A stretch of 64,000 nucleotides of DNA from Bacillus nitratireducens (lineage in GTDB: Bacteria > Bacillota > Bacilli > Bacillales > Bacillaceae_G), in the NCBI RefSeq assembly GCF_001884135.1, contig NZ_MAOC01000022.1:1-64000 (forward strand). Direction: 5' to 3'. The number at the start of each line of letters is the position of its first letter. Position 1 is the first letter of the stretch. The notes under the pieces were generated by a model. The model was given only the letters and a program-made list of their open reading frames with translations, was not told where the DNA came from and made no database searches. The position numbers and the translations under genes were made by a program. This document shows positions 1 to 64,000 of the stretch, one piece after another.

Positions 1-2
1 AA

Positions 3-1361
3 GAAGTCATTGAAGCGATTTTGGGCAGTATTGATGAGGCTATACACGCAGTAGATGAAAATGGTATTACGATTTTTTACAATACCGTTGCGGCAAAACA
101 TGATGGATCGAAAATTGAAAAAGTGTTAGGAAAGCATTTGTTAGAAGCGTTCCCTTCTTTATCTAGGGACACGAGTACATTGATGAAGGTGTTAGATACA
201 AAAAAACCAATTGTACATCAAGTGCAGCATTATCAAAATTTAAATGGAGAAGATGTTTGTACCGTAAATACGACGTTACCTATTTTAATAGATGGGAATA
301 TTGCTGGTGCTGTTGAAATTGCAAAGGACTATTCTACAATTCAAAAACTTACTGATACAATAGTTGATTTACAGTCAAAAATAAAGCGATCATCTGGCAA
401 AAAAGCGCTAAAAAAGCATGTTGCATTTGAGACGATAGTAACTAATGATGCTCGGTTTAAACAGACGAAAGAATTAGCGCAAAAAGTAGCGCCAACTGAT
501 GCAAATGTTTTAATATATGGTGAAACCGGAACAGGTAAAGAGCTATTTGTGCAAGCGATTCATGAAGCTTCAAAACGGAAAAGTAAGCCCTTTATTGCAC
601 AAAACTGCGCAGCTTTGCCAGAGTCGCTATTAGAAAGTTTATTGTTTGGAACGACAAAAGGAAGCTATACAGGGGCAATTGAACGAGCTGGATTATTTGA
701 ACTTGTGGATGGTGGAACATTGTTTTTAGATGAACTGAATTCAATGCCGCTCGATTTACAAGCGAAAATGCTACGTGTATTAGAGGATGGAGTTATTCGT
801 CGCATTGGTGATAATAAGACGAGAAAAGTAGATGTTCGCGTTATTACTGCAATGAATCAGCCTCCAGAAGTATGTTTAAGAGAAAATAAAATCCGCACTG
901 ATTTATACTATCGATTAAATGTGTTTTCATTATATATCCCGCCACTTCGCGAAAGAACTGAGGATGTACTGTTATTAGCGTCTTACTTTTTGAAAGAATA
1001 TAATAAAAGTTATAAAAAAGGTGTACTTCAAATGGATAAGGAAGCGAAAGAAAGATTACAAGCTTATCAATGGCCTGGAAACGTTCGTGAGTTAAAACAT
1101 ACGATTGAACATGCTGTCATTATTGCGGAAGGGAGTTCATTAACCGCAAAGTGTTTACCACGTACATTTAGGAAAGAGAAACTTCCGAAAAATAAAAGTA
1201 TATTACCGCTTAGGGAAGCTCTTCATCAAACGGAAAAGGAATTAATAGATCAAGCGTTAATTGAAACGGAAGGGAATATTTTGCAAGCAGCAAAAATGTT
1301 AGGTATTCCGCGTCAAACGCTTCAATATAAACTGAGCAAGTACGACAAAACCGCCGAATAA
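3..1361 (+). CDS. Sigma-54-dependent transcriptional activator with PAS domain (5' end outside window)
   Basis: The frame is already open at base 3, so the N-terminus lies upstream and the TTG at 21 is probably not the start. Counting from the codon at 21, residues 1-110 look like a PAS sensor, followed by an AAA+ domain with Walker A GETGTGKE (about 167-174), a sigma-54 contact loop GSYTGA (a variant of GAFTGA) and Walker B LFLDE. A Fis-type helix-turn-helix lies at the end ([17 protein letters not shown]). It would drive RNA polymerase-sigma54 open complex formation in response to a PAS ligand. A -24/-12 promoter and kamA follow directly, so control of lysine aminomutase is the likely job. 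It resembles RocR-type activators; the exact ligand cannot be told. Confidence 0.9.
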
Positions 1362-1376
1362 TCGGCGGTTTTTGTG
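1347..1376 (+). terminator. Rho-independent terminator of the sigma-54 activator
   Basis: Perfect 7-bp stem CCGCCGA/TCGGCGG (1351-1357, 1362-1368) flanked by A and T runs. The activator stop codon lies in the loop, so the gene ends inside its own terminator. Confidence 0.85.
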
Positions 1377-1517
1377 TGTTTGCACCAATAAAAGAGCGTT
1401 TACATATATAAAAAGTAATGAATATGATAGTAAATATTGTGTTAGTACTGCACTTGAAAATATTTTTCCTCATATATAATAGGGTATTTCTCACATTTAC
1501 TTATCAAGAATATGAAG

Positions 1518-1534
1518 TTGGCATAATTATTGCT
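1518..1534 (+). promoter_or_regulatory. Sigma-54 (-24/-12) promoter of kamA-yokU
   Basis: TTGGCATAATTATTGCT has GG at 1520-1521 and GC at 1532-1533, exactly 12 bases apart as sigma-54 promoters require. It lies 38 bp before kamA and right after a gene for a sigma-54 activator. The 1377-1517 stretch between them is where the activator should bind; no convincing repeat was seen there by eye. Confidence 0.88.
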
Positions 1535-1571
1535 TATATAAAGGATGAGCGTATAAAAAGGGGGAATAGCA

Positions 1572-2990
1572 ATGTTACATGATGTATACAAACCAAATCG
1601 TCACTGGAAGGATATTGAATTATGGAAAGATGTTACAGAAGAACAATGGAATGATTGGGTTTGGCAATTAACGAATACGATCAAAACTTTAGATGACTTA
1701 AAGAAAGTAATTAACTTAACACCTGACGAAGAAGAAGGCGTTAAAATTTCAACGAAAACGATCCCGTTAAACATTACACCGTACTATGCTTGGCTAATGA
1801 ATCCTGATGACCCACGCTGTCCGATTCGGATGCAATCAGTACCGATTTCGGAAGAGTTATATAAAACAAAATATGATTTAGAAGATCCTCTTCATGAAGA
1901 TGAAGATTCACCAGTTCCAGGATTAACGCATCGTTATCCAGACCGTGTACTATTTTTAGTAACGAATCAATGTTCTATGTATTGTCGTTACTGTACACGT
2001 CGTCGTTTTAGTGGACAAATTGGGATGGGCGTACCGAAAAAGCAATTAGATGATGCGATTGCTTATATTAGTGAAACACCACAAGTACGTGACGTTTTAA
2101 TTTCTGGCGGTGATGGACTTCTAATTAATGATAAAATTTTAGAATATGTATTAAAGAATTTACGAGCAATCCCGCATGTTGAGATTATTCGTATCGGAAC
2201 GAGAGCGCCAGTTGTATTCCCACAGCGTATTACAGAAAACCTGTGTAACATAATTAAAAAATACCATCCAGTATGGTTAAATACGCATTTTAATACTTCA
2301 ATTGAGATTACAGAAGAATCGAAACTAGCATGTGAAATGCTTGCAAATGCAGGTGTTCCAATTGGAAACCAAGCTGTAATTTTAGCTGGAATTAATGACA
2401 GCGTTCCAATTATGAAAAAACTTATGCATGATTTAGTGAAAATTCGTGTTCGTCCATATTATATTTACCAATGTGATTTATCAGAAGGTATCGGTCATTT
2501 CCGTGCACCAGTTTCTAAAGGATTAGAAATTATTGAAGGCTTACGTGGACATACGTCTGGTTATGCAGTACCAACTTTCGTTGTCGATGCACCGGGTGGA
2601 GGCGGAAAAATTGCGCTTCAGCCAAACTATTTAATTTCACAAAGTGCGGATAAAGTTGTTCTTCGTAACTTTGAAGGGGTTATTACAACGTATCCAGAAC
2701 CAGAAAACTATATCCCAGGAAGAGCAGAAGGCTACTTTAAAGAAATTTATCCGACTTATGAAGAGAAACGTTCTGATATCGGTGTTGCAGGATTGATGAG
2801 TGATAAGAAATTTAATCTTGTTCCAGATGATTTACAACGTATGAATCGCCGTAAAGATTATGAAGTCAATGAAACGCATGCTTCTTTAAAAGATAAACGT
2901 GATAAGCGTGATCAATTAAAAGATAAAAAATATCAAGCGCAAATGGCAAAGTTAGATGATGACAAAAAAAATGAGGGTGACGCAGTATGA
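1572..2990 (+). CDS. kamA: L-lysine 2,3-aminomutase (radical SAM, PLP)
   Basis: Converts L-lysine to L-beta-lysine, the first step of lysine fermentation-type catabolism and of N-acetyl-beta-lysine osmolyte synthesis. The radical-SAM cluster motif CSMYCRYC gives Cys134, 138 and 141. A Gly-rich PGGGGKIAL segment carries the PLP lysine. The 472-residue length is usual for the Bacillus enzyme, whose C-terminal tail is Lys/Asp/Arg rich as here. The start ATG follows GGGGGAAT. The stop overlaps the yokU start (ATGA), so the two are translationally coupled. The N-acetyltransferase partner (ablB/yodP) is not visible in this window; it may lie upstream of the regulator. Confidence 0.96.
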   Translation: MLHDVYKPNRHWKDIELWKDVTEEQWNDWVWQLTNTIKTLDDLKKVINLTPDEEEGVKISTKTIPLNITPYYAWLMNPDDPRCPIRMQSVPISEELYKTKYDLEDPLHEDEDSPVPGLTHRYPDRVLFLVTNQCSMYCRYCTRRRFSGQIGMGVPKKQLDDAIAYISETPQVRDVLISGGDGLLINDKILEYVLKNLRAIPHVEIIRIGTRAPVVFPQRITENLCNIIKKYHPVWLNTHFNTSIEITEESKLACEMLANAGVPIGNQAVILAGINDSVPIMKKLMHDLVKIRVRPYYIYQCDLSEGIGHFRAPVSKGLEIIEGLRGHTSGYAVPTFVVDAPGGGGKIALQPNYLISQSADKVVLRNFEGVITTYPEPENYIPGRAEGYFKEIYPTYEEKRSDIGVAGLMSDKKFNLVPDDLQRMNRRKDYEVNETHASLKDKRDKRDQLKDKKYQAQMAKLDDDKKNEGDAV

Positions 2991-3259
2991 ATTGTATGTG
3001 GTGTGACAGTACAGAAGCGAAAGAAAGCTTGAATACTGTATATTGGGAGTTACCAGATGGTACGAAAGCCATTGAAATCCAAAAGACACCATGTATTACT
3101 TGTTCCTCATGTGGAATGGACTATCAATCAGACCATACTGTAAAAGAAATTGAAGACCAGTTGTTTTTAATTTATACGAAAGATTTGCCAAAACAACTAA
3201 CATACGAAGAGTTGATGGGAAGACCACGTTTATTAAAAAGAAATTATTTCGACTTTTAA
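2987..3259 (+). CDS. yokU: YokU family zinc-finger protein
   Basis: A 90-residue protein with CMWC near the N-terminus and CITCSSC in the middle, the pattern of a YgiT/MqsA-type zinc finger. It overlaps the kamA stop by 4 bases and is the last gene before a terminator, as in Bacillus subtilis where yokU adjoins kamA. The function is unknown. Its constant coupling to kamA suggests a role in lysine aminomutase expression or maturation, but that is inference. Confidence 0.85.
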   Translation: MNCMWCDSTEAKESLNTVYWELPDGTKAIEIQKTPCITCSSCGMDYQSDHTVKEIEDQLFLIYTKDLPKQLTYEELMGRPRLLKRNYFDF

Positions 3260-3284
3260 CCAGCTTTTATGCTGGTTTTTTTCT
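3258..3284 (+). terminator. Terminator of kamA-yokU
   Basis: Stem AACCAGC/GCTGGTT (3258-3264, 3271-3277) followed by a T run; overlaps the yokU stop codon. Confidence 0.85.
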
Positions 3285-3331
3285 ATTTCGCCTTGTATAA
3301 TGTACCCAAGTTAGAAAGGTAGGGAATATTT

Positions 3332-3547
3332 TTGAATAAGACATTTTACCATTATATGATGAAGCACCGTGCAGCTTTATTTAAAAATGAAATATCAGAT
3401 TTAGCAGAGGCTATGTATGATGATTTAAGCTTTCCGAAGCAATCTGAAGACTATGATGAAATTAGTTCATATTTAGAGTTAAGTGGAATGATAGAAAGTA
3501 TGTCTATATTTGATGAAGCATGGGATTTATATATACAAGAGAGATAA
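3332..3547 (+). CDS. yozE: YozE family SAM-like small protein
   Basis: A 71-residue protein matching the YozE (UPF0346, sterile-alpha-motif-like) family: an FYHYMMKHR opening, then DLSFPKQSEDYDEISSYLE and FDEAWDLY near the end. It starts with TTG at 3332 behind an AGGGAA ribosome site. Its place between yokU and a yodN/yozD-like pair mirrors B. subtilis gene order. The family's cellular role is unknown. Confidence 0.88.
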   Translation: MNKTFYHYMMKHRAALFKNEISDLAEAMYDDLSFPKQSEDYDEISSYLELSGMIESMSIFDEAWDLYIQER

Positions 3548-3820
3548 CGATATTGAAGTGCTACGTAAATGAAAACATAAGGAATACATTACTCAAAATA
3601 AGTGAAGTATTTCTTATGTTTTTTTATTAAAGTTCGTCTTGCTGTTAGAACATAAATGTTAAGTAAAAGCTAGTATATTTACTAGCTTTTTTGAGTTATA
3701 CACACATTCTACTTTTTTTATTGAAAAAATTTATGAATATAAGCTTCTGTGATAAGCGTTTTTATGTAGGTTGCATATACTGTTATCAAAATCACGACGT
3801 TAAAAAAAGGAGAGATATAG
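3548..3820. other. Intergenic region with two terminator hairpins
   Basis: First hairpin: a near-perfect 13-bp stem, ACATAAGGAATAC (3575-3587) with GTATTTCTTATGT (3607-3619), then a T run. Second: perfect 11-bp stem AAAAGCTAGTA/TACTAGCTTTT (3665-3675, 3680-3690), then TT. The second may instead end an unseen short transcript. The rest should hold the promoter of the 3821 gene; ribosome site AAAGGAG precedes its ATG. Confidence 0.7.
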
Positions 3821-4483
3821 ATGGCAAGGAAAAAACAACCTAAATACAACGTAGGGGACATTGTCGTGATTACGCTATATGGAACCGTTGGGAAAGTTAC
3901 AAATATGAAAGTTTTAGATGGAGTTTACGTATACGAAGTAAATAATCACGATGGGTTTTACGTTGAGCAAACTTTGCAGCACGTAACAGAGCAAGAAATG
4001 AAAAAGGGCGACACAGAGTGGATTGAATTAAATTATAACTTTACGTTTGGTGATCTCGTGCAAGTAACTGGGTATGATAAAGACGTTTTTCGTATTGTTG
4101 GTTTTCGTACAGAAGTATGGAGATATAAAAATGATGCATGGGAAGATACTATATATGAATTGTCACGAATTACGGATGGTGAATGGTTAGAAGCTGATGA
4201 ATCTGATTTAACATTACTTGCTAATGCACAAACGGCAAATGCAATTTTGAAGAAAATGAAACAAGATAAAGCTGGTATGAATAAATTGGATTTAGGAAAA
4301 TTGAAGTCAATTAACAATTCGAAAAAAGTAAGTGTAAAGACGAATCGCCAAGAAATTATTGATGGATTATTAGATATTTATAATGATTATCATTTGTTAT
4401 TCGATACATTTAAAGATGAAGAATACAAAATTGTTATGGATGTTGTTCATAATTATTTAGTTAAATTGACAGAGAAAAAATAG
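3821..4483 (+). CDS. YodN-like hypothetical protein
   Basis: A 220-residue, soluble, Lys/Asp-rich protein with no signal peptide. The first half holds two short beta-rich blocks that each begin with a GD-I/L-V motif (YNVGDIVVITLYG and FTFGDLVQVTGYD), like small SH3/KOW-type barrels. The second half is helical. A clean AAAGGAG precedes the ATG. Its position between yozE and yozD corresponds to yodN in B. subtilis, so orthology is likely from synteny, but no function is known and I did not recognise a characterised domain. Confidence 0.7.
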   Translation: MARKKQPKYNVGDIVVITLYGTVGKVTNMKVLDGVYVYEVNNHDGFYVEQTLQHVTEQEMKKGDTEWIELNYNFTFGDLVQVTGYDKDVFRIVGFRTEVWRYKNDAWEDTIYELSRITDGEWLEADESDLTLLANAQTANAILKKMKQDKAGMNKLDLGKLKSINNSKKVSVKTNRQEIIDGLLDIYNDYHLLFDTFKDEEYKIVMDVVHNYLVKLTEKK

Positions 4484-4487
4484 CTAA

Positions 4488-4655
4488 CTAGAAAGAGAGA
4501 ATAAATTGAACAACAACATATGCAGTATAAGGTATGCCTACAATTATTAAAAAAATAAAAAGCCATTTAATAAGAGAGTCTGCCCATTGATCTTCATGCA
4601 TGAACTCTTCTTTTGTTTGCCCTACTTCTTGATCTACTTTATATTGGTATTCCAT
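4488..4655 (-). CDS. Small single-pass membrane protein, 55 aa
   Basis: Starts at the ATG whose complement ends at 4655, because GGGGGAAAT lies 6 bases upstream; the longer reading to 4709 has no ribosome site. It reads MEYQYKVDQEVGQ, then an acidic stretch, then one strong hydrophobic helix at about residues 30-53. It converges on the 3821 gene with only 4 bases between stops. Not recognised; no function proposed. Confidence 0.7.
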   Translation of the reverse strand: MEYQYKVDQEVGQTKEEFMHEDQWADSLIKWLFIFLIIVGIPYTAYVVVQFILSF

Positions 4656-4805
4656 AATTATTTCCCCCTTTTTGATAGCTTGTACTACCATCGTATGCAC
4701 CTCGTCCAAAAGATATGACCTATAAAAAAAGAAAAACTATTTTTCTAATCTCATATACATAATTTTGAGATTTTTTCATAAAACAGAAATAAAGGAGTGA
4801 TGCTC

Positions 4806-4985
4806 ATGAAGGAAATTGAAGTCGTAATTGATACGGAAGAGATTGCGGAGTTTTTTTATGAGCAACTAATTGAAAGAGGATACGTTCCAAAAAGAGAAGA
4901 AGTTGAGGACCTAGCAGATATTACATTTGAGTATTTATTAGAGAAATGCATGATTGATGAAGTTTTTGATGAAGAGGAAGATTGA
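4806..4985 (+). CDS. yozD: YozD family protein
   Basis: A 59-residue acidic protein (MKEIEVVIDTEEIAEFFYEQ...) matching the YozD family. I chose the ATG at 4806, eight bases after AAAGGAG; upstream GTG 4797 and ATG 4800 overlap or crowd that site. It is followed by a terminator. The gene sits in the conserved yozE-yodN-yozD cluster. Function unknown. Confidence 0.8.
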   Translation: MKEIEVVIDTEEIAEFFYEQLIERGYVPKREEVEDLADITFEYLLEKCMIDEVFDEEED

Positions 4986-4988
4986 AAG

Positions 4989-5016
4989 TAACGACGGGCT
5001 TAACTCGTCGTTTTTT
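4989..5016 (+). terminator. Terminator of yozD
   Basis: Stem AACGACG/CGTCGTT (4990-4996, 5006-5012) with a 9-base loop and a run of T. Confidence 0.75.
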
Positions 5017-5094
5017 ACTCTTTACAAACTTGTCACAAACAGAGACTACAATTATTGGTATAATTAAAAGAAATTTTATACAAGAGGTGAAGGG

Positions 5095-5277
5095 ATGTTC
5101 AAAAAAATTATTGATTCTTTATTAGGAAAGAAAAAATATCGTTCGTATTCAAGTAGTGATTATCGCCGTAGAGGGCGCTCTTATTCAAGTAGCGATTATA
5201 AACGACGTTCATCTGATTATGGGCATCATCATTATAAAAGAAAACGTAAAAGCCGTAGCTTCTTTTCAAGTAGCTGA
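5095..5277 (+). CDS. Ser/Tyr/Arg-rich basic peptide coupled to a kinase, 60 aa
   Basis: After an MFKKIIDSLLGKKK head (amphipathic, basic) the protein is a low-complexity chain with two copies of a RSYSSSDY(R/K)RR unit, then SSDYGHHHYKRKRKSRS and a terminal FFSSS. It has about fifteen Ser and several Tyr set between Arg/Lys. A ribosome site AGAGGTGAAGG precedes the ATG. Its stop overlaps the start of the downstream kinase (TGATG), so both are made from one coupled message. Residue content and coupling make it a candidate substrate or docking partner of that kinase; this is inference. No known family recognised. Confidence 0.8.
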   Translation: MFKKIIDSLLGKKKYRSYSSSDYRRRGRSYSSSDYKRRSSDYGHHHYKRKRKSRSFFSSS

Positions 5278-6098
5278 TGAAATGGCGTCGTATACTAGCT
5301 TTATTTGATAGACCACTGCGAAAAAATACAATTGTTGCAGAACGTTATAGCATTGAATCAGTAATTGGAATGGGCAGTTATGGGGTTACATATGTCGTTA
5401 ATGATTTACAAATAAATAAATATAAAGTCTTAAAACAATTAAGACAAAGTAAACAAAGATATGAGTCTGGTAGAAAATCATTTGAACAAGAGAAAATGAT
5501 TTTACAAACATTAAATCATCATGCAATTCCTAGTCTATATGATCATTTCGTATGGGAGAAAAAGAGCTTTTTTGTGATGGAGTATATGCCGGGAGAAAAT
5601 CTCGAAGATTATATTTTCTTGGATGGGCATGTATATGAAGAACGAGAAGTTTTTGAAATTTTATATGAAATATTAGGAATTGTTTCGGTTTTTCATAGTA
5701 AAGGTATCATTCACCGAGATTTACGTATTCCGAATATATTAATGAAAGAAAATCAAATTAGTATTATTGATTTTGGATTGGCTAAATTGAAAGGTGAGGG
5801 TGATGAGCGAGCTACAACTTATGAAGGAGAACAAGCTTTGATGCGAGAAGTTCACTTTCGTAGCGATTTTTATGCGCTCGGTCATTTCGTATTATTTTTA
5901 CTGTATGCTGGTTATGAATCCACTGAAAAAAAAGAAAAACCTTGGTATGAAGAGTTAATATTGGAAGAGTATAACCGCGAAATGCTAATGCGAATGTTAC
6001 AAATGAAAGCGCCATACTATGAGAATGTACAAGACTTGAAAAAAGATGTAGCTTACGCTTTAGAAAGGATGGAGGCCCCATGTTTCAAAAGTTTTTAG
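5277..6098 (+). CDS. Soluble eukaryotic-type serine/threonine protein kinase
   Basis: A 273-residue protein with a complete kinase fold: Gly-loop GMGSYG (31-36), ATP lysine in VLKQLR (Lys53), catalytic loop HRDLRIPN (146-153) and DFG (165-167). The usual HRDLK lysine is Arg here, while Asp148 and Asn153 are kept, so it should still be active. It has no membrane helix, PASTA repeat or other domain, unlike PrkC; it is closer in plan to small soluble kinases such as B. subtilis YbdM. Coupled by TGATG to the Ser/Arg-rich peptide and overlapping spo0M by 19 bases, so it probably acts with both. Confidence 0.9.
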   Translation: MKWRRILALFDRPLRKNTIVAERYSIESVIGMGSYGVTYVVNDLQINKYKVLKQLRQSKQRYESGRKSFEQEKMILQTLNHHAIPSLYDHFVWEKKSFFVMEYMPGENLEDYIFLDGHVYEEREVFEILYEILGIVSVFHSKGIIHRDLRIPNILMKENQISIIDFGLAKLKGEGDERATTYEGEQALMREVHFRSDFYALGHFVLFLLYAGYESTEKKEKPWYEELILEEYNREMLMRMLQMKAPYYENVQDLKKDVAYALERMEAPCFKSF

Positions 6099-6835
6099 CA
6101 AGTGTTGGTATTGGTAGTGCAAAAGTAGATACTGTTCTTGAAAAAGATGAGTATATAGTTGGAGAAGAGATAGTAGGAAAGGTTCATATAACTGGAGGCT
6201 CAGTTAGCCAACAAATTGAAAGTATTTACTTAACGTTATCGACGTCTTATGTAAGAGAAGTGGATGATAAAAAAGTAACGGCAACGTATGATTTGGAGCG
6301 AGTTCGTTTAACAGATCCATTTTCTGTAGAGCCAAATGAAAAAGTGGAAATTCCATTTTCGTTTTCAATGCCAATTGAAGCGCCACTAACACTTGGAATG
6401 AAAACGGTTTGGGTTCATACAGGCCTTGATATTAAACGTAGTATTGATCCAAGTGACCGCGACTATATCCAAGTGTTGCCGAATGCACTATTGAATAGTG
6501 TATTAAACAGTGTAAATCAATTAGGTTTTAAAGCGCGTCATATAGAATGCGAAGAATTACCGTATCGATTACGTAAGCAAGTCCCATTTGCGCAAGAATT
6601 TGAGTTTGTGCCTGTTTCCGGAGAGTATTATGGGAAATTAGATGAACTAGAATTATTAATCTTGCCAAGTGCTTACGACCGTTTAGAAATTATTATGGAA
6701 GTAGATAGAAAATCACGTGGATTGGCTGGTTTATTCGCAGAAGCGCTTGATCTTGATGAGAAGGTTATTCGCTTTACAGTAACAAGCGAAGATATTCCAA
6801 CGATGCAGCAAAAAATTAACAATTATATTTTTTAA
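6080..6835 (+). CDS. spo0M: Sporulation-control protein Spo0M
   Basis: A 251-residue protein matching Spo0M along its length: an arrestin-like beta-sandwich beginning MFQKFLASVGIGSAKVDTVL, then VGEEIVGKVHITGG and EIPFSFSMPIEAP, and a helical C-terminus. In B. subtilis Spo0M affects early sporulation and cell morphology. The start lies inside the kinase gene (19-base overlap), with AAAGGATGGAGG just before it, so co-translation with the kinase is expected. This suggests phosphorylation control of Spo0M, which is inference. Confidence 0.93.
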   Translation: MFQKFLASVGIGSAKVDTVLEKDEYIVGEEIVGKVHITGGSVSQQIESIYLTLSTSYVREVDDKKVTATYDLERVRLTDPFSVEPNEKVEIPFSFSMPIEAPLTLGMKTVWVHTGLDIKRSIDPSDRDYIQVLPNALLNSVLNSVNQLGFKARHIECEELPYRLRKQVPFAQEFEFVPVSGEYYGKLDELELLILPSAYDRLEIIMEVDRKSRGLAGLFAEALDLDEKVIRFTVTSEDIPTMQQKINNYIF

Positions 6836-6838
6836 TAA

Positions 6839-6900
6839 ACTATGCATAAAAAAGAAATGGAGAGGAAAACTAAAACAACCGCTCCATTTTTTTGCATAGT
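6839..6900 (+). terminator. Long hairpin terminator after spo0M
   Basis: ACTATGCA (6839-6846) pairs with TGCATAGT (6893-6900) and AAATGGAG with CTCCATTT inside it, enclosing A-rich and T-rich strands. The 3' arm ends only 12 bases before the next gene's start and its ribosome site begins within the arm. Confidence 0.7.
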
Positions 6901-6912
6901 GAGGTTATGTAT

Positions 6913-7548
6913 GTGAAACGATATCGACATTTATACTTGTTAAGTTGTACATTACTCATTTGTTTTGTCGCACTATCACTTTCGTATCATACCGCTTGTA
7001 TTGAAAAAATTGATAATGTAGTCGCACACTTTATTCAAAGTTTCCGAAACGATTATTTGACAACCTATTTTACTTGGATGTCCTTTATCGGTTCAAAAAG
7101 AATATATTTCCCGTTACTCATTATACTTGTAATGTATTTTCTCGTTAGAAAAAAACTGCTAAGTGCATTACTTCTAACAATAAATTATTACGGATCTCGT
7201 TATTTGAACAGTATGCTCAAACTATGGTATGAACGGGCAAGACCAGATGTGACACAGCTTGTTACGGCAACTGGATATAGCTTTCCGAGCGGGCATACGA
7301 TGAATGCTACTGCTTTTTTAGGATTTATTGCATACGTCACAATTACAGAAGATCGTATTTCATTGCATAAAAAGTTGCTGATTATTTTTATAGCGAGCTT
7401 CGTTGTATTATCTATTTCAGTTAGCCGAATTTATCTTGGCGTGCACTATCCATCTGATATATTGGCCGGATGGGCAGCGGGCGGTAGCTGGCTCGTTTTA
7501 TGTGTTATATTTCATAAGGCGTTCATCAAAAAAGAACCTATGTCATAA
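6913..7548 (+). CDS. PAP2 family lipid phosphatase (YodM-like)
   Basis: An integral membrane phosphatase of about 211 residues with all three PAP2 signatures: KLWYERARP, SFPSGHT and SRIYLGVHYPSD. It has five to six hydrophobic helices. It likely removes phosphate from undecaprenyl or other lipid pyrophosphates at the outer membrane face. I chose GTG 6913, eight bases after GTGAGG; ATG 6907 sits too close to that site and the TTG at 6892 lies inside a hairpin. The gene context matches yodM beside yozD/yodN in B. subtilis. Confidence 0.88.
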   Translation: MKRYRHLYLLSCTLLICFVALSLSYHTACIEKIDNVVAHFIQSFRNDYLTTYFTWMSFIGSKRIYFPLLIILVMYFLVRKKLLSALLLTINYYGSRYLNSMLKLWYERARPDVTQLVTATGYSFPSGHTMNATAFLGFIAYVTITEDRISLHKKLLIIFIASFVVLSISVSRIYLGVHYPSDILAGWAAGGSWLVLCVIFHKAFIKKEPMS

Positions 7549-7560
7549 TAGGTTCTTTTT
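7529..7560. terminator. Bidirectional terminator between convergent genes
   Basis: Perfect 13-bp stem AAAAAGAACCTAT/ATAGGTTCTTTTT with A run on one side and T run on the other. It contains the stop codons of both the PAP2 gene and the CDF exporter gene, which therefore overlap at their 3' ends by 11 bases. Confidence 0.9.
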
Positions 7561-8428
7561 GCATGGGCTCCACATGAATATGAGCATGGTATATTCCGAA
7601 TTTCTTTCGAAGCATTTCCTCAATATTGTCAGTGATACAATGGCTTTCGCGTACATCCATTCGAGCATCAACCTCAATTGTAATATCTACATACGTTTGA
7701 TTTCCGTACATACGAGCGCGAATATCTACAATATGTTCTACACCTGAAATATGCCCGATAGCATCAGCATATTCATCCATTTTTTCAGGGTCAATTCCAT
7801 CTGTTAGCATATGAGAAGCTTCTACAAAAATTTCCCATGCGGTTTTACAAATAATAAGACCGACAATTAAAGCGGCAATAGGGTCTAAAATAGGCATTTT
7901 GAACTGTGATCCGACTATACCTATTACTGTACCAATACTTACGAGTGCATCTGATAAATTATCTTTTGCAGCGGCTTCTAACGACTTACTCTTTGTTTGA
8001 ATCGCAATCTTTTTCGTATATTTATATACGAAATACATTACGACGGCAGAAAATAAAGCAACCCACGCAGCGAGTACATTAGGCGCTGCTTGTTTCGGAT
8101 TTAAAAACGATTGAATTGCACTAATCACAACTTCTAATCCGACCGTTGCCATAATAAAAGAAGCAACAAGTGATGCAATTTGTTCTGCACGCGAATGCCC
8201 ATATGGATGATCTGGGTCGCGAGGCTTACGAGAAATTTTCAGGCCAATTAATATTGCTAAAGAAGCACCAATATCCGTTAAGTTATTCAATCCATCAGCA
8301 CGTAATGCGCTAGAGAGGGTAATATAACTGATGATAATTTTCAAAGAGGATAAAAATATGTAGGCCATAATGCTGACAATAGCACCTTTATCAGCTTCTT
8401 TATGAGAAAGAGAATCCAATTTAATCAC
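7538..8428 (-). CDS. Cation diffusion facilitator metal exporter
   Basis: A 296-residue CDF protein: six hydrophobic helices in the first 200 residues, then a cytoplasmic ferredoxin-like domain ending HAHIHVEP. Metal-site residues are visible in ADGLNNLTD (helix 2) and KDNLSDALVS (helix 5), with HPYGHSRAEQ between. The layout is that of the MneP/MneS (YdfM/YeaB) branch of Bacillus manganese exporters, but metal choice cannot be proven here. Start taken as GTG at 8428 behind GGAAGG; a TTG nine bases inside is possible. Confidence 0.9.
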   Translation of the reverse strand: MIKLDSLSHKEADKGAIVSIMAYIFLSSLKIIISYITLSSALRADGLNNLTDIGASLAILIGLKISRKPRDPDHPYGHSRAEQIASLVASFIMATVGLEVVISAIQSFLNPKQAAPNVLAAWVALFSAVVMYFVYKYTKKIAIQTKSKSLEAAAKDNLSDALVSIGTVIGIVGSQFKMPILDPIAALIVGLIICKTAWEIFVEASHMLTDGIDPEKMDEYADAIGHISGVEHIVDIRARMYGNQTYVDITIEVDARMDVRESHCITDNIEEMLRKKFGIYHAHIHVEPMQKEPIMT

Positions 8429-8633
8429 TCACCTTCCTATAAGGAATTTCTTTCTATACATAGAGTATCAAACGAAACTCGTGTGGGTCTATACAAACAT
8501 TGTTGACGTTTTATAGCTTTTTAAGAAGGGGATAACAAAGTTTCGTTAAGGAAAAATATGTTGTAAAGTGCAAAGTTAGGGTGTGAAATTAATTAGAATT
8601 CTTTTACAATTAAAGGTGTGGGAGGGGAAGAGA

Positions 8634-9044
8634 ATGAAAAAACTAATATTTTTCTTACTATGTATTGTTCTTATAATGACTGGGTGTAATTCATCAAATA
8701 TTGAAAATGTGAAGGAACATAATATTTCTAAAGTATCCATATCTACTTTTAATGGCTACGGTGGATTAAATGAAAATTATTTTCTAAACATAGAAGACAA
8801 ACAAATAATCAATGAAATTAATAATATGTTTAATGGCATGAAAAAACAAAAGAGAAGAGGCGAAACACCACAATACGATCTACTAATTACATATGAAAAT
8901 AGTGATACGAAGGGTATACACTTATACCTCGGAGATGAAGGAGAAAGGAGTGTAATTATGTACATTGGTCATGAAGAAACTGTATACTACACTTCTGAAG
9001 AAATGACGAAACAACTACGAAAGATAATTGTGAAAAAAGATTAA
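8634..9044 (+). CDS. Small lipoprotein, 136 aa
   Basis: ATG 8634 follows GGAGGGG, and a lipoprotein signal MKKLIFF..LIMTGC places the lipidated cysteine at residue 18; the longer reading from 8583 would bury the signal. The mature part is hydrophilic and beta-rich (NISKVSISTFNGYGG...). It would be tethered to the outer face of the membrane. Similar short lipoproteins are common in the group. No function recognised. Confidence 0.82.
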   Translation: MKKLIFFLLCIVLIMTGCNSSNIENVKEHNISKVSISTFNGYGGLNENYFLNIEDKQIINEINNMFNGMKKQKRRGETPQYDLLITYENSDTKGIHLYLGDEGERSVIMYIGHEETVYYTSEEMTKQLRKIIVKKD

Positions 9045-9078
9045 AACCCTCTAGAAAATATTTTTCAGAGGGTTTTAA
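9041..9078. terminator. Bidirectional terminator
   Basis: TTAAAACCCTCT (9041-9052) pairs perfectly with AGAGGGTTTTAA (9067-9078), between the convergent lipoprotein and thioredoxin genes. Confidence 0.9.
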
Positions 9079-9080
9079 TC

Positions 9081-9395
9081 TTAGTATGCTTCTAAAAACT
9101 CAGTAACTTGCTCTTCAGTTTTTGCGTTAGCACTATGTAAGTGGCCTAGCTTCTCGCCATTTTGATAAACAAGCAGGCTTGGAATACCCATTACTTGATA
9201 CTCTTCCGCGATACTTGGGAACTCATCTTTATTAATAGAATACCATTCAAACTTATTGAACTCCTCCATTACATCTCCGATAAAGTTGTCCATTCGCACG
9301 CAATCCGGGCACCATGTAGTAAAGAACTTAACAACTACTGGCTCCTCGCTCGCGATGATGTCTTTGAATTCTTGTTCAGATTTGATTTCTTTCAT
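9081..9395 (-). CDS. Thioredoxin family protein
   Basis: A 104-residue thioredoxin fold with the redox motif WCPDC and cis-Pro segment GIPSLLVY. It has no signal peptide, so it acts in the cytoplasm. WCPDC rather than WCGPC marks it as an atypical thioredoxin, like YdbP-type proteins. Start is the ATG ending at 9395, behind GAGGAG at an 8-base gap; the longer form to 9419 lacks a site. It is the last core gene before the decayed phage region. Confidence 0.9.
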   Translation of the reverse strand: MKEIKSEQEFKDIIASEEPVVVKFFTTWCPDCVRMDNFIGDVMEEFNKFEWYSINKDEFPSIAEEYQVMGIPSLLVYQNGEKLGHLHSANAKTEEQVTEFLEAY

Positions 9396-9438
9396 GTTTT
9401 TGACTCCTCTCAATGTCACACGGATAAGCTAGTATTTT

Positions 9439-9900
9439 TTATGCAAAATCCGTAACTGCAAAATCTTCGACTGCTTTTTCTTGTAGGTCTGGTATACATA
9501 TGAGTAGGTGTCTAATTTGATCCCTACTCTTTTATGTCCTAATCGTTTACTTACGATTTTCGGATTTACGCCTTATATCCTGCAAACGAATATTAGGAAC
9601 CTCACTTTTCTTTATAAGCTTTTTCAGGAGCTGTGTCAAACTTCTGAAATTGCACGGGTTACCATTATAGGTTGGGCAAACTAAATCATAATTATTATTT
9701 CCATCGCCATACCGTTCTTTTTCTTCATTGATTTTTTGAAGATGTCCTTGAAGAGCCAGCAGAGTAATTTCAGGTAAAACAATTAATCTCTTTCCTGAAG
9801 ATGTTTTAGGCTCATGAAACTCTTTGGTAATATGCGAGAGGGAATGATTAACAGATAAGGTACGTCTGTCAAAATCAATATCCTTCCATACAAGAACGTT
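9439..9900 (-). pseudogene. Phage-type tyrosine integrase remnant 1
   Basis: Pieces align with the better preserved integrase remnant at 14028-14648: WKDIDFDRRTLSVNHSLSH, SSGKRLIVLPEI, then RLQDIR. A deletion removes the catalytic HxxR segment, after which a shifted frame continues NPKIVSKRLGHKRVGIK, and a further one-base loss precedes IPDLQEKAVEDFAV and the stop near 9439. The N-terminus is missing; at about 9902 the sequence changes to other phage DNA. It cannot encode an active recombinase. Confidence 0.85.
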
Positions 9901-9902
9901 GG

Positions 9903-9995
9903 GGAGCTTGGTTACAAAGGTTTGCAGAATGGGAAAAGGGGAGCAGCGTGAGCAATGTTGTTCGAGGCTACCCAAAAGGAAGGTACGCAGTATAA
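9903..9995 (+). pseudogene. C-terminal fragment of an unidentified phage gene
   Basis: An open frame GAWLQRFAEWEKGSSVSN... ends with GYPKGRYAV and a stop, followed at once by a terminator. It has no start and abuts integrase remnant 1 at about 9902, so it looks like the tail of a phage gene cut by a deletion junction. Parent gene not identified. Confidence 0.45.
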
Positions 9996-10000
9996 GTAAA

Positions 10001-10033
10001 AAAGGACAAGCAGTCGTACCTGCTGTCCTTTAT
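10001..10033 (+). terminator. Terminator after phage gene fragment
   Basis: AAAGGACAAGCAG (10001-10013) pairs with CTGCTGTCCTTT (10020-10031) with one bulged A. Confidence 0.7.
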
Positions 10034-10489
10034 AGGAGAAAAATTATTCTGGATTAAAACTACGAATAACCAGAAAACGCGCTTTTAACCAGTGTTGTCA
10101 AAGATGTAATAATCTATGCAATAAAAAAGCTTAGTCGGAATTCAAAATACCAAAATGGCTTGCATTGGTAAACAGGCTCAAGAGTAGTATATGTATAGTG
10201 AAAAATCTCATACAAAAAGCAGACAACAATTTTGGTTGTCTGCCAGCGAGTCGAATGAGCTAGTCAATTGTGATAAATTGCTTTCCCATTACAAGAAGAG
10301 TGAAGCTGCTAGTTCAAACAGCTTGTAGGTAGTCTTTTCGATATCTTAAAAAATATACAGAGAAAGCAGATAAGTGAAGAACCTACCTGCTTCTGCTGTA
10401 ACAAAAGAAAGAAGTATTAGCCGTGGATACGGCGGCTTGAAAATAGTATGTATTGGTTTTGAAAAAATATTCAAGGGGTGAAGAGAGGA
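10034..10489. other. Non-coding stretch in the phage remnant
   Basis: No open frame of note. One hairpin GCAGACAAC/GTTGTCTGC (10219-10227, 10235-10243) lacks a T run. The 10360-10480 part precedes the zinc-finger gene and probably holds its promoter. Nothing else recognised. Confidence 0.5.
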
Positions 10490-11099
<610 letters not shown>

Positions 11100-11230
11100 T
11101 ATAATTCACCTCTAAAAGTTCGTATTACTAATAGTAAATGCAATGATAGGGCAAAGTGTAATCGACAAGCGGTTGTATTTAGGAAATTTAATAAAAACGC
11201 TATTTTAACAGCAAGAAGGGAGGGGTGGCT

Positions 11231-11338
11231 TTGATTAAAATACTTGAATTATTCGGAGGAATCGGAGCGCCAAGAAAGGCACTTGTTAATTTAGGGATTG
11301 ATCATAAAGCAATTGATTATGTAGAATGGCAAACGTGA
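11231..11338 (+). pseudogene. N-terminal stub of a phage DNA cytosine methyltransferase
   Basis: TTG 11231 behind GGGAGGGG opens [20 protein letters not shown], the motif I (SAM-binding FGGIG) start of C5-cytosine methyltransferases. After DYVEW the sequence switches to a lysozyme gene in another frame and stops at 11338. Only 35 residues remain, so it is inactive. Confidence 0.7.
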
Positions 11339-11742
11339 AATGTGACTTTGTATGGATTCCACGTTATGGCGGTAATAAGCCAGCATATCCTTGTGATATT
11401 TGGCAGTACACGGAAACGGGAAATGTACCTGGTATCGGAAAATGTGATTTAAACTATCTTGTAGGAAGCAAACCTTTATCCTGGTTTACAGAAGAGAAGC
11501 AGTTTGAACAATCTGTTACCAATGTTGGGTATCAATACGTTAAATCTGGTGGTTTTGGCATTTCACTGGTTCAAGAAGTAATAAATGCTATGAATGAGCG
11601 TGGAACTAAAGGGAAGGTGGTTTCTGACCCGTCAACTGGATTGGCATACTTAGAAACAGAAGTATTGCCAAATGGTGAGCTTGATAAAATAACAGCTTGG
11701 ATGGATCAGTGGGACTGGTGGTATGAGTATATTAAAAAATAA
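11326..11742 (+). pseudogene. C-terminal fragment of a GH25 phage lysozyme
   Basis: From codon 4 it reads [18 protein letters not shown] and [20 protein letters not shown], nearly the same as residues about 139-180 of the complete GH25 lysozyme at 21897-22892; the catalytic Asp/Glu part is missing. The last 75 residues ([18 protein letters not shown] ... [17 protein letters not shown]) form a different C-terminal domain, probably for wall binding, with the look of an amidase-type cell-wall domain. The apparent ATG at 11326 is created at the junction with the methyltransferase stub. Confidence 0.75.
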
Positions 11743-11747
11743 ACATT

Positions 11748-11793
11748 AAAAGCCGTCCTTAATTGAAGTGCGCTGCAATTAAGGACGGCTTTT
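11748..11793. terminator. Strong bidirectional terminator
   Basis: Perfect 18-bp stem AAAAGCCGTCCTTAATTG (11748-11765) with its complement at 11776-11793 and a 10-base loop, shared by the lysozyme fragment and the convergent gene at 11797. Confidence 0.9.
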
Positions 11794-11796
11794 TGT

Positions 11797-12099
11797 TTAT
11801 ATTTTATTTTTCAATGCTTTTTTTAATAAATCAACTGTTTGTTCAAGCCATTCGAATGGTGTTATTTCTAACCCATCAAAATATATTCCATCTGCAGAAA
11901 CCCGTATGGATTCATTTTTTTCTGTATTACTATAATCGCTTTGAATAAATTCAGTTAGAAAAATAACAGCGTCTTGTAAATATTCCGTACTTTCTTCTTC
12001 AAGTAACTCTTGGAATGCTTCTTCGTAAAATGTATCTTGGTGAAATGTAGCTGCTAAGAACTGATAAACCGGATCTTCTGGATTTTTTTTTAATTGCAT
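11797..12099 (-). CDS. Small acidic protein, possible CdiI_2-type immunity protein
   Basis: A 100-residue acidic protein with a proper ribosome site (AGGAGGAAATAAATA before ATG) and a terminator, so it looks intact. The DPVYQFLAATFHQDTFYEEA opening, with a Gln-Asp after an aromatic-His, resembles contact-dependent inhibition immunity proteins of the CdiI_2 kind. It lies next to other toxin/immunity-like remnants to 14 kb. The family call is from pattern only. Confidence 0.5.
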   Translation of the reverse strand: MQLKKNPEDPVYQFLAATFHQDTFYEEAFQELLEEESTEYLQDAVIFLTEFIQSDYSNTEKNESIRVSADGIYFDGLEITPFEWLEQTVDLLKKALKNKI

Positions 12100-12141
12100 A
12101 TATTTATTTCCTCCTATTAGTCAACTGGATAACCTGTTAAA

Positions 12142-12377
12142 ATGAAATTTCCATTTATTGTAGGTAAGCGTGTTGTTTCTAAAATTAACAATTTACGTTT
12201 CTATGACGCTCCATCTTGGCAGGATAAAGATGGAGCTGGTTCTGTAGATGCGGGATTAGGATTTACGATTGATGCGAAAGTAAGTGTAAACGGCTCACTG
12301 CAATACAAAGTACACAATAGTAAAGGTAAAACATACTATGTAACAGTAAAGCCTATGTGTATGTGAAATATGATATA
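12142..12377 (+). pseudogene. C-terminal SH3-type wall-binding fragment of a phage lysin
   Basis: KRVVSKINNLRFYDAPSWQD...AGSVDAGLGF...VSVNGSLQYKVHNSKGKTYYVT is the SH3-like binding domain found at the end of B. cereus-group phage amidases. The frame then slips: the remaining AYVYVK end is present one frame over (about 12350-12370). There is no catalytic part and no ribosome site before ATG 12142, so it is a broken tail. Confidence 0.7.
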
Positions 12378-12480
12378 AAGATGTATTCAGAACAGTTTGC
12401 TGAAAGATATAGATAATACTTTTCTTTAAAATAAAAAACTGAACTAGGTAATTTCCTAATTCAGCTTTTTTAACATGATT

Positions 12481-12790
12481 TCACCCATATAGAATTTTTC
12501 TACCAACAAAATTAACCTTCCACTTTTTACAAGAAGGACATAAATATAATTCAATAACAACAATACTGTCCTCAACTAACTCTTCAAACTTATCAAACGG
12601 CATTGTATCAACCATTTTATATACATCCATACATTCACCACATTCACACTTTCTATAGAACGAGAATTAAATACTTCTAAAGCATTATTACATAAGAAGT
12701 AAACCAATTCATGTGAAGGCTGTATTTCAGACGCTTCAGCTTCACGCCATACTCTTCTGGGAATCTCAGGTGATACACTTACTAGTCAAT
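12481..12790 (-). pseudogene. Frameshifted small zinc-binding-type gene
   Basis: The complement reads SPEIPRRVWREAEASEIQ...ELVYFLCNNALEVFNSR, then one base is missing and the next frame continues YRKCECGECMDVYKMVD...LYLCPSCKKWKVNFVGRK to a stop at 12481. The CECGEC and CPSC pairs suggest a zinc site. Joined across the shift it would be a protein of about 100 residues. Not recognised; it lies among immunity-like genes. Confidence 0.55.
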
Positions 12791-12870
12791 CCTCTATTAT
12801 TTGACGCCAATCGAATAATAGAGTTCGTTTTTATTTAGTTTAAACAATTCTGTTTCTAAAGATATAAATA

Positions 12871-13284
12871 CTAAGACTGTGTATTTTGTTGTAAAAATGC
12901 TTCTAAAATTCTCTTAACTGGCAGACTCGATTTTTTCAGTAGACTCTCTGCTTTATCCATTATTTGCTTGTTGGAAGCGATTATTTTTTTATATTCTTCA
13001 TTGTTAAAAGAACGCAAAGAGTCTATTACATATTCAGCTAATTCATCATTCGCATTGAGTAAATCTAGTAATAAATTGAATCCATTCATCCCAGTATCTT
13101 CATCTATACAATATACTAATCTAATTTTATATTTATCATCTCTGTCCTTTAGATTTTGAAGCAATTTATCCCAATCATTTTCAGTAAATTCACTTATCAA
13201 CTCTTGTACATACATAAACTCATCATCATAGAAGTAGTTATCTGAGCTATTTTCAGATAATACTGCATCTACTTTTTCATACAT
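12871..13284 (-). CDS. Imm30-like immunity protein candidate
   Basis: A 137-residue acidic helical protein with AGAGGAGGAACATAA before its ATG. It has the ENDWDKLLQNLKDRDDKYKIRLVYCIDED and VIDSLRSFNNEE pattern of Imm30-type immunity proteins. Its start codon directly follows the stop of a toxin-like C-terminal fragment (TAA-ATG), and its ribosome site lies inside that fragment's last codons, the typical arrangement of a polymorphic toxin and its immunity gene. Family name is tentative. Confidence 0.6.
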   Translation of the reverse strand: MYEKVDAVLSENSSDNYFYDDEFMYVQELISEFTENDWDKLLQNLKDRDDKYKIRLVYCIDEDTGMNGFNLLLDLLNANDELAEYVIDSLRSFNNEEYKKIIASNKQIMDKAESLLKKSSLPVKRILEAFLQQNTQS

Positions 13285-13476
13285 TTATGTTCCTCCTCTA
13301 TTTGGTAAATCCACCTGGTAATGGTGCATTAATTTGACCTGTTGGATATCCACTAACTCATCAAACTTAAATTCGGTATTCAAACCAAATGCATCCGTAC
13401 AATCCAAAGTGCTAAACATAATATGTAAATGCAAATGAAGCTTATGTCCATGTGAATTGAGGTAAAAAAAGTTCTC
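13285..13476 (-). pseudogene. C-terminal toxin-domain-like fragment
   Basis: An open frame with no start: FFYLNSHGHKLHLHLHIM, then LDCTDAFGLNTEFKFDELVD, ending QVDLPNRGGT. It begins just after a terminator and stops immediately before the 13284 gene. His-rich HGHKLHLHLH is reminiscent of metal-dependent toxin tails, but no family was recognised. Its linkage to an immunity-like gene is the main argument. Confidence 0.45.
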
Positions 13477-13494
13477 TCAACCGAGAAACTTTTT
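13462..13494 (-). terminator. Terminator after the 13497 gene remnant
   Basis: Stem of about 10 bp (AAAGTT-CTC with GAG-AACTTT, one unpaired base) giving T runs on both strands. Confidence 0.65.
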
Positions 13495-13496
13495 AT

Positions 13497-13745
13497 TTAT
13501 CTCCAACGCCATTCTATTTCATTTGAATCAAAATAGACAGCGGGTATTCCAATTCCCTCTAATTGATCATTTTTAGATACAAACCAATTGTTTTCATCCA
13601 ATAGAATTGGACTTACATCATCTAAAGATGGATTATTTTCATCTACCATTTTGTTAAGGAAATCTTTGAAATCAGAAATATTATTAGTGAAGTTAATATC
13701 CCCATACATCCAAAAACCATCACCATGTGCATTTGAAATATCACC
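13497..13745 (-). pseudogene. Truncated immunity-like gene
   Basis: The frame reads GDISNAHGDGFWMYGDINFTNN ... IPAVYFDSNEIEWRWR and is open back only to a stop near 13745, with no start or ribosome site of its own; the ATG at 13709 is internal. It looks like the last 80-odd residues of an acidic small protein whose N-terminus was lost. It lies directly after another toxin-like tail (13785-14027), as an immunity gene would. Confidence 0.5.
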
Positions 13746-13784
13746 TTATGTCTTTAAAGTATAGTTTCATAGCGAATATCCCTC

Positions 13785-14027
13785 TCATTTCTTAATGTTA
13801 AAGTACTTACTAGGAATTTCCCCTCTTATAAGGTATTCAGTATCCCTTTTAGTCCAATTTAAAGCGAGATTTTTCCAATGATCTGTAGTTGCGGAATCTT
13901 GCTTTATTAAACGATCTATTTGCTTAGGGCTCAAAATAGCAACGTCTGTTACTTCTCCTTCTCTAATACCCTTTCTTAAAGCAGGTAAGTCAATATCAAT
14001 AATATTTTTACCTAGAAACGAAAACTT
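13785..14027 (-). pseudogene. C-terminal toxin-like fragment next to integrase remnant 2
   Basis: Continuous frame KFSFLGKNIIDIDLPALRKG, then EVTDVAILSPKQIDRLIKQD, ending EYLIRGEIPSKYFNIKK. It has no start; upstream it touches the integrase stop codon in the same frame, so it is a tail cut at that junction. Lys/Arg content and position before an immunity-like remnant suggest a secreted-toxin C-terminal domain. Not recognised. Confidence 0.5.
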
Positions 14028-14648
14028 CTAACAAAAGTTTTTCTTTCCGAATAATTCGTTTGCAAATTGATCCACCGCAGTTTCCTGAAGTCCTGGTACA
14101 GCATGTGAATAGGTCTTCAGTGTGATACCTACTCTTTTATGTCCTAATCGTTCACTTACAATCTTTGGATGTATACTTTGTTTTAACATAATTGTTACAC
14201 GAGTATGTCTAAGATCATGGAACCGAATATCAGGAATCTCACTTTGCTTTATAAGCTTTTTCCAGAGCTGTGTCAAACTTCTGAAATCACATGGGTTACC
14301 GTTATACGTTGGGCACACCAAATCGTAGTCATTATAACCTTCACCATATCTCTCTTTTTCCTCTGAGATTTTTTGAAGATGTTCCTGAAGTGCCATTAAT
14401 GTAATGTCAGGTAAAACAAGCAATCTCTTTCCAGAAGATGTTTTTGGTTCATCGAATTCCTTTGTAATATGAGAGAGGGATCGATTAACAGATAACGTTC
14501 GTCTCTCAAAATCAATATCTTTCCATTGTAGACCTAAGATTTCACCTTTACGCATTCCACATGTAATAGCAAGAAGATAAGCGATATAATAACGTTTTTT
14601 TTTGCATGTTCTAAAAAACGAAGAACTTCTTCATCAATTAAAAATCAG
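14028..14648 (-). pseudogene. Phage-type tyrosine integrase remnant 2
   Basis: The C-terminal catalytic half is intact: the first catalytic Arg in MRKGEILGLQWKDID, HDLRHTRVTIMLKQ (H-L-R-H), LGHKRVGITLKTYSHA, ending NELFGKKNFC. N-terminal sequence IDEEVLRFLEHAKK continues in another frame, with the shift at a run of nine A (about 14604-14612); beyond about 14648 unrelated phage DNA begins. The active-site Tyr is present but the arm- and core-binding parts are gone. Confidence 0.85.
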
Positions 14649-14651
14649 GGG

Positions 14652-14711
14652 GGTAACGCTGATTTAGTGGAAAGAGCTCATTATATCACTCTTTCGGAGG
14701 AGGTGAGTTAG
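14652..14711 (+). pseudogene. C-terminal tail of a phage gene
   Basis: GNADLVERAHYITLSEEVS then stop, open from the junction with integrase remnant 2. A ribosome site for the next frame (GGAGGAGGTG) lies over its end. The parent gene was not identified. Confidence 0.4.
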
Positions 14712-14712
14712 G

Positions 14713-14892
14713 ATACGGAAATGGTTAAAGAAACTATTTCCGAAAAAACGCCCACCTTGCATTGTTTGTGAGAAACAAGAAGGTGAGCTTCACTTAAAAG
14801 AAACGAATTGGATTTTTGAAAATTGTGCCCAAATTACGCATGAACAAGGTATTGAAATAGATACCTATAGCCTTTTACACCTTATTCCATAA
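14713..14892 (+). CDS. Small phage-type protein with ATA at the expected start
   Basis: The frame RKWLKKLFPKKRPPCIVCEK ... EGELHLKETNWIFENCAQIT ... YSLLHLIP is coherent and carries a CIVC pair. The strong site GGAGGAGG (14697-14704) places initiation at 14713, where the codon is ATA, preceded in frame by a stop at 14704. Either it starts with the rare ATA or an ATG was mutated and the gene is silent. It overlaps the convergent gene at 14875 by 18 bases. Function unknown. Confidence 0.5.
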   Translation: MRKWLKKLFPKKRPPCIVCEKQEGELHLKETNWIFENCAQITHEQGIEIDTYSLLHLIP

Positions 14893-15483
14893 ATAAGAAA
14901 GCTGGTGGGCTTCTGATTCAAGAGCTATTAAATGATCATTATTAATAGAGTTATTCGTATACATTCTGTTCTTTTGGATGTTAAGGACAGTATAATTCGC
15001 ATCGTTATATTCATTTGAAAATGTTGATTCATTTAATAATGTTAGTGTTGAGTTGATGTTATATTTATCAATTCGCTCTTTTTTTCCTTTGAAAAACAGT
15101 TTAATAAGATGCGGCTCATCATTAATGAGCAAACCGAGTTCAGGTGATGAGCGGACGATTAAATTATCTGATAACCAATGTGATTTACCTGGATCAAACC
15201 AAGAGACTTCTTTGTTTTTAATAAATTTTTTGTACTGCTTTATAACATCAATGTAGTTTTGCTTTTTCTTCTGATCAACAGTTTGTACTAATGTTTCAAA
15301 ACAGTCAAAAGGTAGTTCGTTTTTATGAAATTTAATAACAGTTTCTCGTAATTGTTTCCAGTAATCAAAAACCGGGTGATATTCAGGTTGAGATTTTAAA
15401 TTCTTTACAAAATTTGTTTTAGCTGCACTACTTTTCAGTGTGAAGTCTAAAAATTGTGTAAGTCCCACTTTAATTTTCGCCAT
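14875..15483 (-). CDS. Hypothetical protein, 202 aa
   Basis: Start is the ATG ending at 15483, preceded by a near-perfect ribosome site AAAGGAGGTG. The product is soluble, Lys-rich and mostly helical (MAKIKVGLTQFLDFTLKSSA...), with no signal or membrane segment. Two stretches stand out: KNKEVSWFDPGKSHWLSDN and RSSPELGLLINDEPHLIKL. I do not recognise a family. It is one of few long intact frames in the decayed phage region, so it may still be under selection. Confidence 0.7.
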   Translation of the reverse strand: MAKIKVGLTQFLDFTLKSSAAKTNFVKNLKSQPEYHPVFDYWKQLRETVIKFHKNELPFDCFETLVQTVDQKKKQNYIDVIKQYKKFIKNKEVSWFDPGKSHWLSDNLIVRSSPELGLLINDEPHLIKLFFKGKKERIDKYNINSTLTLLNESTFSNEYNDANYTVLNIQKNRMYTNNSINNDHLIALESEAHQLSYLWNKV

Positions 15484-15558
15484 GTTACACCTCCTTTCCA
15501 AATGTTACTAATTCAATATTGGAAAGGGAAATCCTGCATTTTTAAGGAGGTGAACTAG

Positions 15559-15730
15559 ATGCTAGAAAAACCGATGTCCATGCACAATGGCTATGGTAAA
15601 GCTGATCCACAGGAGCAAGAAGGTATCATGACAACGTCTATCGATGCCGAAAAGTTACAAGATGCCATAAGTCGATTCCAAGCGTACGGATTTAAAGGTA
15701 CAACGCAGAAATGCAATCCTACAGCATCCT
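15559..15730 (+). pseudogene. N-terminal fragment of a phage protein
   Basis: ATG 15559 behind AAGGAGGTG starts MLEKPMSMHNGYGKADPQEQ, then GIMTTSIDAEKLQDAISRFQAYG; after about 47 residues it runs out of frame into a recombinase fragment and stops. Only the head of the original gene remains; family unknown, though its place before a YqaJ piece points to a phage recombination or replication module. Confidence 0.5.
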
Positions 15731-15877
15731 GAATACCCGTGGATGCTTGCAAATGTAGACCGATTGATTGTCAGTGAAAAGGTTGGCCGTGAATGTAAAG
15801 TGGTGTCTGAATATTCCGGGAAAGTTCGGAGTCAAAAGAAGGAAGGTGAACAAAAACGCTATTTGAATAAAAGCTAG
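15698..15877 (+). pseudogene. YqaJ-type viral recombinase/nuclease fragment
   Basis: VQRRNAILQHPEYPWMLANV, DRLIVSEKVG and ECKVV are the conserved core of the YqaJ exonuclease family (the metal-binding D and E-x-K are in VDRLIV and ECK). N- and C-terminal parts are gone, and after EYSGK the frame continues with unrelated VRSQKKEGEQKRYLNKS. It lies in a different frame from the head fragment at 15559. Confidence 0.75.
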
Positions 15878-15958
15878 TGGACTAGTTTTTAACACTCACT
15901 GAAATTAATACTCATAATATACGTTGTAATAACTTATATGGAAGTGAGTTGAATAATA

Positions 15959-16210
15959 ATGTTTTATTCATATTTTAATACCCGAGCTAGAATGCGTCCG
16001 TATGGTACGGCGGGTATTACGTATAGCGGAGCACAAACTACAATTCAAGCTGTTCAACAAGCGTTACAAGCACAGCAGCAAATGCAACAAATGCAGCAAG
16101 GCATACAACCGTATTATTCATCTATGGAGTATTATTACCCAATGCATCATATTACACCATACGGAATTTCTGTTTCAACAATTCCATACGGAACTGTATA
16201 CAATTTATAA
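15959..16210 (+). CDS. Gln/Tyr-rich small protein, 83 aa
   Basis: ATG 15959 behind GGAAGTGAG. Composition is striking: a central Gln-rich block (QQALQAQQQMQQMQQG) between two Tyr/Pro/His segments (YYSSMEYYYPMHHITPYG). No signal peptide or membrane helix. Spore coat and exosporium proteins of the group often look like this, but that is a guess. A hairpin with 11-bp arms and no T run follows (about 16241-16271). Confidence 0.6.
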   Translation: MFYSYFNTRARMRPYGTAGITYSGAQTTIQAVQQALQAQQQMQQMQQGIQPYYSSMEYYYPMHHITPYGISVSTIPYGTVYNL

Positions 16211-16732
16211 AAATATGCAGGGGAATAAATTTGAGTGTGTATATAAGGGCGCAAGTACAGAGCGCCCTTATAAGAAATGATTCGTGTCTGATGAAGTAAT
16301 ATTCAATTAAATGTGTAATTGAGATTAATATAAAAATTGCATTTTATAGAAAAAGGTGTGATAACTGTATATTGAAACACTAAGAAATAAATTGAAGTAA
16401 GATTGCAAAGGAAAAGCTGTGGTTCGTAATTCAGGATTGGGACACTACTATATTTATCTGACAAGCTTAGATAATATTTTTACAGCAAGAAGCAGTGACC
16501 TAGAAATGGATGAAGTTTGTGGGACGAAAGCTAAATACGATGGGTTTACAGAACATATTGATGGAAAGTTATATAACTACTGCATTCGTTGGTTGGGGGG
16601 CAAATCAAAAGAGCAGCCAGCAAAAGCTAACTGCTCGTCTCCAAGGGGGAACCGGAGAAAATATAATGTTGTCTACAGTATTGACGGGAAATTTAGTTTT
16701 ATTCAGTGAGGGCTTAATTTTTTTTATGTAAT
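16211..16732. other. Fragmentary region with no sure gene
   Basis: A hairpin around GGGCGC/GCGCCC follows the 15959 gene. From about 16410 an open frame reads GKAVVRNSGLGHYYIYLTSL, then DLEMDEVCGTKAKYDG, with no ribosome site, and turns into unrelated sequence near 16590. It looks like another truncated gene, not identified. Confidence 0.4.
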
Positions 16733-16837
16733 TTAGGGTTGGTTCCAGAAAAATGACATACCGCAAAAATATAAAATTATTAAAAGGACAATTACAATGA
16801 AAGCAATTAAAGAAACTTTCTTCCATAAATTTTTCAT
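16733..16837 (-). CDS. 34-aa single-helix membrane peptide
   Basis: ATG (complement ending 16837) is preceded by AAAGGAGGTC at a good distance. The peptide is MKNLWKKVSLIAFIVIV..LYFCGMSFFWNQP: a positive head, one hydrophobic helix of about 20 residues, short tail. It is too short for usual gene callers. It could be an intact small membrane peptide (type I toxin or holin-like in build) or the start of a truncated membrane protein. No antisense RNA could be identified by eye. Confidence 0.5.
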   Translation of the reverse strand: MKNLWKKVSLIAFIVIVLLIILYFCGMSFFWNQP

Positions 16838-16937
16838 CAGTAGACCTCCTTTATGAAGAATATTAACACTTTTTCAGAATCTGAACAAAATAATCCTTTT
16901 AGAAGTAAGTAGATCGAACAGAGGGGAACTGTATCGT

Positions 16938-17319
16938 ATGAATCAATTGCCATTTTTTTGAGGACATCGATGAAAAGGAGATGCGAAGACTTGTGGTGAA
17001 GGAGCTGAAAAACCACAAAGCATTGTGCGTCCGGATGAAAAATCAAGAAGAGCAGGCCAAAACAGGTGGCGTTATCCTTTTTCCTAAATGAAAGGTGACG
17101 AAAAGAATTATGAGATGCGTTGTAAATAAATTGAACGAACGTTACAGAATGCGCTTTATAAAAATCAGCGGCAGATTATTAAGTTAAAGTATTTAGGGAA
17201 TGAGAAAGTGAAAGACTCCTATGTTTATAACGAGTTGATGATGAGACGTGATAACTTTTATGAGAATAAGGCAGTAGTTATCCGTTGCTACTGTTTTAGA
17301 GCTTATATGAACGTGGTTT
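16938..17319 (+). pseudogene. ArpU-family phage late regulator, broken in several places
   Basis: Starts MNQLPF; an extra T in a run of seven (16951-16957) breaks the frame, which resumes EDIDEKEMRRLVVKELKN. A second shift near 17090 leads to MKGDEKNYEMRCK, a stop (TAA for Gln), then IERTLQNALYKNQRQIIKLK and NELMMRRDNFYENKAVVIR. These are the hallmarks of ArpU-like sigma-factor-type regulators of phage packaging and lysis genes. It is cut at about 17319 by the jelly-roll fragment. Confidence 0.75.
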
Positions 17320-17601
17320 TATTCTGTAATTGGAAAGATTGCTTTTGCTCCTAATAACACAAACTTAAATTATAGGGCACGAGTGGAAATTCGTGTTAAT
17401 GGAAATCCAGCAATTGCAATAGATAATGATTTTTTTGGTCCAATAAACTTTACTAATGCTGTAGCTGTTTCATCAATAATTCAATTAAATGCAGGAGATT
17501 TAGTCGAGGTATTCGCGCAAAGTAGTATAGCGGGCGTTATTAGCGCTTCAGAAGATGGTGCGCATTTTGAAGCAGCAAGATTCCGGTCTCCAAAAGTATA
17601 A
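17320..17601 (+). pseudogene. Truncated jelly-roll protein, copy 1
   Basis: The frame from 17320 reads YSVIGKIAFAPNNTNLNYRA, then RVEIRVNGNPAIAIDNDFFG to FEAARFRSPKV: the last 93 residues of the family that is complete at 18347 and 19060. The Cys-rich head, the first strands and the promoter are absent because ArpU-like phage DNA has replaced them. The apparent ATG at 17383 is internal. Confidence 0.8.
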
Positions 17602-18287
17602 GTGGTATAAAAACTTGTAAGTAAGTTAATATTAGCATATTCCAAAATTTATATTGGTTCTGTCTAAGAACGGGTAATTTATTTGTAGTGCATGAAGTGT
17701 TTTAACGATGTACTATTAAATATTGCCTTATGATTGTAAATGAAAAACAGTCGAAGAAGAGCAGCGTTGTATATAACAAACTGTATGATGTTCAGGTAAA
17801 GAAAGCCAATTAGTAAGGAACTTTTACCGATTTAGTTTTTGAAAAAAGGCAAAGAGTAACTCTTACCTTACTCCTTGTCCATAGAATACACAAAAACCTT
17901 ACGTTTGTACAGGTCGATAATTTACAATAATAATATTTGAATATAATGTTTAAGGGGAATTCCGAAAGATGGAATATAATTTATTATAGGGAGATTGTTG
18001 ATTTTATAGGAAATTTAAGAGGATATTATCATCTTATTGACAATAAAGGGATATTGAAATAACAAAATATGAAATATTGCATATCGTACTGAATATTGTA
18101 ATCTATTTAATAATAATAAAATTGTACGGAGGAGAAGGCTGGAAATCCGAGTTGATGAAACGGGATAATTGATATTAGTGATATAATCAAAATTTTTACA
18201 TGAAAGCTTTGTTTTATACTTATACTTTCTCTTCAAGCTGTCTTATGGCAGCACGTTCTTATTTTTGTAATAGCAACAAACTAGTCT
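17602..18287. other. Long stretch without a gene
   Basis: About 690 bases rich in stops in all frames. Short phage-like scraps may exist (for example KNSRRRAALYITNCMMF near 17745) but none could be assigned. No strong terminator was seen after jelly-roll copy 1. Confidence 0.5.
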
Positions 18288-18317
18288 AAACCTTTCAAAT
18301 CTAGCTTGCATAATATG
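18288..18317 (+). promoter_or_regulatory. Sigma-K-like promoter, jelly-roll copy 2
   Basis: AC at 18290-18291, a 17-base spacer, then CATAATATG at 18309-18317 (sigma-K consensus AC then CATAnnnTA). The same arrangement stands before copy 3, in a 70-base upstream stretch that is otherwise diverged. Confidence 0.55.
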
Positions 18318-18346
18318 TAGTAATAGAGTAGAAAGGAGCAATATAT

Positions 18347-18922
18347 ATGTCTTGTTATTATTACTGTAAGAATTGTGAGAGTTACAAAAAGAAAAATCAT
18401 GATTGTTGTAAAAAAAGAAGTGACTATAATAATAAGTGCAGTAAAAAATATGATGATTGTTCTTGCAAACATAGGGAGAAAAACCTTGTAAGAGCATCCG
18501 ATTTTAGAGCGGTAAATACAGTTAATCAAAACCTTCCAGCCAATACTTTTGTCAAAGTATTATTTCAAAATGAACAATTTGATTTAGCGAATGAATATAA
18601 CCCGGCAACATCAGAGTTTACTCCGAAGACTAGAGGCGTTTATTCCGTAATTGGAACGATTGGTTTCTTTCCAAACGATACAAATGTAAACTATAGAGCG
18701 CGTGTAGAAGTTCGAGTGAATGGAAATGCGGCAATTGCTATAGATAACGACTTTTTTGGTCCGATAAATTTTGGGAATGTCGTAAGTGTTTCAACAATAC
18801 TTCAATTACATGCAGATGATATTGTTGAGATTTTTGCGCAAAGTAGTATAGATGGGGTTATTAGTAGTTCAGAAGATGGTTCTCATTTTGAGACTGCTAG
18901 ATTTCCATCTCCAATTGTATAA
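18347..18922 (+). CDS. Cys-rich jelly-roll (C1q/TNF-like) spore-type protein, copy 2
   Basis: 191 residues with GAAAGGAG before the ATG. Residues 1-46 hold ten Cys among Lys, Tyr and Asp (YYYCKNCESYKKK, DCCKKRSDY) and look like a cross-linking or metal-binding head. Residues 50-191 form a beta-sandwich (ANTFVKVLFQNEQFDLANEY, VNYRARVEVRVNGN, AIDNDFFGPINF), C1q/TNF-like as in exosporium tip proteins. No signal peptide. With its sigma-K-like promoter a mother-cell spore-surface role is likely. About 75 percent alike to copy 3. Exact name not recognised. Confidence 0.75.
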   Translation: MSCYYYCKNCESYKKKNHDCCKKRSDYNNKCSKKYDDCSCKHREKNLVRASDFRAVNTVNQNLPANTFVKVLFQNEQFDLANEYNPATSEFTPKTRGVYSVIGTIGFFPNDTNVNYRARVEVRVNGNAAIAIDNDFFGPINFGNVVSVSTILQLHADDIVEIFAQSSIDGVISSSEDGSHFETARFPSPIV

Positions 18923-18997
18923 ATATTAAAGAGGAAAAAAATTATTAACTCTGCTTTTCGGTGGAGTTTTTTTATTTTCATAATAGCAATAGCTCGT

Positions 18998-19029
18998 CCA
19001 AACTTTTTAAATTTATTTTGCATAGTATA
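18998..19029 (+). promoter_or_regulatory. Sigma-K-like promoter, jelly-roll copy 3
   Basis: AC at 19002-19003, a 17-base spacer, and CATAGTATA at 19021-19029, a full match to CATAnnnTA. Distance to the ATG (about 30 bases) equals that of copy 2. Confidence 0.6.
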
Positions 19030-19059
19030 CAATAATAGATTTAGAAAGGGGATATAAAT

Positions 19060-19617
19060 ATGTCTTATTATTACTGTAAGCATTGCAATGGCTATAAAAA
19101 GACACAGCATACTTGTTGTAAGAAGAGTACAGATTATTACGATAAGTGTTGTGATAATGAGAAAGATAAACTTGTAAGGGCATCTGCTTTTAGAGCTGTT
19201 AGTACAGTAGATCAAAATGTCACTGCAAATACTTTTGTTAAAGTATTATTCCAAAATGAACAGTTTGATTTAGCGAATGAATATAATCCAGTAACATCAG
19301 ATTTTATTCCGAAGACTAGAGGGGTTTATTCTATTATTGGTACAATCAGCTTTGCACCTAATGATAGTAATACGAATTATAGAGCGCGTGTAGAAATACG
19401 GGTAAATGATAATCCAGCTATAGCGATAGATAATGACTTTTTTGCTCCACCCAATTTTGTAAATGTCGTAGCTGTTTCAACAATACTTCAATTACATGCA
19501 GGAGATGTAGTTGAAATTTTTGCTGAGAGTGATGTAGATGGAATGATTATACAAAATGATCCAGGATTTATTAGTACGCATTTTGAAGCTGCAAGATTCC
19601 CATCTCCAATAAAATAA
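19060..19617 (+). CDS. Cys-rich jelly-roll (C1q/TNF-like) spore-type protein, copy 3
   Basis: 185 residues, tandem paralogue of the 18347 gene with the same plan: a short Cys/His/Lys/Tyr head (YYYCKHCNGYKKTQHTCCKK) and a beta-sandwich domain to FEAARFPSPIK. Differences cluster in the head and in the loop near residue 170, where a NDPGFIST insertion replaces the copy 2 loop. Preceded by AAAGGGG and its own sigma-K-like promoter, followed by a strong terminator. Function inferred as spore surface. Confidence 0.75.
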   Translation: MSYYYCKHCNGYKKTQHTCCKKSTDYYDKCCDNEKDKLVRASAFRAVSTVDQNVTANTFVKVLFQNEQFDLANEYNPVTSDFIPKTRGVYSIIGTISFAPNDSNTNYRARVEIRVNDNPAIAIDNDFFAPPNFVNVVAVSTILQLHAGDVVEIFAESDVDGMIIQNDPGFISTHFEAARFPSPIK

Positions 19618-19647
19618 AAGGCATGTTTGTGATTTATGGACTATTTT

Positions 19648-19688
19648 TAACTAAAAGGCTCTACCTTATGGTAGGGCCTTTTAGTTAA
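19648..19688. terminator. Bidirectional terminator after jelly-roll copy 3
   Basis: AACTAAAAGGC-CTACC pairs with GGTAG-GGCCTTTTAGTT around a TTAT loop; an A run lies on one side and a T run on the other, serving the convergent gene at 19710. Confidence 0.85.
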
Positions 19689-19709
19689 AGGTGTTAAATT
19701 GGTAATATA

Positions 19710-19922
19710 TTAAAATAAGTTCATTAATACTTGATAAGCGACACCTAGAGTTAATACGATAGCTAATAGTTTTGCTACCCAACTCGGTGCATTTAAATTT
19801 AGTAAAAGGGAATGACATATACTAAATGTAATGCCGAGTGTTAAAAGAATTGCGATAAGATATAAAACTAATAGGAAGAAAGGGTGCTCTATGGAGCCAA
19901 AGTCAATTTTTGATTGAGTCAT
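19710..19922 (-). CDS. Small two-helix membrane protein, 70 aa
   Basis: MTQSKIDFGSIEHPFF then two hydrophobic helices (about 17-38 and 47-68). GAGGT stands 10 bases before the ATG. No family recognised; similar small membrane proteins are frequent in the group. Confidence 0.65.
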   Translation of the reverse strand: MTQSKIDFGSIEHPFFLLVLYLIAILLTLGITFSICHSLLLNLNAPSWVAKLLAIVLTLGVAYQVLMNLF

Positions 19923-20177
19923 GTAAATATGTACCTCGTTTTTTTGTTGATATATTAATATAATAATGAATAATGAGAAAAAATGGAAGAGTTATGTAAT
20001 AAATACTATAAAAGTAAACATGAAGTTATGGATGGAGTGGATAAAATAATCTTTGAAAAGACTATTCAAAGTCATCATTTGTTTAAGTATCTTTACAGTG
20101 TTTTTGATTAAATTTTAAGTTCAATATACAAGAACGAGTGTTCTTGATATACTGAAAAATAAAAAAGGTGCGTTTAC

Positions 20178-20681
20178 ATGGCTGATTTTAGTAATATAGT
20201 TGAAAAACTAGATAAAATGATTTATAAACCTAATAATCTATTCATTACTAACCAAAAAGAAGAAAAGCAAAACTCAGAATATGCAGGAGGGATATTCCAG
20301 CTAAATAATAGAAGTATACGATTTAGGGTATCAAAAATTACGCCTAATAAGATTGGACAATTTGTTTCTTTTTGGGAGAAGGATGTTTCCATGAGAAATC
20401 AGGCATTTTCTTATGATTCGGTTCCTAATCTTTTAGTTATTACTTGTATAGCGGATAATAAACTAGGACAATTTATTTTTCCAAAAGAGATTCTTCTAAA
20501 AGAAAAAATATTAAAAACTCAAAACCAAAAAGGGAAAATGGCTATGAGGGTTTACCCTATTTGGGATAAACCTGTTAGTAATCAGGCTAAGAAGAGTCAA
20601 CAATGGCAACTTCAATATTTCGTCGATTTAAGTGATTCTAAAAATGCAGCTATACATAAATTGTTAAACTTATATTCATAG
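20178..20681 (+). CDS. MepB family protein
   Basis: A 167-residue protein matching MepB: LDKMIYKPNNLFIT near the start, YAGGIFQLNNRSIRFRVSKI TP in the middle, FPKEILLKEKIL, and MRVYPIWDKP followed by QWQLQYF. MepB was named from the staphylococcal mepRAB multidrug locus, but its own role is unknown. Here it stands alone with no MepA-type pump or MepR nearby. AAAAGGTGCG precedes the ATG. Confidence 0.88.
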   Translation: MADFSNIVEKLDKMIYKPNNLFITNQKEEKQNSEYAGGIFQLNNRSIRFRVSKITPNKIGQFVSFWEKDVSMRNQAFSYDSVPNLLVITCIADNKLGQFIFPKEILLKEKILKTQNQKGKMAMRVYPIWDKPVSNQAKKSQQWQLQYFVDLSDSKNAAIHKLLNLYS

Positions 20682-21038
20682 CGATTAATAAGAAGATGAT
20701 TTTTTGAAATACTTAATGTTTGTATGGGGGATCTTCGGAAATATGAACAGGGTAATGGTAAGTAAAGAATAAAAAAAGAGTATACAAATAAAGTATACTC
20801 AAAAGAAAGATAGGTTTTATGAGTGGAGTAGCTCCATAAGATAATATATGCACATTTTATTAATATGTGTAAAATATCAACGAAATATCAATAGAATATC
20901 AATTAATGAGTTATTTTAGTTTTTTATTGAAGTTATGTTTTTGTGAAATGAAAAAAGAGCCGTTTCTTTAGAAAGATTCGGCTCTTTCTATTTTTTTATT
21001 ATCGAACGGTTCGAAAGGAAAAATCACAAATTATATGA
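20682..21038. other. Intergenic region with two hairpins
   Basis: GAGTATAC/GTATACTC (20778-20785, 20793-20800) has a T run only on the minus strand. AAAGAGCCG/CGGCTCTTT (20954-20962, 20979-20987) has A and T runs on its sides and can stop transcription both ways. Between them AATATCAA is repeated three times (about 20874-20900). Confidence 0.65.
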
Positions 21039-21233
21039 TTAACCATTTGATAATGATCGGACTTCAGTTATATATTTCTTGAAGTCTGGATATTGAGATA
21101 CAGTCTGGCAGTTAGGGATGAGTAGTTGATTAATTAAAGATACGTTTGTAATTACTTCGTTACAAGGACCGTAGAATGTAACTTTTAGCTTTGAATTCGG
21201 GGGAACTTTGAATACGATAGGGATTTTTTTCAT
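21039..21233 (-). CDS. Hypothetical protein, 64 aa
   Basis: ATG behind AGAAGGAGTTG. Sequence MKKIPIVFKVPPNSKLKVTF then YGPCNEVITNVSLINQL is beta-like and soluble with two Cys. It has a clean ribosome site and terminator, so it looks real. Not recognised. Confidence 0.65.
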   Translation of the reverse strand: MKKIPIVFKVPPNSKLKVTFYGPCNEVITNVSLINQLLIPNCQTVSQYPDFKKYITEVRSLSNG

Positions 21234-21896
21234 TGAATCAACTCCTTCTATAATAGGGGTTATATTTTTATTACTTTTTAATTAGGAAGACATATTAATA
21301 TAATATGTAATTTTATTGTATTTGATTATTATATATACGGTATTAGTAGATGGGGTGTTATTTCACTATGCTATTTGAAAGTAAGATGTGGAAATTTAAA
21401 ATGCTGTTTCTAAATTGTTTAATAACTATGTAAAGGAAAGGACATTTTCAATAAATAGGAAAAGTTATTTCTAATACGTATCAAAATAGCGCTGTGAAAA
21501 AATATATACCATGCTAATACAAAGCTTAAAAAATATGAATACGAGGGAGTAAGCAATAATTAAATATTAATTGTAAAAAGGCAGCTTTTTTAGCTACCTT
21601 TTTACAGGGAGATTGAAAAATCTTGGAGGTCATTCATGAGTATAAGCAAAAATTGCTTATATATAGTATGCACATTATTTATAGTTTTATCCCATTATTT
21701 AGTATGAAGAAAACGCAAACCTCTCGTTAATAAATGCAAAAGAGAAGAATTTGTTTATTATGGATAAAAAGAAATTATATAGTATAAAAAATAATGAAAA
21801 TATATTTATTTGTTTTATAGAAGCTTGTTATTAGGCATATGGGTCTAACAATAAAACAAGCCTTGAATAAGCTAATAAAAAAGGAGTTGATTAGTA
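21234..21896. other. Long intergenic region
   Basis: About 660 AT-rich bases without a credible gene. A terminator-like hairpin lies at 21574-21603 (AAAAAGG-AGCT with AGCT-CCTTTTT), which suggests a short unseen transcript upstream of it. Immediately before the lysozyme ATG stands AAAAAGGAG. Confidence 0.5.
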
Positions 21897-22892
21897 ATGG
21901 GTTATATTGTAGATATTTCGAAATGGAATGGAAATATCAATTGGGATATTGCAGCGTCTCAGCTAGATTTAGTTATTGCTAGAGTTCAAGATGGTTCGAA
22001 TACGGTCGATTTTATGTATCAAGGTTATGTGAAAGAAATGAAGAAACGTAGTATCCCATTTGGGAATTATGCATTTTGTCGTTTTATATCTATTTCAGAT
22101 GCAAAAAAAGAAGCGCAAGATTTTTGGAATCGTGGCGATAAAAATGCTAAATTTTGGGTAGCAGACGTAGAAGTTCAAACAATGGTAGATATGCAAGGCG
22201 GGACTCAAGCATTTATTGATGAATTACGCCGATTAGGTGCAAAAAAAATTGGTTTATATGTAGGACATCACACGTATGTATCATTTGGAGCACGCAATAT
22301 TGATGCTGATTTTATATGGATTCCTCGTTATGGAGGGAATAAACCAGCATATCCTTGTGATATTTGGCAATATACTGATTCAGGAAATGTTCCTGGTATC
22401 GGAAAATGTGATTTGAATCAATTAATTGGGAATAAAAATCTTTCTTGGTTTATAGGTTCAAATCAAACAAATCAATCTAGTATTGGAGATAGTAAGCAAC
22501 CAAATGGAATTGGTATTGCAGTTTCAAAATATGATGATGGATACGGTATTAATTTATATGAGAACCCTGCGAATCCACAGTTTACAGGAAGACTTACGAA
22601 AAAAATCCCATATATAATCTATAAAGGTTATTGGGGAGGTGGCGAAAAAGATATGATTTGTTTAGGTGGAGAACAACAGTGGGCTAAGTTAGAGCATTTT
22701 AATGTGCAATGGTACTATGCGTACTCAAAATACACACCTGGATATGAAATTAGAACGTACGATGGACCAAACGGGAATGATACAGGTGCGGTCGATGGGA
22801 AAATTCCTTATCGTATTTGGAATCGTCAGGATGGATATGTAGATCTAGGTGGAAACAAATGGATCAAAGAAGAACATGTTCAGATTAAATGA
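21897..22892 (+). CDS. GH25 lysozyme with C-terminal SH3-like repeats
   Basis: 331 residues. Residues 1-185 form a GH25 muramidase: DISKWNG with the N-terminal Asp6, and the acidic pair in VADVEVQ. WIPRYGG and DIWQYTDSG lie further on. After a Ser/Gln linker come two related beta segments ([18 protein letters not shown] and [20 protein letters not shown], each leading to a KIPY block), probably SH3-like wall-binding repeats. It cuts peptidoglycan glycan strands. No signal peptide, so release would be phage-like or non-classical; it stands alone. A broken close relative lies at 11326. Confidence 0.92.
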
Positions 22893-23037
22893 TGTGAAAA
22901 AATCGGATTCATGCCAGCTTATAGTGTTTAATAAAGCTTGCCGCTGACATGAAGAGAAATACTTGCGGAAAACACATTAATTTCACAATAGCGCTGTATA
23001 GTTCCTAATATACAATTATCAAAGTGAGGTATTTGAA

Positions 23038-23889
23038 TTGAAAAAGAATAAGTTATTTATGGGAACTATTATTACATGTGTGGCGCTAGCATTGTCTGCG
23101 TGTGGTTCCTCAGAAAATGTTGCAACATCAAAAGTAGGAAACGTGACAGAGAAAGAGTTAAGTAAAGAATTAAGGCAAACATATGGAAAAAGTACTTTAT
23201 CTCAAATGATGTTAAATAAGGCATTGCTAGATAAATATGAAGTTTCAGATGAAGAAGCTAAAAAACAAGTAGACGCAGCAAAGGAACAAATGGGTGACAA
23301 GTTTGAAGTGGCTTTAGAGCAAGTAGGGTTAAAAAATGAGGATGAACTAAAAGAGAAAATGAAGCCAGAAATTGCACTTGAGAAAGCGATTAAAGCGACT
23401 GTCACAGATAAAGATGTGAAAGATAACCATAAACCTGAAATGAAGGTAAGTCACATTTTAGTGAAAGATGAAAAAACTGCGAAAGAAGTAAAAGAGAAAA
23501 TAAATAATGGTGAAGATTTTACTACTTTAGCGAAACAATATTCGGAAGATACTGGTTCAAAGGAACAGGGCGGAGAAATTGCTGGTTTTGCTCCTGGTCA
23601 AACTGTGAAAGAGTTTGAGGAAGCTGCGTATAAATTAGATGCAGGACAAGTAAGTGAACCGATAAAAACATCTTATGGTTATCATATAATAAAAGTGACG
23701 GATAAAAAAGAATTGAAACCATTTGATGAAGTAAAAGATACGATTCGAAAAGATTTAGAACAACAAAGACTGCAAGATGCGACAGGTAAATGGAAACAAC
23801 AAGTAATCAATGATCTATTGAAAGAAGCGGATATTAAAGTAACAGATAAAGAATTTAAAGATACATTTAAATTCTTAGATGAGAAATAA
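23038..23889 (+). CDS. prsA: PrsA-type foldase lipoprotein (parvulin peptidyl-prolyl isomerase)
   Basis: 283 residues with lipobox LSAC (Cys22). The parvulin domain is at about 134-225: MKVSHILVKDEKTA, QYSEDTGSKEQGGEI and SYGYHIIKV. Flanking helical arms are Lys/Glu rich. It sits on the outer membrane face and helps fold exported proteins. The start is TTG 23038 with AAAGTGAGG upstream. B. cereus-group genomes carry several prsA genes; this neighbourhood is that of the third copy in B. anthracis as I recall it, which should be checked. Confidence 0.93.
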   Translation: MKKNKLFMGTIITCVALALSACGSSENVATSKVGNVTEKELSKELRQTYGKSTLSQMMLNKALLDKYEVSDEEAKKQVDAAKEQMGDKFEVALEQVGLKNEDELKEKMKPEIALEKAIKATVTDKDVKDNHKPEMKVSHILVKDEKTAKEVKEKINNGEDFTTLAKQYSEDTGSKEQGGEIAGFAPGQTVKEFEEAAYKLDAGQVSEPIKTSYGYHIIKVTDKKELKPFDEVKDTIRKDLEQQRLQDATGKWKQQVINDLLKEADIKVTDKEFKDTFKFLDEK

Positions 23890-24345
23890 GGTTTAGAAGA
23901 AAAACAGAGATTTAGCATAATGCTATATTTCTGTTTTTTTATTTTCAATAGAAAAGGGAACTCATATAGAGTTCCCTTTTCGCGTTAGTGTGTGAGTTAT
24001 AAATAAATAGTAAGACAACACAATATTACATTTAAATATTAAGAATTACAATGGGAAATTTTGGATGTAGATAAAAGGAATAAGCAATTTAATTCGCAAA
24101 ATGTTGAAATGATAATGTTTTGTTAATTAATCTTGTTAAATATAAACTAAATATATTTTTTGTATTTTCTTAGAAAATGAATAGAAGACATAATTTAAAG
24201 AATGATACATACCCTATTATCGGAGAGTAAATTGACTTTATACGAAATGAAATGTAGAACTCTTTTTATTGCAAAAAGTGTTCTACATTATGATATGAAT
24301 AATTTTAGATTTACTAAATTATTAAATTAACTTGGAGGAGAATAT
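23890..24345. other. Intergenic region with terminators and an orphan hairpin
   Basis: An imperfect terminator for prsA (about 23902-23940) is followed by a perfect one, AAAAGGGAACTC/GAGTTCCCTTTT (23952-23963, 23969-23980). Farther on, 24252-24267 pairs with 24273-24288 (16 bp, one mismatch) without a T run. GGAGGAG precedes the next ATG. Confidence 0.7.
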
Positions 24346-24567
24346 ATGAAAGTTATTTTTAAAAGAGAAGGCGGAGGGAAAATTTTCGAATCAGCTAATG
24401 AAAATATAAGTATTCTACTAGATGTATTAAAAGAAACAAAAGGGATAAAGATTGGGATGATTGAGTATGAAGTATTAGAATTTAAACTGGAATATTATCG
24501 GAATCCGAAAAAAACAGAAACAGAGAGAGAATTACATATTATTATGAAACCTAAACTTAATCAATAG
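24346..24567 (+). CDS. Hypothetical protein, 73 aa
   Basis: MKVIFKREGGGKIFESANEN... is a small, charged, likely alpha/beta protein with no membrane part. A clean CTTGGAGGAG site precedes the ATG. It is not recognised and stands alone. Confidence 0.65.
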   Translation: MKVIFKREGGGKIFESANENISILLDVLKETKGIKIGMIEYEVLEFKLEYYRNPKKTETERELHIIMKPKLNQ

Positions 24568-24755
24568 AGAAAATAAAGTAATGAAATGATTAGTTTTGAT
24601 TTTGTTCGTCCTTACTGATTCATAATAAAAGTATATGCTTATGTCGTTGGATGGTTAATGAATAGTAAAACTAAAACTTCTTTTATCTATGCAGGAGATG
24701 AATGTATAAATGTATTTATAAAGTGCTTTGTTTAACAATATTGGAGGAGTTAAAA

Positions 24756-25161
24756 ATAAGTTTAGCTAGTTATAGGCTGTAATGTAGAAGTGCCGTTAAC
24801 CTCTGAAGATTCCAATGATTTAATCATAATTGGACCGTGCTTTTCAGATGAAGGTTTACTTGAAGTTGTAAAAGAGCATCAATTTCAAATAAATTATATT
24901 TACGAAGTATCATCAGGATGGGTAATTGAACTAGTTGAGTGGCAAAGCTTAAAAGAGAAGGAAGAAGCTCAAAATAAACTTTTAATTTTATGCTCAATTA
25001 TGAAAGAGTATTTAAAAGAAGGGGAATACTTTGAATTATTTAGTTGTTGGGTTGGTGATGAAGATCAGAAAAAAGTTTGGGAATTAAACTTGAAAATAAA
25101 TCATTTTGATGTAGCTGAAATTTGTATTCCAGAAAGAACGTTAGTTAGGATAGAAAAGTAG
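24756..25161 (+). pseudogene. Hypothetical gene with lost start and frameshift
   Basis: The good ribosome site GGAGG (24743-24747) leads to ATA AGT TTA GCT AGT TAT AGG CTG and then a stop. If one A is removed near 24780 the frame runs on as YVEVPLTSEDSNDLIIIGPC to a stop at 25161. The present frame can only begin at GTG 24790, which has no site. So the ancestral start appears mutated (ATG to ATA) and the frame shifted by one. The remaining 123 residues are acidic and intact. No family recognised. Confidence 0.55.
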
Positions 25162-25167
25162 AAAAAT

Positions 25168-25200
25168 AAAAGCGACTCCACATTGGGTGGAGTCGCTTTT
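25168..25200 (+). terminator. Strong terminator
   Basis: Perfect 14-bp stem AAAAGCGACTCCAC/GTGGAGTCGCTTTT. Confidence 0.9.
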
Positions 25201-25331
25201 ATTGTTGCTACACGTATTCAATGATGCGATAGGAAGTGCAAAGAAAATTGATTAATAATAGGAAGTAATAAATGAGTATGGATAAACTTCATAGATTAAA
25301 GTTACATTTTGTTTGAAAAATTTACATGTTG

Positions 25332-25388
25332 CACTACCTAAAGAACGTTCGTTCGTGTATAATAAGAACAAACGTTCTTTAGGTAGTG
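25332..25388 (+). promoter_or_regulatory. Promoter with two LexA-type boxes in a perfect 18-bp palindrome
   Basis: AGAACGTTCGTTCG (25342-25355) and AGAACAAACGTTCT (25365-25378) both fit GAAC-N4-GTTC, the core of the Bacillus LexA (DinR) box. A TATAAT (25358-25363) lies between them, so repressor on either side would block the -10. The flanks form perfect inverted arms CACTACCTAAAGAACGTT (25332-25349) and its complement (25371-25388). The gene served starts 139 bases downstream. Confidence 0.75.
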
Positions 25389-25526
25389 GCGATTTCTACA
25401 AATTCATAAATAGTTTTGAATTGGAAAGCTACGCTATATATTAAATAAGAGATGGACAAAGTGTATTTAGAAGTGAAATTTCTATTTTGTGAATGGATAG
25501 ATATAGAAAATTGAGGAGTAAAGAAA

Positions 25527-25862
25527 ATGAATTATGTAAATATTCAAGAAAAAGGAAGAGAGTGGGTTCCGTTTACAGTAATGTCGGAACAATTATTGAG
25601 TATGAAAAAAATTATTGGAGAGAAATTAAAAGTCCAAAGACCGCTAATAACGAATGAAGCGAAAGAAAGTATTTCAGACAAGTTATTAACTTCATTATTG
25701 TCTGAAGAAGAGCTGTTAGTGACATATTTTGAAGAAGGATACATACTTACAAGTTATATGACAGTGGTTCATATAAATCCTATTCAACAAATTGTAAAAT
25801 GTACAGATGCATTTTATAAAACATATATATTTTCTACAATGGACATAATTGATGTAACCTAA
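25527..25862 (+). CDS. YolD-like protein under SOS-type control
   Basis: A 111-residue protein of the YolD-like family: DRG-type opening (QEKGREWVPFTVMSEQLLSM), KPILTE-like QRPLITNEAK, VTYFEEGYI, then IDPLKK-like INPIQQIVK and a final IDV. YolD genes usually lie just upstream of a Y-family polymerase (uvrX/yqjW), to whose regulation they are tied. Here no polymerase follows; a terminator does. AATTGAGGAG precedes the ATG, with a 139-base leader from the SOS promoter. Confidence 0.78.
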   Translation: MNYVNIQEKGREWVPFTVMSEQLLSMKKIIGEKLKVQRPLITNEAKESISDKLLTSLLSEEELLVTYFEEGYILTSYMTVVHINPIQQIVKCTDAFYKTYIFSTMDIIDVT

Positions 25863-25893
25863 AAGAAGCTGAATTTTGAAATTTAGCTTTTTT
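25863..25893 (+). terminator. Terminator of the YolD-like gene
   Basis: AAGCTGAATTT (25867-25877 region) pairs with AAATTTAGCTT with one G-T pair, followed by T. Confidence 0.75.
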
Positions 25894-25894
25894 A

Positions 25895-26035
25895 ATTTGT
25901 CTCGCTATTGGCGGGCAGTTAGATTCATACCCCAAAATTTTACTGTACGTCAGGCTGCCTGCAAAAGCCCAATTGTTATGGGTTAATAGTCAATGGATAA
26001 TGGACAAACCCCTTACTATTTTGAAGCGGTGAAGA
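25895..26035. repeat. bcr1-like repeat element, diverged copy
   Basis: TCTCGCTATTGGCGGGCAGT, then CCAAAATTTTACTG, GGCTGCCTG and GGGTTAATAGTCAATGG align block by block with 34465-34600. The left part folds by pairing GGCGGGCAG with CTGCCTG-type sequence. This matches my memory of bcr1, a 150-base non-autonomous repeat confined to the B. cereus group. A following hairpin AAGCAGCTAG/CTAGCTGCTT (26047-26073) has no T run. Confidence 0.6.
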
Positions 26036-26180
26036 ATGAAATGAAAAAGCAGCTAGATGCAAACTAGCTGCTTAGCCCCAGGGAAAGGGAGAAAAAGATT
26101 GGGTACTCAAAAAATCAACGATAGCTGTTTATCAGCCTGAGTATAGTATAGACAAATTTAAAAATATTATACAGATCTGG

Positions 26181-26396
26181 TTAGGCCGTACCAACTTGGT
26201 TTTGATCTGCTAAATCAGAATCAAATGTATTAGTCGCGCTAACCCCACTAAAAGTGTTCACAACGAAACCAACGTTAGATGCGCCAGAACCGTTATAAGC
26301 TTTTGTATTCTCTTTTGGAGAAACGTTATAGAAATCACCTAAGTTGAAAGACCCGTTACTATTTTGTACAACTAAATTCCCGACAACTGAGGGCAT
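26181..26396 (-). CDS. GerPA/GerPF family spore germination protein, stand-alone
   Basis: 71 residues starting MPSVVGNLVVQNSNGSFNLG, then DFYNVSPKENTKAYNGSGASN, the core of the GerPA/GerPF family. In B. cereus the six-gene gerP operon helps germinants pass the coat. Here a single member stands alone, which points to a lineage-specific paralogue. AGGTG lies six bases before this ATG; the GTG three codons upstream overlaps that site and is rejected as start. Confidence 0.88.
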   Translation of the reverse strand: MPSVVGNLVVQNSNGSFNLGDFYNVSPKENTKAYNGSGASNVGFVVNTFSGVSATNTFDSDLADQNQVGTA

Positions 26397-26608
26397 AATT
26401 TTCACCTACTTTATAAGTAATTGTTTGCACTACTATATGAAGGTATAGTCTAATTGGTTCGTTTGACAAATATTGTGGGATATGAAAACGTTTGAAGCTT
26501 TATTTAATTAATTGGGCAAAAAGTATGTTAGAAGTAACGAAGAGTTGAATTTTAAAAAGTATAAATTTGAATAATCAATATATACGCAATTAAAGGAGGC
26601 AAAATGTA

Positions 26609-26956
26609 ATGGATAATGTTATAAAAACAGTAGATTTAACAGATGCAGAATCAAGTAAACTTGTTGCTTTTATTTGTAGTAATGATGTTACATTGATCGA
26701 AAAAGCATTTTGTCCTAATGAAATAAAATTAAAGTTTAATGAAATAGCGATTTTATCGGCGATTAAAACAGCATATATTACGAAAGTATCTATAAGGAAA
26801 GAACTTGAAGCGATTTTTCACGATACAGGCGTTTTATTAGTGAAGCAAAATGTTGAAAGGAATAGTACTCAATCTATAACAATGCATTTTGAACAATTTA
26901 AAAAGTTGCAAAATGAGATTGAGACTTTAAATAAAAGCGTGTTTAAGTCTACGTGA
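26609..26956 (+). CDS. Hypothetical protein, 115 aa
   Basis: MDNVIKTVDLTDAESSKLVA... soluble, mainly alpha/beta. A canonical AAAGGAGG stands 9 bases upstream. No family recognised. A strong terminator follows within 170 bases. Confidence 0.65.
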   Translation: MDNVIKTVDLTDAESSKLVAFICSNDVTLIEKAFCPNEIKLKFNEIAILSAIKTAYITKVSIRKELEAIFHDTGVLLVKQNVERNSTQSITMHFEQFKKLQNEIETLNKSVFKST

Positions 26957-27121
26957 AAATACTTGGATAAAGGTGGACCATGTTATGTTGAAAATGTGGA
27001 TTGAAAAGTATTTGGATAAATCGAACCGTAAACATAAATATACTTTCATCATTGTGTAACCTAGATTTATTGATATGAGAAATGTAGGAAAGTGCAGATA
27101 TAATTTAAAAATAATAAAGAT

Positions 27122-27164
27122 ACAAACAAAAAGAGTAACTATGATGGTTACTCTTTTTGTTTGT
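27122..27164. terminator. Strong bidirectional terminator
   Basis: Perfect 18-bp stem ACAAACAAAAAGAGTAAC (27122-27139) with its complement at 27147-27164. Confidence 0.9.
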
Positions 27165-27271
27165 AATATGTATTATCAAAAATACTTCTAAAGTATGAGA
27201 TGAATTGATACTTAAGTAAGAATTTGAATAAGAATAAAAAGAGTAACATTAATTGAAAGGAGGAGATGAAG

Positions 27272-27979
27272 TTGGAGCGAAACGACATTGGAAAACTTGT
27301 AATTATTACTGGAGTAACGCAAGGGCTAGGACGTGCATTGGTTGATAGGTTTCATGAATTGGGATGGAACATAGTAGGCTGTGGACGCTCAAAAAATAAA
27401 ATTGAAGAGCTTAATAAATATTATGGTGCTTCACATGATTTTCAAATAATTGATGTTTCAAATCATCAACAAGTTAGTAAATGGGCAAGTAGTATTCTTA
27501 ATAAGTATAGGGCTCCTGATATGTTAATAAATAATGCATCGATTGTTAATCAAAACGCACCGTTATGGAAAGTTCCCGCTCAAGAATTTGAAAGTGTAAT
27601 GAGTGTAAATGTGAACGGGGTAGTAAATGTCATTAGGGCGTTCGTCCCGGCGATGATAGCTAGAAAAAAAGGGATTATTATTAATATGAGCTCTAGTTGG
27701 GGAAGAGAAGGTGAGGCTGAACTTGCGCCATATTGTGCTTCGAAGTTTGCTATTGAAGGTATCACGCAGTCCATGGCAATGGAACTACCAAATGGCATGG
27801 CTGTAGTTGCCTTAGATCCAGGTGGCAGTATTAGCACTCCAATGCTTCACTTATGTGCACCTCAATATGTAAAAGAATCTCCTACACCTGAAATGTGGTC
27901 ACATAAAGCAATTCATTATATATTAAATATATCAATAGATAAAAACGGTGACTCATTGACATGTCCGGTATGCATTTAA
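27272..27979 (+). CDS. Short-chain dehydrogenase/reductase
   Basis: An NAD(P)-dependent classical SDR of about 235 residues: nucleotide motif TGVTQGLG near the start, NNAS, the catalytic Ser in NMSSSWG, and YCASK (Tyr and Lys). The substrate is unknown. I favour TTG 27272 as start, eight bases after GGAGG; ATG 27266 is only two bases from that site. Gene stands alone with its own terminator. Confidence 0.9.
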   Translation: MERNDIGKLVIITGVTQGLGRALVDRFHELGWNIVGCGRSKNKIEELNKYYGASHDFQIIDVSNHQQVSKWASSILNKYRAPDMLINNASIVNQNAPLWKVPAQEFESVMSVNVNGVVNVIRAFVPAMIARKKGIIINMSSSWGREGEAELAPYCASKFAIEGITQSMAMELPNGMAVVALDPGGSISTPMLHLCAPQYVKESPTPEMWSHKAIHYILNISIDKNGDSLTCPVCI

Positions 27980-28089
27980 TGTTTAGATAGGTATTAAATG
28001 TGATATGCACATTTTTGAAGGACAAGCATATATTGAAGTATGTAGAAAGCATTTGCAAATTAGACATTTATCGAGAAAGCCCTTGTCAA

Positions 28090-28116
28090 AAAAGAGCACC
28101 TGAAAGGTGCTCTTTT
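28090..28116 (+). terminator. Terminator after the SDR gene
   Basis: Perfect 12-bp stem AAAAGAGCACCT/AGGTGCTCTTTT with a GAA loop. Confidence 0.9.
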
Positions 28117-28233
28117 GTATTATTAGTACATTATGTGATGCACAAAATTACATATGAAAAATAAAATAATGAATTAAAGGTGATATTTGTTTGTTTCGAA
28201 TGTACTAGAAAATTTAAATATAGGTGATGGGAA

Positions 28234-28887
28234 ATGAACCTACGCGATTTAGAATTGACAGGGGCTTGGTTTCAAGTAGGAGGAAATCTTATAGCAGCAA
28301 TTGGAACAACTAGAGGGTTTGCAGGGGAAGAAAAGATTGAGTCGGATCTTGTTATTGTAGGGAGTTCATTACAAGCTCTCGGATATATATTACAAATTAT
28401 AGCAACTAATGATGCGAAAGATGAAGATGAGAAGCAAGAGGTAACTATAGATAACAAAAATAAGGCGCTAGCAAAAACGGGGATTGAGTTATTAGCTTTA
28501 GGTAATATTTCTAATGTAATAGGAACGTATTTTAATCTCAATGAACAAATGAAAGAAAATGATTTCCTTATAATTACTGGAAATAGTTTGCAATCAATTG
28601 GCGCTTTTTTAGGAGTAGAAGTAGCATTGAATGAGATAAATGGAATACAGTGGATTATCGTATTAGGGAATTCAATGCAAAGTCTAGGTGCGGGATTACA
28701 AGCATATCAAGGTATTCAAAATGTATCAAAAGAAGAAAAGGGAAACGAAGACAGTAATATAGATAAAGAAGATCAACGTATAATAGGGCTAATAGGTATT
28801 TGGATACAGGCAATAGGTACTGTAATTTCAGCAATTGGATTAACCGAAATAGTAGAGGAACAACGATTGGAATCTAAGAAAAGGTGA
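28234..28887 (+). CDS. Protein built of hydrophobic internal repeats (DUF6944-like)
   Basis: 217 residues made of six or so diverged units of 25-40 residues, each with a Q-A/S-I/L-G core: WFQVGGNLIAAIG, SSLQALGYILQ, IELLALGNISNVIG, GNSLQSIGAFLG, GNSMQSLGAGLQA, IWIQAIGTVISAIG. Units are amphipathic helices with Gly and small residues; polar Glu/Lys linkers lie between. No signal peptide. It may lie on or in the membrane. I associate it with an uncharacterised Bacillus family (DUF6944), unverified. GGTGATGG precedes the ATG. Confidence 0.7.
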   Translation: MNLRDLELTGAWFQVGGNLIAAIGTTRGFAGEEKIESDLVIVGSSLQALGYILQIIATNDAKDEDEKQEVTIDNKNKALAKTGIELLALGNISNVIGTYFNLNEQMKENDFLIITGNSLQSIGAFLGVEVALNEINGIQWIIVLGNSMQSLGAGLQAYQGIQNVSKEEKGNEDSNIDKEDQRIIGLIGIWIQAIGTVISAIGLTEIVEEQRLESKKR

Positions 28888-29186
28888 TGAAATACTCATT
28901 TCAATGAAGTTTGGAGTATTTCAATTTTAGAAGTAGGACAAGATGGATGTGTTAATTGTTTTGTAGGCTTTTTCATATAGGTGTAGAATATACATATAAA
29001 TGAACAAGTGAAAATAACTTGATAACGTTAGTGAGACGCTCCTCATTTAGTTGTACTATTATATGTGATTTTTGTAATGATGAGTTCTTATATATGCTTT
29101 TAGAAATAACATAATTTCATAGGTTTGTTAGTATAGGAGATGGATGGGTGAGAATTGAAAAATAAACATTAAGGAGTTTTTTAGAC
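28888..29186. other. Intergenic region, nothing recognised
   Basis: About 300 AT-rich bases. Only AAGGAG (29170-29175) before the YqaE-like gene is functional by inspection. Confidence 0.4.
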
Positions 29187-29393
29187 ATGATGTACTTATT
29201 AGCAATTTTACTTCCGCCGGTAGCTGTTTTATTTTGCGGAAAGCCGTTTCAAGCGATTATTAATTTCATTTTAACTTTAATTTTTTGGGTTCCAGGAGCG
29301 ATACACGCAGTTCTTGTCGTACATGATAAAAAAGCCGACAGGCGACTTAAAAGACAAATTCAAGCGTACGATGAAATTAATAAAAGAAGATAG
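29187..29393 (+). CDS. YqaE/Pmp3 family membrane protein
   Basis: 68 residues: two hydrophobic helices with the Pmp3 signature (LLPPVAVLFCGKPFQAIINF, LTLIFWVPGAIHAV) and a basic tail. Pmp3-type proteolipids influence membrane potential and salt stress in other organisms. ATG 29187 and 29190 are both possible behind AAGGAG. Confidence 0.88.
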   Translation: MMYLLAILLPPVAVLFCGKPFQAIINFILTLIFWVPGAIHAVLVVHDKKADRRLKRQIQAYDEINKRR

Positions 29394-29414
29394 AAGGTGA
29401 ATTGCAAGTGAAAA

Positions 29415-29460
29415 CATACAAAAAAGAAAGGGAATTTGATTCGCCTTTCTTTTTTGTATG
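29415..29460. terminator. Bidirectional terminator
   Basis: Perfect 17-bp stem CATACAAAAAAGAAAGG/CCTTTCTTTTTTGTATG between convergent genes. Confidence 0.88.
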
Positions 29461-29470
29461 CCAATCAAGT

Positions 29471-29680
29471 TTAAATTTTAGTATAGCGGTAAGAATTTTT
29501 AATATAGGTATTATGATAATAACTTTTAGAGTGTGCGTTTAATAAACCGGTGTAAATACTTTCTGGTACGTTAAAGAAATCATACATACCATTCTTCAGT
29601 TGAATACGTAAAATCATCGAAAAAGGATTATAGCCAACAGCAACTATATTTTTTGAGATAACGGGAGAGAGCTTCATCAA
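29471..29680 (-). CDS. KTSC domain protein, 69 aa
   Basis: PVISKNIVAVGYNPFSMILR, then NGMYDFFNVPESIYTGLLNA, HSKSYYHNTYIKNSYRY: a complete stand-alone KTSC domain, the small domain often found at the end of lysyl-tRNA synthetase-like proteins. Function unknown. Start either TTG (ending 29680) at 7 bases from AAGGAG or the next ATG. Confidence 0.82.
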   Translation of the reverse strand: MMKLSPVISKNIVAVGYNPFSMILRIQLKNGMYDFFNVPESIYTGLLNAHSKSYYHNTYIKNSYRYTKI

Positions 29681-30146
29681 TACGCAACTCCTTACTTTTC
29701 ATTTTAGGTGGTTTCTTCTTGATAAGGGGATTGTCGTGTTGAAATCCTAATAATTAAAGAGGTATTATATTTATATGCAATATATCAAATGTTCTTTATA
29801 CGTAATTATAAGGAAGTTCACACGAAGTACATATCGTTGTGCTATTTTTATTTCACCTTTGATTTATAAATAAGAAAATATTGACCATTTGAAAAAAAGG
29901 TATATTATTTATACGAGGTATTAAAAATTCACTTCTTACATTCTATGCTTTAAGGGGCAGCATTATTAGAAAAAATAGAAGTGAAAATAGTTTGTATAAG
30001 AAGTATTCTAAAATTTATAATCTGTGAATTGGGAAAATATTGAATGCTCCAGGTCAATATACTTTCTTAATTAAATTCAGTTTAGAAAGTGACCTCAATA
30101 TTTTTAAGTAAATCAACGGGAGAATTGAAAGGCAGGAGAAAGTAAC
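29681..30146. other. Intergenic region upstream of the class A PBP
   Basis: AGGTCA..ACTTTCT (about 30052-30068) can pair with AGAAAGTGACCT (about 30085-30096), giving an imperfect hairpin just before the PBP gene, followed by AATATTTTTAAG, so it could attenuate transcription. GGCAGGAG precedes the ATG. No gene seen. Confidence 0.45.
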
Positions 30147-32630
30147 ATGTCAGAAAATTATCGTTCTCGAGAGGAGCGACGACAAGTTCAAAAGAAAAAA
30201 CAGCCAGCTTCTAAAACACAAAAACCAAAAGGTAAAACATCATTCTTTCGTAAGTTTTTAATTAGTTGTTTATTACTTGGTATTGTTGGTTTAGTGGCGG
30301 GGGTTGCTACCTTTTTCGTTATGATAAAGGATGCGCCAAAACTTGAGAAAGCAAAACTTGTTAATCCGTTATCCTCAAAAATTTATGATAAAGACGGGAA
30401 TTTGGTATATGAATATGGGAAAGAAAAGCGGACGAATGTAACGTATGATCAAATTCCTAAATTAGTAGAAAATGCATTTTTAGCGACAGAAGATGCACGT
30501 TTTTATGAGCATAGTGGAGTAGACTTTAAAGGTACTGCACGTGCGGTTTTAGTCAGTCTTAAAGGAGATTATGGCTCTCAAGGTGGAAGTACGATAACGC
30601 AGCAAGTTATTAAAAACTACTTCTTATCGATGGAAAAGACGTCAAAACGTAAAGTTCAGGAAATATATTTAGCGTATAAGCTAGAACAACAGTATTCAAA
30701 ACATGAAATTTTAGAGATGTATTTAAATAAAATTAATTTAGGTAACCGTTCATATGGAATCGCAACAGCGGCACAAAACTACTACGGTAAAGAATTAAAA
30801 GATTTAACATTACCAGAAGTTGCGATGCTAGCTGGCTTACCAAAAGCACCGAATAACTATGACCCAACGAAAAAAGAAAATGTTCAAAGGGCAACAGAAA
30901 GAAGAAATACTGTACTAGGATTAATGAATCGACATGGGTATATAACAAAACAAGAAATGGAAGAAGCATCGAAAGTTGACGTAGAAAAGGGACTTAAGAC
31001 TGCAACTGAACTACAAGCAATGCCATATCCAGCATTTATGGATGCGGTTGTGAAAGAAGTAGAAAAAGAACTACCAGATGCTAATATTGGTTCTGACGGT
31101 TTAGAGATTTATACAACATTGGATCCAAAAGCACAGAAATTAGCTGATAATATTTTAAATACAAATATTATTGATTACCCAAATGATAAATTCCAAGGTG
31201 CTTTCACATTTATGGATACAAAGACAGGAGAAGTTCGCGCTATAGGTAGTGGGCGTGGTGAAAATAAAGCAGTATTTAAAGGGCATAATATGGCGATTGA
31301 ATTAGATCGTGCAGCTGGTTCGACAATGAAGCCAATCTTTGATTACGGCCCTGCTATTGAATACTTAAAATGGGCTACGTATCATCAAATTGATGATTCT
31401 CCATTTAAATATTCAACTGGACAAGAACTTCGAAATGCGGACAGAAGTCATTTAGGCCCAATTACTATGCGTGAAGCATTAAAAATGTCACGTAACGTTC
31501 CAGCGGTTAAAACTGCAAAAGAAGTAGGACTTAATAAATCAAAGGAATTCTCTGAGAAATTAGGTATTACATTTAATAAAGCGCCAGCAGAATCTACAGC
31601 TATTGGTACAAACGAAGTATCACCAACTGAAATGGCGGGTGCTTATGCGGCATTTGGTAATGATGGTAAGTATACGAAGCCGCACTTTGTTAAGAAAGTA
31701 GTTTATCCAGACGGCAAGTCGCAAAGTTTTGGACAAAAACCAAAACAAGTTATGGCTGATTCTACAGCATATATGATTACTGATATGCTTCGTTCAGTAG
31801 TGACATCTGGTACTGGTACAGCAGCAAATGTGGGCTCTTTAGATGTAGCTGGTAAAACAGGTACAACAAACTATGATTCAAAACAAATAGCGAAATATAA
31901 AATTCCAGAAAGTGCAACTCGTGATAGTTGGTTTGCAGGATATACGCCGCAATATACAATGGCAGTATGGACTGGATATATGAAAGATGGTAAAGACGAG
32001 TATATTAGTAGTAAAAATACGAAAATTGCACAGTTGATCTTTAAAGAAATGATGAGCGAGATGGCTACAGATAAATCACGCTTTAAAATGCCAAGTAGTG
32101 TTATTCAAGAAGGTAGTGAGTTACGTATAAAAGGTGAAAAACGTGATTCATCTCCAAATACGAGCGTACCGGATACAACTGAGCAACCAAAGCAAGACCA
32201 ACAGCAAAAAACTGAAGAAGAGAAGAAGCAAGAAGAATTAAAGAAACAGGAAGAACTTAAGAAACAAGAAGAGCAAAAGAAACAAGATGAACTTAAGAAG
32301 CAAGAAGAGCAAAAGAAACAAGAAGAGCAAAAGAAACAAGATGAACAGAATAAGCAAAATGAACAAAACAATGGAAATGGTCAAGGAAATACAACTCCAC
32401 CGAACAATGGTGGAGGCCAAGGAACTCCAAATCCACCAACCACTGGTGGAGGCCAAGGAACTCCAAATCCACCAACCACTGGGGGTGGGCAAGAAACTCC
32501 AAATCCACCAACCACTGGAGGTGGCCAAGGAACTCCAAATCCACCAACCACTGGGGGTGGGCAGGAAACTCCAACCCCACCAACTACTGGTGGGAACACA
32601 GGAGAGGCTCCTTCCAATAATGGACAATAA
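30147..32630 (+). CDS. Class A penicillin-binding protein (PBP1A type) with repeat-built tail
   Basis: 827 residues. Short basic cytoplasmic head, membrane anchor about 34-60, glycosyltransferase domain with catalytic Glu in ATEDARFYEHSG (Glu115) and GGSTITQQ, then transpeptidase with STMK (Ser about 392), SRN (about 448) and KTGTT (about 570). It polymerises and cross-links peptidoglycan outside the membrane. The last 150 residues are a charged Lys/Glu/Gln stretch (KKQEELKKQEE...) and five 12-residue GGGQGTPNPPTT repeats, likely a flexible or wall-reaching tail. Stands alone with a terminator; one of several ponA-like genes expected in the group. Confidence 0.94.
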   Translation: MSENYRSREERRQVQKKKQPASKTQKPKGKTSFFRKFLISCLLLGIVGLVAGVATFFVMIKDAPKLEKAKLVNPLSSKIYDKDGNLVYEYGKEKRTNVTYDQIPKLVENAFLATEDARFYEHSGVDFKGTARAVLVSLKGDYGSQGGSTITQQVIKNYFLSMEKTSKRKVQEIYLAYKLEQQYSKHEILEMYLNKINLGNRSYGIATAAQNYYGKELKDLTLPEVAMLAGLPKAPNNYDPTKKENVQRATERRNTVLGLMNRHGYITKQEMEEASKVDVEKGLKTATELQAMPYPAFMDAVVKEVEKELPDANIGSDGLEIYTTLDPKAQKLADNILNTNIIDYPNDKFQGAFTFMDTKTGEVRAIGSGRGENKAVFKGHNMAIELDRAAGSTMKPIFDYGPAIEYLKWATYHQIDDSPFKYSTGQELRNADRSHLGPITMREALKMSRNVPAVKTAKEVGLNKSKEFSEKLGITFNKAPAESTAIGTNEVSPTEMAGAYAAFGNDGKYTKPHFVKKVVYPDGKSQSFGQKPKQVMADSTAYMITDMLRSVVTSGTGTAANVGSLDVAGKTGTTNYDSKQIAKYKIPESATRDSWFAGYTPQYTMAVWTGYMKDGKDEYISSKNTKIAQLIFKEMMSEMATDKSRFKMPSSVIQEGSELRIKGEKRDSSPNTSVPDTTEQPKQDQQQKTEEEKKQEELKKQEELKKQEEQKKQDELKKQEEQKKQEEQKKQDEQNKQNEQNNGNGQGNTTPPNNGGGQGTPNPPTTGGGQGTPNPPTTGGGQETPNPPTTGGGQGTPNPPTTGGGQETPTPPTTGGNTGEAPSNNGQ
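32409..32588 (+). repeat. 36-bp tandem repeat, five copies, in the PBP gene
   Basis: Units start at 32409, 32445, 32481, 32517 and 32553, each 36 bases coding GGGQ(G/E)TPNPPTT-like residues. Copies 1 and 2 are identical; others differ at a few bases, alternating GGC-CAA-GGA and GGG-CA(A/G)-GAA forms. Unit length is a multiple of three, so copy number can change without breaking the frame. Confidence 0.92.
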
Positions 32631-32642
32631 ATAATTCATTTT

Positions 32643-32690
32643 AAAAGCACCAAAGGTACCGGGAAAAACGGTTTCTTTGGTGCTTTTTGT
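32643..32690 (+). terminator. Terminator of the PBP gene
   Basis: AAAAGCACCAAAG (32643-32655) pairs with CTTTGGTGCTTTT (32675-32687). Confidence 0.88.
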
Positions 32691-32712
32691 ATTATAAAGA
32701 GTAATATTATTT

Positions 32713-32991
32713 TTAAATGTTAAAAGTACCATAGAAATTTTGAAAGTAAATTGATGGGAAATGATAAAAAATTTGAGTCGGAGGTATTGGATAACTAGGG
32801 CTATAAAAAGTAGTACTACTAGGGTGTGTACCATGATGCCAAAATGAAGGGGTGACTTGGTCAGTCGATTGATATTGTTGCCAAGCGGCAGGAAGCTCGA
32901 TACCAACATCGGAACTAGCTGTATGAACGACAGGAACATGTATTGAGGGAGCTGATGGTACAACGGCGGTTATTCTTGGTGATACCCACAT
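32713..32991 (-). CDS. Pro/Ser/Tyr/Phe-rich protein, 92 aa
   Basis: From the ATG ending at 32991 (AGGAGTGATC upstream): MWVSPRITAVVPSAPSIHVP, then an aromatic and His/Pro-rich tail (WHHGTHPSSTTFYSPSYPIP). The longer frame to 33123 has no ribosome site. Composition recalls spore coat or exosporium proteins. It is convergent with the PBP gene and divergent from the MFS gene. Moderate doubt that it is real. Confidence 0.45.
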   Translation of the reverse strand: MWVSPRITAVVPSAPSIHVPVVHTASSDVGIELPAAWQQYQSTDQVTPSFWHHGTHPSSTTFYSPSYPIPPTQIFYHFPSIYFQNFYGTFNI

Positions 32992-33226
32992 GAAAACGAT
33001 CACTCCTAAGTTTAATAATAAAATAGTATATTCTTTTAGAACATATAAAGGTACATATATAGGTTTTTTGCTTAAAACATAGGTATAAAGTCGTAAGACC
33101 AACTTAAATTGACGGTAGACCATTTATTATGAAAAGATACGTCTATTAGCGGAGGGCAAGGGAACATGAAAAATATACAATTGATGTGTTGATTGCAATA
33201 TTTTACGTGTTTATGGAGGGATTTTA

Positions 33227-34372
33227 ATGGAACGATTATGGACGAAATCATTTATACAAATGACTATCGCGATGTTATTTTTATTTACGGGGTTTTATTT
33301 ACTTGTTCCAACGCTCCCGCTCTTTATTAAAGAGATTGGTGGAAATGAATCGCAAGTTGGACTGATGATGGGAATGTTTACAATAGCAGCAGTTGTAATA
33401 CGGCCGATTATTGGAGGTATGTTAGATCAATATGGTAGAAGATCTTTTATTATTTTCGGACTCATATTTTTTGGGATAACGATGTATTCGTATAATTTAG
33501 CATCGACTATTGTCCTTTTAGCTGTTTTACGTGTTATTCACGGAGTGACGTGGGCTGTTTCTACAACAGCAGTTGGAACAGCGATAACTGATATTATTCC
33601 AGATTCACGTCGTGGTGAAGGAATGGGCTGGTATGGCATGGCGATGACAATCGCGATGGCAATTGGCCCGATGATTGGATTATGGGTTGTTCAAAATTAT
33701 TCATTTCATGGTCTATTCTTGTTAGCAACTCTTTTATCCTTTATGGCAGTCGTATTATCGTTAATAACGAAGATGCCATTCACGCCACAAAAAGAAAAAG
33801 GGAAAATTCAGCTGTTTGAAAAATCCGTTTTATCAATAACGATTGTTGTATTCTTTTTATCATTTGCATATGGAGGAATAACAACATTTTTACCGTTATT
33901 CGCGTCATCAATTGATGTGAATCCTGGGACATTCTTTCTTGTATATGCAATTGCTTTAACAATTGTAAGACCTATTTCAGGAAAACTATTAGATAAATAT
34001 GGAGAAGTTTTTATCATACTTCCGGCACTATGTATTACTATTTTAGCGATAGTTGTACTAACGATTTCAAATGGTTTGACAGGTGTAATGATTGCGGCGG
34101 CATTATATGGTGTTGGATTCGGTTCAGCACAGCCTGCTTTGCAAGCAGCGATGCTGACAATTGTTGATCCTAGTAAAAGAGGAGTTGCTAACGCTTCATT
34201 CTTTACCGCTTTTGATTTAGGGATTGGATTAGGTGCGATTTTACTTGGAGTTGTTTCACAAATGTTTGGTTACCGTATTTTATTCGCAGGTAGTGCAATT
34301 TCAGGATTAATAGCTTTAATTATATTTGTCATTTCTGTAAAACAACAATTAGGCAAAAAAGATTTTGCGTAA
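33227..34372 (+). CDS. Major facilitator superfamily transporter
   Basis: 381 residues, twelve hydrophobic helices, with the MFS loop motif GGMLDQYGRRS after helix 2 and a related GKLLDKYG after helix 8. Likely a drug or metabolite exporter. GGAGGG precedes the ATG. No neighbouring gene indicates the substrate. Confidence 0.9.
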   Translation: MERLWTKSFIQMTIAMLFLFTGFYLLVPTLPLFIKEIGGNESQVGLMMGMFTIAAVVIRPIIGGMLDQYGRRSFIIFGLIFFGITMYSYNLASTIVLLAVLRVIHGVTWAVSTTAVGTAITDIIPDSRRGEGMGWYGMAMTIAMAIGPMIGLWVVQNYSFHGLFLLATLLSFMAVVLSLITKMPFTPQKEKGKIQLFEKSVLSITIVVFFLSFAYGGITTFLPLFASSIDVNPGTFFLVYAIALTIVRPISGKLLDKYGEVFIILPALCITILAIVVLTISNGLTGVMIAAALYGVGFGSAQPALQAAMLTIVDPSKRGVANASFFTAFDLGIGLGAILLGVVSQMFGYRILFAGSAISGLIALIIFVISVKQQLGKKDFA

Positions 34373-34464
34373 ATAGGAAGAGCGAAGGTGAAATTTTCAA
34401 TTGAACACGATGCTCGACGATGCTTTAAGGAAGAATTGCGTATAAAGTATGATGAATCAATTTG

Positions 34465-34600
34465 ATTTATCCCGCTACTTGCGGGCAGTAAGACTCTCAC
34501 CTCAAAATTCGGTGGAAGCCCTGCTGCCCGTAAACGTCCGATTGATGAAGGCTAATAATCAGTAGGGGATGAACAAAAAAACCACTGATTAAAGTTTCAC
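34465..34600. repeat. bcr1-like repeat element, well preserved copy
   Basis: CCCGCTACTTGCGGGCAGTA opens the element; CTCAAAATTCGGTGGAAGCC, CTGCTGCCCGTAAACG and GGCTAATAATCAGTAGGGG follow. CCCGC/GCGGG and GGGCAG/CTGCCC can fold, so the element is highly structured as RNA. Same block order as 25895-26035. Fits my memory of the B. cereus-group bcr1 element. Confidence 0.68.
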
Positions 34601-34630
34601 TTTATTGTAATGTGCGGAGGAAATAGTACA

Positions 34631-34794
34631 ATTTATCTAGGATATTCTTTAGGAATTGTTTCTGAGAAACCAGTTCGGGAAATAGTGTCAGTTGAGAAAG
34701 ATGATAGTTTATTTTTATAGATTTTGATGATCTTTCGTACTTTCAAAACTATGAATTAGTTGCAAGCTATCGTAAAGAAACGGAAGAAATTTAA
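34631..34794 (+). pseudogene. Small frameshifted gene remnant
   Basis: Behind CGGAGGAAAT an open stretch reads IYLGYSLGIVSEKPVREIVS, then VEKDDS; after a one-base shift it continues FIDFDDLSYFQNYELVASYR to a stop at 34794. No start codon is left in good position. It would have been a protein of about 60 residues, not recognised. Confidence 0.45.
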
Positions 34795-35207
34795 TTTAAT
34801 TATGTAAAATAATAATTTTATTAAAAATAAATAAATTTTATATAAGAATTATATTTGTGGGAATATGAAATGAATATTATAAAAAACGAGCTGTGTATGA
34901 ATACAGCTCGTTTTTTTATATTTGTTAAAGGAAAAGAGGTTAAAGGTATATTTAGTGGGATTATATGGATGATTGTTATATTTCGTTTTAAAAAATCGTA
35001 AAAAGTCGTCTGTAATTTTTTGTAAAAAATAAAAGTTATGTTTGAAAAATTGTATTGTTACATCGGTAAAAGTATAGGAAACTTATCATTATAAAATAAA
35101 TTGAAATCTTCTAAAAACTCTGATACATTGAAATAGAAATGTAGTTTCACAGTATTGTAAAGGCTTACAGTTATGTGCACGAAGATCTATTAGGATTGGA
35201 GGAAATA
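34795..35207. other. Intergenic region before the methylcitrate operon
   Basis: A strong hairpin AAAAACGAGCTGT/ACAGCTCGTTTTT (34882-34915) acts as a terminator either way. Possible promoter TTGAAA (35101-35106), 17 bases, TACATT (35124-35129); GATACATT also resembles a sigma-E -10 element, which would fit the sporulation control of mmg in B. subtilis. Confidence 0.5.
35156..35169 (+). promoter_or_regulatory. cre-like site (CcpA) before prpC
   Basis: TGTAAAGGCTTACA is a 14-base near palindrome matching the cre consensus TGWNANCGNTNWCA at all but one position. It lies downstream of the proposed promoter, where CcpA could block transcription when sugar is plentiful, as expected for propionate and branched-chain catabolism. 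Confidence 0.5.
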
Positions 35208-36329
35208 ATGATGAAAGCTGAAGAAAAATTTTCCCCGGGATTAGATGGTGTAGTAGCAGCGGAGACGAAAATTTCGTTTCTTGACACAGTAAAAGGTGAA
35301 ATTGTAATTCAAGGGTATGATTTAATCGAACTCTCAAAAACAAAAGAGTATTTAGACATTGTGCACCTTTTATTAGAAGAACATCTACCGAATGAAGATG
35401 AAAAAGCAACAATTGAAAAGAAATTAAAAGAAGAATATGCAGTGCCAGAAGGTGTATTCAACGTGCTAAAGGCATTGCCTAAGGAAACGCATCCTATGGA
35501 TGGGTTACGTACAGGTGTGTCTGCATTAGCTGGTTACGATAGTGATATCGAAAACCGCTCGTTAGAAGTGAATAAAAGTCGAGGGTACAAGCTTTTAAGT
35601 AAAGTGCCAAATATTGTAGCGAATAGCTATCATATTTTAAATAATGAGGAGCCAATTGAGCCTCTTCAGGAATTGTCATATAGTGCGAATTTCTTCTATA
35701 TGTTAACTGGTAAAAAACCAACTGAACTTGAGGAAAAGATCTTTGATCGTTCCCTTGTTTTATATAGTGAACATGAAATGCCAAACTCTACATTTACAGC
35801 TCGCGTAATTGCATCAACACAATCGGATTTATACGGTGCTTTAACAGGTGCAGTTGCATCTTTAAAAGGAAGCTTACATGGCGGTGCAAATGAAGCGGTT
35901 ATGTACATGCTTTTAGAAGCTGGAAATGTTGAGAAGTTTGAAGAGTTGTTACAGAAGAAACTTTATAACAAGGAAAAAATAATGGGCTTTGGACACCGTG
36001 TGTATATGAAGAAGATGGATCCAAGAGCACTGATGATGAAGGAAGCTTTAAAACAGCTTTGTGATGTAAAAGGTGATTATACACTATATGAAATGTGTGA
36101 AGCCGGAGAGAAAATCATGGAGAAGGAAAAAGGAATTTATCCGAATCTTGATTATTACGCAGCTCCAGTATATTGGATGCTTGGTATTCCAATTCAACTT
36201 TACACACCAATCTTCTTTAGCTCTAGAACAGTAGGACTATGTGCGCACGTTATTGAGCAACATGCGAACAATCGTTTGTTCCGTCCACGTGTAAATTATA
36301 TAGGCGAGCGACATGCATTTAGTAAATAA
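35208..36329 (+). CDS. prpC: 2-methylcitrate synthase / citrate synthase family
   Basis: About 373 residues from ATG 35208 (or 35211), behind TTGGAGGAAATA. Citrate-synthase active-site blocks are visible: [28 protein letters not shown] and [13 protein letters not shown]. Joins propionyl-CoA and oxaloacetate. Assignment to methylcitrate rather than citrate rests on the prpD and prpB genes that follow. First gene of the operon. Confidence 0.92.
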
Positions 36330-36330
36330 A

Positions 36331-36387
36331 AACAACTGGGGAGTTGTTAGCGCCGCCCGCCAGATGGGTGTTTGACCGACACCCATC
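36331..36387 (+). other. Two hairpins between prpC and prpD
   Basis: AACAACTGGGGAGTTGTT (36331-36348) is a 7-bp stem with a GGGG loop. GATGGGTGT (36363-36371) pairs perfectly with ACACCCATC (36379-36387). Neither has a T run, so mRNA processing or stability is more likely than termination. Confidence 0.6.
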
Positions 36388-36427
36388 ATTAATAATAACG
36401 AATTTTCGACAGAAAGGGAAGATTAGC

Positions 36428-37864
36428 ATGATTAAAACAAATGAAATCAAACAAAAAGATGCATTATTAGAAGAAATTACGGACTATGTATTAAATAAAG
36501 AGGTTACAAGTGCCGAAGCATTCAGTACGGCTCGCTACGTATTACTTGATACACTTGGATGTGGAATTTTAGCACTACAATATCCAGAGTGTACGAAATT
36601 ACTAGGACCAGTTGTACCAGGAACAATCGTACCAAATGGTACACGTGTACCAGGAACATCTTATGTGCTAGATCCAGTAAAAGGTGCATTTAATATCGGA
36701 TGTATGATCCGTTGGTTAGACTATAACGATACTTGGCTTGCAGCAGAATGGGGACATCCATCTGATAACTTAGGCGGAATTTTAGCAGTAGCAGATTATA
36801 TTAGTCGCGTTCGTATTTCAGAAGGAAAAGAACCATTAAAAGTACGTGAAGTACTAGAAATGATGATTAAAGCACATGAAATTCAAGGTGTACTTGCTTT
36901 AGAAAACAGCTTAAACCGTGTTGGTCTTGACCATGTATTATATGTAAAAGTAGCAACAACTGCTGTAGTTGCGAAAATGCTTGGCGGAACACGTGAAGAA
37001 ATCTTTAATGCATTATCACATGCATGGATTGATAATTCTAGTCTTCGTACATATCGTCATGCTCCAAATACTGGCTCACGTAAATCATGGGCAGCAGGTG
37101 ATGCAACGAGCCGTGGTGTTCATCTTGCAATGACTGCTCTAAAAGGTGAAATGGGTTATCCAACAGCATTATCTGCGCCAGGATGGGGATTCCAAGATGT
37201 ATTATTTAACAAACAAGAATTAAAATTAGCTAGACCACTAGAGTCTTATGTAATGGAAAATGTATTATTTAAAGTATCATATCCAGCAGAATTCCATGCA
37301 CAAACAGCTGCAGAATGTGCAGTGAAATTACATCCGGAAATTAAAGAAAGATTAGATGAAATTGATCGTATTACAATTACAACTCATGAGTCAGCAATTC
37401 GTATTATCGATAAAGAAGGTCCATTAAATAACCCAGCTGATCGTGATCATTGTTTACAATATATTACGGCAATTGGTTTATTAAAAGGAGATATCGTTGC
37501 GGACGATTATGAAGATGTAGTAGGAAATGATCCACGTGTAGATGAATTACGTAATAAGATGGTTGTTGTTGAAAACAAACAGTACAGTTTAGATTACCTT
37601 GACCCGAACAAGCGCTCAATCGCCAACGCTGTTCAAGTTCATTTTAAAGATGGTACTGTAACAGAAAACGTGGAATGTGAATACCCACTTGGTCACCGTT
37701 TCCGTAGAGACGAAGCGATTCCAAAAGTTGTTCAAAAATTCACTGCAAATATGGCAGGTCATTATTCTAGTAAGCAACAAGAACAAATTCATGAAGTTTG
37801 TTTAAATGAAGAAAAACTAGAAAATATGAATGTAAACGAATTTGTAGATCTATTCTTAATTTAA
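36428..37864 (+). CDS. prpD: 2-methylcitrate dehydratase
   Basis: 478 residues of the MmgE/PrpD family, starting [20 protein letters not shown] at ATG 36428 (GGGAAGATTAGC upstream); the longer frame from 36344 would pass through the hairpins. Markers: [33 protein letters not shown] and [15 protein letters not shown]. It dehydrates 2-methylcitrate. Lies between prpC and prpB. Confidence 0.95.
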
Positions 37865-37882
37865 TAATAGGGGGAATTTAGA

Positions 37883-38791
37883 ATGGCTTGGGTTGTGAAT
37901 AAACAGTCAACACAAGAGGAGCTTGCGAATCGCTTCCGAGCTTTAGTAGAAGCAAATGAAATTTTGCAAATTCCAGGTGCTCATGATGCAATGGCGGCTC
38001 TTGTTGCGAAAAATACAGGTTTCTCAGCTCTTTATTTATCGGGAGCTGCTTACACTGCAAGTAAAGGGCTACCAGATTTAGGCATCGTGACGTCTACTGA
38101 AGTAGCAGAGAGAGCAAGAGATTTAGTAAGAGCTACAGATTTACCAGTCCTTGTTGATATTGATACAGGATTTGGCGGTGTATTAAACGTAGCGAGAACA
38201 GCTGTAGAAATGGTAGAAGCGAAAGTAGCAGCAGTTCAAATTGAAGATCAACAATTACCAAAGAAATGTGGACATTTAAATGGTAAGAAACTTGTTACTA
38301 CAGAAGAATTAGTTCAAAAAATAAAAGCGATTAAAGAAGTTGCACCAAGCTTATATATTGTAGCACGCACAGATGCTCGCGGTGTAGAAGGATTAGATGC
38401 CGCGATTGACAGAGCGAACGCATATGTAAAAGCAGGGGCAGATGCAATATTCCCTGAAGCACTTCAATCAGAAGAGGAATTCCGTCTATTTAATAGTAAA
38501 GTAAATGCACCTTTATTAGCGAATATGACTGAGTTCGGGAAAACGCCGTATTATAGTGCAGAGGAATTTGCGAATATGGGCTTCCAAATGGTTATTTATC
38601 CTGTAACTTCACTTCGTGTTGCAGCGAAAGCGTATGAGAATGTGTTTACTTTAATTAAGGAAACAGGTTCTCAAAAAGATGCACTTTCTAATATGCAAAC
38701 GAGAAGTGAGTTATATGAAACAATTTCATATCATGACTTTGAAGAACTAGATACTGGAATTGCAAAAACAGTATTATCAGAGGATCAATAG
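37883..38791 (+). CDS. prpB: 2-methylisocitrate lyase
   Basis: 302 residues of the isocitrate lyase/PEP mutase superfamily. Catalytic loop KKCGHLNGKKLV, metal-site VDIDTGFGG and VQIEDQ. Cleaves 2-methylisocitrate to pyruvate and succinate, completing the methylcitrate cycle. It starts 19 bases after prpD, behind AGGGGGAAT. Confidence 0.95.
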   Translation: MAWVVNKQSTQEELANRFRALVEANEILQIPGAHDAMAALVAKNTGFSALYLSGAAYTASKGLPDLGIVTSTEVAERARDLVRATDLPVLVDIDTGFGGVLNVARTAVEMVEAKVAAVQIEDQQLPKKCGHLNGKKLVTTEELVQKIKAIKEVAPSLYIVARTDARGVEGLDAAIDRANAYVKAGADAIFPEALQSEEEFRLFNSKVNAPLLANMTEFGKTPYYSAEEFANMGFQMVIYPVTSLRVAAKAYENVFTLIKETGSQKDALSNMQTRSELYETISYHDFEELDTGIAKTVLSEDQ

Positions 38792-38801
38792 ATAAAACAA
38801 C

Positions 38802-38863
38802 GAAGGCGATGAGAATACATCTTTGGCAAAACGAACTGCTTGATGTGAAAATTCATCGCCTTC
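38802..38863 (+). other. 11-bp inverted repeat between prpB and the acyl-CoA dehydrogenase gene
   Basis: GAAGGCGATGA (38802-38812) and TCATCGCCTTC (38853-38863) are perfect complements 40 bases apart, followed by TGTTTTC. Could be a weak internal terminator or processing site that lowers expression of the genes behind it. Confidence 0.5.
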
Positions 38864-38946
38864 TGTTTTCAATAAAAAGATATTCCACTCATCGTAGACG
38901 AGCATATGCAAAGAGCAATGAAGGCCGAAATGATAGGGGGATTCAG

Positions 38947-40656
38947 ATGGAGAAAACGAAGTTACCTTGGGATGAATTTTTTTCACTCAATAAAGATGTG
39001 AACAATACTTACTTTACACCTGAAGATTTTTCAGGGGATGAAGATTTAATTGCAAAAACGACAGAACAATTCGTTAAACAAGAAATTGTTCCACAAATTG
39101 AGAACATTGAACAACATAACTATAAAGTTTCTCGTCAATTATTTGAGAAAGCTGGGGAACTTGGATTATTAGGCATTGAGGTACCAGAAGATTATGGTGG
39201 GTTCGAGTTAGGAAAGGCTGTCTCAGGTCTTGTAGCAGAAAAAATGGGTTACGCTGGTGCATTTAGCGTCTCTTTTAATATACACGCAGGTGTTGGTACG
39301 TTGCCTTACATATATTACGGAACGAAAGAACAAAAAGAAAAGTATTTGCCGAAAATCGCATCAGGAGAATGGATTGGTGCTTATGCTTTAACTGAGCCAA
39401 ATGCTGGTTCGGATGCATTAAGTGCAAAAACGAGTGCAGTATTGAATGAAGATGGTACTGCTTGGAAGCTGAATGGTGAGAAGCAGTGGATTACAAATGC
39501 TCATATGGCAGAAGTTTACGTTGTTTTTGCGAAGACAAATAAAGGAATGACAGCGTTTATTGTCGAAAGAACATGTGAAGGTGTATCTATTGGATTAGAA
39601 GAAAAGAAGATGGGGATAAAAGGTTCTTCAACAGCGACTCTTATTTTAGAAGATGTTGTTATTCCTGCTGAAAATATTTTAGGGGAAGTTGGGAAAGGGC
39701 ATCACGTAGCTCTTAATATTCTTAACTTCGCTAGACTAAAACTTGCTTTTGGAAATATTGGAACAGCAAAACAAGCAATCGGTTTGTCAGTTCAATATGG
39801 AAAAGAGCGAAAACAGTTCCAAACGGAATTAGTAGATTTTACGATGATTCAAGAGAAAATTGCAAATATGATCATTGCTACATATGGAGCAGAAAGTGCA
39901 GCTTACCGTACAGCAGGTGTAATTGATGAAGCAATTCATGAGAGTGATGAGGACCTTATGAAAAAAATGTCCCAATTTGCAATTGAATGTGCACTGAATA
40001 AAGTGAACGCTTCTGAAACACTTGCTTATATCGTAGATGAGGCTGTACAAATTCATGGTGGATACGGTTATATGCAAGAATACGAAGTAGAACGTTTATA
40101 TCGTGATGCTAGAATTAGTCGTATTTTTGAAGGAACGAACGAAATTAATAGATTAACGGTTGCTAAAATGTTAATGAAACAATTCGAGCAAATTGAAGAT
40201 CATGTAGTAGAAAGTGATATATCAAATGTAGAAAGAAACCATCGTTACATTTTATTAGCGAAAAAATTGTTGAAACAATCTTTGAAAACGCTCTCTAAAA
40301 CTCCGGGCTTAAAAATTGATCAGGAGCAAGAATATTCACGTGTATTATCAAATATGTTGACGGACGTGTACGTCATGGAATCAGCATTTTTACGTACGAG
40401 TAAAGCAATTAATAAAAATGGTGAAGAAAAAGAGCGTACGAAGCAAATGATAACAGATGTTATTTGTGAAGAAGGATATCGTAAAGTAGAAGAAGCTGCG
40501 ATTTCCATTCTTTCAGCAGCTGTCACAGAAGAACAAAATAGACAAGAAATATTAGCTGAAATCCGTCAATTATTAGTGCCTTTATACTCGAACTTATTTA
40601 CGAAAAAGAGAGACATTGCGAAAGTTTTTATAAATCGCGGGAAATATATTGTGTAA
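38947..40656 (+). CDS. Acyl-CoA dehydrogenase
   Basis: 569 residues from ATG 38947, preceded by ATAGGGGGATTC; the longer reading from 38809 includes the inverted repeat and is not credible. FAD enzyme blocks: YALTEPNAGSDAL, EKQWITNAHMAEVYV, and QIHGGYGYMQEYEVER with RISRIFEGTNEINRL. The extra C-terminal 170 residues make it a long FadE-type form. In this operon it most likely acts on isobutyryl-CoA or a related branched acyl-CoA in valine breakdown; substrate is inference. Confidence 0.92.
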   Translation: MEKTKLPWDEFFSLNKDVNNTYFTPEDFSGDEDLIAKTTEQFVKQEIVPQIENIEQHNYKVSRQLFEKAGELGLLGIEVPEDYGGFELGKAVSGLVAEKMGYAGAFSVSFNIHAGVGTLPYIYYGTKEQKEKYLPKIASGEWIGAYALTEPNAGSDALSAKTSAVLNEDGTAWKLNGEKQWITNAHMAEVYVVFAKTNKGMTAFIVERTCEGVSIGLEEKKMGIKGSSTATLILEDVVIPAENILGEVGKGHHVALNILNFARLKLAFGNIGTAKQAIGLSVQYGKERKQFQTELVDFTMIQEKIANMIIATYGAESAAYRTAGVIDEAIHESDEDLMKKMSQFAIECALNKVNASETLAYIVDEAVQIHGGYGYMQEYEVERLYRDARISRIFEGTNEINRLTVAKMLMKQFEQIEDHVVESDISNVERNHRYILLAKKLLKQSLKTLSKTPGLKIDQEQEYSRVLSNMLTDVYVMESAFLRTSKAINKNGEEKERTKQMITDVICEEGYRKVEEAAISILSAAVTEEQNRQEILAEIRQLLVPLYSNLFTKKRDIAKVFINRGKYIV

Positions 40657-40672
40657 ATAGGAGGAAAGCGAT

Positions 40673-41563
40673 ATGAAAAAGATTGGTTTTATCGGCTTAG
40701 GTAACATGGGTCTTCCGATGTCTAAAAATTTAGTTAAATCAGGCTACACAGTATATGGAGTGGACTTGAATAAAGAGGCGGAAGCTTCCTTTGAAAAAGA
40801 AGGAGGAATTATCGGCCTATCAATCTCAAAACTAGCAGAGACGTGCGATGTGATTTTTACAAGTTTGCCTTCACCTCGTGCTGTGGAAGCGGTATATTTT
40901 GGGGCAGAAGGATTATTTGAAAATAGCCACTCGAATGTTGCTTTAATTGATACAAGTACAGTATCTCCACAATTAAACAAACAATTAGAGGAAGCGGCGA
41001 AGGAAAAGAAAGTAGACTTTTTAGCAGCACCTGTTAGTGGCGGGGTAATTGGTGCAGAAAACCGTACATTAACGTTTATGGTTGGTGGATCGAAAGAAGT
41101 ATATGAGAAAACTGAATCTGTCATGGAAGTACTTGGAGCGAATGTTTTCCATGTTAGTGAGCAGATTGATAGCGGTACAACTGTTAAATTAATTAACAAT
41201 CTATTAATTGGTTTTTATACAGCTGGTGTGAGTGAAGCTTTAACATTAGCGAAAAAGAACAATATGGATTTAGATAAAATGTTTGATATTTTAAATGTAA
41301 GTTATGGTCAAAGTAGAATTTATGAGCGTAATTATAAAAGTTTCATTGCATCAGAAAATTATGAGCCTGGCTTTACTGTAAATTTATTAAAGAAAGATCT
41401 AGGGTTTGCAGTAGATTTAGCTAAAGAAAGCGAACTTCACTTACCAGTAAGCGAAATGCTATTAAGCGTATATGAAGAAGCAAGTGAGGCAGGATATGGT
41501 GAAAACGATATGGCTGCTTTATATAAGAAAGTTAGCGAACAATTAATTTCTAATCAAAAATAG
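40673..41563 (+). CDS. mmsB: 3-hydroxyisobutyrate dehydrogenase
   Basis: 296 residues: NAD-binding GFIGLGNMGLPMSKNL at the start, substrate block APVSGGVIGAENRTL, catalytic Lys in TTVKLINNLL. Oxidises 3-hydroxyisobutyrate to methylmalonate semialdehyde. AGGAGG precedes the ATG, 16 bases after the dehydrogenase stop. The family also includes tartronate and other beta-hydroxyacid dehydrogenases; mmsA next door settles the call. Confidence 0.93.
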   Translation: MKKIGFIGLGNMGLPMSKNLVKSGYTVYGVDLNKEAEASFEKEGGIIGLSISKLAETCDVIFTSLPSPRAVEAVYFGAEGLFENSHSNVALIDTSTVSPQLNKQLEEAAKEKKVDFLAAPVSGGVIGAENRTLTFMVGGSKEVYEKTESVMEVLGANVFHVSEQIDSGTTVKLINNLLIGFYTAGVSEALTLAKKNNMDLDKMFDILNVSYGQSRIYERNYKSFIASENYEPGFTVNLLKKDLGFAVDLAKESELHLPVSEMLLSVYEEASEAGYGENDMAALYKKVSEQLISNQK

Positions 41564-41602
41564 TGCACTTATAAAAACCATGATAAAAAAGGAGAGAATA
41601 TA

Positions 41603-43063
41603 ATGATTACAACTGAAATTAAACGAGTAAAAAATCATATTAATGGTGAGTGGGTAGAGTCTACTGGTACAGAAGTAGAAGCAGTTCCAAATCCAGCGAC
41701 TGGAAAAATTATCGCTTACGTTCCGCTATCTCCGAAAGAAGATGTTGAAAAAGCTGTTGAAGCGGCAAAAGCAGCATATGAAACATGGTCTAAAGTACCA
41801 GTTCCGAATCGTTCAAGACAATTGTATAAATATTTACAGCTTTTACAAGGAAACAAAGAAGAGCTTGCAAAAATCATTACGCTAGAAAACGGTAAAACAC
41901 TAACGGATGCAACTGGTGAAGTGCAGCGTGGTATTGAAGCAGTAGAACTTGCAACATCAGCACCAAATTTAATGATGGGACAAGCTCTTCCGAATATTGC
42001 TAGCGGAATTGATGGGTCGATTTGGCGCTATCCAATCGGTGTTGTTGCTGGTATTACACCGTTTAACTTCCCAATGATGATTCCATTATGGATGTTCCCA
42101 CTTGCAATTGCTTGCGGTAATACATTCGTATTAAAAACATCTGAAAGAACGCCACTTTTAGCAGAGCGACTTGTAGAGTTATTCTATGAAGCTGGTTTCC
42201 CAAAAGGAGTATTAAATTTAGTACAAGGCGGAAAAGATGTTGTAAATAGCATTTTAGAAAATAAAGATATTCAAGCTGTTTCATTCGTTGGGTCTGAACC
42301 GGTAGCTCGTTACGTATATGAAACAGGTACGAAACATGGAAAACGTGTACAAGCGTTAGCAGGTGCGAAAAATCATGCGATTGTAATGTCAGATTGCAAT
42401 CTTGAAAAAACAGTACAAGGTGTAATTGGATCTGCGTTTGCAAGTAGTGGCGAGCGCTGCATGGCATGTTCTGTTGTAGCAGTAGTAGATGAAATCGCTG
42501 ATGAGTTCATCGATGTACTAGTAGCAGAGACGAAAAAGCTAAAAGTAGGTGACGGTTTCAACGAAGATAATTATGTTGGACCATTAATCCGTGAATCTCA
42601 TAAAGAACGTGTTTTAGGCTATATTAATAGCGGTGTAACAGATGGAGCAACTTTACTGGTCGATGGTCGTAAAATCAATGAAGAAGTTGGGGAAGGTTAC
42701 TTTGTTGGTGCAACGATCTTTGATGGTGTAAATCAAGAAATGAAAATTTGGCAAGATGAAATTTTCGCTCCAGTATTAAGTATTGTAAGAGTAAAAGATT
42801 TAGAAGAAGGTATTAAGCTGACAAATCAATCGAAATTTGCGAATGGTGCTGTTATTTATACATCAAATGGAAAACATGCACAAACATTCCGAGACAATAT
42901 TGATGCTGGTATGATTGGTGTAAATGTTAATGTTCCAGCACCAATGGCATTCTTCGCATTTGCAGGAAACAAAGCTTCATTCTTTGGAGATCTTGGTACA
43001 AATGGTACGGATGGCGTTCAATTTTATACACGCAAAAAAGTCGTAACTGAGCGTTGGTTTTAA
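41603..43063 (+). CDS. mmsA: Methylmalonate-semialdehyde dehydrogenase (CoA-acylating)
   Basis: 486-residue aldehyde dehydrogenase with [37 protein letters not shown] and catalytic Cys in [12 protein letters not shown]. These are typical of MmsA/IolA, which turns methylmalonate semialdehyde into propionyl-CoA. Together with mmsB and prpCDB it links valine to the methylcitrate cycle. Last gene of the operon, followed by a terminator. Confidence 0.95.
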
Positions 43064-43087
43064 GAAATAGTATGTAAGTTGTTACAA

Positions 43088-43119
43088 TAAAAAACCACTC
43101 TAAAGAGTGGTTTTTTATT
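43088..43119. terminator. Bidirectional terminator of the mmsA operon and LysE gene
   Basis: AATAAAAAACCACTCT pairs with AGTGGTTTTTTATT, a stem of 14 bp between convergent genes. Confidence 0.9.
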
Positions 43120-43124
43120 GTGTA

Positions 43125-43754
43125 TTAATTATTTCTTTCAAAGGCTAATTTAATACCAAATCCAATTAAGACGAGTCCTGTAACTCCTTGAATATAACGC
43201 TGTGTCTTCGGTTTTTTCATAAAAGCACTAATTTTATCAATTAAAAATATATAAAAAGCAAACCAAATGACTGTTAAAATGAGATAAGTAAGTCCCATAA
43301 CGAGAAGTTGTATAAATGTATTATGATTTGGGTTTAAAAACTGTGGTAAAAAAGTTAAAAAGAAAACTGCAACCTTAGGGTTTAGTAAATTTGTAAGAAA
43401 CCCTTGGCGAAAGCAAGAAGTATGTTTATTTTCATTATTTATTGGAACTTCATTTGTAGTTAAGTCTTCTGTGCTTCTTACTGCTAAAAGGGCTTTAATA
43501 CCAATATAGACTAAATATACAGCACCAACATATTTAAAAATAGAAAATAAAAGAGCAGACTTTACAATAAGTGCCGAAAGACCAATTACAGCAGCTAAAG
43601 TGTGAATTAAAAGTGCAACACAAGTACCAAAAACAGTTTTTACGCCGCCGATTTTTCCAGCAACCAATGTATTTTTCGTAGCCATTGCTGTATCAGGACC
43701 GGGTAGAATAATAAGACATATAGACATGATAATAAACAAAAAATAATTTTCCAT
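43125..43754 (-). CDS. LysE/RhtB family amino acid exporter
   Basis: 209 residues, six hydrophobic helices; opens LFIIMSICLIILPGPDTAMA, the conserved GPD of the family, and has FLTNLLNPKVAVFFLTFLPQ. Likely exports an amino acid. GGAAGGCGG precedes the ATG. Being next to valine genes is suggestive but gives no proof of substrate. Confidence 0.92.
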   Translation of the reverse strand: MENYFLFIIMSICLIILPGPDTAMATKNTLVAGKIGGVKTVFGTCVALLIHTLAAVIGLSALIVKSALLFSIFKYVGAVYLVYIGIKALLAVRSTEDLTTNEVPINNENKHTSCFRQGFLTNLLNPKVAVFFLTFLPQFLNPNHNTFIQLLVMGLTYLILTVIWFAFYIFLIDKISAFMKKPKTQRYIQGVTGLVLIGFGIKLAFERNN

Positions 43755-43860
43755 AATGTTATCCGCCTTCCTTTGTTGTTTTTAGAAAATTCGATTAACG
43801 TTAGTTTAACATATATTTTAGTTAAATAAAATTAAATTATATTTAAAATTATTTAACTAA

Positions 43861-43912
43861 AAAGAAGAGGTCATATAGAGTAGCTGAGAGTAAGCTACAA
43901 TATATGGCCTCG
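43861..43912 (-). terminator. Terminator of the 3-hydroxyisobutyryl-CoA hydrolase gene
   Basis: Nested hairpin: outer GAGG-CATAT/ATATG-CCTC (one mismatch), inner GTAGCT/AGCTAC; followed on the minus strand by CTTCTTTTT. Confidence 0.75.
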
Positions 43913-43916
43913 TTGT

Positions 43917-44969
43917 TTAGGCGTTAAGTAAGTTAAAGAAACGATTTACATCTTCTTCTGAAACATCACTTAATTGTTTATATTTATAATTTGGATTTTG
44001 ATCTTTATCAACTACAACTGAGCGTACTCCTTCAAAGAAGTCTTCATGTCGCATGAAGTTTTTAGCGAGTATAAGGTCTGTCGCGAAACATTCTTCAACT
44101 GACTTTTCTTGGCCATCGATAAATTGTTTTAATGTTACTTTTAATGAAACAGGGGATTTTGATAATAGCTTTTCTTTCGTTGCTTGGGCAAAGGAACTTG
44201 GATCTTTCTCTAACGATTGAATGATTCCCTCAATTGTATCGAATGCAAAATGCGAATTAATTTCTTCTAATGAAGAAGAAAGATTGCCATCTAAGTTTGG
44301 AGCAGTTGCAAATGTACGAATAACTTCTTTTAAATGAGTATGTACATCTTCTTTATTCCAATTTACATTTTCAAGTGCGGTAAGGAAATTTGGTAATGAA
44401 TCTGATGTCATAAAATAATCAGCAGCGTTTATATATAATACATCAGGAGCTTTTAAAATGGATGCTGTTAAAGCAACATATCGGCCAGTAGATCCTGGAG
44501 CTTTATTTAAGAAATAAGCAGCACCGACATCTGGGAAGAAACCGATGTTCATTTCAGGCATTGCCCACTTCGTACGTTCTGTTACAATTCGATATTTAGC
44601 TCCATTTGTCAGACCAACACCACCGCCCATTACGATTCCATCTAAACAGGCGATAATTGGTTTTTTATATTGATAAATAAATGTATCAATTTCATATTCT
44701 TCTTCAAAAAATTGTTCTGCATGCTGTAATGCAATCTCATTTGAACGTGCTTCGTATAGCGTTTTAATGTCGCCACCTGCACAAAAACCTTTCGTTCCAG
44801 CTCCTTTTAAAACGATAACTGTAATCTGATCATCTTGTTCCCATTCTTTAAGTTTTTGCCCAATTGGTTTTAACATGTCATAGGATAAAGAATTAAGTGC
44901 CTTTGGACGGTTTAAAGTAATAGATGCAACGCCGTTTTCGCTAACAGAAAATAAAACGTGTTCAGTCAT
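43917..44969 (-). CDS. 3-hydroxyisobutyryl-CoA hydrolase
   Basis: 350 residues of the crotonase fold in the HIBCH branch: FCAGGDIKTLYEA, DGIVMGGGVGLTNGAKYRIV, and EMNIGFFPDVGAAYFL (catalytic Glu and Asp). It hydrolyses 3-hydroxyisobutyryl-CoA to free 3-hydroxyisobutyrate, the substrate of MmsB. The C-terminal extension is also typical of HIBCH and not of plain enoyl-CoA hydratases. GGGAGG before the ATG. Divergent from its pathway partners, 0.8 kb away. Confidence 0.92.
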   Translation of the reverse strand: MTEHVLFSVSENGVASITLNRPKALNSLSYDMLKPIGQKLKEWEQDDQITVIVLKGAGTKGFCAGGDIKTLYEARSNEIALQHAEQFFEEEYEIDTFIYQYKKPIIACLDGIVMGGGVGLTNGAKYRIVTERTKWAMPEMNIGFFPDVGAAYFLNKAPGSTGRYVALTASILKAPDVLYINAADYFMTSDSLPNFLTALENVNWNKEDVHTHLKEVIRTFATAPNLDGNLSSSLEEINSHFAFDTIEGIIQSLEKDPSSFAQATKEKLLSKSPVSLKVTLKQFIDGQEKSVEECFATDLILAKNFMRHEDFFEGVRSVVVDKDQNPNYKYKQLSDVSEEDVNRFFNLLNA

Positions 44970-45328
44970 TATAAATCCTCCCTTACATATCTTCCTATTC
45001 TTATTTCTTGATACATGATGAAATGTCCTTTATAAATTTGTCTAATATTGGCGCTATAAGGATTAATATGTACTCCGCATATTTTGACGAGTTATATTTG
45101 CAGGATTTTGAAGAATGAAGAGGAATATTACAACATTACTGTAAGCGCAATTATTTGGAATTATAGTGTTGAAGGCGCTATTATATGTATAATTTATATT
45201 GAGTTATTATGTGTGGCGTAACAATTTATTAAAGAGTGGATGTAGAAAAAATTAAAAAGCTGAATTGTCTAACTTTTAAAGAACGTGGGGTTTGTATATA
45301 ATTAGAAATAGAGAAAGGAGAGATCGGA
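44970..45328. other. Intergenic region, nothing recognised
   Basis: About 360 AT-rich bases between divergent genes; GAAAGGAGAG precedes the next ATG. No clear promoter or fold called. Confidence 0.4.
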
Positions 45329-45586
45329 ATGCCAGGACCTTTACTATTGTCGGTAATTATTTTGTCATCTCTTATGGTAGGAATTACACAGTATTTTCAT
45401 CATACAGATACGACAGAAGAAGTGAAGGATAAGGTGCGTCTCGTGTTTCCGATTTTTATAATATCTATTTCCATATGTTTTTTACTAAATAAAGATGGGT
45501 ATGTAGTGGCCGTATTCGCGTTTTTTGTAGCGATTGTCTTAATAACTGTATTGTACTACGTTATGAAAGAGTACTTACAAAAATAA
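45329..45586 (+). CDS. Small membrane protein, 85 aa
   Basis: MPGPLLLSVIILSSLMVGIT then a polar loop and two further hydrophobic helices; three helices in all. Canonical ribosome site AAAGGAGAG. A weak terminator (ATGCC/GGCAT) follows. Not recognised. Confidence 0.65.
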   Translation: MPGPLLLSVIILSSLMVGITQYFHHTDTTEEVKDKVRLVFPIFIISISICFLLNKDGYVVAVFAFFVAIVLITVLYYVMKEYLQK

Positions 45587-45769
45587 GGATGCCTGAATGG
45601 CATTTTTATTTTTGTAGATTTAAAATTTCACATACCGTACTTTATGTAAAAAAACATAAAATACTTATAATTAAAAAAGTGTGTACATCGTAGTGTATTT
45701 ACTTGTCAATCTTGCATGACCACTATACTATTAAAATGTAGAGATTAGAAAAAAGGGGTTGTATCTAGC

Positions 45770-46009
45770 ATGAAATTTGAGATGCACACAAAAATTATTT
45801 CAAATGAAAAAGAAGTAAGATTACATATAGAAGATAATTTATTTCAATTAAATTTAGATGGTTATCATCTATTTACTGTTCAAGAAATATTGCCTTTATA
45901 TAAATCAAACGAAGAAAGAATCGGTAGTGCAATTGTCCAAAAGTTAGAATGGGAGAACGGAAAAACTACACTAAACTATCAGCTCGTTTCACTACAATCA
46001 GTAAACTAA
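45770..46009 (+). CDS. DUF2584 family protein, 79 aa
   Basis: MKFEMHTKIISNEKE...DGYHLFTVQEILPLYK...IGSAIVQKLEWENGKTTLNY..SLQS matches the DUF2584 pattern of small Bacillus beta proteins. Function unknown. It ends 15 bases before sbcD and is probably co-transcribed with it. GGGGTTG stands before the ATG. Confidence 0.75.
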   Translation: MKFEMHTKIISNEKEVRLHIEDNLFQLNLDGYHLFTVQEILPLYKSNEERIGSAIVQKLEWENGKTTLNYQLVSLQSVN

Positions 46010-46024
46010 AAGGAGAAGGATAAT

Positions 46025-47182
46025 ATGAAGTTTTTTCATACAGCGGATTGGCATTTAGGTAAGCTTGTTCATGGTGTATATATGACTGAAGATCAAAAAA
46101 TTGTGTTAGATCAGTTTGTACAAGCTGTTGAAGAAGAAAAACCGGATGCTGTAATTATTGCAGGAGATTTATATGACCGAGCAATTCCACCTACAGAAGC
46201 AGTAGACTTATTAAATGATGTATTACAAAAAATAGTTATTGATTTACAAACACCAGTAATCGCAGTTGCAGGAAACCACGATAGTCCGGACCGTATACAT
46301 TTTGGTAGTAATTTAATGAAAAAACAAGGATTACATATTGTTGGACAATTCCAGTTTCCATATAATCCTGTTGTTTTAAATGATGAATACGGAGAGGTTC
46401 ATTTCCATCTCATTCCGTATGCGGATCCAAGTATTGTTAGACATATATTGAAAAATGAAGATGTTCGTTCTCATGATGATGCGATGCGTATTTTTATGAA
46501 TGAACTTTCTGAAACGATGGATAAAGAAGCGAGACATGTATTTGTAGGACATGCATTTGTAACTTCTTCAGGAGAGGCTGAGGAAAATACAAGTGATGCG
46601 GAACGACCACTTTCAATTGGTGGTGCTGAATATGTAAATAGCCATTATTTTGATAAGTTTCATTACACGGCGCTTGGTCATTTACATCAAGCGCATTTTG
46701 TACGTAATGAGACAATTCGTTATTCAGGTTCGCCACTTGCCTATTCTATCTCTGAAGAAAAACATAAAAAAGGATATTATATTGTGGAACTGGATGAAAA
46801 AGGTGAAACAACAATTGAAAAACGGTTACTTACACCACGTCGTAAAATGCGCACAGTAGAAGCAAAAATAGATGACTTATTGCATCATCCAGTAGATGAG
46901 GATTATGTATTTGTGAAATTATTAGACGAAAATCCAGTCTTGCAGCCAATGGAAAAAATACGTTCTGTATACCCAAATGCAATGCATGTTGAAAGATCTA
47001 TTCAAAGACGAGAGTTCACAGATGAAAATGAAGTAACTATTTCAAGACATAAAACGGATGATTTATCACTTTTAAAAGCTTTTTATAAAGAAATGAAAGG
47101 GTTAGAGTTATCAGAAGAGAAAGAACGTCTATTTATAGAGGTATTACAAACAGTGCAAGAACGGGAAGGTGAGCGAGGATGA
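46025..47182 (+). CDS. sbcD: Exonuclease subunit SbcD
   Basis: 385 residues of the Mre11 nuclease family. Metal-binding motifs in order: TADWHLG, IIAGDLYDRA, VAGNHDSPDR, HAFV and ALGHLHQAH. With SbcC it forms the nuclease that cuts hairpins and protein-blocked DNA ends. Overlaps sbcC by 4 bases (ATGA). Confidence 0.97.
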   Translation: MKFFHTADWHLGKLVHGVYMTEDQKIVLDQFVQAVEEEKPDAVIIAGDLYDRAIPPTEAVDLLNDVLQKIVIDLQTPVIAVAGNHDSPDRIHFGSNLMKKQGLHIVGQFQFPYNPVVLNDEYGEVHFHLIPYADPSIVRHILKNEDVRSHDDAMRIFMNELSETMDKEARHVFVGHAFVTSSGEAEENTSDAERPLSIGGAEYVNSHYFDKFHYTALGHLHQAHFVRNETIRYSGSPLAYSISEEKHKKGYYIVELDEKGETTIEKRLLTPRRKMRTVEAKIDDLLHHPVDEDYVFVKLLDENPVLQPMEKIRSVYPNAMHVERSIQRREFTDENEVTISRHKTDDLSLLKAFYKEMKGLELSEEKERLFIEVLQTVQEREGERG

Positions 47183-50100
47183 GACCGATTCAGCTAATTA
47201 TGACAGCATTTGGGCCCTATAAACAGAAAGAAGTAATCGATTTTAACGATCTTGGAGATCATCGTATCTTCGCCATTTCTGGGAATACAGGAGCTGGAAA
47301 GACAACGATTTTTGATGCGATTTGTTATGTGTTATATGGAGAAGCTAGTGGGGAAGAGCGTAGTGATACAAGCATGCTCCGTAGTCAATTTGCTGATGAT
47401 AATGTTTATACAAGTGTGGAATTAACCTTTCAATTAAAAGGGAAAAGATATGAAATAAAGCGACAACTGGGGCATAAAAAACAAGGGAATAAAACAATTA
47501 CAGGACATGCAGTTGAATTATATGAAGTAATTAATGAAGAAAAGGTTCCTTGTGTCGATCGTTTTCATGTAACGGATGTAAATAATAAAGTTGAAGATTT
47601 AATTGGATTAAGTAAACATCAATTTAGCCAAATAGTAATGTTACCGCAAGGAGAGTTCCGAAAGCTATTAACGTCTGAAACAGAAAATAAAGAAGAGATT
47701 TTACGTCGTATTTTTAAAACAGATCGTTATAAGTTAATGCGTGAATTACTTGACCAAAAACGCAAACAATGGAAGGACGTCTTACAAGAAAAACAAAAAG
47801 AACGAGAGCTATATTTCCGTAATGTTTTTAAATTGCCAATACGTGATGGAGCATTGTTAGAGACATTAGTGGAACAAGAGCATGTAAATACACATCAAGT
47901 AGTAGAGGCATTAGAACAAGAAACAGCTGCGTATAAGGCAGAGGTTGAGAAATTACAAGTAGAACAAGATGTTCAAACGAAGCAATTAAAGGATGCTGAA
48001 ACACGTTTTCATGCAGCGAAATCTGTAAATGAGAAATTTATAGATTTACAACAAAAGAATGAGAAATATAATACTTTACAAGAAAACCGTACAGTTATTG
48101 AAATGAAAGAAAAATCTTTTAAACGTGCGGAACAAGCAAAGCGCTTATTACCATTTGAACAATGGTACGAAGAAGCAATGCAAAATGAGCAGAAGGCTGA
48201 AAGTTTGTTAAAACAGATAATCGCCAAAAAAGAAAATATAACGAATAACTTTGAACTTGCTCAGGAAAAATATGAAGCAGTAAAGAATAAAGAACCTGAG
48301 AGAGAAAATGCAAAAAAACTCGTTCAAAGATTAGAAGAGTTACAACCGATCATTGCATCATTAGCTGAGAAACAGTTGAATTTACAAAATACAGAAATTC
48401 AAGTAGAGAAATTAAAAGAAAGTATGCAAAACTTAGATCGACAATTAGAGGAGCATACAAATCAAAAACAGCTAATGTCTGATGAATTACAGCAATTAGA
48501 AGTAGCGCTTGAACAATATGTAGCTAAAGTAGAAGAGCTAACGAATATGCGAGAAGATGCAAAAATTTTAAAGCAAGCATATGATGTTTGGCAAGAAAAA
48601 CAAAAATTCGAGCAAGAAAAAGAAGCGGCATATAATAAGATGCAATTGGCAGTTAAAGCATATGAAAATATGGAACGTCGCTGGTTAAGTGAACAAGCTG
48701 GTATATTAGCTCTTCATTTACATGATGGTGAATCTTGTCCAGTATGTGGTAGTACGAACCATCCGAAAAAAGCTACAGAGCAAAGTGATGCGATTGATGA
48801 GAAAGAGTTAAATGATTTAAGAGACAAGAAGAATGTTGCTGAAAAATTACATGTTCAATTAGAGGAGAAATGGAATTTCTATCATCTTCAATATGAACAG
48901 GTAATAGAAGAGGTTAAGAAGCGAGGCTATCGCTCGGAAGAATTAGTTGAAACATACAGTGCGCTTGTTCAAAAGGGAAAACAATTAGCAACTGAAGTGA
49001 ATACGTTAAAAGCAAGCGAAGAAACGCGTAAGCAAACTGCTGTGAATATAAAAAGCGTAGAAGAAAAAGTAGATGTACTTCAGAAACAAAAGCGTGAGGT
49101 AGAAATAGAGCAGCACCGTATAGAAATTGAGTGTATGCAGCTTCGTACGTCATATGAACATGATAAGAAAAGTATTCCTGAAAGCTTACAAACAGTACAA
49201 GCTTGGAAAGTTCAGTTTGACCAAGCTATGCATGAACTCAGATTAATGGAAGACGAATGGAAGAAAGTGCAGGAAGCGTATCAACATTGGCAAAATGAAA
49301 ATATACGTATTCAAGCAGAACAGGAAAGTGCTTCTAATCAATTTGAAAGTACAAAAGTGAAGAAAGAAGAGACTTTCGCGCGCTTTATGAAAGAGCTTGA
49401 ACAGAGCGGATTTACAGATCAAATCATGTATAAAGAAGCTAAATTAAATGATATCGAGATGGAGATGTTACAAAAAGAAATTCAAAGTTATTATTCATCT
49501 CTTGAAGTGCTTGCAAAACAAATTGAAGAGTTACATGCTGAATTAAAAGATAAAGAGTACATGGATATTACGGCGTTAGGTGAACACATAACAGAATTAC
49601 AAATTAATCTTGATATAATAAAAGAAAAACGTCAACGTGCGCAAAATGCGGTAACATATATTTCTGATTTACATGAAAACATTAAACGAATTGATGAACA
49701 AATTCATGAGGAAGAAAAAGCATTCCAAGAACTTGTTGATTTATATGAAGTAATGAAAGGCGATAATGAAAGTCGTATATCCTTTGAACGTTACATCTTA
49801 ATTGAGTATCTAGAACAAATCGTTCAAATCGCAAACGAACGATTACGTAAATTATCAAATGGACAATTTTATTTAAAACGAAGTGAACGAGTTGAAAAGA
49901 GAAATCGACAAAGTGGATTAGGCTTAGATGTATATGACGCATACACAGGTCAAACCCGAGATGTAAAAACATTATCTGGCGGTGAGAAATTTAACGCATC
50001 ACTTTGCCTAGCACTTGGAATGGCAGACGTAATTCAAGCGTATGAAGGTGGTATTTCCATCGAAACGATGTTTATCGATGAAGGGTTCGGTTCATTAGAT

Positions 50101-50268
50101 GAAGAGTCATTAACGAAGGCAGTTGACGCCCTAATCGACTTACAAAAATCAGGCCGCTTTATCGGTGTCATTTCACACGTTCAAGAGCTGAAAAACGCAA
50201 TGCCAGCTGTATTAGAAGTAACGAAGCAGAAGGATGGGTGTAGTCAGACGAGGTTTGTAGTGAAATAG
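47179..50268 (+). CDS. sbcC: Exonuclease subunit SbcC (SMC-like ATPase)
   Basis: 1029 residues. Walker A GNTGAGKTTIFDA near residue 36, long Gln/Glu/Lys coiled coils on both sides of the zinc hook CPVCGS (about 519), then ABC signature LSGGEKF and Walker B MFIDEGFGSLDEE near the end. Partner of SbcD. Full length, last gene of the operon. Confidence 0.97.
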   Translation: MRPIQLIMTAFGPYKQKEVIDFNDLGDHRIFAISGNTGAGKTTIFDAICYVLYGEASGEERSDTSMLRSQFADDNVYTSVELTFQLKGKRYEIKRQLGHKKQGNKTITGHAVELYEVINEEKVPCVDRFHVTDVNNKVEDLIGLSKHQFSQIVMLPQGEFRKLLTSETENKEEILRRIFKTDRYKLMRELLDQKRKQWKDVLQEKQKERELYFRNVFKLPIRDGALLETLVEQEHVNTHQVVEALEQETAAYKAEVEKLQVEQDVQTKQLKDAETRFHAAKSVNEKFIDLQQKNEKYNTLQENRTVIEMKEKSFKRAEQAKRLLPFEQWYEEAMQNEQKAESLLKQIIAKKENITNNFELAQEKYEAVKNKEPERENAKKLVQRLEELQPIIASLAEKQLNLQNTEIQVEKLKESMQNLDRQLEEHTNQKQLMSDELQQLEVALEQYVAKVEELTNMREDAKILKQAYDVWQEKQKFEQEKEAAYNKMQLAVKAYENMERRWLSEQAGILALHLHDGESCPVCGSTNHPKKATEQSDAIDEKELNDLRDKKNVAEKLHVQLEEKWNFYHLQYEQVIEEVKKRGYRSEELVETYSALVQKGKQLATEVNTLKASEETRKQTAVNIKSVEEKVDVLQKQKREVEIEQHRIEIECMQLRTSYEHDKKSIPESLQTVQAWKVQFDQAMHELRLMEDEWKKVQEAYQHWQNENIRIQAEQESASNQFESTKVKKEETFARFMKELEQSGFTDQIMYKEAKLNDIEMEMLQKEIQSYYSSLEVLAKQIEELHAELKDKEYMDITALGEHITELQINLDIIKEKRQRAQNAVTYISDLHENIKRIDEQIHEEEKAFQELVDLYEVMKGDNESRISFERYILIEYLEQIVQIANERLRKLSNGQFYLKRSERVEKRNRQSGLGLDVYDAYTGQTRDVKTLSGGEKFNASLCLALGMADVIQAYEGGISIETMFIDEGFGSLDEESLTKAVDALIDLQKSGRFIGVISHVQELKNAMPAVLEVTKQKDGCSQTRFVVK

Positions 50269-50566
50269 GTCGATTTTTTCGGTTTTTATTACTAGTCACA
50301 GTTTTGGTCACGCTTTTCGAATACCTCGTCGAGCTTTTCTGAAATTGTTCTTTAATGTTAATTACTTTGGGAAGGGGAGAGATTATATGTTCCCTTCCTC
50401 ATTTTTTGCGTTTTTCTTCAAAGTTTGTGAAACGAGTTCTGCTCGATCTCTAACTTTACTAGAAATCTTGCAAAAGAGAAGTAGATAATTTCTGCAAGTG
50501 GATTAAATGTGGACATTATGACAAACAAAAGGCAGTTTCACATTGAGACTGCCTTTTACTATATAT
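50269..50566. other. Intergenic region with two hairpins
   Basis: GGGAAGGGG-type sequence pairs with CCCTTCC (about 50369-50399), followed by TCATTTTTT: the likely sbcDC terminator. AAAAGGCAGT/ACTGCCTTTT (50527-50558) serves the next, convergent gene. Confidence 0.7.
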
Positions 50567-50740
50567 CTATGAGTTGTCTGAAGAAGGTGGCGTATTTGCC
50601 AAACGGTTATAACTTTTAAAAGCTGAAATCGCAGATATAACACCACCTGTTAAAAATAAAGCTGAACCACCAACTAAAATAATACGACTGACATATGTTT
50701 CACGAGCTTCTTCAACTTGTTCTTGTGATGGTGTTGGCAT
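50567..50740 (-). CDS. Small membrane protein, 57 aa
   Basis: MPTPSQEQVEEARETYVSRI then one hydrophobic segment (about 21-42) and a polar tail ending SSDNS. GAGGGGGAATTATA precedes the ATG and a terminator follows, so it is a real gene although short. Not recognised. Confidence 0.7.
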   Translation of the reverse strand: MPTPSQEQVEEARETYVSRIILVGGSALFLTGGVISAISAFKSYNRLANTPPSSDNS

Positions 50741-51124
50741 TATAATTCCCCCTCAATAATAATGTGTTTTGTAATAGTATATACAAATGCCTAACATGTG
50801 TTAAAAACGCTAGATAGTTAATTATAGGTAGAATTATTAGTTCTGTAAAAAAATATAGAAAGTTAAATGAATCCTATAGTATCAAAAAACGTTTTAATTA
50901 TTTGAAAAATCTTCACCCTAAATTTATGCGAACTTCACATACAGCACAAATTGAAATTATATTATGTATATGTACCAAATAAATAAAATTTTATAACATT
51001 TGTGTTTTTAAATGATGAAAATCCAATTATTCCTATATAAGGGTCTTAATTGTATGTTAGAGATATCATTTTATTTAGAAGCAGTTATAAATAAAAAGGA
51101 ATTCAAATAAAAGGGGAATGTCTT
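50741..51124. other. Intergenic region before the ArsR gene
   Basis: About 380 AT-rich bases; AAAAGGGG precedes the next ATG. No site could be named with confidence. Confidence 0.4.
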
Positions 51125-51424
51125 ATGACAACACATACGAGCGAGATAAAAAAAAGTGTAGTAACTGAAGAAGATGTGGATATTTTAAAAATAATGGCGC
51201 ATCCAATACGATTACAAATCGTAAATGAATTAAGTGCACGCAAAACTTGTAATGTAACACAATTAACAGAAATATTAAATATTCCTCAATCGACTGTTTC
51301 GCAGCATTTATCAAAAATGAAAGGTAAAGTGTTAAGAGCTGAGAGAAGAGGGTTAGAAATTTATTATTACATTAATAATTTAAAAGCAAGCAAGATTGTT
51401 AGTGTTTTAGGATATATAAATTAA
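51125..51424 (+). CDS. ArsR family regulator, PagR-like
   Basis: 99-residue winged helix protein: IMAHPIRLQIVNELSARKTC, TQLTEILNIPQSTVSQHLSK and VLRAERRGLEIYYYINN. No metal-site Cys pair of ArsR/SmtB type in the usual helix. The sequence is strikingly like PagR of the B. anthracis toxin plasmid (which shares MAHP-RL-IVNEL, PQSTVSQHL-KM-GKVL and GLEIYY), so it is a chromosomal paralogue, perhaps controlling surface or virulence genes. Stands alone with its own terminator. Confidence 0.85.
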   Translation: MTTHTSEIKKSVVTEEDVDILKIMAHPIRLQIVNELSARKTCNVTQLTEILNIPQSTVSQHLSKMKGKVLRAERRGLEIYYYINNLKASKIVSVLGYIN

Positions 51425-51439
51425 TGAAGTGTTATTATA

Positions 51440-51475
51440 CAAAATAGCCTCCGCTGTTAAGCAGGGGCTATTTTG
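51440..51475. terminator. Bidirectional terminator
   Basis: CAAAATAGCC pairs with GGCTATTTTG, with further partial pairing CTG/CAG inside, between convergent genes. Confidence 0.8.
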
Positions 51476-51482
51476 TATTGTT

Positions 51483-51668
51483 TTATTTATTTGCATTTAA
51501 AATTTTATAATTTTTATGATTTACAATTGTTCGGTCAAATTCAAAAGTACCACCGCTCACATCTGTAACTTCAACTAAGACCGATTCAGTGTATAGTTTT
51601 AGTACAGATCCTGTAATCTTTAAGTTACTTCGTTGAAATAGTATAGTATCCCCTACGTTTGCTTTCAT
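51483..51668 (-). CDS. YkvS (DUF2187) family protein, 61 aa
   Basis: MKANVGDTILFQRSNLKITG...ESVLVEVTDV...TIVNHKNYKIL has the VNHKNYK ending and KOW-like N-terminal barrel of the YkvS family. Function unknown. AAGGAGGTAC precedes the ATG. Confidence 0.8.
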   Translation of the reverse strand: MKANVGDTILFQRSNLKITGSVLKLYTESVLVEVTDVSGGTFEFDRTIVNHKNYKILNANK

Positions 51669-52169
51669 AGTACCTCCTTATAAAAGACGGAATTGTTTGT
51701 TTATTATATATATTAAACCACGTATAGATATATTAGTGAATGTTTAGTTTTATTTATCAATAAAATATTTGTTGTTTAATAAACTGAAAGTGCAACATTA
51801 TGTAAATAGATTGTATATTTTCTATTTTTATGTACGAAATTGGAAATACAAAAAGAGTGGGATTTTTGAGCACAAGCCTTGTAACGAAAAGCCAGTTTAT
51901 AGGACTATTAAATGACTTGTATCAAGGAATGCGGGCGCAACAGGTTACAAAGCTGGAGCGTTAAAAAGAATATGGTGTTTTTTTGTTGTATAGGATAATC
52001 AAAATTTTGGAGTCTAGCCATGGTGTAACAGGGCGCATAACTTTTTATAAAAGAGGATATGAAAACACACATAAGTCGTATTGATGTAAAACATTATAAA
52101 AGCTGTTACGTATTTAACAAGTAGTTTTTTGTATTTCACCCTTCGTTTTCTGTAACTGATTCCATATTT
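51669..52169. other. Intergenic region with a possible gene remnant
   Basis: From about 51867 a short frame reads LSTSLVTKSQFIGLLNDLYQ then GMRAQQVTKLER and stops; it has a weak site and no family. It may be the head of a lost gene. Otherwise no feature seen. Confidence 0.4.
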
Positions 52170-52198
52170 TTGACGCTCTATCTTGTAAGTGCTTACAT
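52170..52198 (+). promoter_or_regulatory. Sigma-A-like promoter with cre-like operator
   Basis: TTGACG (52170-52175), 17 bases, TTACAT (52193-52198). The near palindrome TGTAAGTGCTTACA (52184-52197) overlaps spacer and -10 and matches the cre consensus except for one central base (TG for CG). CcpA binding there would repress the transporter when glucose is present. Confidence 0.55.
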
Positions 52199-52250
52199 AA
52201 GTGAAAACATCTTATACAATGAAGTAGTTAAATCGAATGAGGTGGCGAAA

Positions 52251-52316
52251 ATGAAAATAAAAAAAGCATATTTAGCGAATAGCATTGAAATAGAAAGAGG
52301 AGGCGGAATGATATGA
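52251..52316 (+). CDS. 21-codon leader ORF coupled to the MFS gene
   Basis: ATG 52251 behind GAGGTGGCG encodes MKIKKAYLANSIEIERGGGM plus Ile and stops with TGA at 52314-52316, overlapping the transporter ATG (52313). The transporter ribosome site AGAGGAGGCGG lies inside its last codons. Translation of the short frame would therefore gate access to the transporter start. It could be a regulatory leader or a small peptide in its own right. Confidence 0.65.
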   Translation: MKIKKAYLANSIEIERGGGMI

Positions 52317-53515
52317 AAAAATCAACTGTTAATCCATGGCTTGTTGTCCTTGGCACAGTCATAGTACAAATGGGGCTTGGGACGATATATACATGGAGTT
52401 TATTCAATCAGCCATTAGTTAGTAAATACGGTTGGAGTCTAAACGCTGTTGCTATAACTTTCTCAATTACTAGTCTTTCCTTAGCATTTTCAACTTTATT
52501 TGCGAGTAAATTGCAAGAAAAATGGGGACTTCGTAAACTTATTATGATAGCTGGACTAGCATTAGGACTAGGATTAATACTTAGTTCACAAGCTTCCTCA
52601 TTAATATTGCTTTATGTATTAGCGGGAGTTGTTGTAGGTTATGCAGATGGTACAGCATATATCACTTCACTATCCAATTTAATAAAGTGGTTTCCAGAGC
52701 GTAAAGGTTTAATTGCTGGTATTTCTGTCTCTGCATATGGTTCGGGTAGCTTAATCTTTAAATACATTAATGCACAGTTGATTGAATCAGTTGGTGTATC
52801 ACAAGCGTTTATATACTGGGGTTTAATTGTTACAGCTATGATTGTAATTGGCGCATGTTTAATCCATCAAGCTGCTGATCAAGGTGCAGTTCATGAAACA
52901 AAAACTAAGGAATATACAACAAAAGAAATGTTAGGCACAAAACAAGTATACTTATTATTTATTATGTTATTTACATCATGTATGAGTGGCTTATACTTAA
53001 TTGGTATGGTAAAAGACATCGGTGTTCAACTTGTAGGGCTTAGCGCAGCAACAGCAGCTAATGCGGTGGCTATGGTTGCAATTTTCAATACATTAGGTCG
53101 TATTATTCTAGGACCGTTATCAGATAAAATCGGCCGTTTAAAAATCGTTACTGGTACTTTTGTTGTTATGGCGGCTTCAGTCTTAGTTTTAAGTTTCGTA
53201 GATTTAAACTATGGTATCTACTTCGTCTGTGTAGCAAGTGTAGCGTTTTGCTTTGGTGGAAATATCACTATTTTCCCAGCTATTGTTGGTGATTTCTTCG
53301 GTATGAAAAACCATAGTAAAAACTACGGAATTGTGTATCAAGGATTTGGATTTGGAGCGCTCGCTGGCTCCTTTATAGGTGCAGTTCTAGGTGGATTTAA
53401 ACCAACATTCATGGTGATCGGCGTATTATGTGTCGTATCATTTATTATCGCAATTTTAATTCAAGCACCTAATCAGAAAAAAGAAAAAGAAGAAGAGTAT
53501 CGCAGTGTAGCGTAA
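52313..53515 (+). CDS. OFA-type major facilitator transporter
   Basis: 400 residues, twelve hydrophobic helices. Features of the oxalate/formate antiporter family: opening VNPWLVVLGTVIVQMGLGTI, YTWSLF, IKWFPERKGLIAGISVSAYG in the middle and GPLSDKIGRLK in the second half. Substrates in this family are small carboxylates such as formate, oxalate or pyruvate. Start overlaps the stop of the leader ORF. Ends with a charged cytoplasmic tail. Confidence 0.9.
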   Translation: MKKSTVNPWLVVLGTVIVQMGLGTIYTWSLFNQPLVSKYGWSLNAVAITFSITSLSLAFSTLFASKLQEKWGLRKLIMIAGLALGLGLILSSQASSLILLYVLAGVVVGYADGTAYITSLSNLIKWFPERKGLIAGISVSAYGSGSLIFKYINAQLIESVGVSQAFIYWGLIVTAMIVIGACLIHQAADQGAVHETKTKEYTTKEMLGTKQVYLLFIMLFTSCMSGLYLIGMVKDIGVQLVGLSAATAANAVAMVAIFNTLGRIILGPLSDKIGRLKIVTGTFVVMAASVLVLSFVDLNYGIYFVCVASVAFCFGGNITIFPAIVGDFFGMKNHSKNYGIVYQGFGFGALAGSFIGAVLGGFKPTFMVIGVLCVVSFIIAILIQAPNQKKEKEEEYRSVA

Positions 53516-54028
53516 GTATTTAAATTTTCTATAGCACTAAGGCAACTAAAAAGTACCCTATAAAATAGGGTGCTTTTTTCCGATACATAATAAAATTACG
53601 AAAGGGAAGTGGATATCGAACCACTTTCCTTTTTTATTTATGATCTAATTTTAATAGTTTTTCTCTAACCGGTCTTTATTATTTACGGAATTTTACTGAT
53701 AAAAGAGTTATTAAAATATCTGATTGGATTATATTGGAATATTATTGAGTCACGCATAATATATGAAAATCTTAGATTATATATAAGATATGCATTGAGA
53801 AATGAAAGATGTAAAGTAAAATATTTTCAGAAAAATATTGAGAAAAGAAAAACTTAAATTTTTGATAAAGTATTGTGGGCGAAGAAATCTACAGGTTCTC
53901 TTTTTCAATTTCAAAAAAGATGATAAGGAATTATGGATTAAATTTTTATTTAAAGTACATTTTAATGCTTATGGATGCAGTCGGGCATAGAAACGTAAAA
54001 AATATTTTATCTGAAAAATAAAAAAAGA
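53516..54028. other. Intergenic region with two terminators
   Basis: AAAAAGTACCCTA/TAGGGTGCTTTTT (about 53548-53578, one mismatch) and GGAAGTGG/CCACTTTCC (about 53604-53630), both with T runs, end the transporter transcript. The following 390 bases are AT-rich with no gene seen. Confidence 0.65.
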
Positions 54029-54057
54029 TTGACAAGTATATTGAGAAACATTATCAT
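54029..54057 (+). promoter_or_regulatory. Sigma-A promoter of the dhb operon
   Basis: TTGACA (54029-54034), 17 bases, TATCAT (54052-54057). The -10 is part of an imperfect Fur-type half site (CATTATCA), so iron repression could act directly on it. Confidence 0.65.
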
Positions 54058-54072
54058 TTCGATGTAGATAGA

Positions 54073-54091
54073 GAAAATGAAAATCATTATC
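54073..54091 (+). promoter_or_regulatory. Fur box 1 upstream of dhbA
   Basis: GAAAATGAAAATCATTATC matches the 19-base Fur consensus GATAATGATAATCATTATC at 17 positions. It lies at the expected transcription start. Confidence 0.82.
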
Positions 54092-54164
54092 AATGGGTTT
54101 GATTTGATGAAAAGTACACTTGACCAATTAGTTTAGTAAGTGTATTATTTTTTACATCATAAGT

Positions 54165-54183
54165 GATAATGAAAATCGTTATC
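54165..54183 (+). promoter_or_regulatory. Fur box 2 upstream of dhbA
   Basis: GATAATGAAAATCGTTATC matches the Fur consensus at 17 of 19 positions, 49 bases before dhbA. A second site may mark a second promoter or a roadblock. Confidence 0.85.
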
Positions 54184-54231
54184 ATTTGTGTTGTTAAACT
54201 TGATTAATTTTTATATGAAGGGATAGAGGAA

Positions 54232-55017
54232 ATGAGCCTAGGGGAATTTGATGAAAAAACCGTTTTAGTAACAGGTGCAGCGCAAGGTATAGGTAGTGTT
54301 GTAGCAAAAATGTTTTTAGAAAGAGGAGCTACAGTTATTGCGGTTGATCAAAATGCAGAAGGGCTTAATATGTTCTTAAATCATTATGCACTAAATGAAA
54401 ACCGTATTAAGACGTTTCATTTAGATGTGAGTGATAGTGCCGCTGTTGAAGATATGATAAACGGTATTGAAAATGATATAGCACCAATAGATATATTAGT
54501 AAATGTTGCTGGTGTTTTACGCATGGGAGCGATTCACTCTTTAAGTGATGAAGATTGGCATAAAACATTCTCTGTAAATACTACAGGAGTTTTCTATATG
54601 TCCCGAGCAGTAAGTAAACGTATGATGGTAAGAAAGTCAGGGGCAATTGTTACAGTTGGCTCAAATGCGGCAAATACTCCGAGAATGGAGATGGCTGCGT
54701 ATGCTGCATCAAAAGCTGCAACGACGATGTTTATGAAATGTTTAGGGTTAGAACTTGCAGCGTATAACATTCGCTGTAACTTAGTTTCTCCAGGTTCTAC
54801 TGAAACTGAAATGCAAAGATTATTATGGGCTGATGAGAATGGAGCTGAAAATATAATTGCTGGTTCTCAAAATACATATAGACTCGGTATTCCGTTACAA
54901 AAAATTGCACAACCTTCAGAAATTGCTGAAGCAGTATTGTTTTTAGCCTCTGATAAAGCGAGTCATATTACAATGCACAATTTATGTGTCGATGGCGGAG
55001 CTACATTAGGAGTTTAA
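54232..55017 (+). CDS. dhbA: 2,3-dihydro-2,3-dihydroxybenzoate dehydrogenase
   Basis: 261-residue SDR: TGAAQGIG, NVAGVLRMG, catalytic YAASK. Oxidises 2,3-dihydro-DHB to 2,3-dihydroxybenzoate, the catechol of bacillibactin. First gene of dhbACEBF; order and Fur boxes make the call safe. AGGGATAGAGGAA precedes the ATG. Confidence 0.95.
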   Translation: MSLGEFDEKTVLVTGAAQGIGSVVAKMFLERGATVIAVDQNAEGLNMFLNHYALNENRIKTFHLDVSDSAAVEDMINGIENDIAPIDILVNVAGVLRMGAIHSLSDEDWHKTFSVNTTGVFYMSRAVSKRMMVRKSGAIVTVGSNAANTPRMEMAAYAASKAATTMFMKCLGLELAAYNIRCNLVSPGSTETEMQRLLWADENGAENIIAGSQNTYRLGIPLQKIAQPSEIAEAVLFLASDKASHITMHNLCVDGGATLGV

Positions 55018-55043
55018 TAAAAAATTCAGGAGGTTTTAATACT

Positions 55044-56243
55044 ATGAATGAACTTATAGCCGTAAAGGAACTGTCAGAAAAATTATTAGAAGATTATAAA
55101 ACTGAATCTTCGTTCTTTTTTGCTTCACCAACTCGAACGATATTGACAGAAGGAGAGTTTACTACAGTAAAGCATCATGAAATTGAAAGTTTTCCAGAAC
55201 TTGTACAAGCGGTATTAAGTAATGCAAAACAAGCTGGAAATCCGAATCCTATCGTTGTTGGTGCTTTGCCTTTTGATCGTAGAAAAGAAGTTCAACTTAT
55301 CGTACCAGAACATAGTAGAATTACTGAGCGTTTACAGTTAGAGACAACAAATGAGATAAAACGAAATGAGAAACTGACATTCGAAATGACACCAGTTCCA
55401 GCTCCTGAAGTTTATATGAATGGTGTGAAGCAAGGGATTGAAAAAATTCAGGACGGAGATTTAAAGAAAATCGTTCTATCCAGATCGTTAGATGTTAAAT
55501 CTTCAGAGAAGATTGATAAACAAAAACTACTTCGCGAATTAGCAGAGCATAATAAGCACGGTTATACATTTGCTGTGAATTTACCGGAAGATGAAAACGA
55601 GTGTAATAAGACATTAATTGGAGCAAGTCCTGAATTACTCGTTTCACGTAATGGTATGCAAGTTATTTCTAATCCGTTAGCTGGTTCAAGACCACGTAGT
55701 GATGATCCAGTAGAAGATAAGAGAAGAGCAGAGGAGTTACTTTCTTCTCCGAAAGATTTACATGAACATGCGGTAGTAGTGGAAGCGGTTGCTGCTGCGC
55801 TTCGTCCATACTGTCATACATTACATGTTCCAGAAAAACCATCCGTTATTCATAGTGAAGCGATGTGGCATTTGTCTACTGAAGTGAAAGGTGAACTAAA
55901 GGATCCAAATACTACTTCTTTGGAATTAGCGATTGCTCTTCATCCTACGCCAGCAGTTTGCGGAACGCCGATGGAAGAAGCGAGAGAGGCTATTCAAAAA
56001 ATTGAGCCATTTGACCGTGAATTCTTTACAGGAATGCTAGGATGGAGCGATTTAAATGGAGATGGTGAATGGATTGTTACAATTCGCTGTGCTGAAGTGC
56101 AAGAAAATAAACTTCGATTATTTGCAGGAGCAGGAGTTGTTGCTGAGTCAAAACCAGAAGATGAGTTAGCAGAAACATCAGCTAAGTTCCAAACAATGCT
56201 GAAGGCTTTAGGACTAAGAGATAATTCGCTGAATGAAAAATAG
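55044..56243 (+). CDS. dhbC: Isochorismate synthase
   Basis: 399 residues from ATG 55044 behind AGGAGG, 26 bases after dhbA. Chorismate-binding fold: KKIVLSRSLDVKS, IGASPELLVSRNG, NPLAGSRPR, HPTPAVCGTPMEEA and FTGMLGWSD. Converts chorismate to isochorismate. Confidence 0.95.
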   Translation: MNELIAVKELSEKLLEDYKTESSFFFASPTRTILTEGEFTTVKHHEIESFPELVQAVLSNAKQAGNPNPIVVGALPFDRRKEVQLIVPEHSRITERLQLETTNEIKRNEKLTFEMTPVPAPEVYMNGVKQGIEKIQDGDLKKIVLSRSLDVKSSEKIDKQKLLRELAEHNKHGYTFAVNLPEDENECNKTLIGASPELLVSRNGMQVISNPLAGSRPRSDDPVEDKRRAEELLSSPKDLHEHAVVVEAVAAALRPYCHTLHVPEKPSVIHSEAMWHLSTEVKGELKDPNTTSLELAIALHPTPAVCGTPMEEAREAIQKIEPFDREFFTGMLGWSDLNGDGEWIVTIRCAEVQENKLRLFAGAGVVAESKPEDELAETSAKFQTMLKALGLRDNSLNEK

Positions 56244-56255
56244 GGGGAAGAAAGA

Positions 56256-57872
56256 ATGTTAACAGGTTATACGGAATGGCCAGAAGAATTTGCAAATCGT
56301 TATCGAGAAGAAGGATGTTGGCTTGGAGAAACATTTGGTTCGTTATTAAGAGAGCGTGCTGAAAAATATGGAGATCAAATTGCGGTTGTAAGTGGTGATA
56401 CGCATATAACATATAGTGAGCTTGATAAAAAAGTAGATCGCTTAGCTGCAGGCTTACTGAATTTAGGAGTAAAGCAAGAGGATCGAGTTGTAATCCAATT
56501 ACCTAACATTATCGAGTTTTTCGAAATATGCTTTGCGCTATTTCGCATTGGAGCACTTCCTGTTTTTGCACTACCTTCACATCGAAGCAGTGAAATTAGT
56601 TATTTTTGTGAGTTTGGTGAGGCGAGTGCTTACGTTATTTCAGATAAGGCTCTCGGCTTTGATTATCGAAAACTAGCAAGAGAAGTGAAAGAGAAAGTGC
56701 CCACTTTACAACATGTAATTGTAGCGGGAGAAGAAGAAGAGTTTGTGAACATAAGTGATCTATATATAGATTACGTTCCATTACCAGAAGTTAAGCCAAG
56801 TGATGTTGCGTTTCTCCAATTATCGGGAGGGACAACAGGGCTTTCTAAATTAATTCCTAGAACGCATGATGACTATATTTATAGTTTACGTGTTAGCGCT
56901 GAAATTTGTAATTTAAATGCAGAGAGCGTCTATATGGCAATTCTTCCAGTAGCACATAATTACCCGATGAGTTCTCCAGGGACATTTGGAACTTTCTATG
57001 CAGGTGGAAAAGTAGTGTTGGCAACTGGAGGGAGCCCAGACGAGGTATTTGCACTTATAGAAAAAGAAAAAGTTACGATTACCGCCCTCGTTCCGCCATT
57101 AGCAATGATTTGGCTGGATGCGGCATCTTCCCGTAATAACGACTTATCGAGCTTGCAAGTGATTCAAGTAGGAGGTGCGAAATTTAGTGCCGAAGTTGCA
57201 AAGCGTATTCGCCCTACATTTGGATGTACGTTACAGCAAGTGTTCGGTATGGCAGAAGGGTTAGTAAATTACACGAGATTAAATGATCCTGAAGAAATCA
57301 TCATTCATACACAAGGTAGACCGATGTCTACATTCGATGAAGTACGGGTTGTTGATGAAAATGATAACGATGTAAAACCTGGTGAAGTAGGTAGTTTATT
57401 AACAAGAGGGCCATATACAATTCGAGGCTATTATAAAGCAGAAGAGCATAATGCACGATCATTTACAAAGGATGGATTTTATCGCACAGGTGATCTTGTA
57501 AAAGTAAATGAACAAGGTTACATCATTGTAGAAGGTAGGGATAAAGATCAAATTAACCGTGGTGGTGAGAAAGTTGCTGCGGAAGAAGTGGAAAATCATC
57601 TATTAGCACATGATGCGGTACATGATGTAGCGATTGTATCGATGCCTGATGATTATTTAGGAGAACGTACTTGTGCCTTTGTTATAGCTCGAGGACAAGC
57701 TCCAACAGTAAGCGAATTAAAAATGTTTTTAAGAGAACGCGGTATAGCAGCTTATAAGATTCCAGATCGAATTGAATTTATTGAATCATTCCCGCAAACA
57801 GGTGTTGGAAAGGTAAGCAAAAAAGAGTTACGTAAAGTCATTACTGAAAAACTTATTACGGCAAAACGATAA
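56256..57872 (+). CDS. dhbE: 2,3-dihydroxybenzoate-AMP ligase
   Basis: 538-residue stand-alone adenylation enzyme: P-loop [13 protein letters not shown], core [21 protein letters not shown], and catalytic Lys in [11 protein letters not shown]. Activates DHB as adenylate and loads it on the carrier domain of DhbB. Confidence 0.95.
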
Positions 57873-57902
57873 AAAATATAAAAATTGGAAGGAAGTGATT
57901 AG

Positions 57903-58796
57903 ATGGCTATCCCATCTATTTCAGTATACAAAATGCCAGTTGAATCAGAACTACCAAAAAATAAAGTGAACTGGACACCAGATCCGAAGCGTGCGGTTCT
58001 TCTAATCCATGACATGCAAGAATATTTTCTTGATGCATATAGCGATAAAGAATCACCAAAAGTAGAACTCATTTCAAATATTAAGGTGATAAGAGAAAGA
58101 TGTAAGGAACTTGGTATACCAGTAGTTTATACAGCACAACCAGGTGGACAAACGTTAGAACAACGGGGGTTATTACAAGATTTCTGGGGGGACGGTATTC
58201 CTGCTGGACCAGATAAAAAGAAAATTGTCGATGAACTTACTCCTGATGAGGATGATATATTCTTAACAAAATGGAGATATAGTGCATTTAAAAAGACAAA
58301 TCTATTAGAAATTTTAAATGAACAGGGAAGAGATCAACTTATTATTTGCGGTATTTATGCACATATTGGCTGCCTTTTAACAGCTTGTGAAGCATTTATG
58401 GATGGAATAGAGCCGTTCTTTATAGCAGATGCAGTTGCTGATTTTTCACAAGAGCATCATAAACAAGCATTAGAGTATGCATCTAGTAGATGTGCAGTAA
58501 CGACATCAACAAACTTACTATTAAAAAATTTACAAAGTGTAAAAGGTGATGAGAGTGAAGGAATCACTATACAGGAAGTGCATGAACTAGTTGCACAACT
58601 ACTTCGTGAGCCAGTAGAGAGTATTGATATTGATGAGGACTTACTAAATAGAGGACTTGATTCGGTCAGAATTATGAGTTTAGTAGAGAAGTGGCGTCGC
58701 GAAGGGAAAGAAATAACTTTTGCAGATTTAGCAGAACGTCCAACTGTTTCAGATTGGTACAGTTTACTATCTTCACAGACAGCACAGGTACTGTAA
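57903..58796 (+). CDS. dhbB: Isochorismatase with aryl carrier domain
   Basis: 297 residues. The first 210 are isochorismatase (LLIHDMQEYFLDAY, LTKWRYSAFKKTNL, GIYAHIGCLLTACEAF). The last 75 are an aryl carrier protein with phosphopantetheine Ser in LNRGLDSVRIM. Hydrolyses isochorismate and carries DHB to DhbF. GGAAGGAAGTG precedes the ATG. Confidence 0.96.
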   Translation: MAIPSISVYKMPVESELPKNKVNWTPDPKRAVLLIHDMQEYFLDAYSDKESPKVELISNIKVIRERCKELGIPVVYTAQPGGQTLEQRGLLQDFWGDGIPAGPDKKKIVDELTPDEDDIFLTKWRYSAFKKTNLLEILNEQGRDQLIICGIYAHIGCLLTACEAFMDGIEPFFIADAVADFSQEHHKQALEYASSRCAVTTSTNLLLKNLQSVKGDESEGITIQEVHELVAQLLREPVESIDIDEDLLNRGLDSVRIMSLVEKWRREGKEITFADLAERPTVSDWYSLLSSQTAQVL

Positions 58797-58829
58797 CAAA
58801 TAGACTACATAATAAAGGGGTAGTAAAGA

Positions 58830-61800
58830 ATGCCTAATAGTCAAAAGGTTCGCCATTCGTTATCATCTGCGCAGACTGGTATGTGGTTTGCACAGCAATT
58901 AGATCCGCTGAATCCAATTTATAATACTGGGGAATATGTAGAAATAAACGGAAATATTAATCAAGATATTTTTGAATTAGCAGTACGTAAAGTTGTAATG
59001 GAAGCAGAAGCACTGCATGTTCGTTTCGAAGAGGATGAAATTGGTCCATGGCAAGTTATTGAAGAATTACAGTTTCATATGCATTTTATTGACGTTCGTA
59101 AAGAAGAAAATCCTGAAGAGGCCGCTAAAGTATGGATGAAAAATGATTTATCTATGCCAGTCGATTTGAAAACAGATAAATTATTTACTGAAGTACTTAT
59201 TCAAGTTGAAAATAATCGTTTCTTTTGGTATCAGCGCATCCATCACATTGTGATGGATGGCTATGGGTTTTCTATTCTTAGCCAAAAGGTAGCCAATGAG
59301 TATACATCACTTATAGAAGAAACAAATAAGAATGGAAAGTCATTTGGCTCTCTTGCAAAAATTGTACAAGAAGATAATGAGTATCGTGAATCTACACAAT
59401 TTCAGGAAGATCGTACTTTTTGGTTAGAGAAGTTTGCAGATGAACCGGAAGTTGTAAGTTTGGCAGAACGAGCGCCGAGAACATCAAATGGATTTTTACG
59501 AGAAACTGCTTATTTATCAAATGCTAGTACGAAAACTTTACTAGAAGATATAAACATTTCGTTAACGAGTTGGCCCGAATTTATTGTAGCCGTAACAAGT
59601 ATTTACATGCATAAATTAACAGGTGCAAATGATATTGTTTTAGGTTTACCAATGATGGGGCGTCTCGGTTCTGCATCTATTTATACACCGAGCATGGTAA
59701 TGAATTTAGTACCACTTCGTCTCACTGTAACTCCAAATATAACTCTTGCGGAATTATTACAGCAAGTTTCTAAAGAAATCCGAGACGTACGTCGTCATCA
59801 TAAATATCGTCATGAGGAATTAAGAAGAGACTTAAAGTTACTAGGTGAAAATCAAAGGTTGTTTGGGCCGTTAGTGAATGTTATGCCTTTTGATTATGGG
59901 CTTAACTTTGCTGGGAATCGTGGTATTACACATAATTTATCAGCAGGACCTGTCGATGATTTATCGATAAATGTTTATAAACGTTTCGATGAAAATGAGC
60001 TAATGATTCATTTTGATGCGAATCCGGAAGTATATAGCGATACGGAACTAGCATTGCATAAAGAAAGATTTATGAATCTATTCGAGTTAGTAGTAAATAA
60101 TTATGAGAAAAACGAGTCGATTGGAAAAATAAACATTACTCTTCCTGAAGAAAATCATAAAGTTTTATTGAAATGGAATGAAACGAAGGAAGCTGAAGAG
60201 CTAATTAATCTACCTTTATTATTTGAAAAACAAGTACAAAAAAATCCAAATAAAATAGCGGTTACTTGTAACGGAGTAGACCTTACGTATAAAGAGCTAA
60301 ATGAGCGAGCGAATGAACTGGCGCACTATTTAGTAGAAGAAGGAATAGGGCCAAATCAGTTTGTGGCTTTAGTATTTCCAAGATCAATAGAAATGGTAAT
60401 TAGTATGCTAGCAGTCTTAAAGGCAGGTGCAGCGTATTTACCAATAGATCCAGAATACCCAGCTGAGCGAATAAATTATATAGTAAATGATGCAAAACCA
60501 GTTTGTTTCATCACACATTCATCTGTTTCATCTAATTTAGTTATAGAAAATGATATGAAAAAAATCGAATTAGATCGCGAAGAAACAGAACTAGCATTAA
60601 AAGCATATTCTCATATGAATCTACCATTTAGAAATGATGAATCACTTCTAAAGCCTGCGTATACAATTTACACTTCAGGATCAACCGGAAATCCAAAAGG
60701 TGTAATTGTTCCTATGAAAGCTTTAAGTAACTTTTTATTGGCTATGGACGATATGTTTTCATTACATGAAAACGATCATTTATTAGCAGTTACAACGTTT
60801 GCATTTGATATTTCTGCACTAGAAATTTATTTACCTCTTATTAGTGGTGCAAGTTTAACAATCGCACAAAAAGAGGTAATTCAAGAACCAACTGCGTTAA
60901 CTGCACTTTTACAAGAAGAAAGAGCGACAATTATGCAAGCTACACCGACGCTTTGGCAGGCGTTAGTAACGGAATATCCAGAGAGACTACAAGGGCTAAA
61001 AGCGCTCGTTGGTGGTGAAGCACTTCCAGCCCATTTAGCAAATACATTAAAAGAATTAGGTTGCTCTATTACAAACTTATATGGACCAACTGAAACGACT
61101 ATTTGGTCTACTGTCATGAACATTGATGAAAATGGAATTGGTATACCTCCTATTGGAAAGCCAATTTGGAGTACAGACGTGTATGTATTAGATGCAGGTT
61201 TACAACCAGTACCACCTGGAGTAATTGGTGAACTATATATTGCAGGGGAAGGGCTTGCGAACGGATATTTAGGAAAACCAGAGTTAACGGCTGAACGGTT
61301 TGTTGCAGATCCTTATGGAAAACCAGGGAAGCGCATGTACCGCACAGGTGATCTGGTGAAATGGCGTAACGATGGTGTATTAGAGTACGTTAGTCGCGCA
61401 GATTATCAAATTAAAATTCGTGGTTTCCGAATTGAATTAGCTGAAATTGAAATGGTATTACAACGACATGAAAATATTCAACAAGCGGTAGTAATGGTAC
61501 GAGAAGATCGCCCAAATGATAAACGAATTATTGCGTATATCGTTGCTGAAGAGAAGGAAACAATTAACTTTGCGGAAATTCGTTCTTATGTTTCAGAAAG
61601 TTTAGCGAATTATATGGTACCATCAGCATTTGTTGTGCTAGAAGTATTACCGTTAACACCAAATGGAAAGGTTGATAGAAAGAAATTACCTGCTCCTGAT
61701 TTTAATGAAATGAACAAGGAGAGAGTTGCTAGAAATCCGAGAGAAGAAATATTATGTGATTTATTTGCAGAAATACTTGATGTTTCTCGCATTAGCATTG

Positions 61801-64000
61801 ATGATAATTTCTTTGAAATGGGTGGTCATTCACTTCTTGCATCTCGTTTAATGGCAAGAATTCGTGAAACGTTAAGTGTCGAATTAGGAATTGGAAAACT
61901 ATTTGAATCGCCAACTGTTGCTGAACTAGCGAAGCAATTGGATCAAGCAAAAACTGCAAGACCAGCAATTAAGAAAGTAAGAAGACCAAATGAAGTTCCA
62001 CTTTCATTTGCACAGCGCAGGTTATGGTTCTTAAATTGTTTAGAAGGTCCAAGTCCTACTTATAATATTCCGTTAGTCATTCGTATGTCTGGAAAATTGA
62101 ATGAGGAAGCATTGCAAGGTGCCTTTTATGATGTAGTGAAGAAACATGAAACACTTAGAACAATTTTCCCTAATGTATTAGGTAGTTCCTATCAGAAAAT
62201 TTTAAATATGGAAGACTTAAATCTAGAAATGATTATAACAAAAACATGTAAAGATGAATTAGAAAGTGTACTTTCAGAGGCGGTAAAATATAGCTTTAAC
62301 CTTGATGTTGAGCCAGCAGTTCGTTTACAACTTTTTAAAGTAAGTGAAAATGAGCATGTATTACTAATTCTTTTACATCATATTGTAGGAGATGGCTGGT
62401 CATTACAACCGTTAACGAGAGACTTTACAGTAGCTTATAAAGCACGATGTCAAGGTGATAGTGTTCAATTAGAAACTCTTCCAGTTCAATACGCAGATTA
62501 TTCACTTTGGCAACAGCAACTACTAGGTGATGAAACTACACAAGAGAGTCTTATTTCAACACAATTAGATTTTTGGAAAGAAGAGCTAAAAGGTTTACCA
62601 GATCAAATGGAGTTACCTACAGATTACCAGCGTCCAATTGAAACGAGTTATCGCGGGGAAACAATTCAATTTCATATAGATGAAGGTATGCATAGTAGGT
62701 TAGTAGAGCTCGCACGGAAAAATGGAGTTAGTTTGTTTATGGTGTTGCAAGCAGGACTTAGTGCGCTATTTACAAGATTAGGTGCAGGTACTGATATACC
62801 GATCGGAAGTCCAATTGCTGGAAGAAACGATGATGCACTCTCTGACATAGTCGGTTTATTTGTAAATACATTAGTCTTACGTACAAATACATCAGGAGAT
62901 CCAAGCTTTAAAGAATTATTGGATAGAGTGAAGCAGGTAAACCTTGCAGCTTATGAAAATCAAGATGTTCCATTTGAACGACTTGTTGAAGTGTTAAATC
63001 CAGTACGAACTCGAAATAGTCATCCGCTGTTTCAAGTTATGTTAGCTTTCCAAAATACGCCAGAAGCAACGTTTAATGTACCGGATATAGAAGCGAGCCT
63101 TGAAATTCAAAGTGTTGGCTCTGCAAAATTTGATTTAACATTTGAAATTAGCGAGAGTAACGGAGTTGATGGTACGCCAAACGGCTTACACGGATTGTTA
63201 GAGTTTAGTACCGATTTATATAAACATGAAACAGTTCAAAAACTAATAGAACGATTTATTCTGTTATTAGATGATGCAGCGAAACATCCGGATCAATCAA
63301 TTGGTAGATTAGAAATATTAACTTTAGCAGAGCGAAATACAGTTTTAGAAAAGTGGAATGGCGGTTTTCAAATTGTACCTGAAATGACATTGCCACAATT
63401 ATTTGAAAAGCAGGCTCATGTAAATCCAAATTCTATTGCTGTCGTCTTTGAAGATGAAAAGCTAACTTATGAAGAGTTGAATAGAAAAGCGAATAAAATA
63501 GCTCGTTCGTTAATAGCAAAAGGAGTAGGCCCTGATCAACTCGTTGCTTTAGCGATGCCGAGATCTTTAAATATGGTTGTAAGCTTACTAGCTGTTCTGA
63601 AAGCTGGTGCGGGATACCTTCCGTTAGATCCAGATTACCCGTCTGATCGTATTTCATTTATGCTCCACGATGCGAAACCATCATGTGTTTTAACAAATTC
63701 AGATGTGGAAATTGAATGTGATGAGGCACTAAAGATTTTAGTTGATGATGTGAAAGTAATAGAAGAAATTGAGAAATATAGTGAAGACAATATTGATGAA
63801 ATGGAGCGCATTAAACCATTATCTCCTTCACATATTGCTTACGTTATTTATACGTCAGGCTCAACTGGTAGACCGAAAGGCGTTATGATACCTCATCAAA
63901 ATGTAGTAAGACTTTTAGGAGCAACTGATCATTGGTTCCAATTTGACGCAGACGATGTTTGGACGATGTTCCATTCATACGCTTTTGATTTCTCGGTTTG
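58830..64000 (+). CDS. dhbF: Bacillibactin non-ribosomal peptide synthetase (3' end outside window)
   Basis: ATG 58830 behind AAGGGG, 33 bases after dhbB; open to the window edge (about 1723 residues seen). Domain order: condensation 1 (HHIVMDG near 138), adenylation 1 (YTSGSTGNPKG near 613, YGPTETT), carrier 1 (GGHSLLAS near 997), condensation 2 (HHIVGDG near 1183), adenylation 2 (YTSGSTGRPKG near 1674), which is cut. In DhbF the modules load glycine and threonine and a final thioesterase releases the trimer; those parts lie beyond the edge. It condenses DHB from DhbB with the amino acids. Confidence 0.96.
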   Translation, partial: MPNSQKVRHSLSSAQTGMWFAQQLDPLNPIYNTGEYVEINGNINQDIFELAVRKVVMEAEALHVRFEEDEIGPWQVIEELQFHMHFIDVRKEENPEEAAKVWMKNDLSMPVDLKTDKLFTEVLIQVENNRFFWYQRIHHIVMDGYGFSILSQKVANEYTSLIEETNKNGKSFGSLAKIVQEDNEYRESTQFQEDRTFWLEKFADEPEVVSLAERAPRTSNGFLRETAYLSNASTKTLLEDINISLTSWPEFIVAVTSIYMHKLTGANDIVLGLPMMGRLGSASIYTPSMVMNLVPLRLTVTPNITLAELLQQVSKEIRDVRRHHKYRHEELRRDLKLLGENQRLFGPLVNVMPFDYGLNFAGNRGITHNLSAGPVDDLSINVYKRFDENELMIHFDANPEVYSDTELALHKERFMNLFELVVNNYEKNESIGKINITLPEENHKVLLKWNETKEAEELINLPLLFEKQVQKNPNKIAVTCNGVDLTYKELNERANELAHYLVEEGIGPNQFVALVFPRSIEMVISMLAVLKAGAAYLPIDPEYPAERINYIVNDAKPVCFITHSSVSSNLVIENDMKKIELDREETELALKAYSHMNLPFRNDESLLKPAYTIYTSGSTGNPKGVIVPMKALSNFLLAMDDMFSLHENDHLLAVTTFAFDISALEIYLPLISGASLTIAQKEVIQEPTALTALLQEERATIMQATPTLWQALVTEYPERLQGLKALVGGEALPAHLANTLKELGCSITNLYGPTETTIWSTVMNIDENGIGIPPIGKPIWSTDVYVLDAGLQPVPPGVIGELYIAGEGLANGYLGKPELTAERFVADPYGKPGKRMYRTGDLVKWRNDGVLEYVSRADYQIKIRGFRIELAEIEMVLQRHENIQQAVVMVREDRPNDKRIIAYIVAEEKETINFAEIRSYVSESLANYMVPSAFVVLEVLPLTPNGKVDRKKLPAPDFNEMNKERVARNPREEILCDLFAEILDVSRISIDDNFFEMGGHSLLASRLMARIRETLSVELGIGKLFESPTVAELAKQLDQAKTARPAIKKVRRPNEVPLSFAQRRLWFLNCLEGPSPTYNIPLVIRMSGKLNEEALQGAFYDVVKKHETLRTIFPNVLGSSYQKILNMEDLNLEMIITKTCKDELESVLSEAVKYSFNLDVEPAVRLQLFKVSENEHVLLILLHHIVGDGWSLQPLTRDFTVAYKARCQGDSVQLETLPVQYADYSLWQQQLLGDETTQESLISTQLDFWKEELKGLPDQMELPTDYQRPIETSYRGETIQFHIDEGMHSRLVELARKNGVSLFMVLQAGLSALFTRLGAGTDIPIGSPIAGRNDDALSDIVGLFVNTLVLRTNTSGDPSFKELLDRVKQVNLAAYENQDVPFERLVEVLNPVRTRNSHPLFQVMLAFQNTPEATFNVPDIEASLEIQSVGSAKFDLTFEISESNGVDGTPNGLHGLLEFSTDLYKHETVQKLIERFILLLDDAAKHPDQSIGRLEILTLAERNTVLEKWNGGFQIVPEMTLPQLFEKQAHVNPNSIAVVFEDEKLTYEELNRKANKIARSLIAKGVGPDQLVALAMPRSLNMVVSLLAVLKAGAGYLPLDPDYPSDRISFMLHDAKPSCVLTNSDVEIECDEALKILVDDVKVIEEIEKYSEDNIDEMERIKPLSPSHIAYVIYTSGSTGRPKGVMIPHQNVVRLLGATDHWFQFDADDVWTMFHSYAFDFSV

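Follow-up and report, generated by a model that had tools for sequence, protein, structure and literature searches.

Does a small serine- and arginine-rich peptide, encoded directly ahead of a protein kinase and of Spo0M in Bacillus nitratireducens, belong to the kinase, and does Spo0M belong to the same set? The window, i.e., the whole stretch of 64,000 nucleotides which we analyzed (contig NZ_MAOC01000022.1), carries in this order ablA, a YozE-like gene, yodN, yozD, the peptide gene, the kinase gene, spo0M, a gene for a PAP2 phosphatase and a cation-efflux gene (Table 1). The TGA of the peptide gene (5275–5277) overlaps with the ATG of the kinase gene (5277–5279), and 19 bases (6080–6098) are common to the kinase and the spo0M gene. 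The ORF coordinates thus confirm the overlaps which a first-pass annotation had described for the three genes. The PAP2 phosphatase is possibly also a part of the set.

Table 1. Features of the peptide–kinase–spo0M locus (positions in the window)
Feature	Position	Strand	Remarks
ablA	1572		TIGR03820
YozE-like gene	3332		family PRK13672.1; named by synteny to the Cytobacillus annotation
yodN	3821		NF058646; family named as germination protein
yozD	4797		PF14162
Terminator-like hairpin	4990–5012	+	9 pairs, 5 of them G-C, then T run; downstream of yozD
Conserved upstream region	5020–5064	+	block CTTTACAAACTTGTCACAAA (5020–5039), then TGGTATAAT (5056–5064) as extended −10
Ribosome-binding site of peptide	5083–5094	+	AGAGGTGAAGGG; strong
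Peptide gene	5095–5277	+	60 aa, basic, Ser/Tyr/Arg-rich
Peptide, amphipathic residues 1–11	5095–5127	+	
Peptide, repeats	5140–5172, 5176–5208	+	
Peptide, basic C-terminus	5236–5274	+	
Kinase gene	5277–6098	+	small Hanks-type, 273 aa, probably YbdM
Kinase, G-loop	5367–5384		
Kinase, Lys	5433–5435		
Kinase, alpha-C Glu	5490–5492		
Kinase, HRDLRIPN	5712–5735		
Kinase, DFG	5769–5777		
spo0M	6080–6835	+	251 aa, arrestin clan, optional partner
PAP2 phosphatase gene	6892–7548	+	Pfam match
Cation-efflux gene	7538	opposite to trio	

The hairpin separates the trio of peptide, kinase and spo0M from the preceding gene yozD (between 4700 and 7000 two terminator-like sites were observed compared with 0.9 in shuffled sequences). 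In the window and in three related contigs (L004, L005, L006) the region which follows comprises a block of 20 invariant bases, a stretch that varies and an extended −10 in which one base differs, outside TATAAT. TTGTCA and TATAAT are 23 bases apart, and TTGTCACAA, placed 23 bases ahead of TATAAT, forms the sole such combination in the window; this arrangement resembles a Spo0A box that precedes a sigma-A promoter. We regard it as a lead that a Spo0A-like box and a sigma-A promoter may be located here. A consensus promoter scan of 4700–7000 called no promoter on the + strand at this place because a −35 at the usual distance is absent. Given the sigma-A look of the extended −10, the module would more likely be active in growth or transition phase than in the late spore coat.

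The first-pass annotation had described the product of the first gene as a 60-residue basic chain with repeated YSSSDYRRR-type units, and both units are indeed found, namely RSYSSSDYRRR (residues 16–26) and RSYSSSDYKRR (residues 28–38). The chain contains 16 Ser, 7 Tyr, no Thr and 19 Lys/Arg and has a net charge of +15. Among the 324 window ORFs of 35–200 amino acids it alone passes a composition cut by which Ser+Tyr and Arg+Lys+His must each make up 25% or more of the residues. Searches for a peptide family in Pfam, NCBIfam, PADLOC and PHROGs gave no match, nor did the solved structures contain a relative up to E 1; the chain is probably disordered. In six pairwise comparisons of the window, L004, L005 and L006 dN/dS was 0.05–0.11 for the peptide, 0.12–0.19 for the kinase and 0.06–0.11 for Spo0M, the peptide values coming from about 60 codons of low complexity and from a set in which L005 and L006 are nearly identical. 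As judged from these substitution rates the peptide gene is very likely a genuine gene under purifying selection, i.e., selected as a protein.

The five closest kinase homologues which we found (35–90% identity) stem from Cytobacillus spongiae (NZ_CP089998.1), Mesobacillus foraminis and three viral-collection contigs (L004–L006), and together with the window they represent three independent lineages only. In all five the peptide gene is located at most 2 kb from the kinase gene. The order in Cytobacillus spongiae is yozE, yodN, yozD, a DUF2515 gene and then peptide, kinase and spo0M, with the peptide and kinase genes 19 bases apart and not overlapping. In Mesobacillus foraminis the kinase and peptide genes are convergent and a shared transcript start is absent; since the peptide gene is on the opposite strand there, the peptide is not simply a leader peptide.

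The tandem units, whose conservation the first-pass annotation had proposed as a check, persist in all three viral-collection contigs. The Cytobacillus and Mesobacillus peptides lack them and retain the amphipathic start, a single YSSS core and the basic C-terminus. At pH 7 the peptides of the window, Cytobacillus and Mesobacillus have a charge of +13 to +16, and they contain 11–16 Ser and 4–7 Tyr. Their amphipathic start is moderately beyond chance, being reached by 263, 197 and 34 of 5000 shuffles, respectively. Adjacent serines are somewhat commoner than in shuffled sequences (218, 341, 101 and 1090 of 5000 for the window, L005, Cytobacillus and Mesobacillus).

We scored every ORF of 35–200 codons in the whole Cytobacillus and Mesobacillus records against the window peptide. 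In both records the top-scoring ORF adjoins the kinase homologue (first of 4432 ORFs with a score of 107 versus 59 for the next in Cytobacillus, and first of 3187 with 93 versus 40 in Mesobacillus). None of 2000 composition shuffles matched the peptide score, the best shuffle reaching 73 in Cytobacillus and 88 versus the observed 93 in Mesobacillus. The composition cut is passed by one ORF in the Cytobacillus record and by five in the Mesobacillus record, and composition alone is less decisive than the exhaustive ORF score. A profile of the four window-lineage peptides gave a single match (E 0.056) in the Cytobacillus record of 690 kb, next to the kinase gene, and no match in the Mesobacillus record or in two control records. 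With tblastn the peptide found nothing among plasmids at E up to 10, probably due to the low-complexity filter.

Alignment scans of viral contigs with kinase and peptide returned the same three contigs and one kinase of 27% identity without peptide, and a kinase search of genome contigs returned one MAG contig (24% identical). None of ten more distant kinase loci (eight on plasmids, one on a viral contig and one on a MAG contig), which were taken from hit lists and not randomly and of which one (L086) is cut at the record end, has a peptide-like ORF within 2 kb. That the peptide stays with the kinase in three lineages, in one of them across an inversion, suggests that it is a dedicated partner or target. 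The coupling is better supported than the first-pass annotation could know. The family of the peptide and its linkage to this kinase appear to be new; among the listed titles and abstract beginnings of open-licence papers none describes the peptide or a kinase–spo0M operon.

The kinase matches the Pfam family Pkinase (PF00069) with E 1.6e-30 and 106.8 bits (cut-off 31.7) and has no other Pfam domain. Residues G31, G33, G36, K53, E72, D148, N153 and D165–G167 are invariant in all six kinases, so that the G-loop, the ATP-binding Lys, the alpha-C Glu, the Asp and Asn of the HxD region and the DFG motif of a Hanks-type Ser/Thr kinase are all kept. Ser/Thr kinases typically have a Lys in the catalytic loop, at the second position past the catalytic Asp. 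The Arg which the first-pass annotation had seen in place of this lysine is present (R150) and is found in all six kinases, the loop reading HRDLRIPN in five including the window and HSDIRPPN in Mesobacillus. Control kinases have no Arg at this place (six Lys and two Ser in eight, the loop pattern having missed two of ten). Arg at this position is known in active Src-type kinases. A structural model of the kinase, for which four sequences were used, had a mean pLDDT of 35.7, too low to be of use.

Two Hanks kinases are reported for B. cereus, PrkC (BC3860) and YbdM (BC2258), of which YbdM can phosphorylate Ser215 of CodY in vitro but has not been assigned a role in the B. cereus group (PMC12583987, 2025). 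As the window kinase gives no full match of the PASTA type and B. cereus has these two Hanks kinases, it is probably YbdM (PrkD of B. subtilis), a match made by description and not by sequence. The passages on YbdM in PMC12583987 mention no peptide partner. If the kinase is YbdM, an activity in vitro has already been shown; the kinase has probably already been studied under another name. The peptide beside it would then be a concrete candidate for the dedicated partner of this kinase.

We favor the explanation that the core of the locus is a two-gene module, in which a Hanks-type kinase would act on its own basic Ser-rich peptide as a dedicated multi-site substrate or scaffold, and we hold it with about as much doubt as conviction. 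The first-pass annotation had also taken the peptide for a substrate or scaffold of the kinase, and with the linkage kept in three lineages, in one of them despite inversion, this has become the leading reading. We infer the substrate role, the attachment to the membrane and the link to Spo0M as follows. The amphipathic N-terminus would anchor the peptide to the membrane or within a complex and the Ser/Tyr-rich chain with its charge of +15 would dock the kinase; the kinase would then phosphorylate several serines, by which the charge of the peptide and its binding partners would change, with Spo0M as a further partner, likely but optional. CodY, the sole reported in vitro substrate of B. cereus YbdM, is unrelated to the peptide and therefore counts against a dedicated substrate.

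CotH is an atypical kinase, unrelated to the one found here. Nevertheless, CotH with CotB and CotG of the B. subtilis spore coat is the nearest working analogue, with a kinase encoded beside Ser/basic-rich disordered repeat proteins which it phosphorylates (PMC7821199). By analogy, peptide and kinase are best read as a pair that may function as CotG and CotH do, the two kinases being unrelated. CotG is, however, much longer than the peptide and has sigma-K timing. Set against the tandem Ser/Lys/Arg repeats of CotG-like proteins, two tandem units are seen in the peptides of the window and of L004–L006, and none in those of Cytobacillus and Mesobacillus. We rejected a CotH-type assignment for the kinase, as the CotH family is not among the nine Pfam families which match it up to E 0.1. 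If the peptide is a multi-site substrate, bacteria would have, besides the CotH system, another type of module for the phosphorylation of serine/basic chains, with a different kinase.

The first-pass annotation had compared the peptide with eukaryotic SR proteins, and a Ser/Arg-rich chain together with a Hanks-fold kinase does recall SR proteins with SRPK or CLK. This likeness holds for the composition but not beyond: the peptide has few true RS dipeptides and matches no Pfam family, RRM or other, and neither SRPK nor CLK is among the best 60 of the 2087 solved-structure matches of the kinase. For want of an RRM domain and of a long RS-dipeptide region we rejected the peptide as an SR protein.

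The peptide might instead regulate or place the kinase, being a basic tether to membrane or nucleic acid and perhaps an activator. The same linkage data (best ORF in both records, none at the ten distant loci) would fit a tether, as would the high net charge and the amphipathic start, a kinase in which no domain other than the kinase domain is recognized, and the related B. subtilis kinase YabT, which has a DNA-binding part of its own (PMC6213207). The 11–16 serines and the YSSS core kept in all lineages, however, go beyond the needs of a tether, and we consider this explanation unlikely.

It is improbable, in our view, that the peptide is a small CotG-like structural phosphoprotein of the spore surface which the kinase modifies. 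The phosphorylation of the Ser/Lys/Arg repeats of CotB and CotG by CotH is in line with this (PMC7821199), and so is the neighbor yodN with the name of its family. Yet cotB, cotG and cotH are under sigma-K (PMC7821199), as opposed to the extended TATAAT −10 found here, and according to two reviews (PMC6213207, PMC4837961) all characterized Hanks kinases of B. subtilis but PrkD (YbdM) have been implicated in sporulation.

We give a similarly small chance to a peptide with a function of its own, as a small protein which binds nucleic acid or membrane and whose place in the operon serves co-regulation alone. Its basic composition would suit this role, and operons often mix functions. In Mesobacillus, however, the peptide gene still adjoins that of the kinase although the two are convergent without a shared transcript start, and the other ten kinase loci carry no such ORF.

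Spo0M itself is a full-length member of its family (PF07070, E 4e-76, 255.8 bits versus a cut-off of 23) with 5cl2 as solved relative (E 4.7e-57). It differs from Spo0M of B. subtilis, a member of the same family, in that its gene immediately follows those of a kinase and a serine-rich peptide. Kinase homologues without the peptide and spo0M had been named by the first-pass annotation as evidence against the set; the peptide is present in five of the five relatives and spo0M adjoins the kinase in four, corresponding to two (the window's and Cytobacillus) of only three independent lineages. In the Mesobacillus record carrying kinase and peptide there is no Spo0M match over the whole 551 kb, the chromosome of the strain lying outside this search. 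In the Cytobacillus record NZ_CP089998.1 we observed three more partial Spo0M matches (504442–504843, 316497–316931 and 321538–321915), two of which contain stops within the matched stretch.

Spo0M is likely a looser and optional partner of the peptide–kinase pair. The idea of the first-pass annotation that the set tunes Spo0M during sporulation found no support, given the Mesobacillus record without Spo0M and given PrkD (YbdM), the probable counterpart of the kinase, which speaks against the sporulation idea because it is not implicated in sporulation; the tuning of Spo0M and a sporulation role are unproven. In the literature excerpts we found no link between the kinase and Spo0M. Spo0M of B. 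subtilis acts in vegetative growth too and co-precipitates kinases among other proteins, which its authors regard as common, often promiscuous partners, YbdM not being named in the passages concerned (PMC5325327). In a B. subtilis proteome study including a ybdM knock-out Spo0M is acetylated, and the passages concerned do not mention its phosphorylation (PMC6250715).

Spo0M has been placed in the arrestin clan (PMC2515105), so that its reading of a phosphorylated tail is conceivable. A relay in which the kinase phosphorylates the membrane-bound peptide tail and Spo0M reads the tail and signals to cell division or sporulation would, if true, connect a prokaryotic relative of arrestin with the reading of phosphorylation, similar to what is seen with eukaryotic receptors; we consider it quite improbable. 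The arrestin phosphocode has the spacing PxPxxP or PxxPxxP, and in the peptides such patterns are not above chance (as many or more occur in 2046, 1167, 2246 and 3634 of 5000 shuffles for the window, L005, Cytobacillus and Mesobacillus).

A toxin–antitoxin-like or defence pair, in which the kinase would keep a membrane-active basic peptide harmless, is highly improbable. A small basic peptide does adjoin a kinase, and the kinase matches the PADLOC models of the PD-T4-6 kinase (best E 3.4e-35), but it matches 35 PADLOC families, as expected of any Hanks kinase, and the locus, with ablA, yodN and yozD as neighbors, is part of a syntenic chromosomal region. We rejected a defence role for the kinase as generic kinase similarity. 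That the peptide ORF is a leader, a translational coupler or an accident of composition is hardly credible despite the TGATG overlap, in view of its low dN/dS, its opposite strand in Mesobacillus and its distance of 19 bases in Cytobacillus.

The distributed gene tables omit the peptide: nothing is listed for Cytobacillus at 5796–5963 (+), and in Mesobacillus at 6928–7170 (−) an overlapping hypothetical gene in another frame is given, the gene table for plasmid records being stated to be incomplete. Small basic genes can escape annotation, even in complete records.

A DNA search of phages gave no match and one of plasmids a single YozD fragment in Bacillus velezensis. This record (L018, labelled plasmid; 174–919) carries yozD, a PAP2-like frame with a stop (by eye), yodL and deoD and gives no kinase or spo0M match; the trio is therefore missing at that place. 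In Mesobacillus a PAP2 gene (7178–7876, −) is located upstream of the peptide gene and on the same strand. A PAP2 phosphatase is thus found near the peptide–kinase pair in both the window and Mesobacillus, the two being 37% identical over 183 residues.
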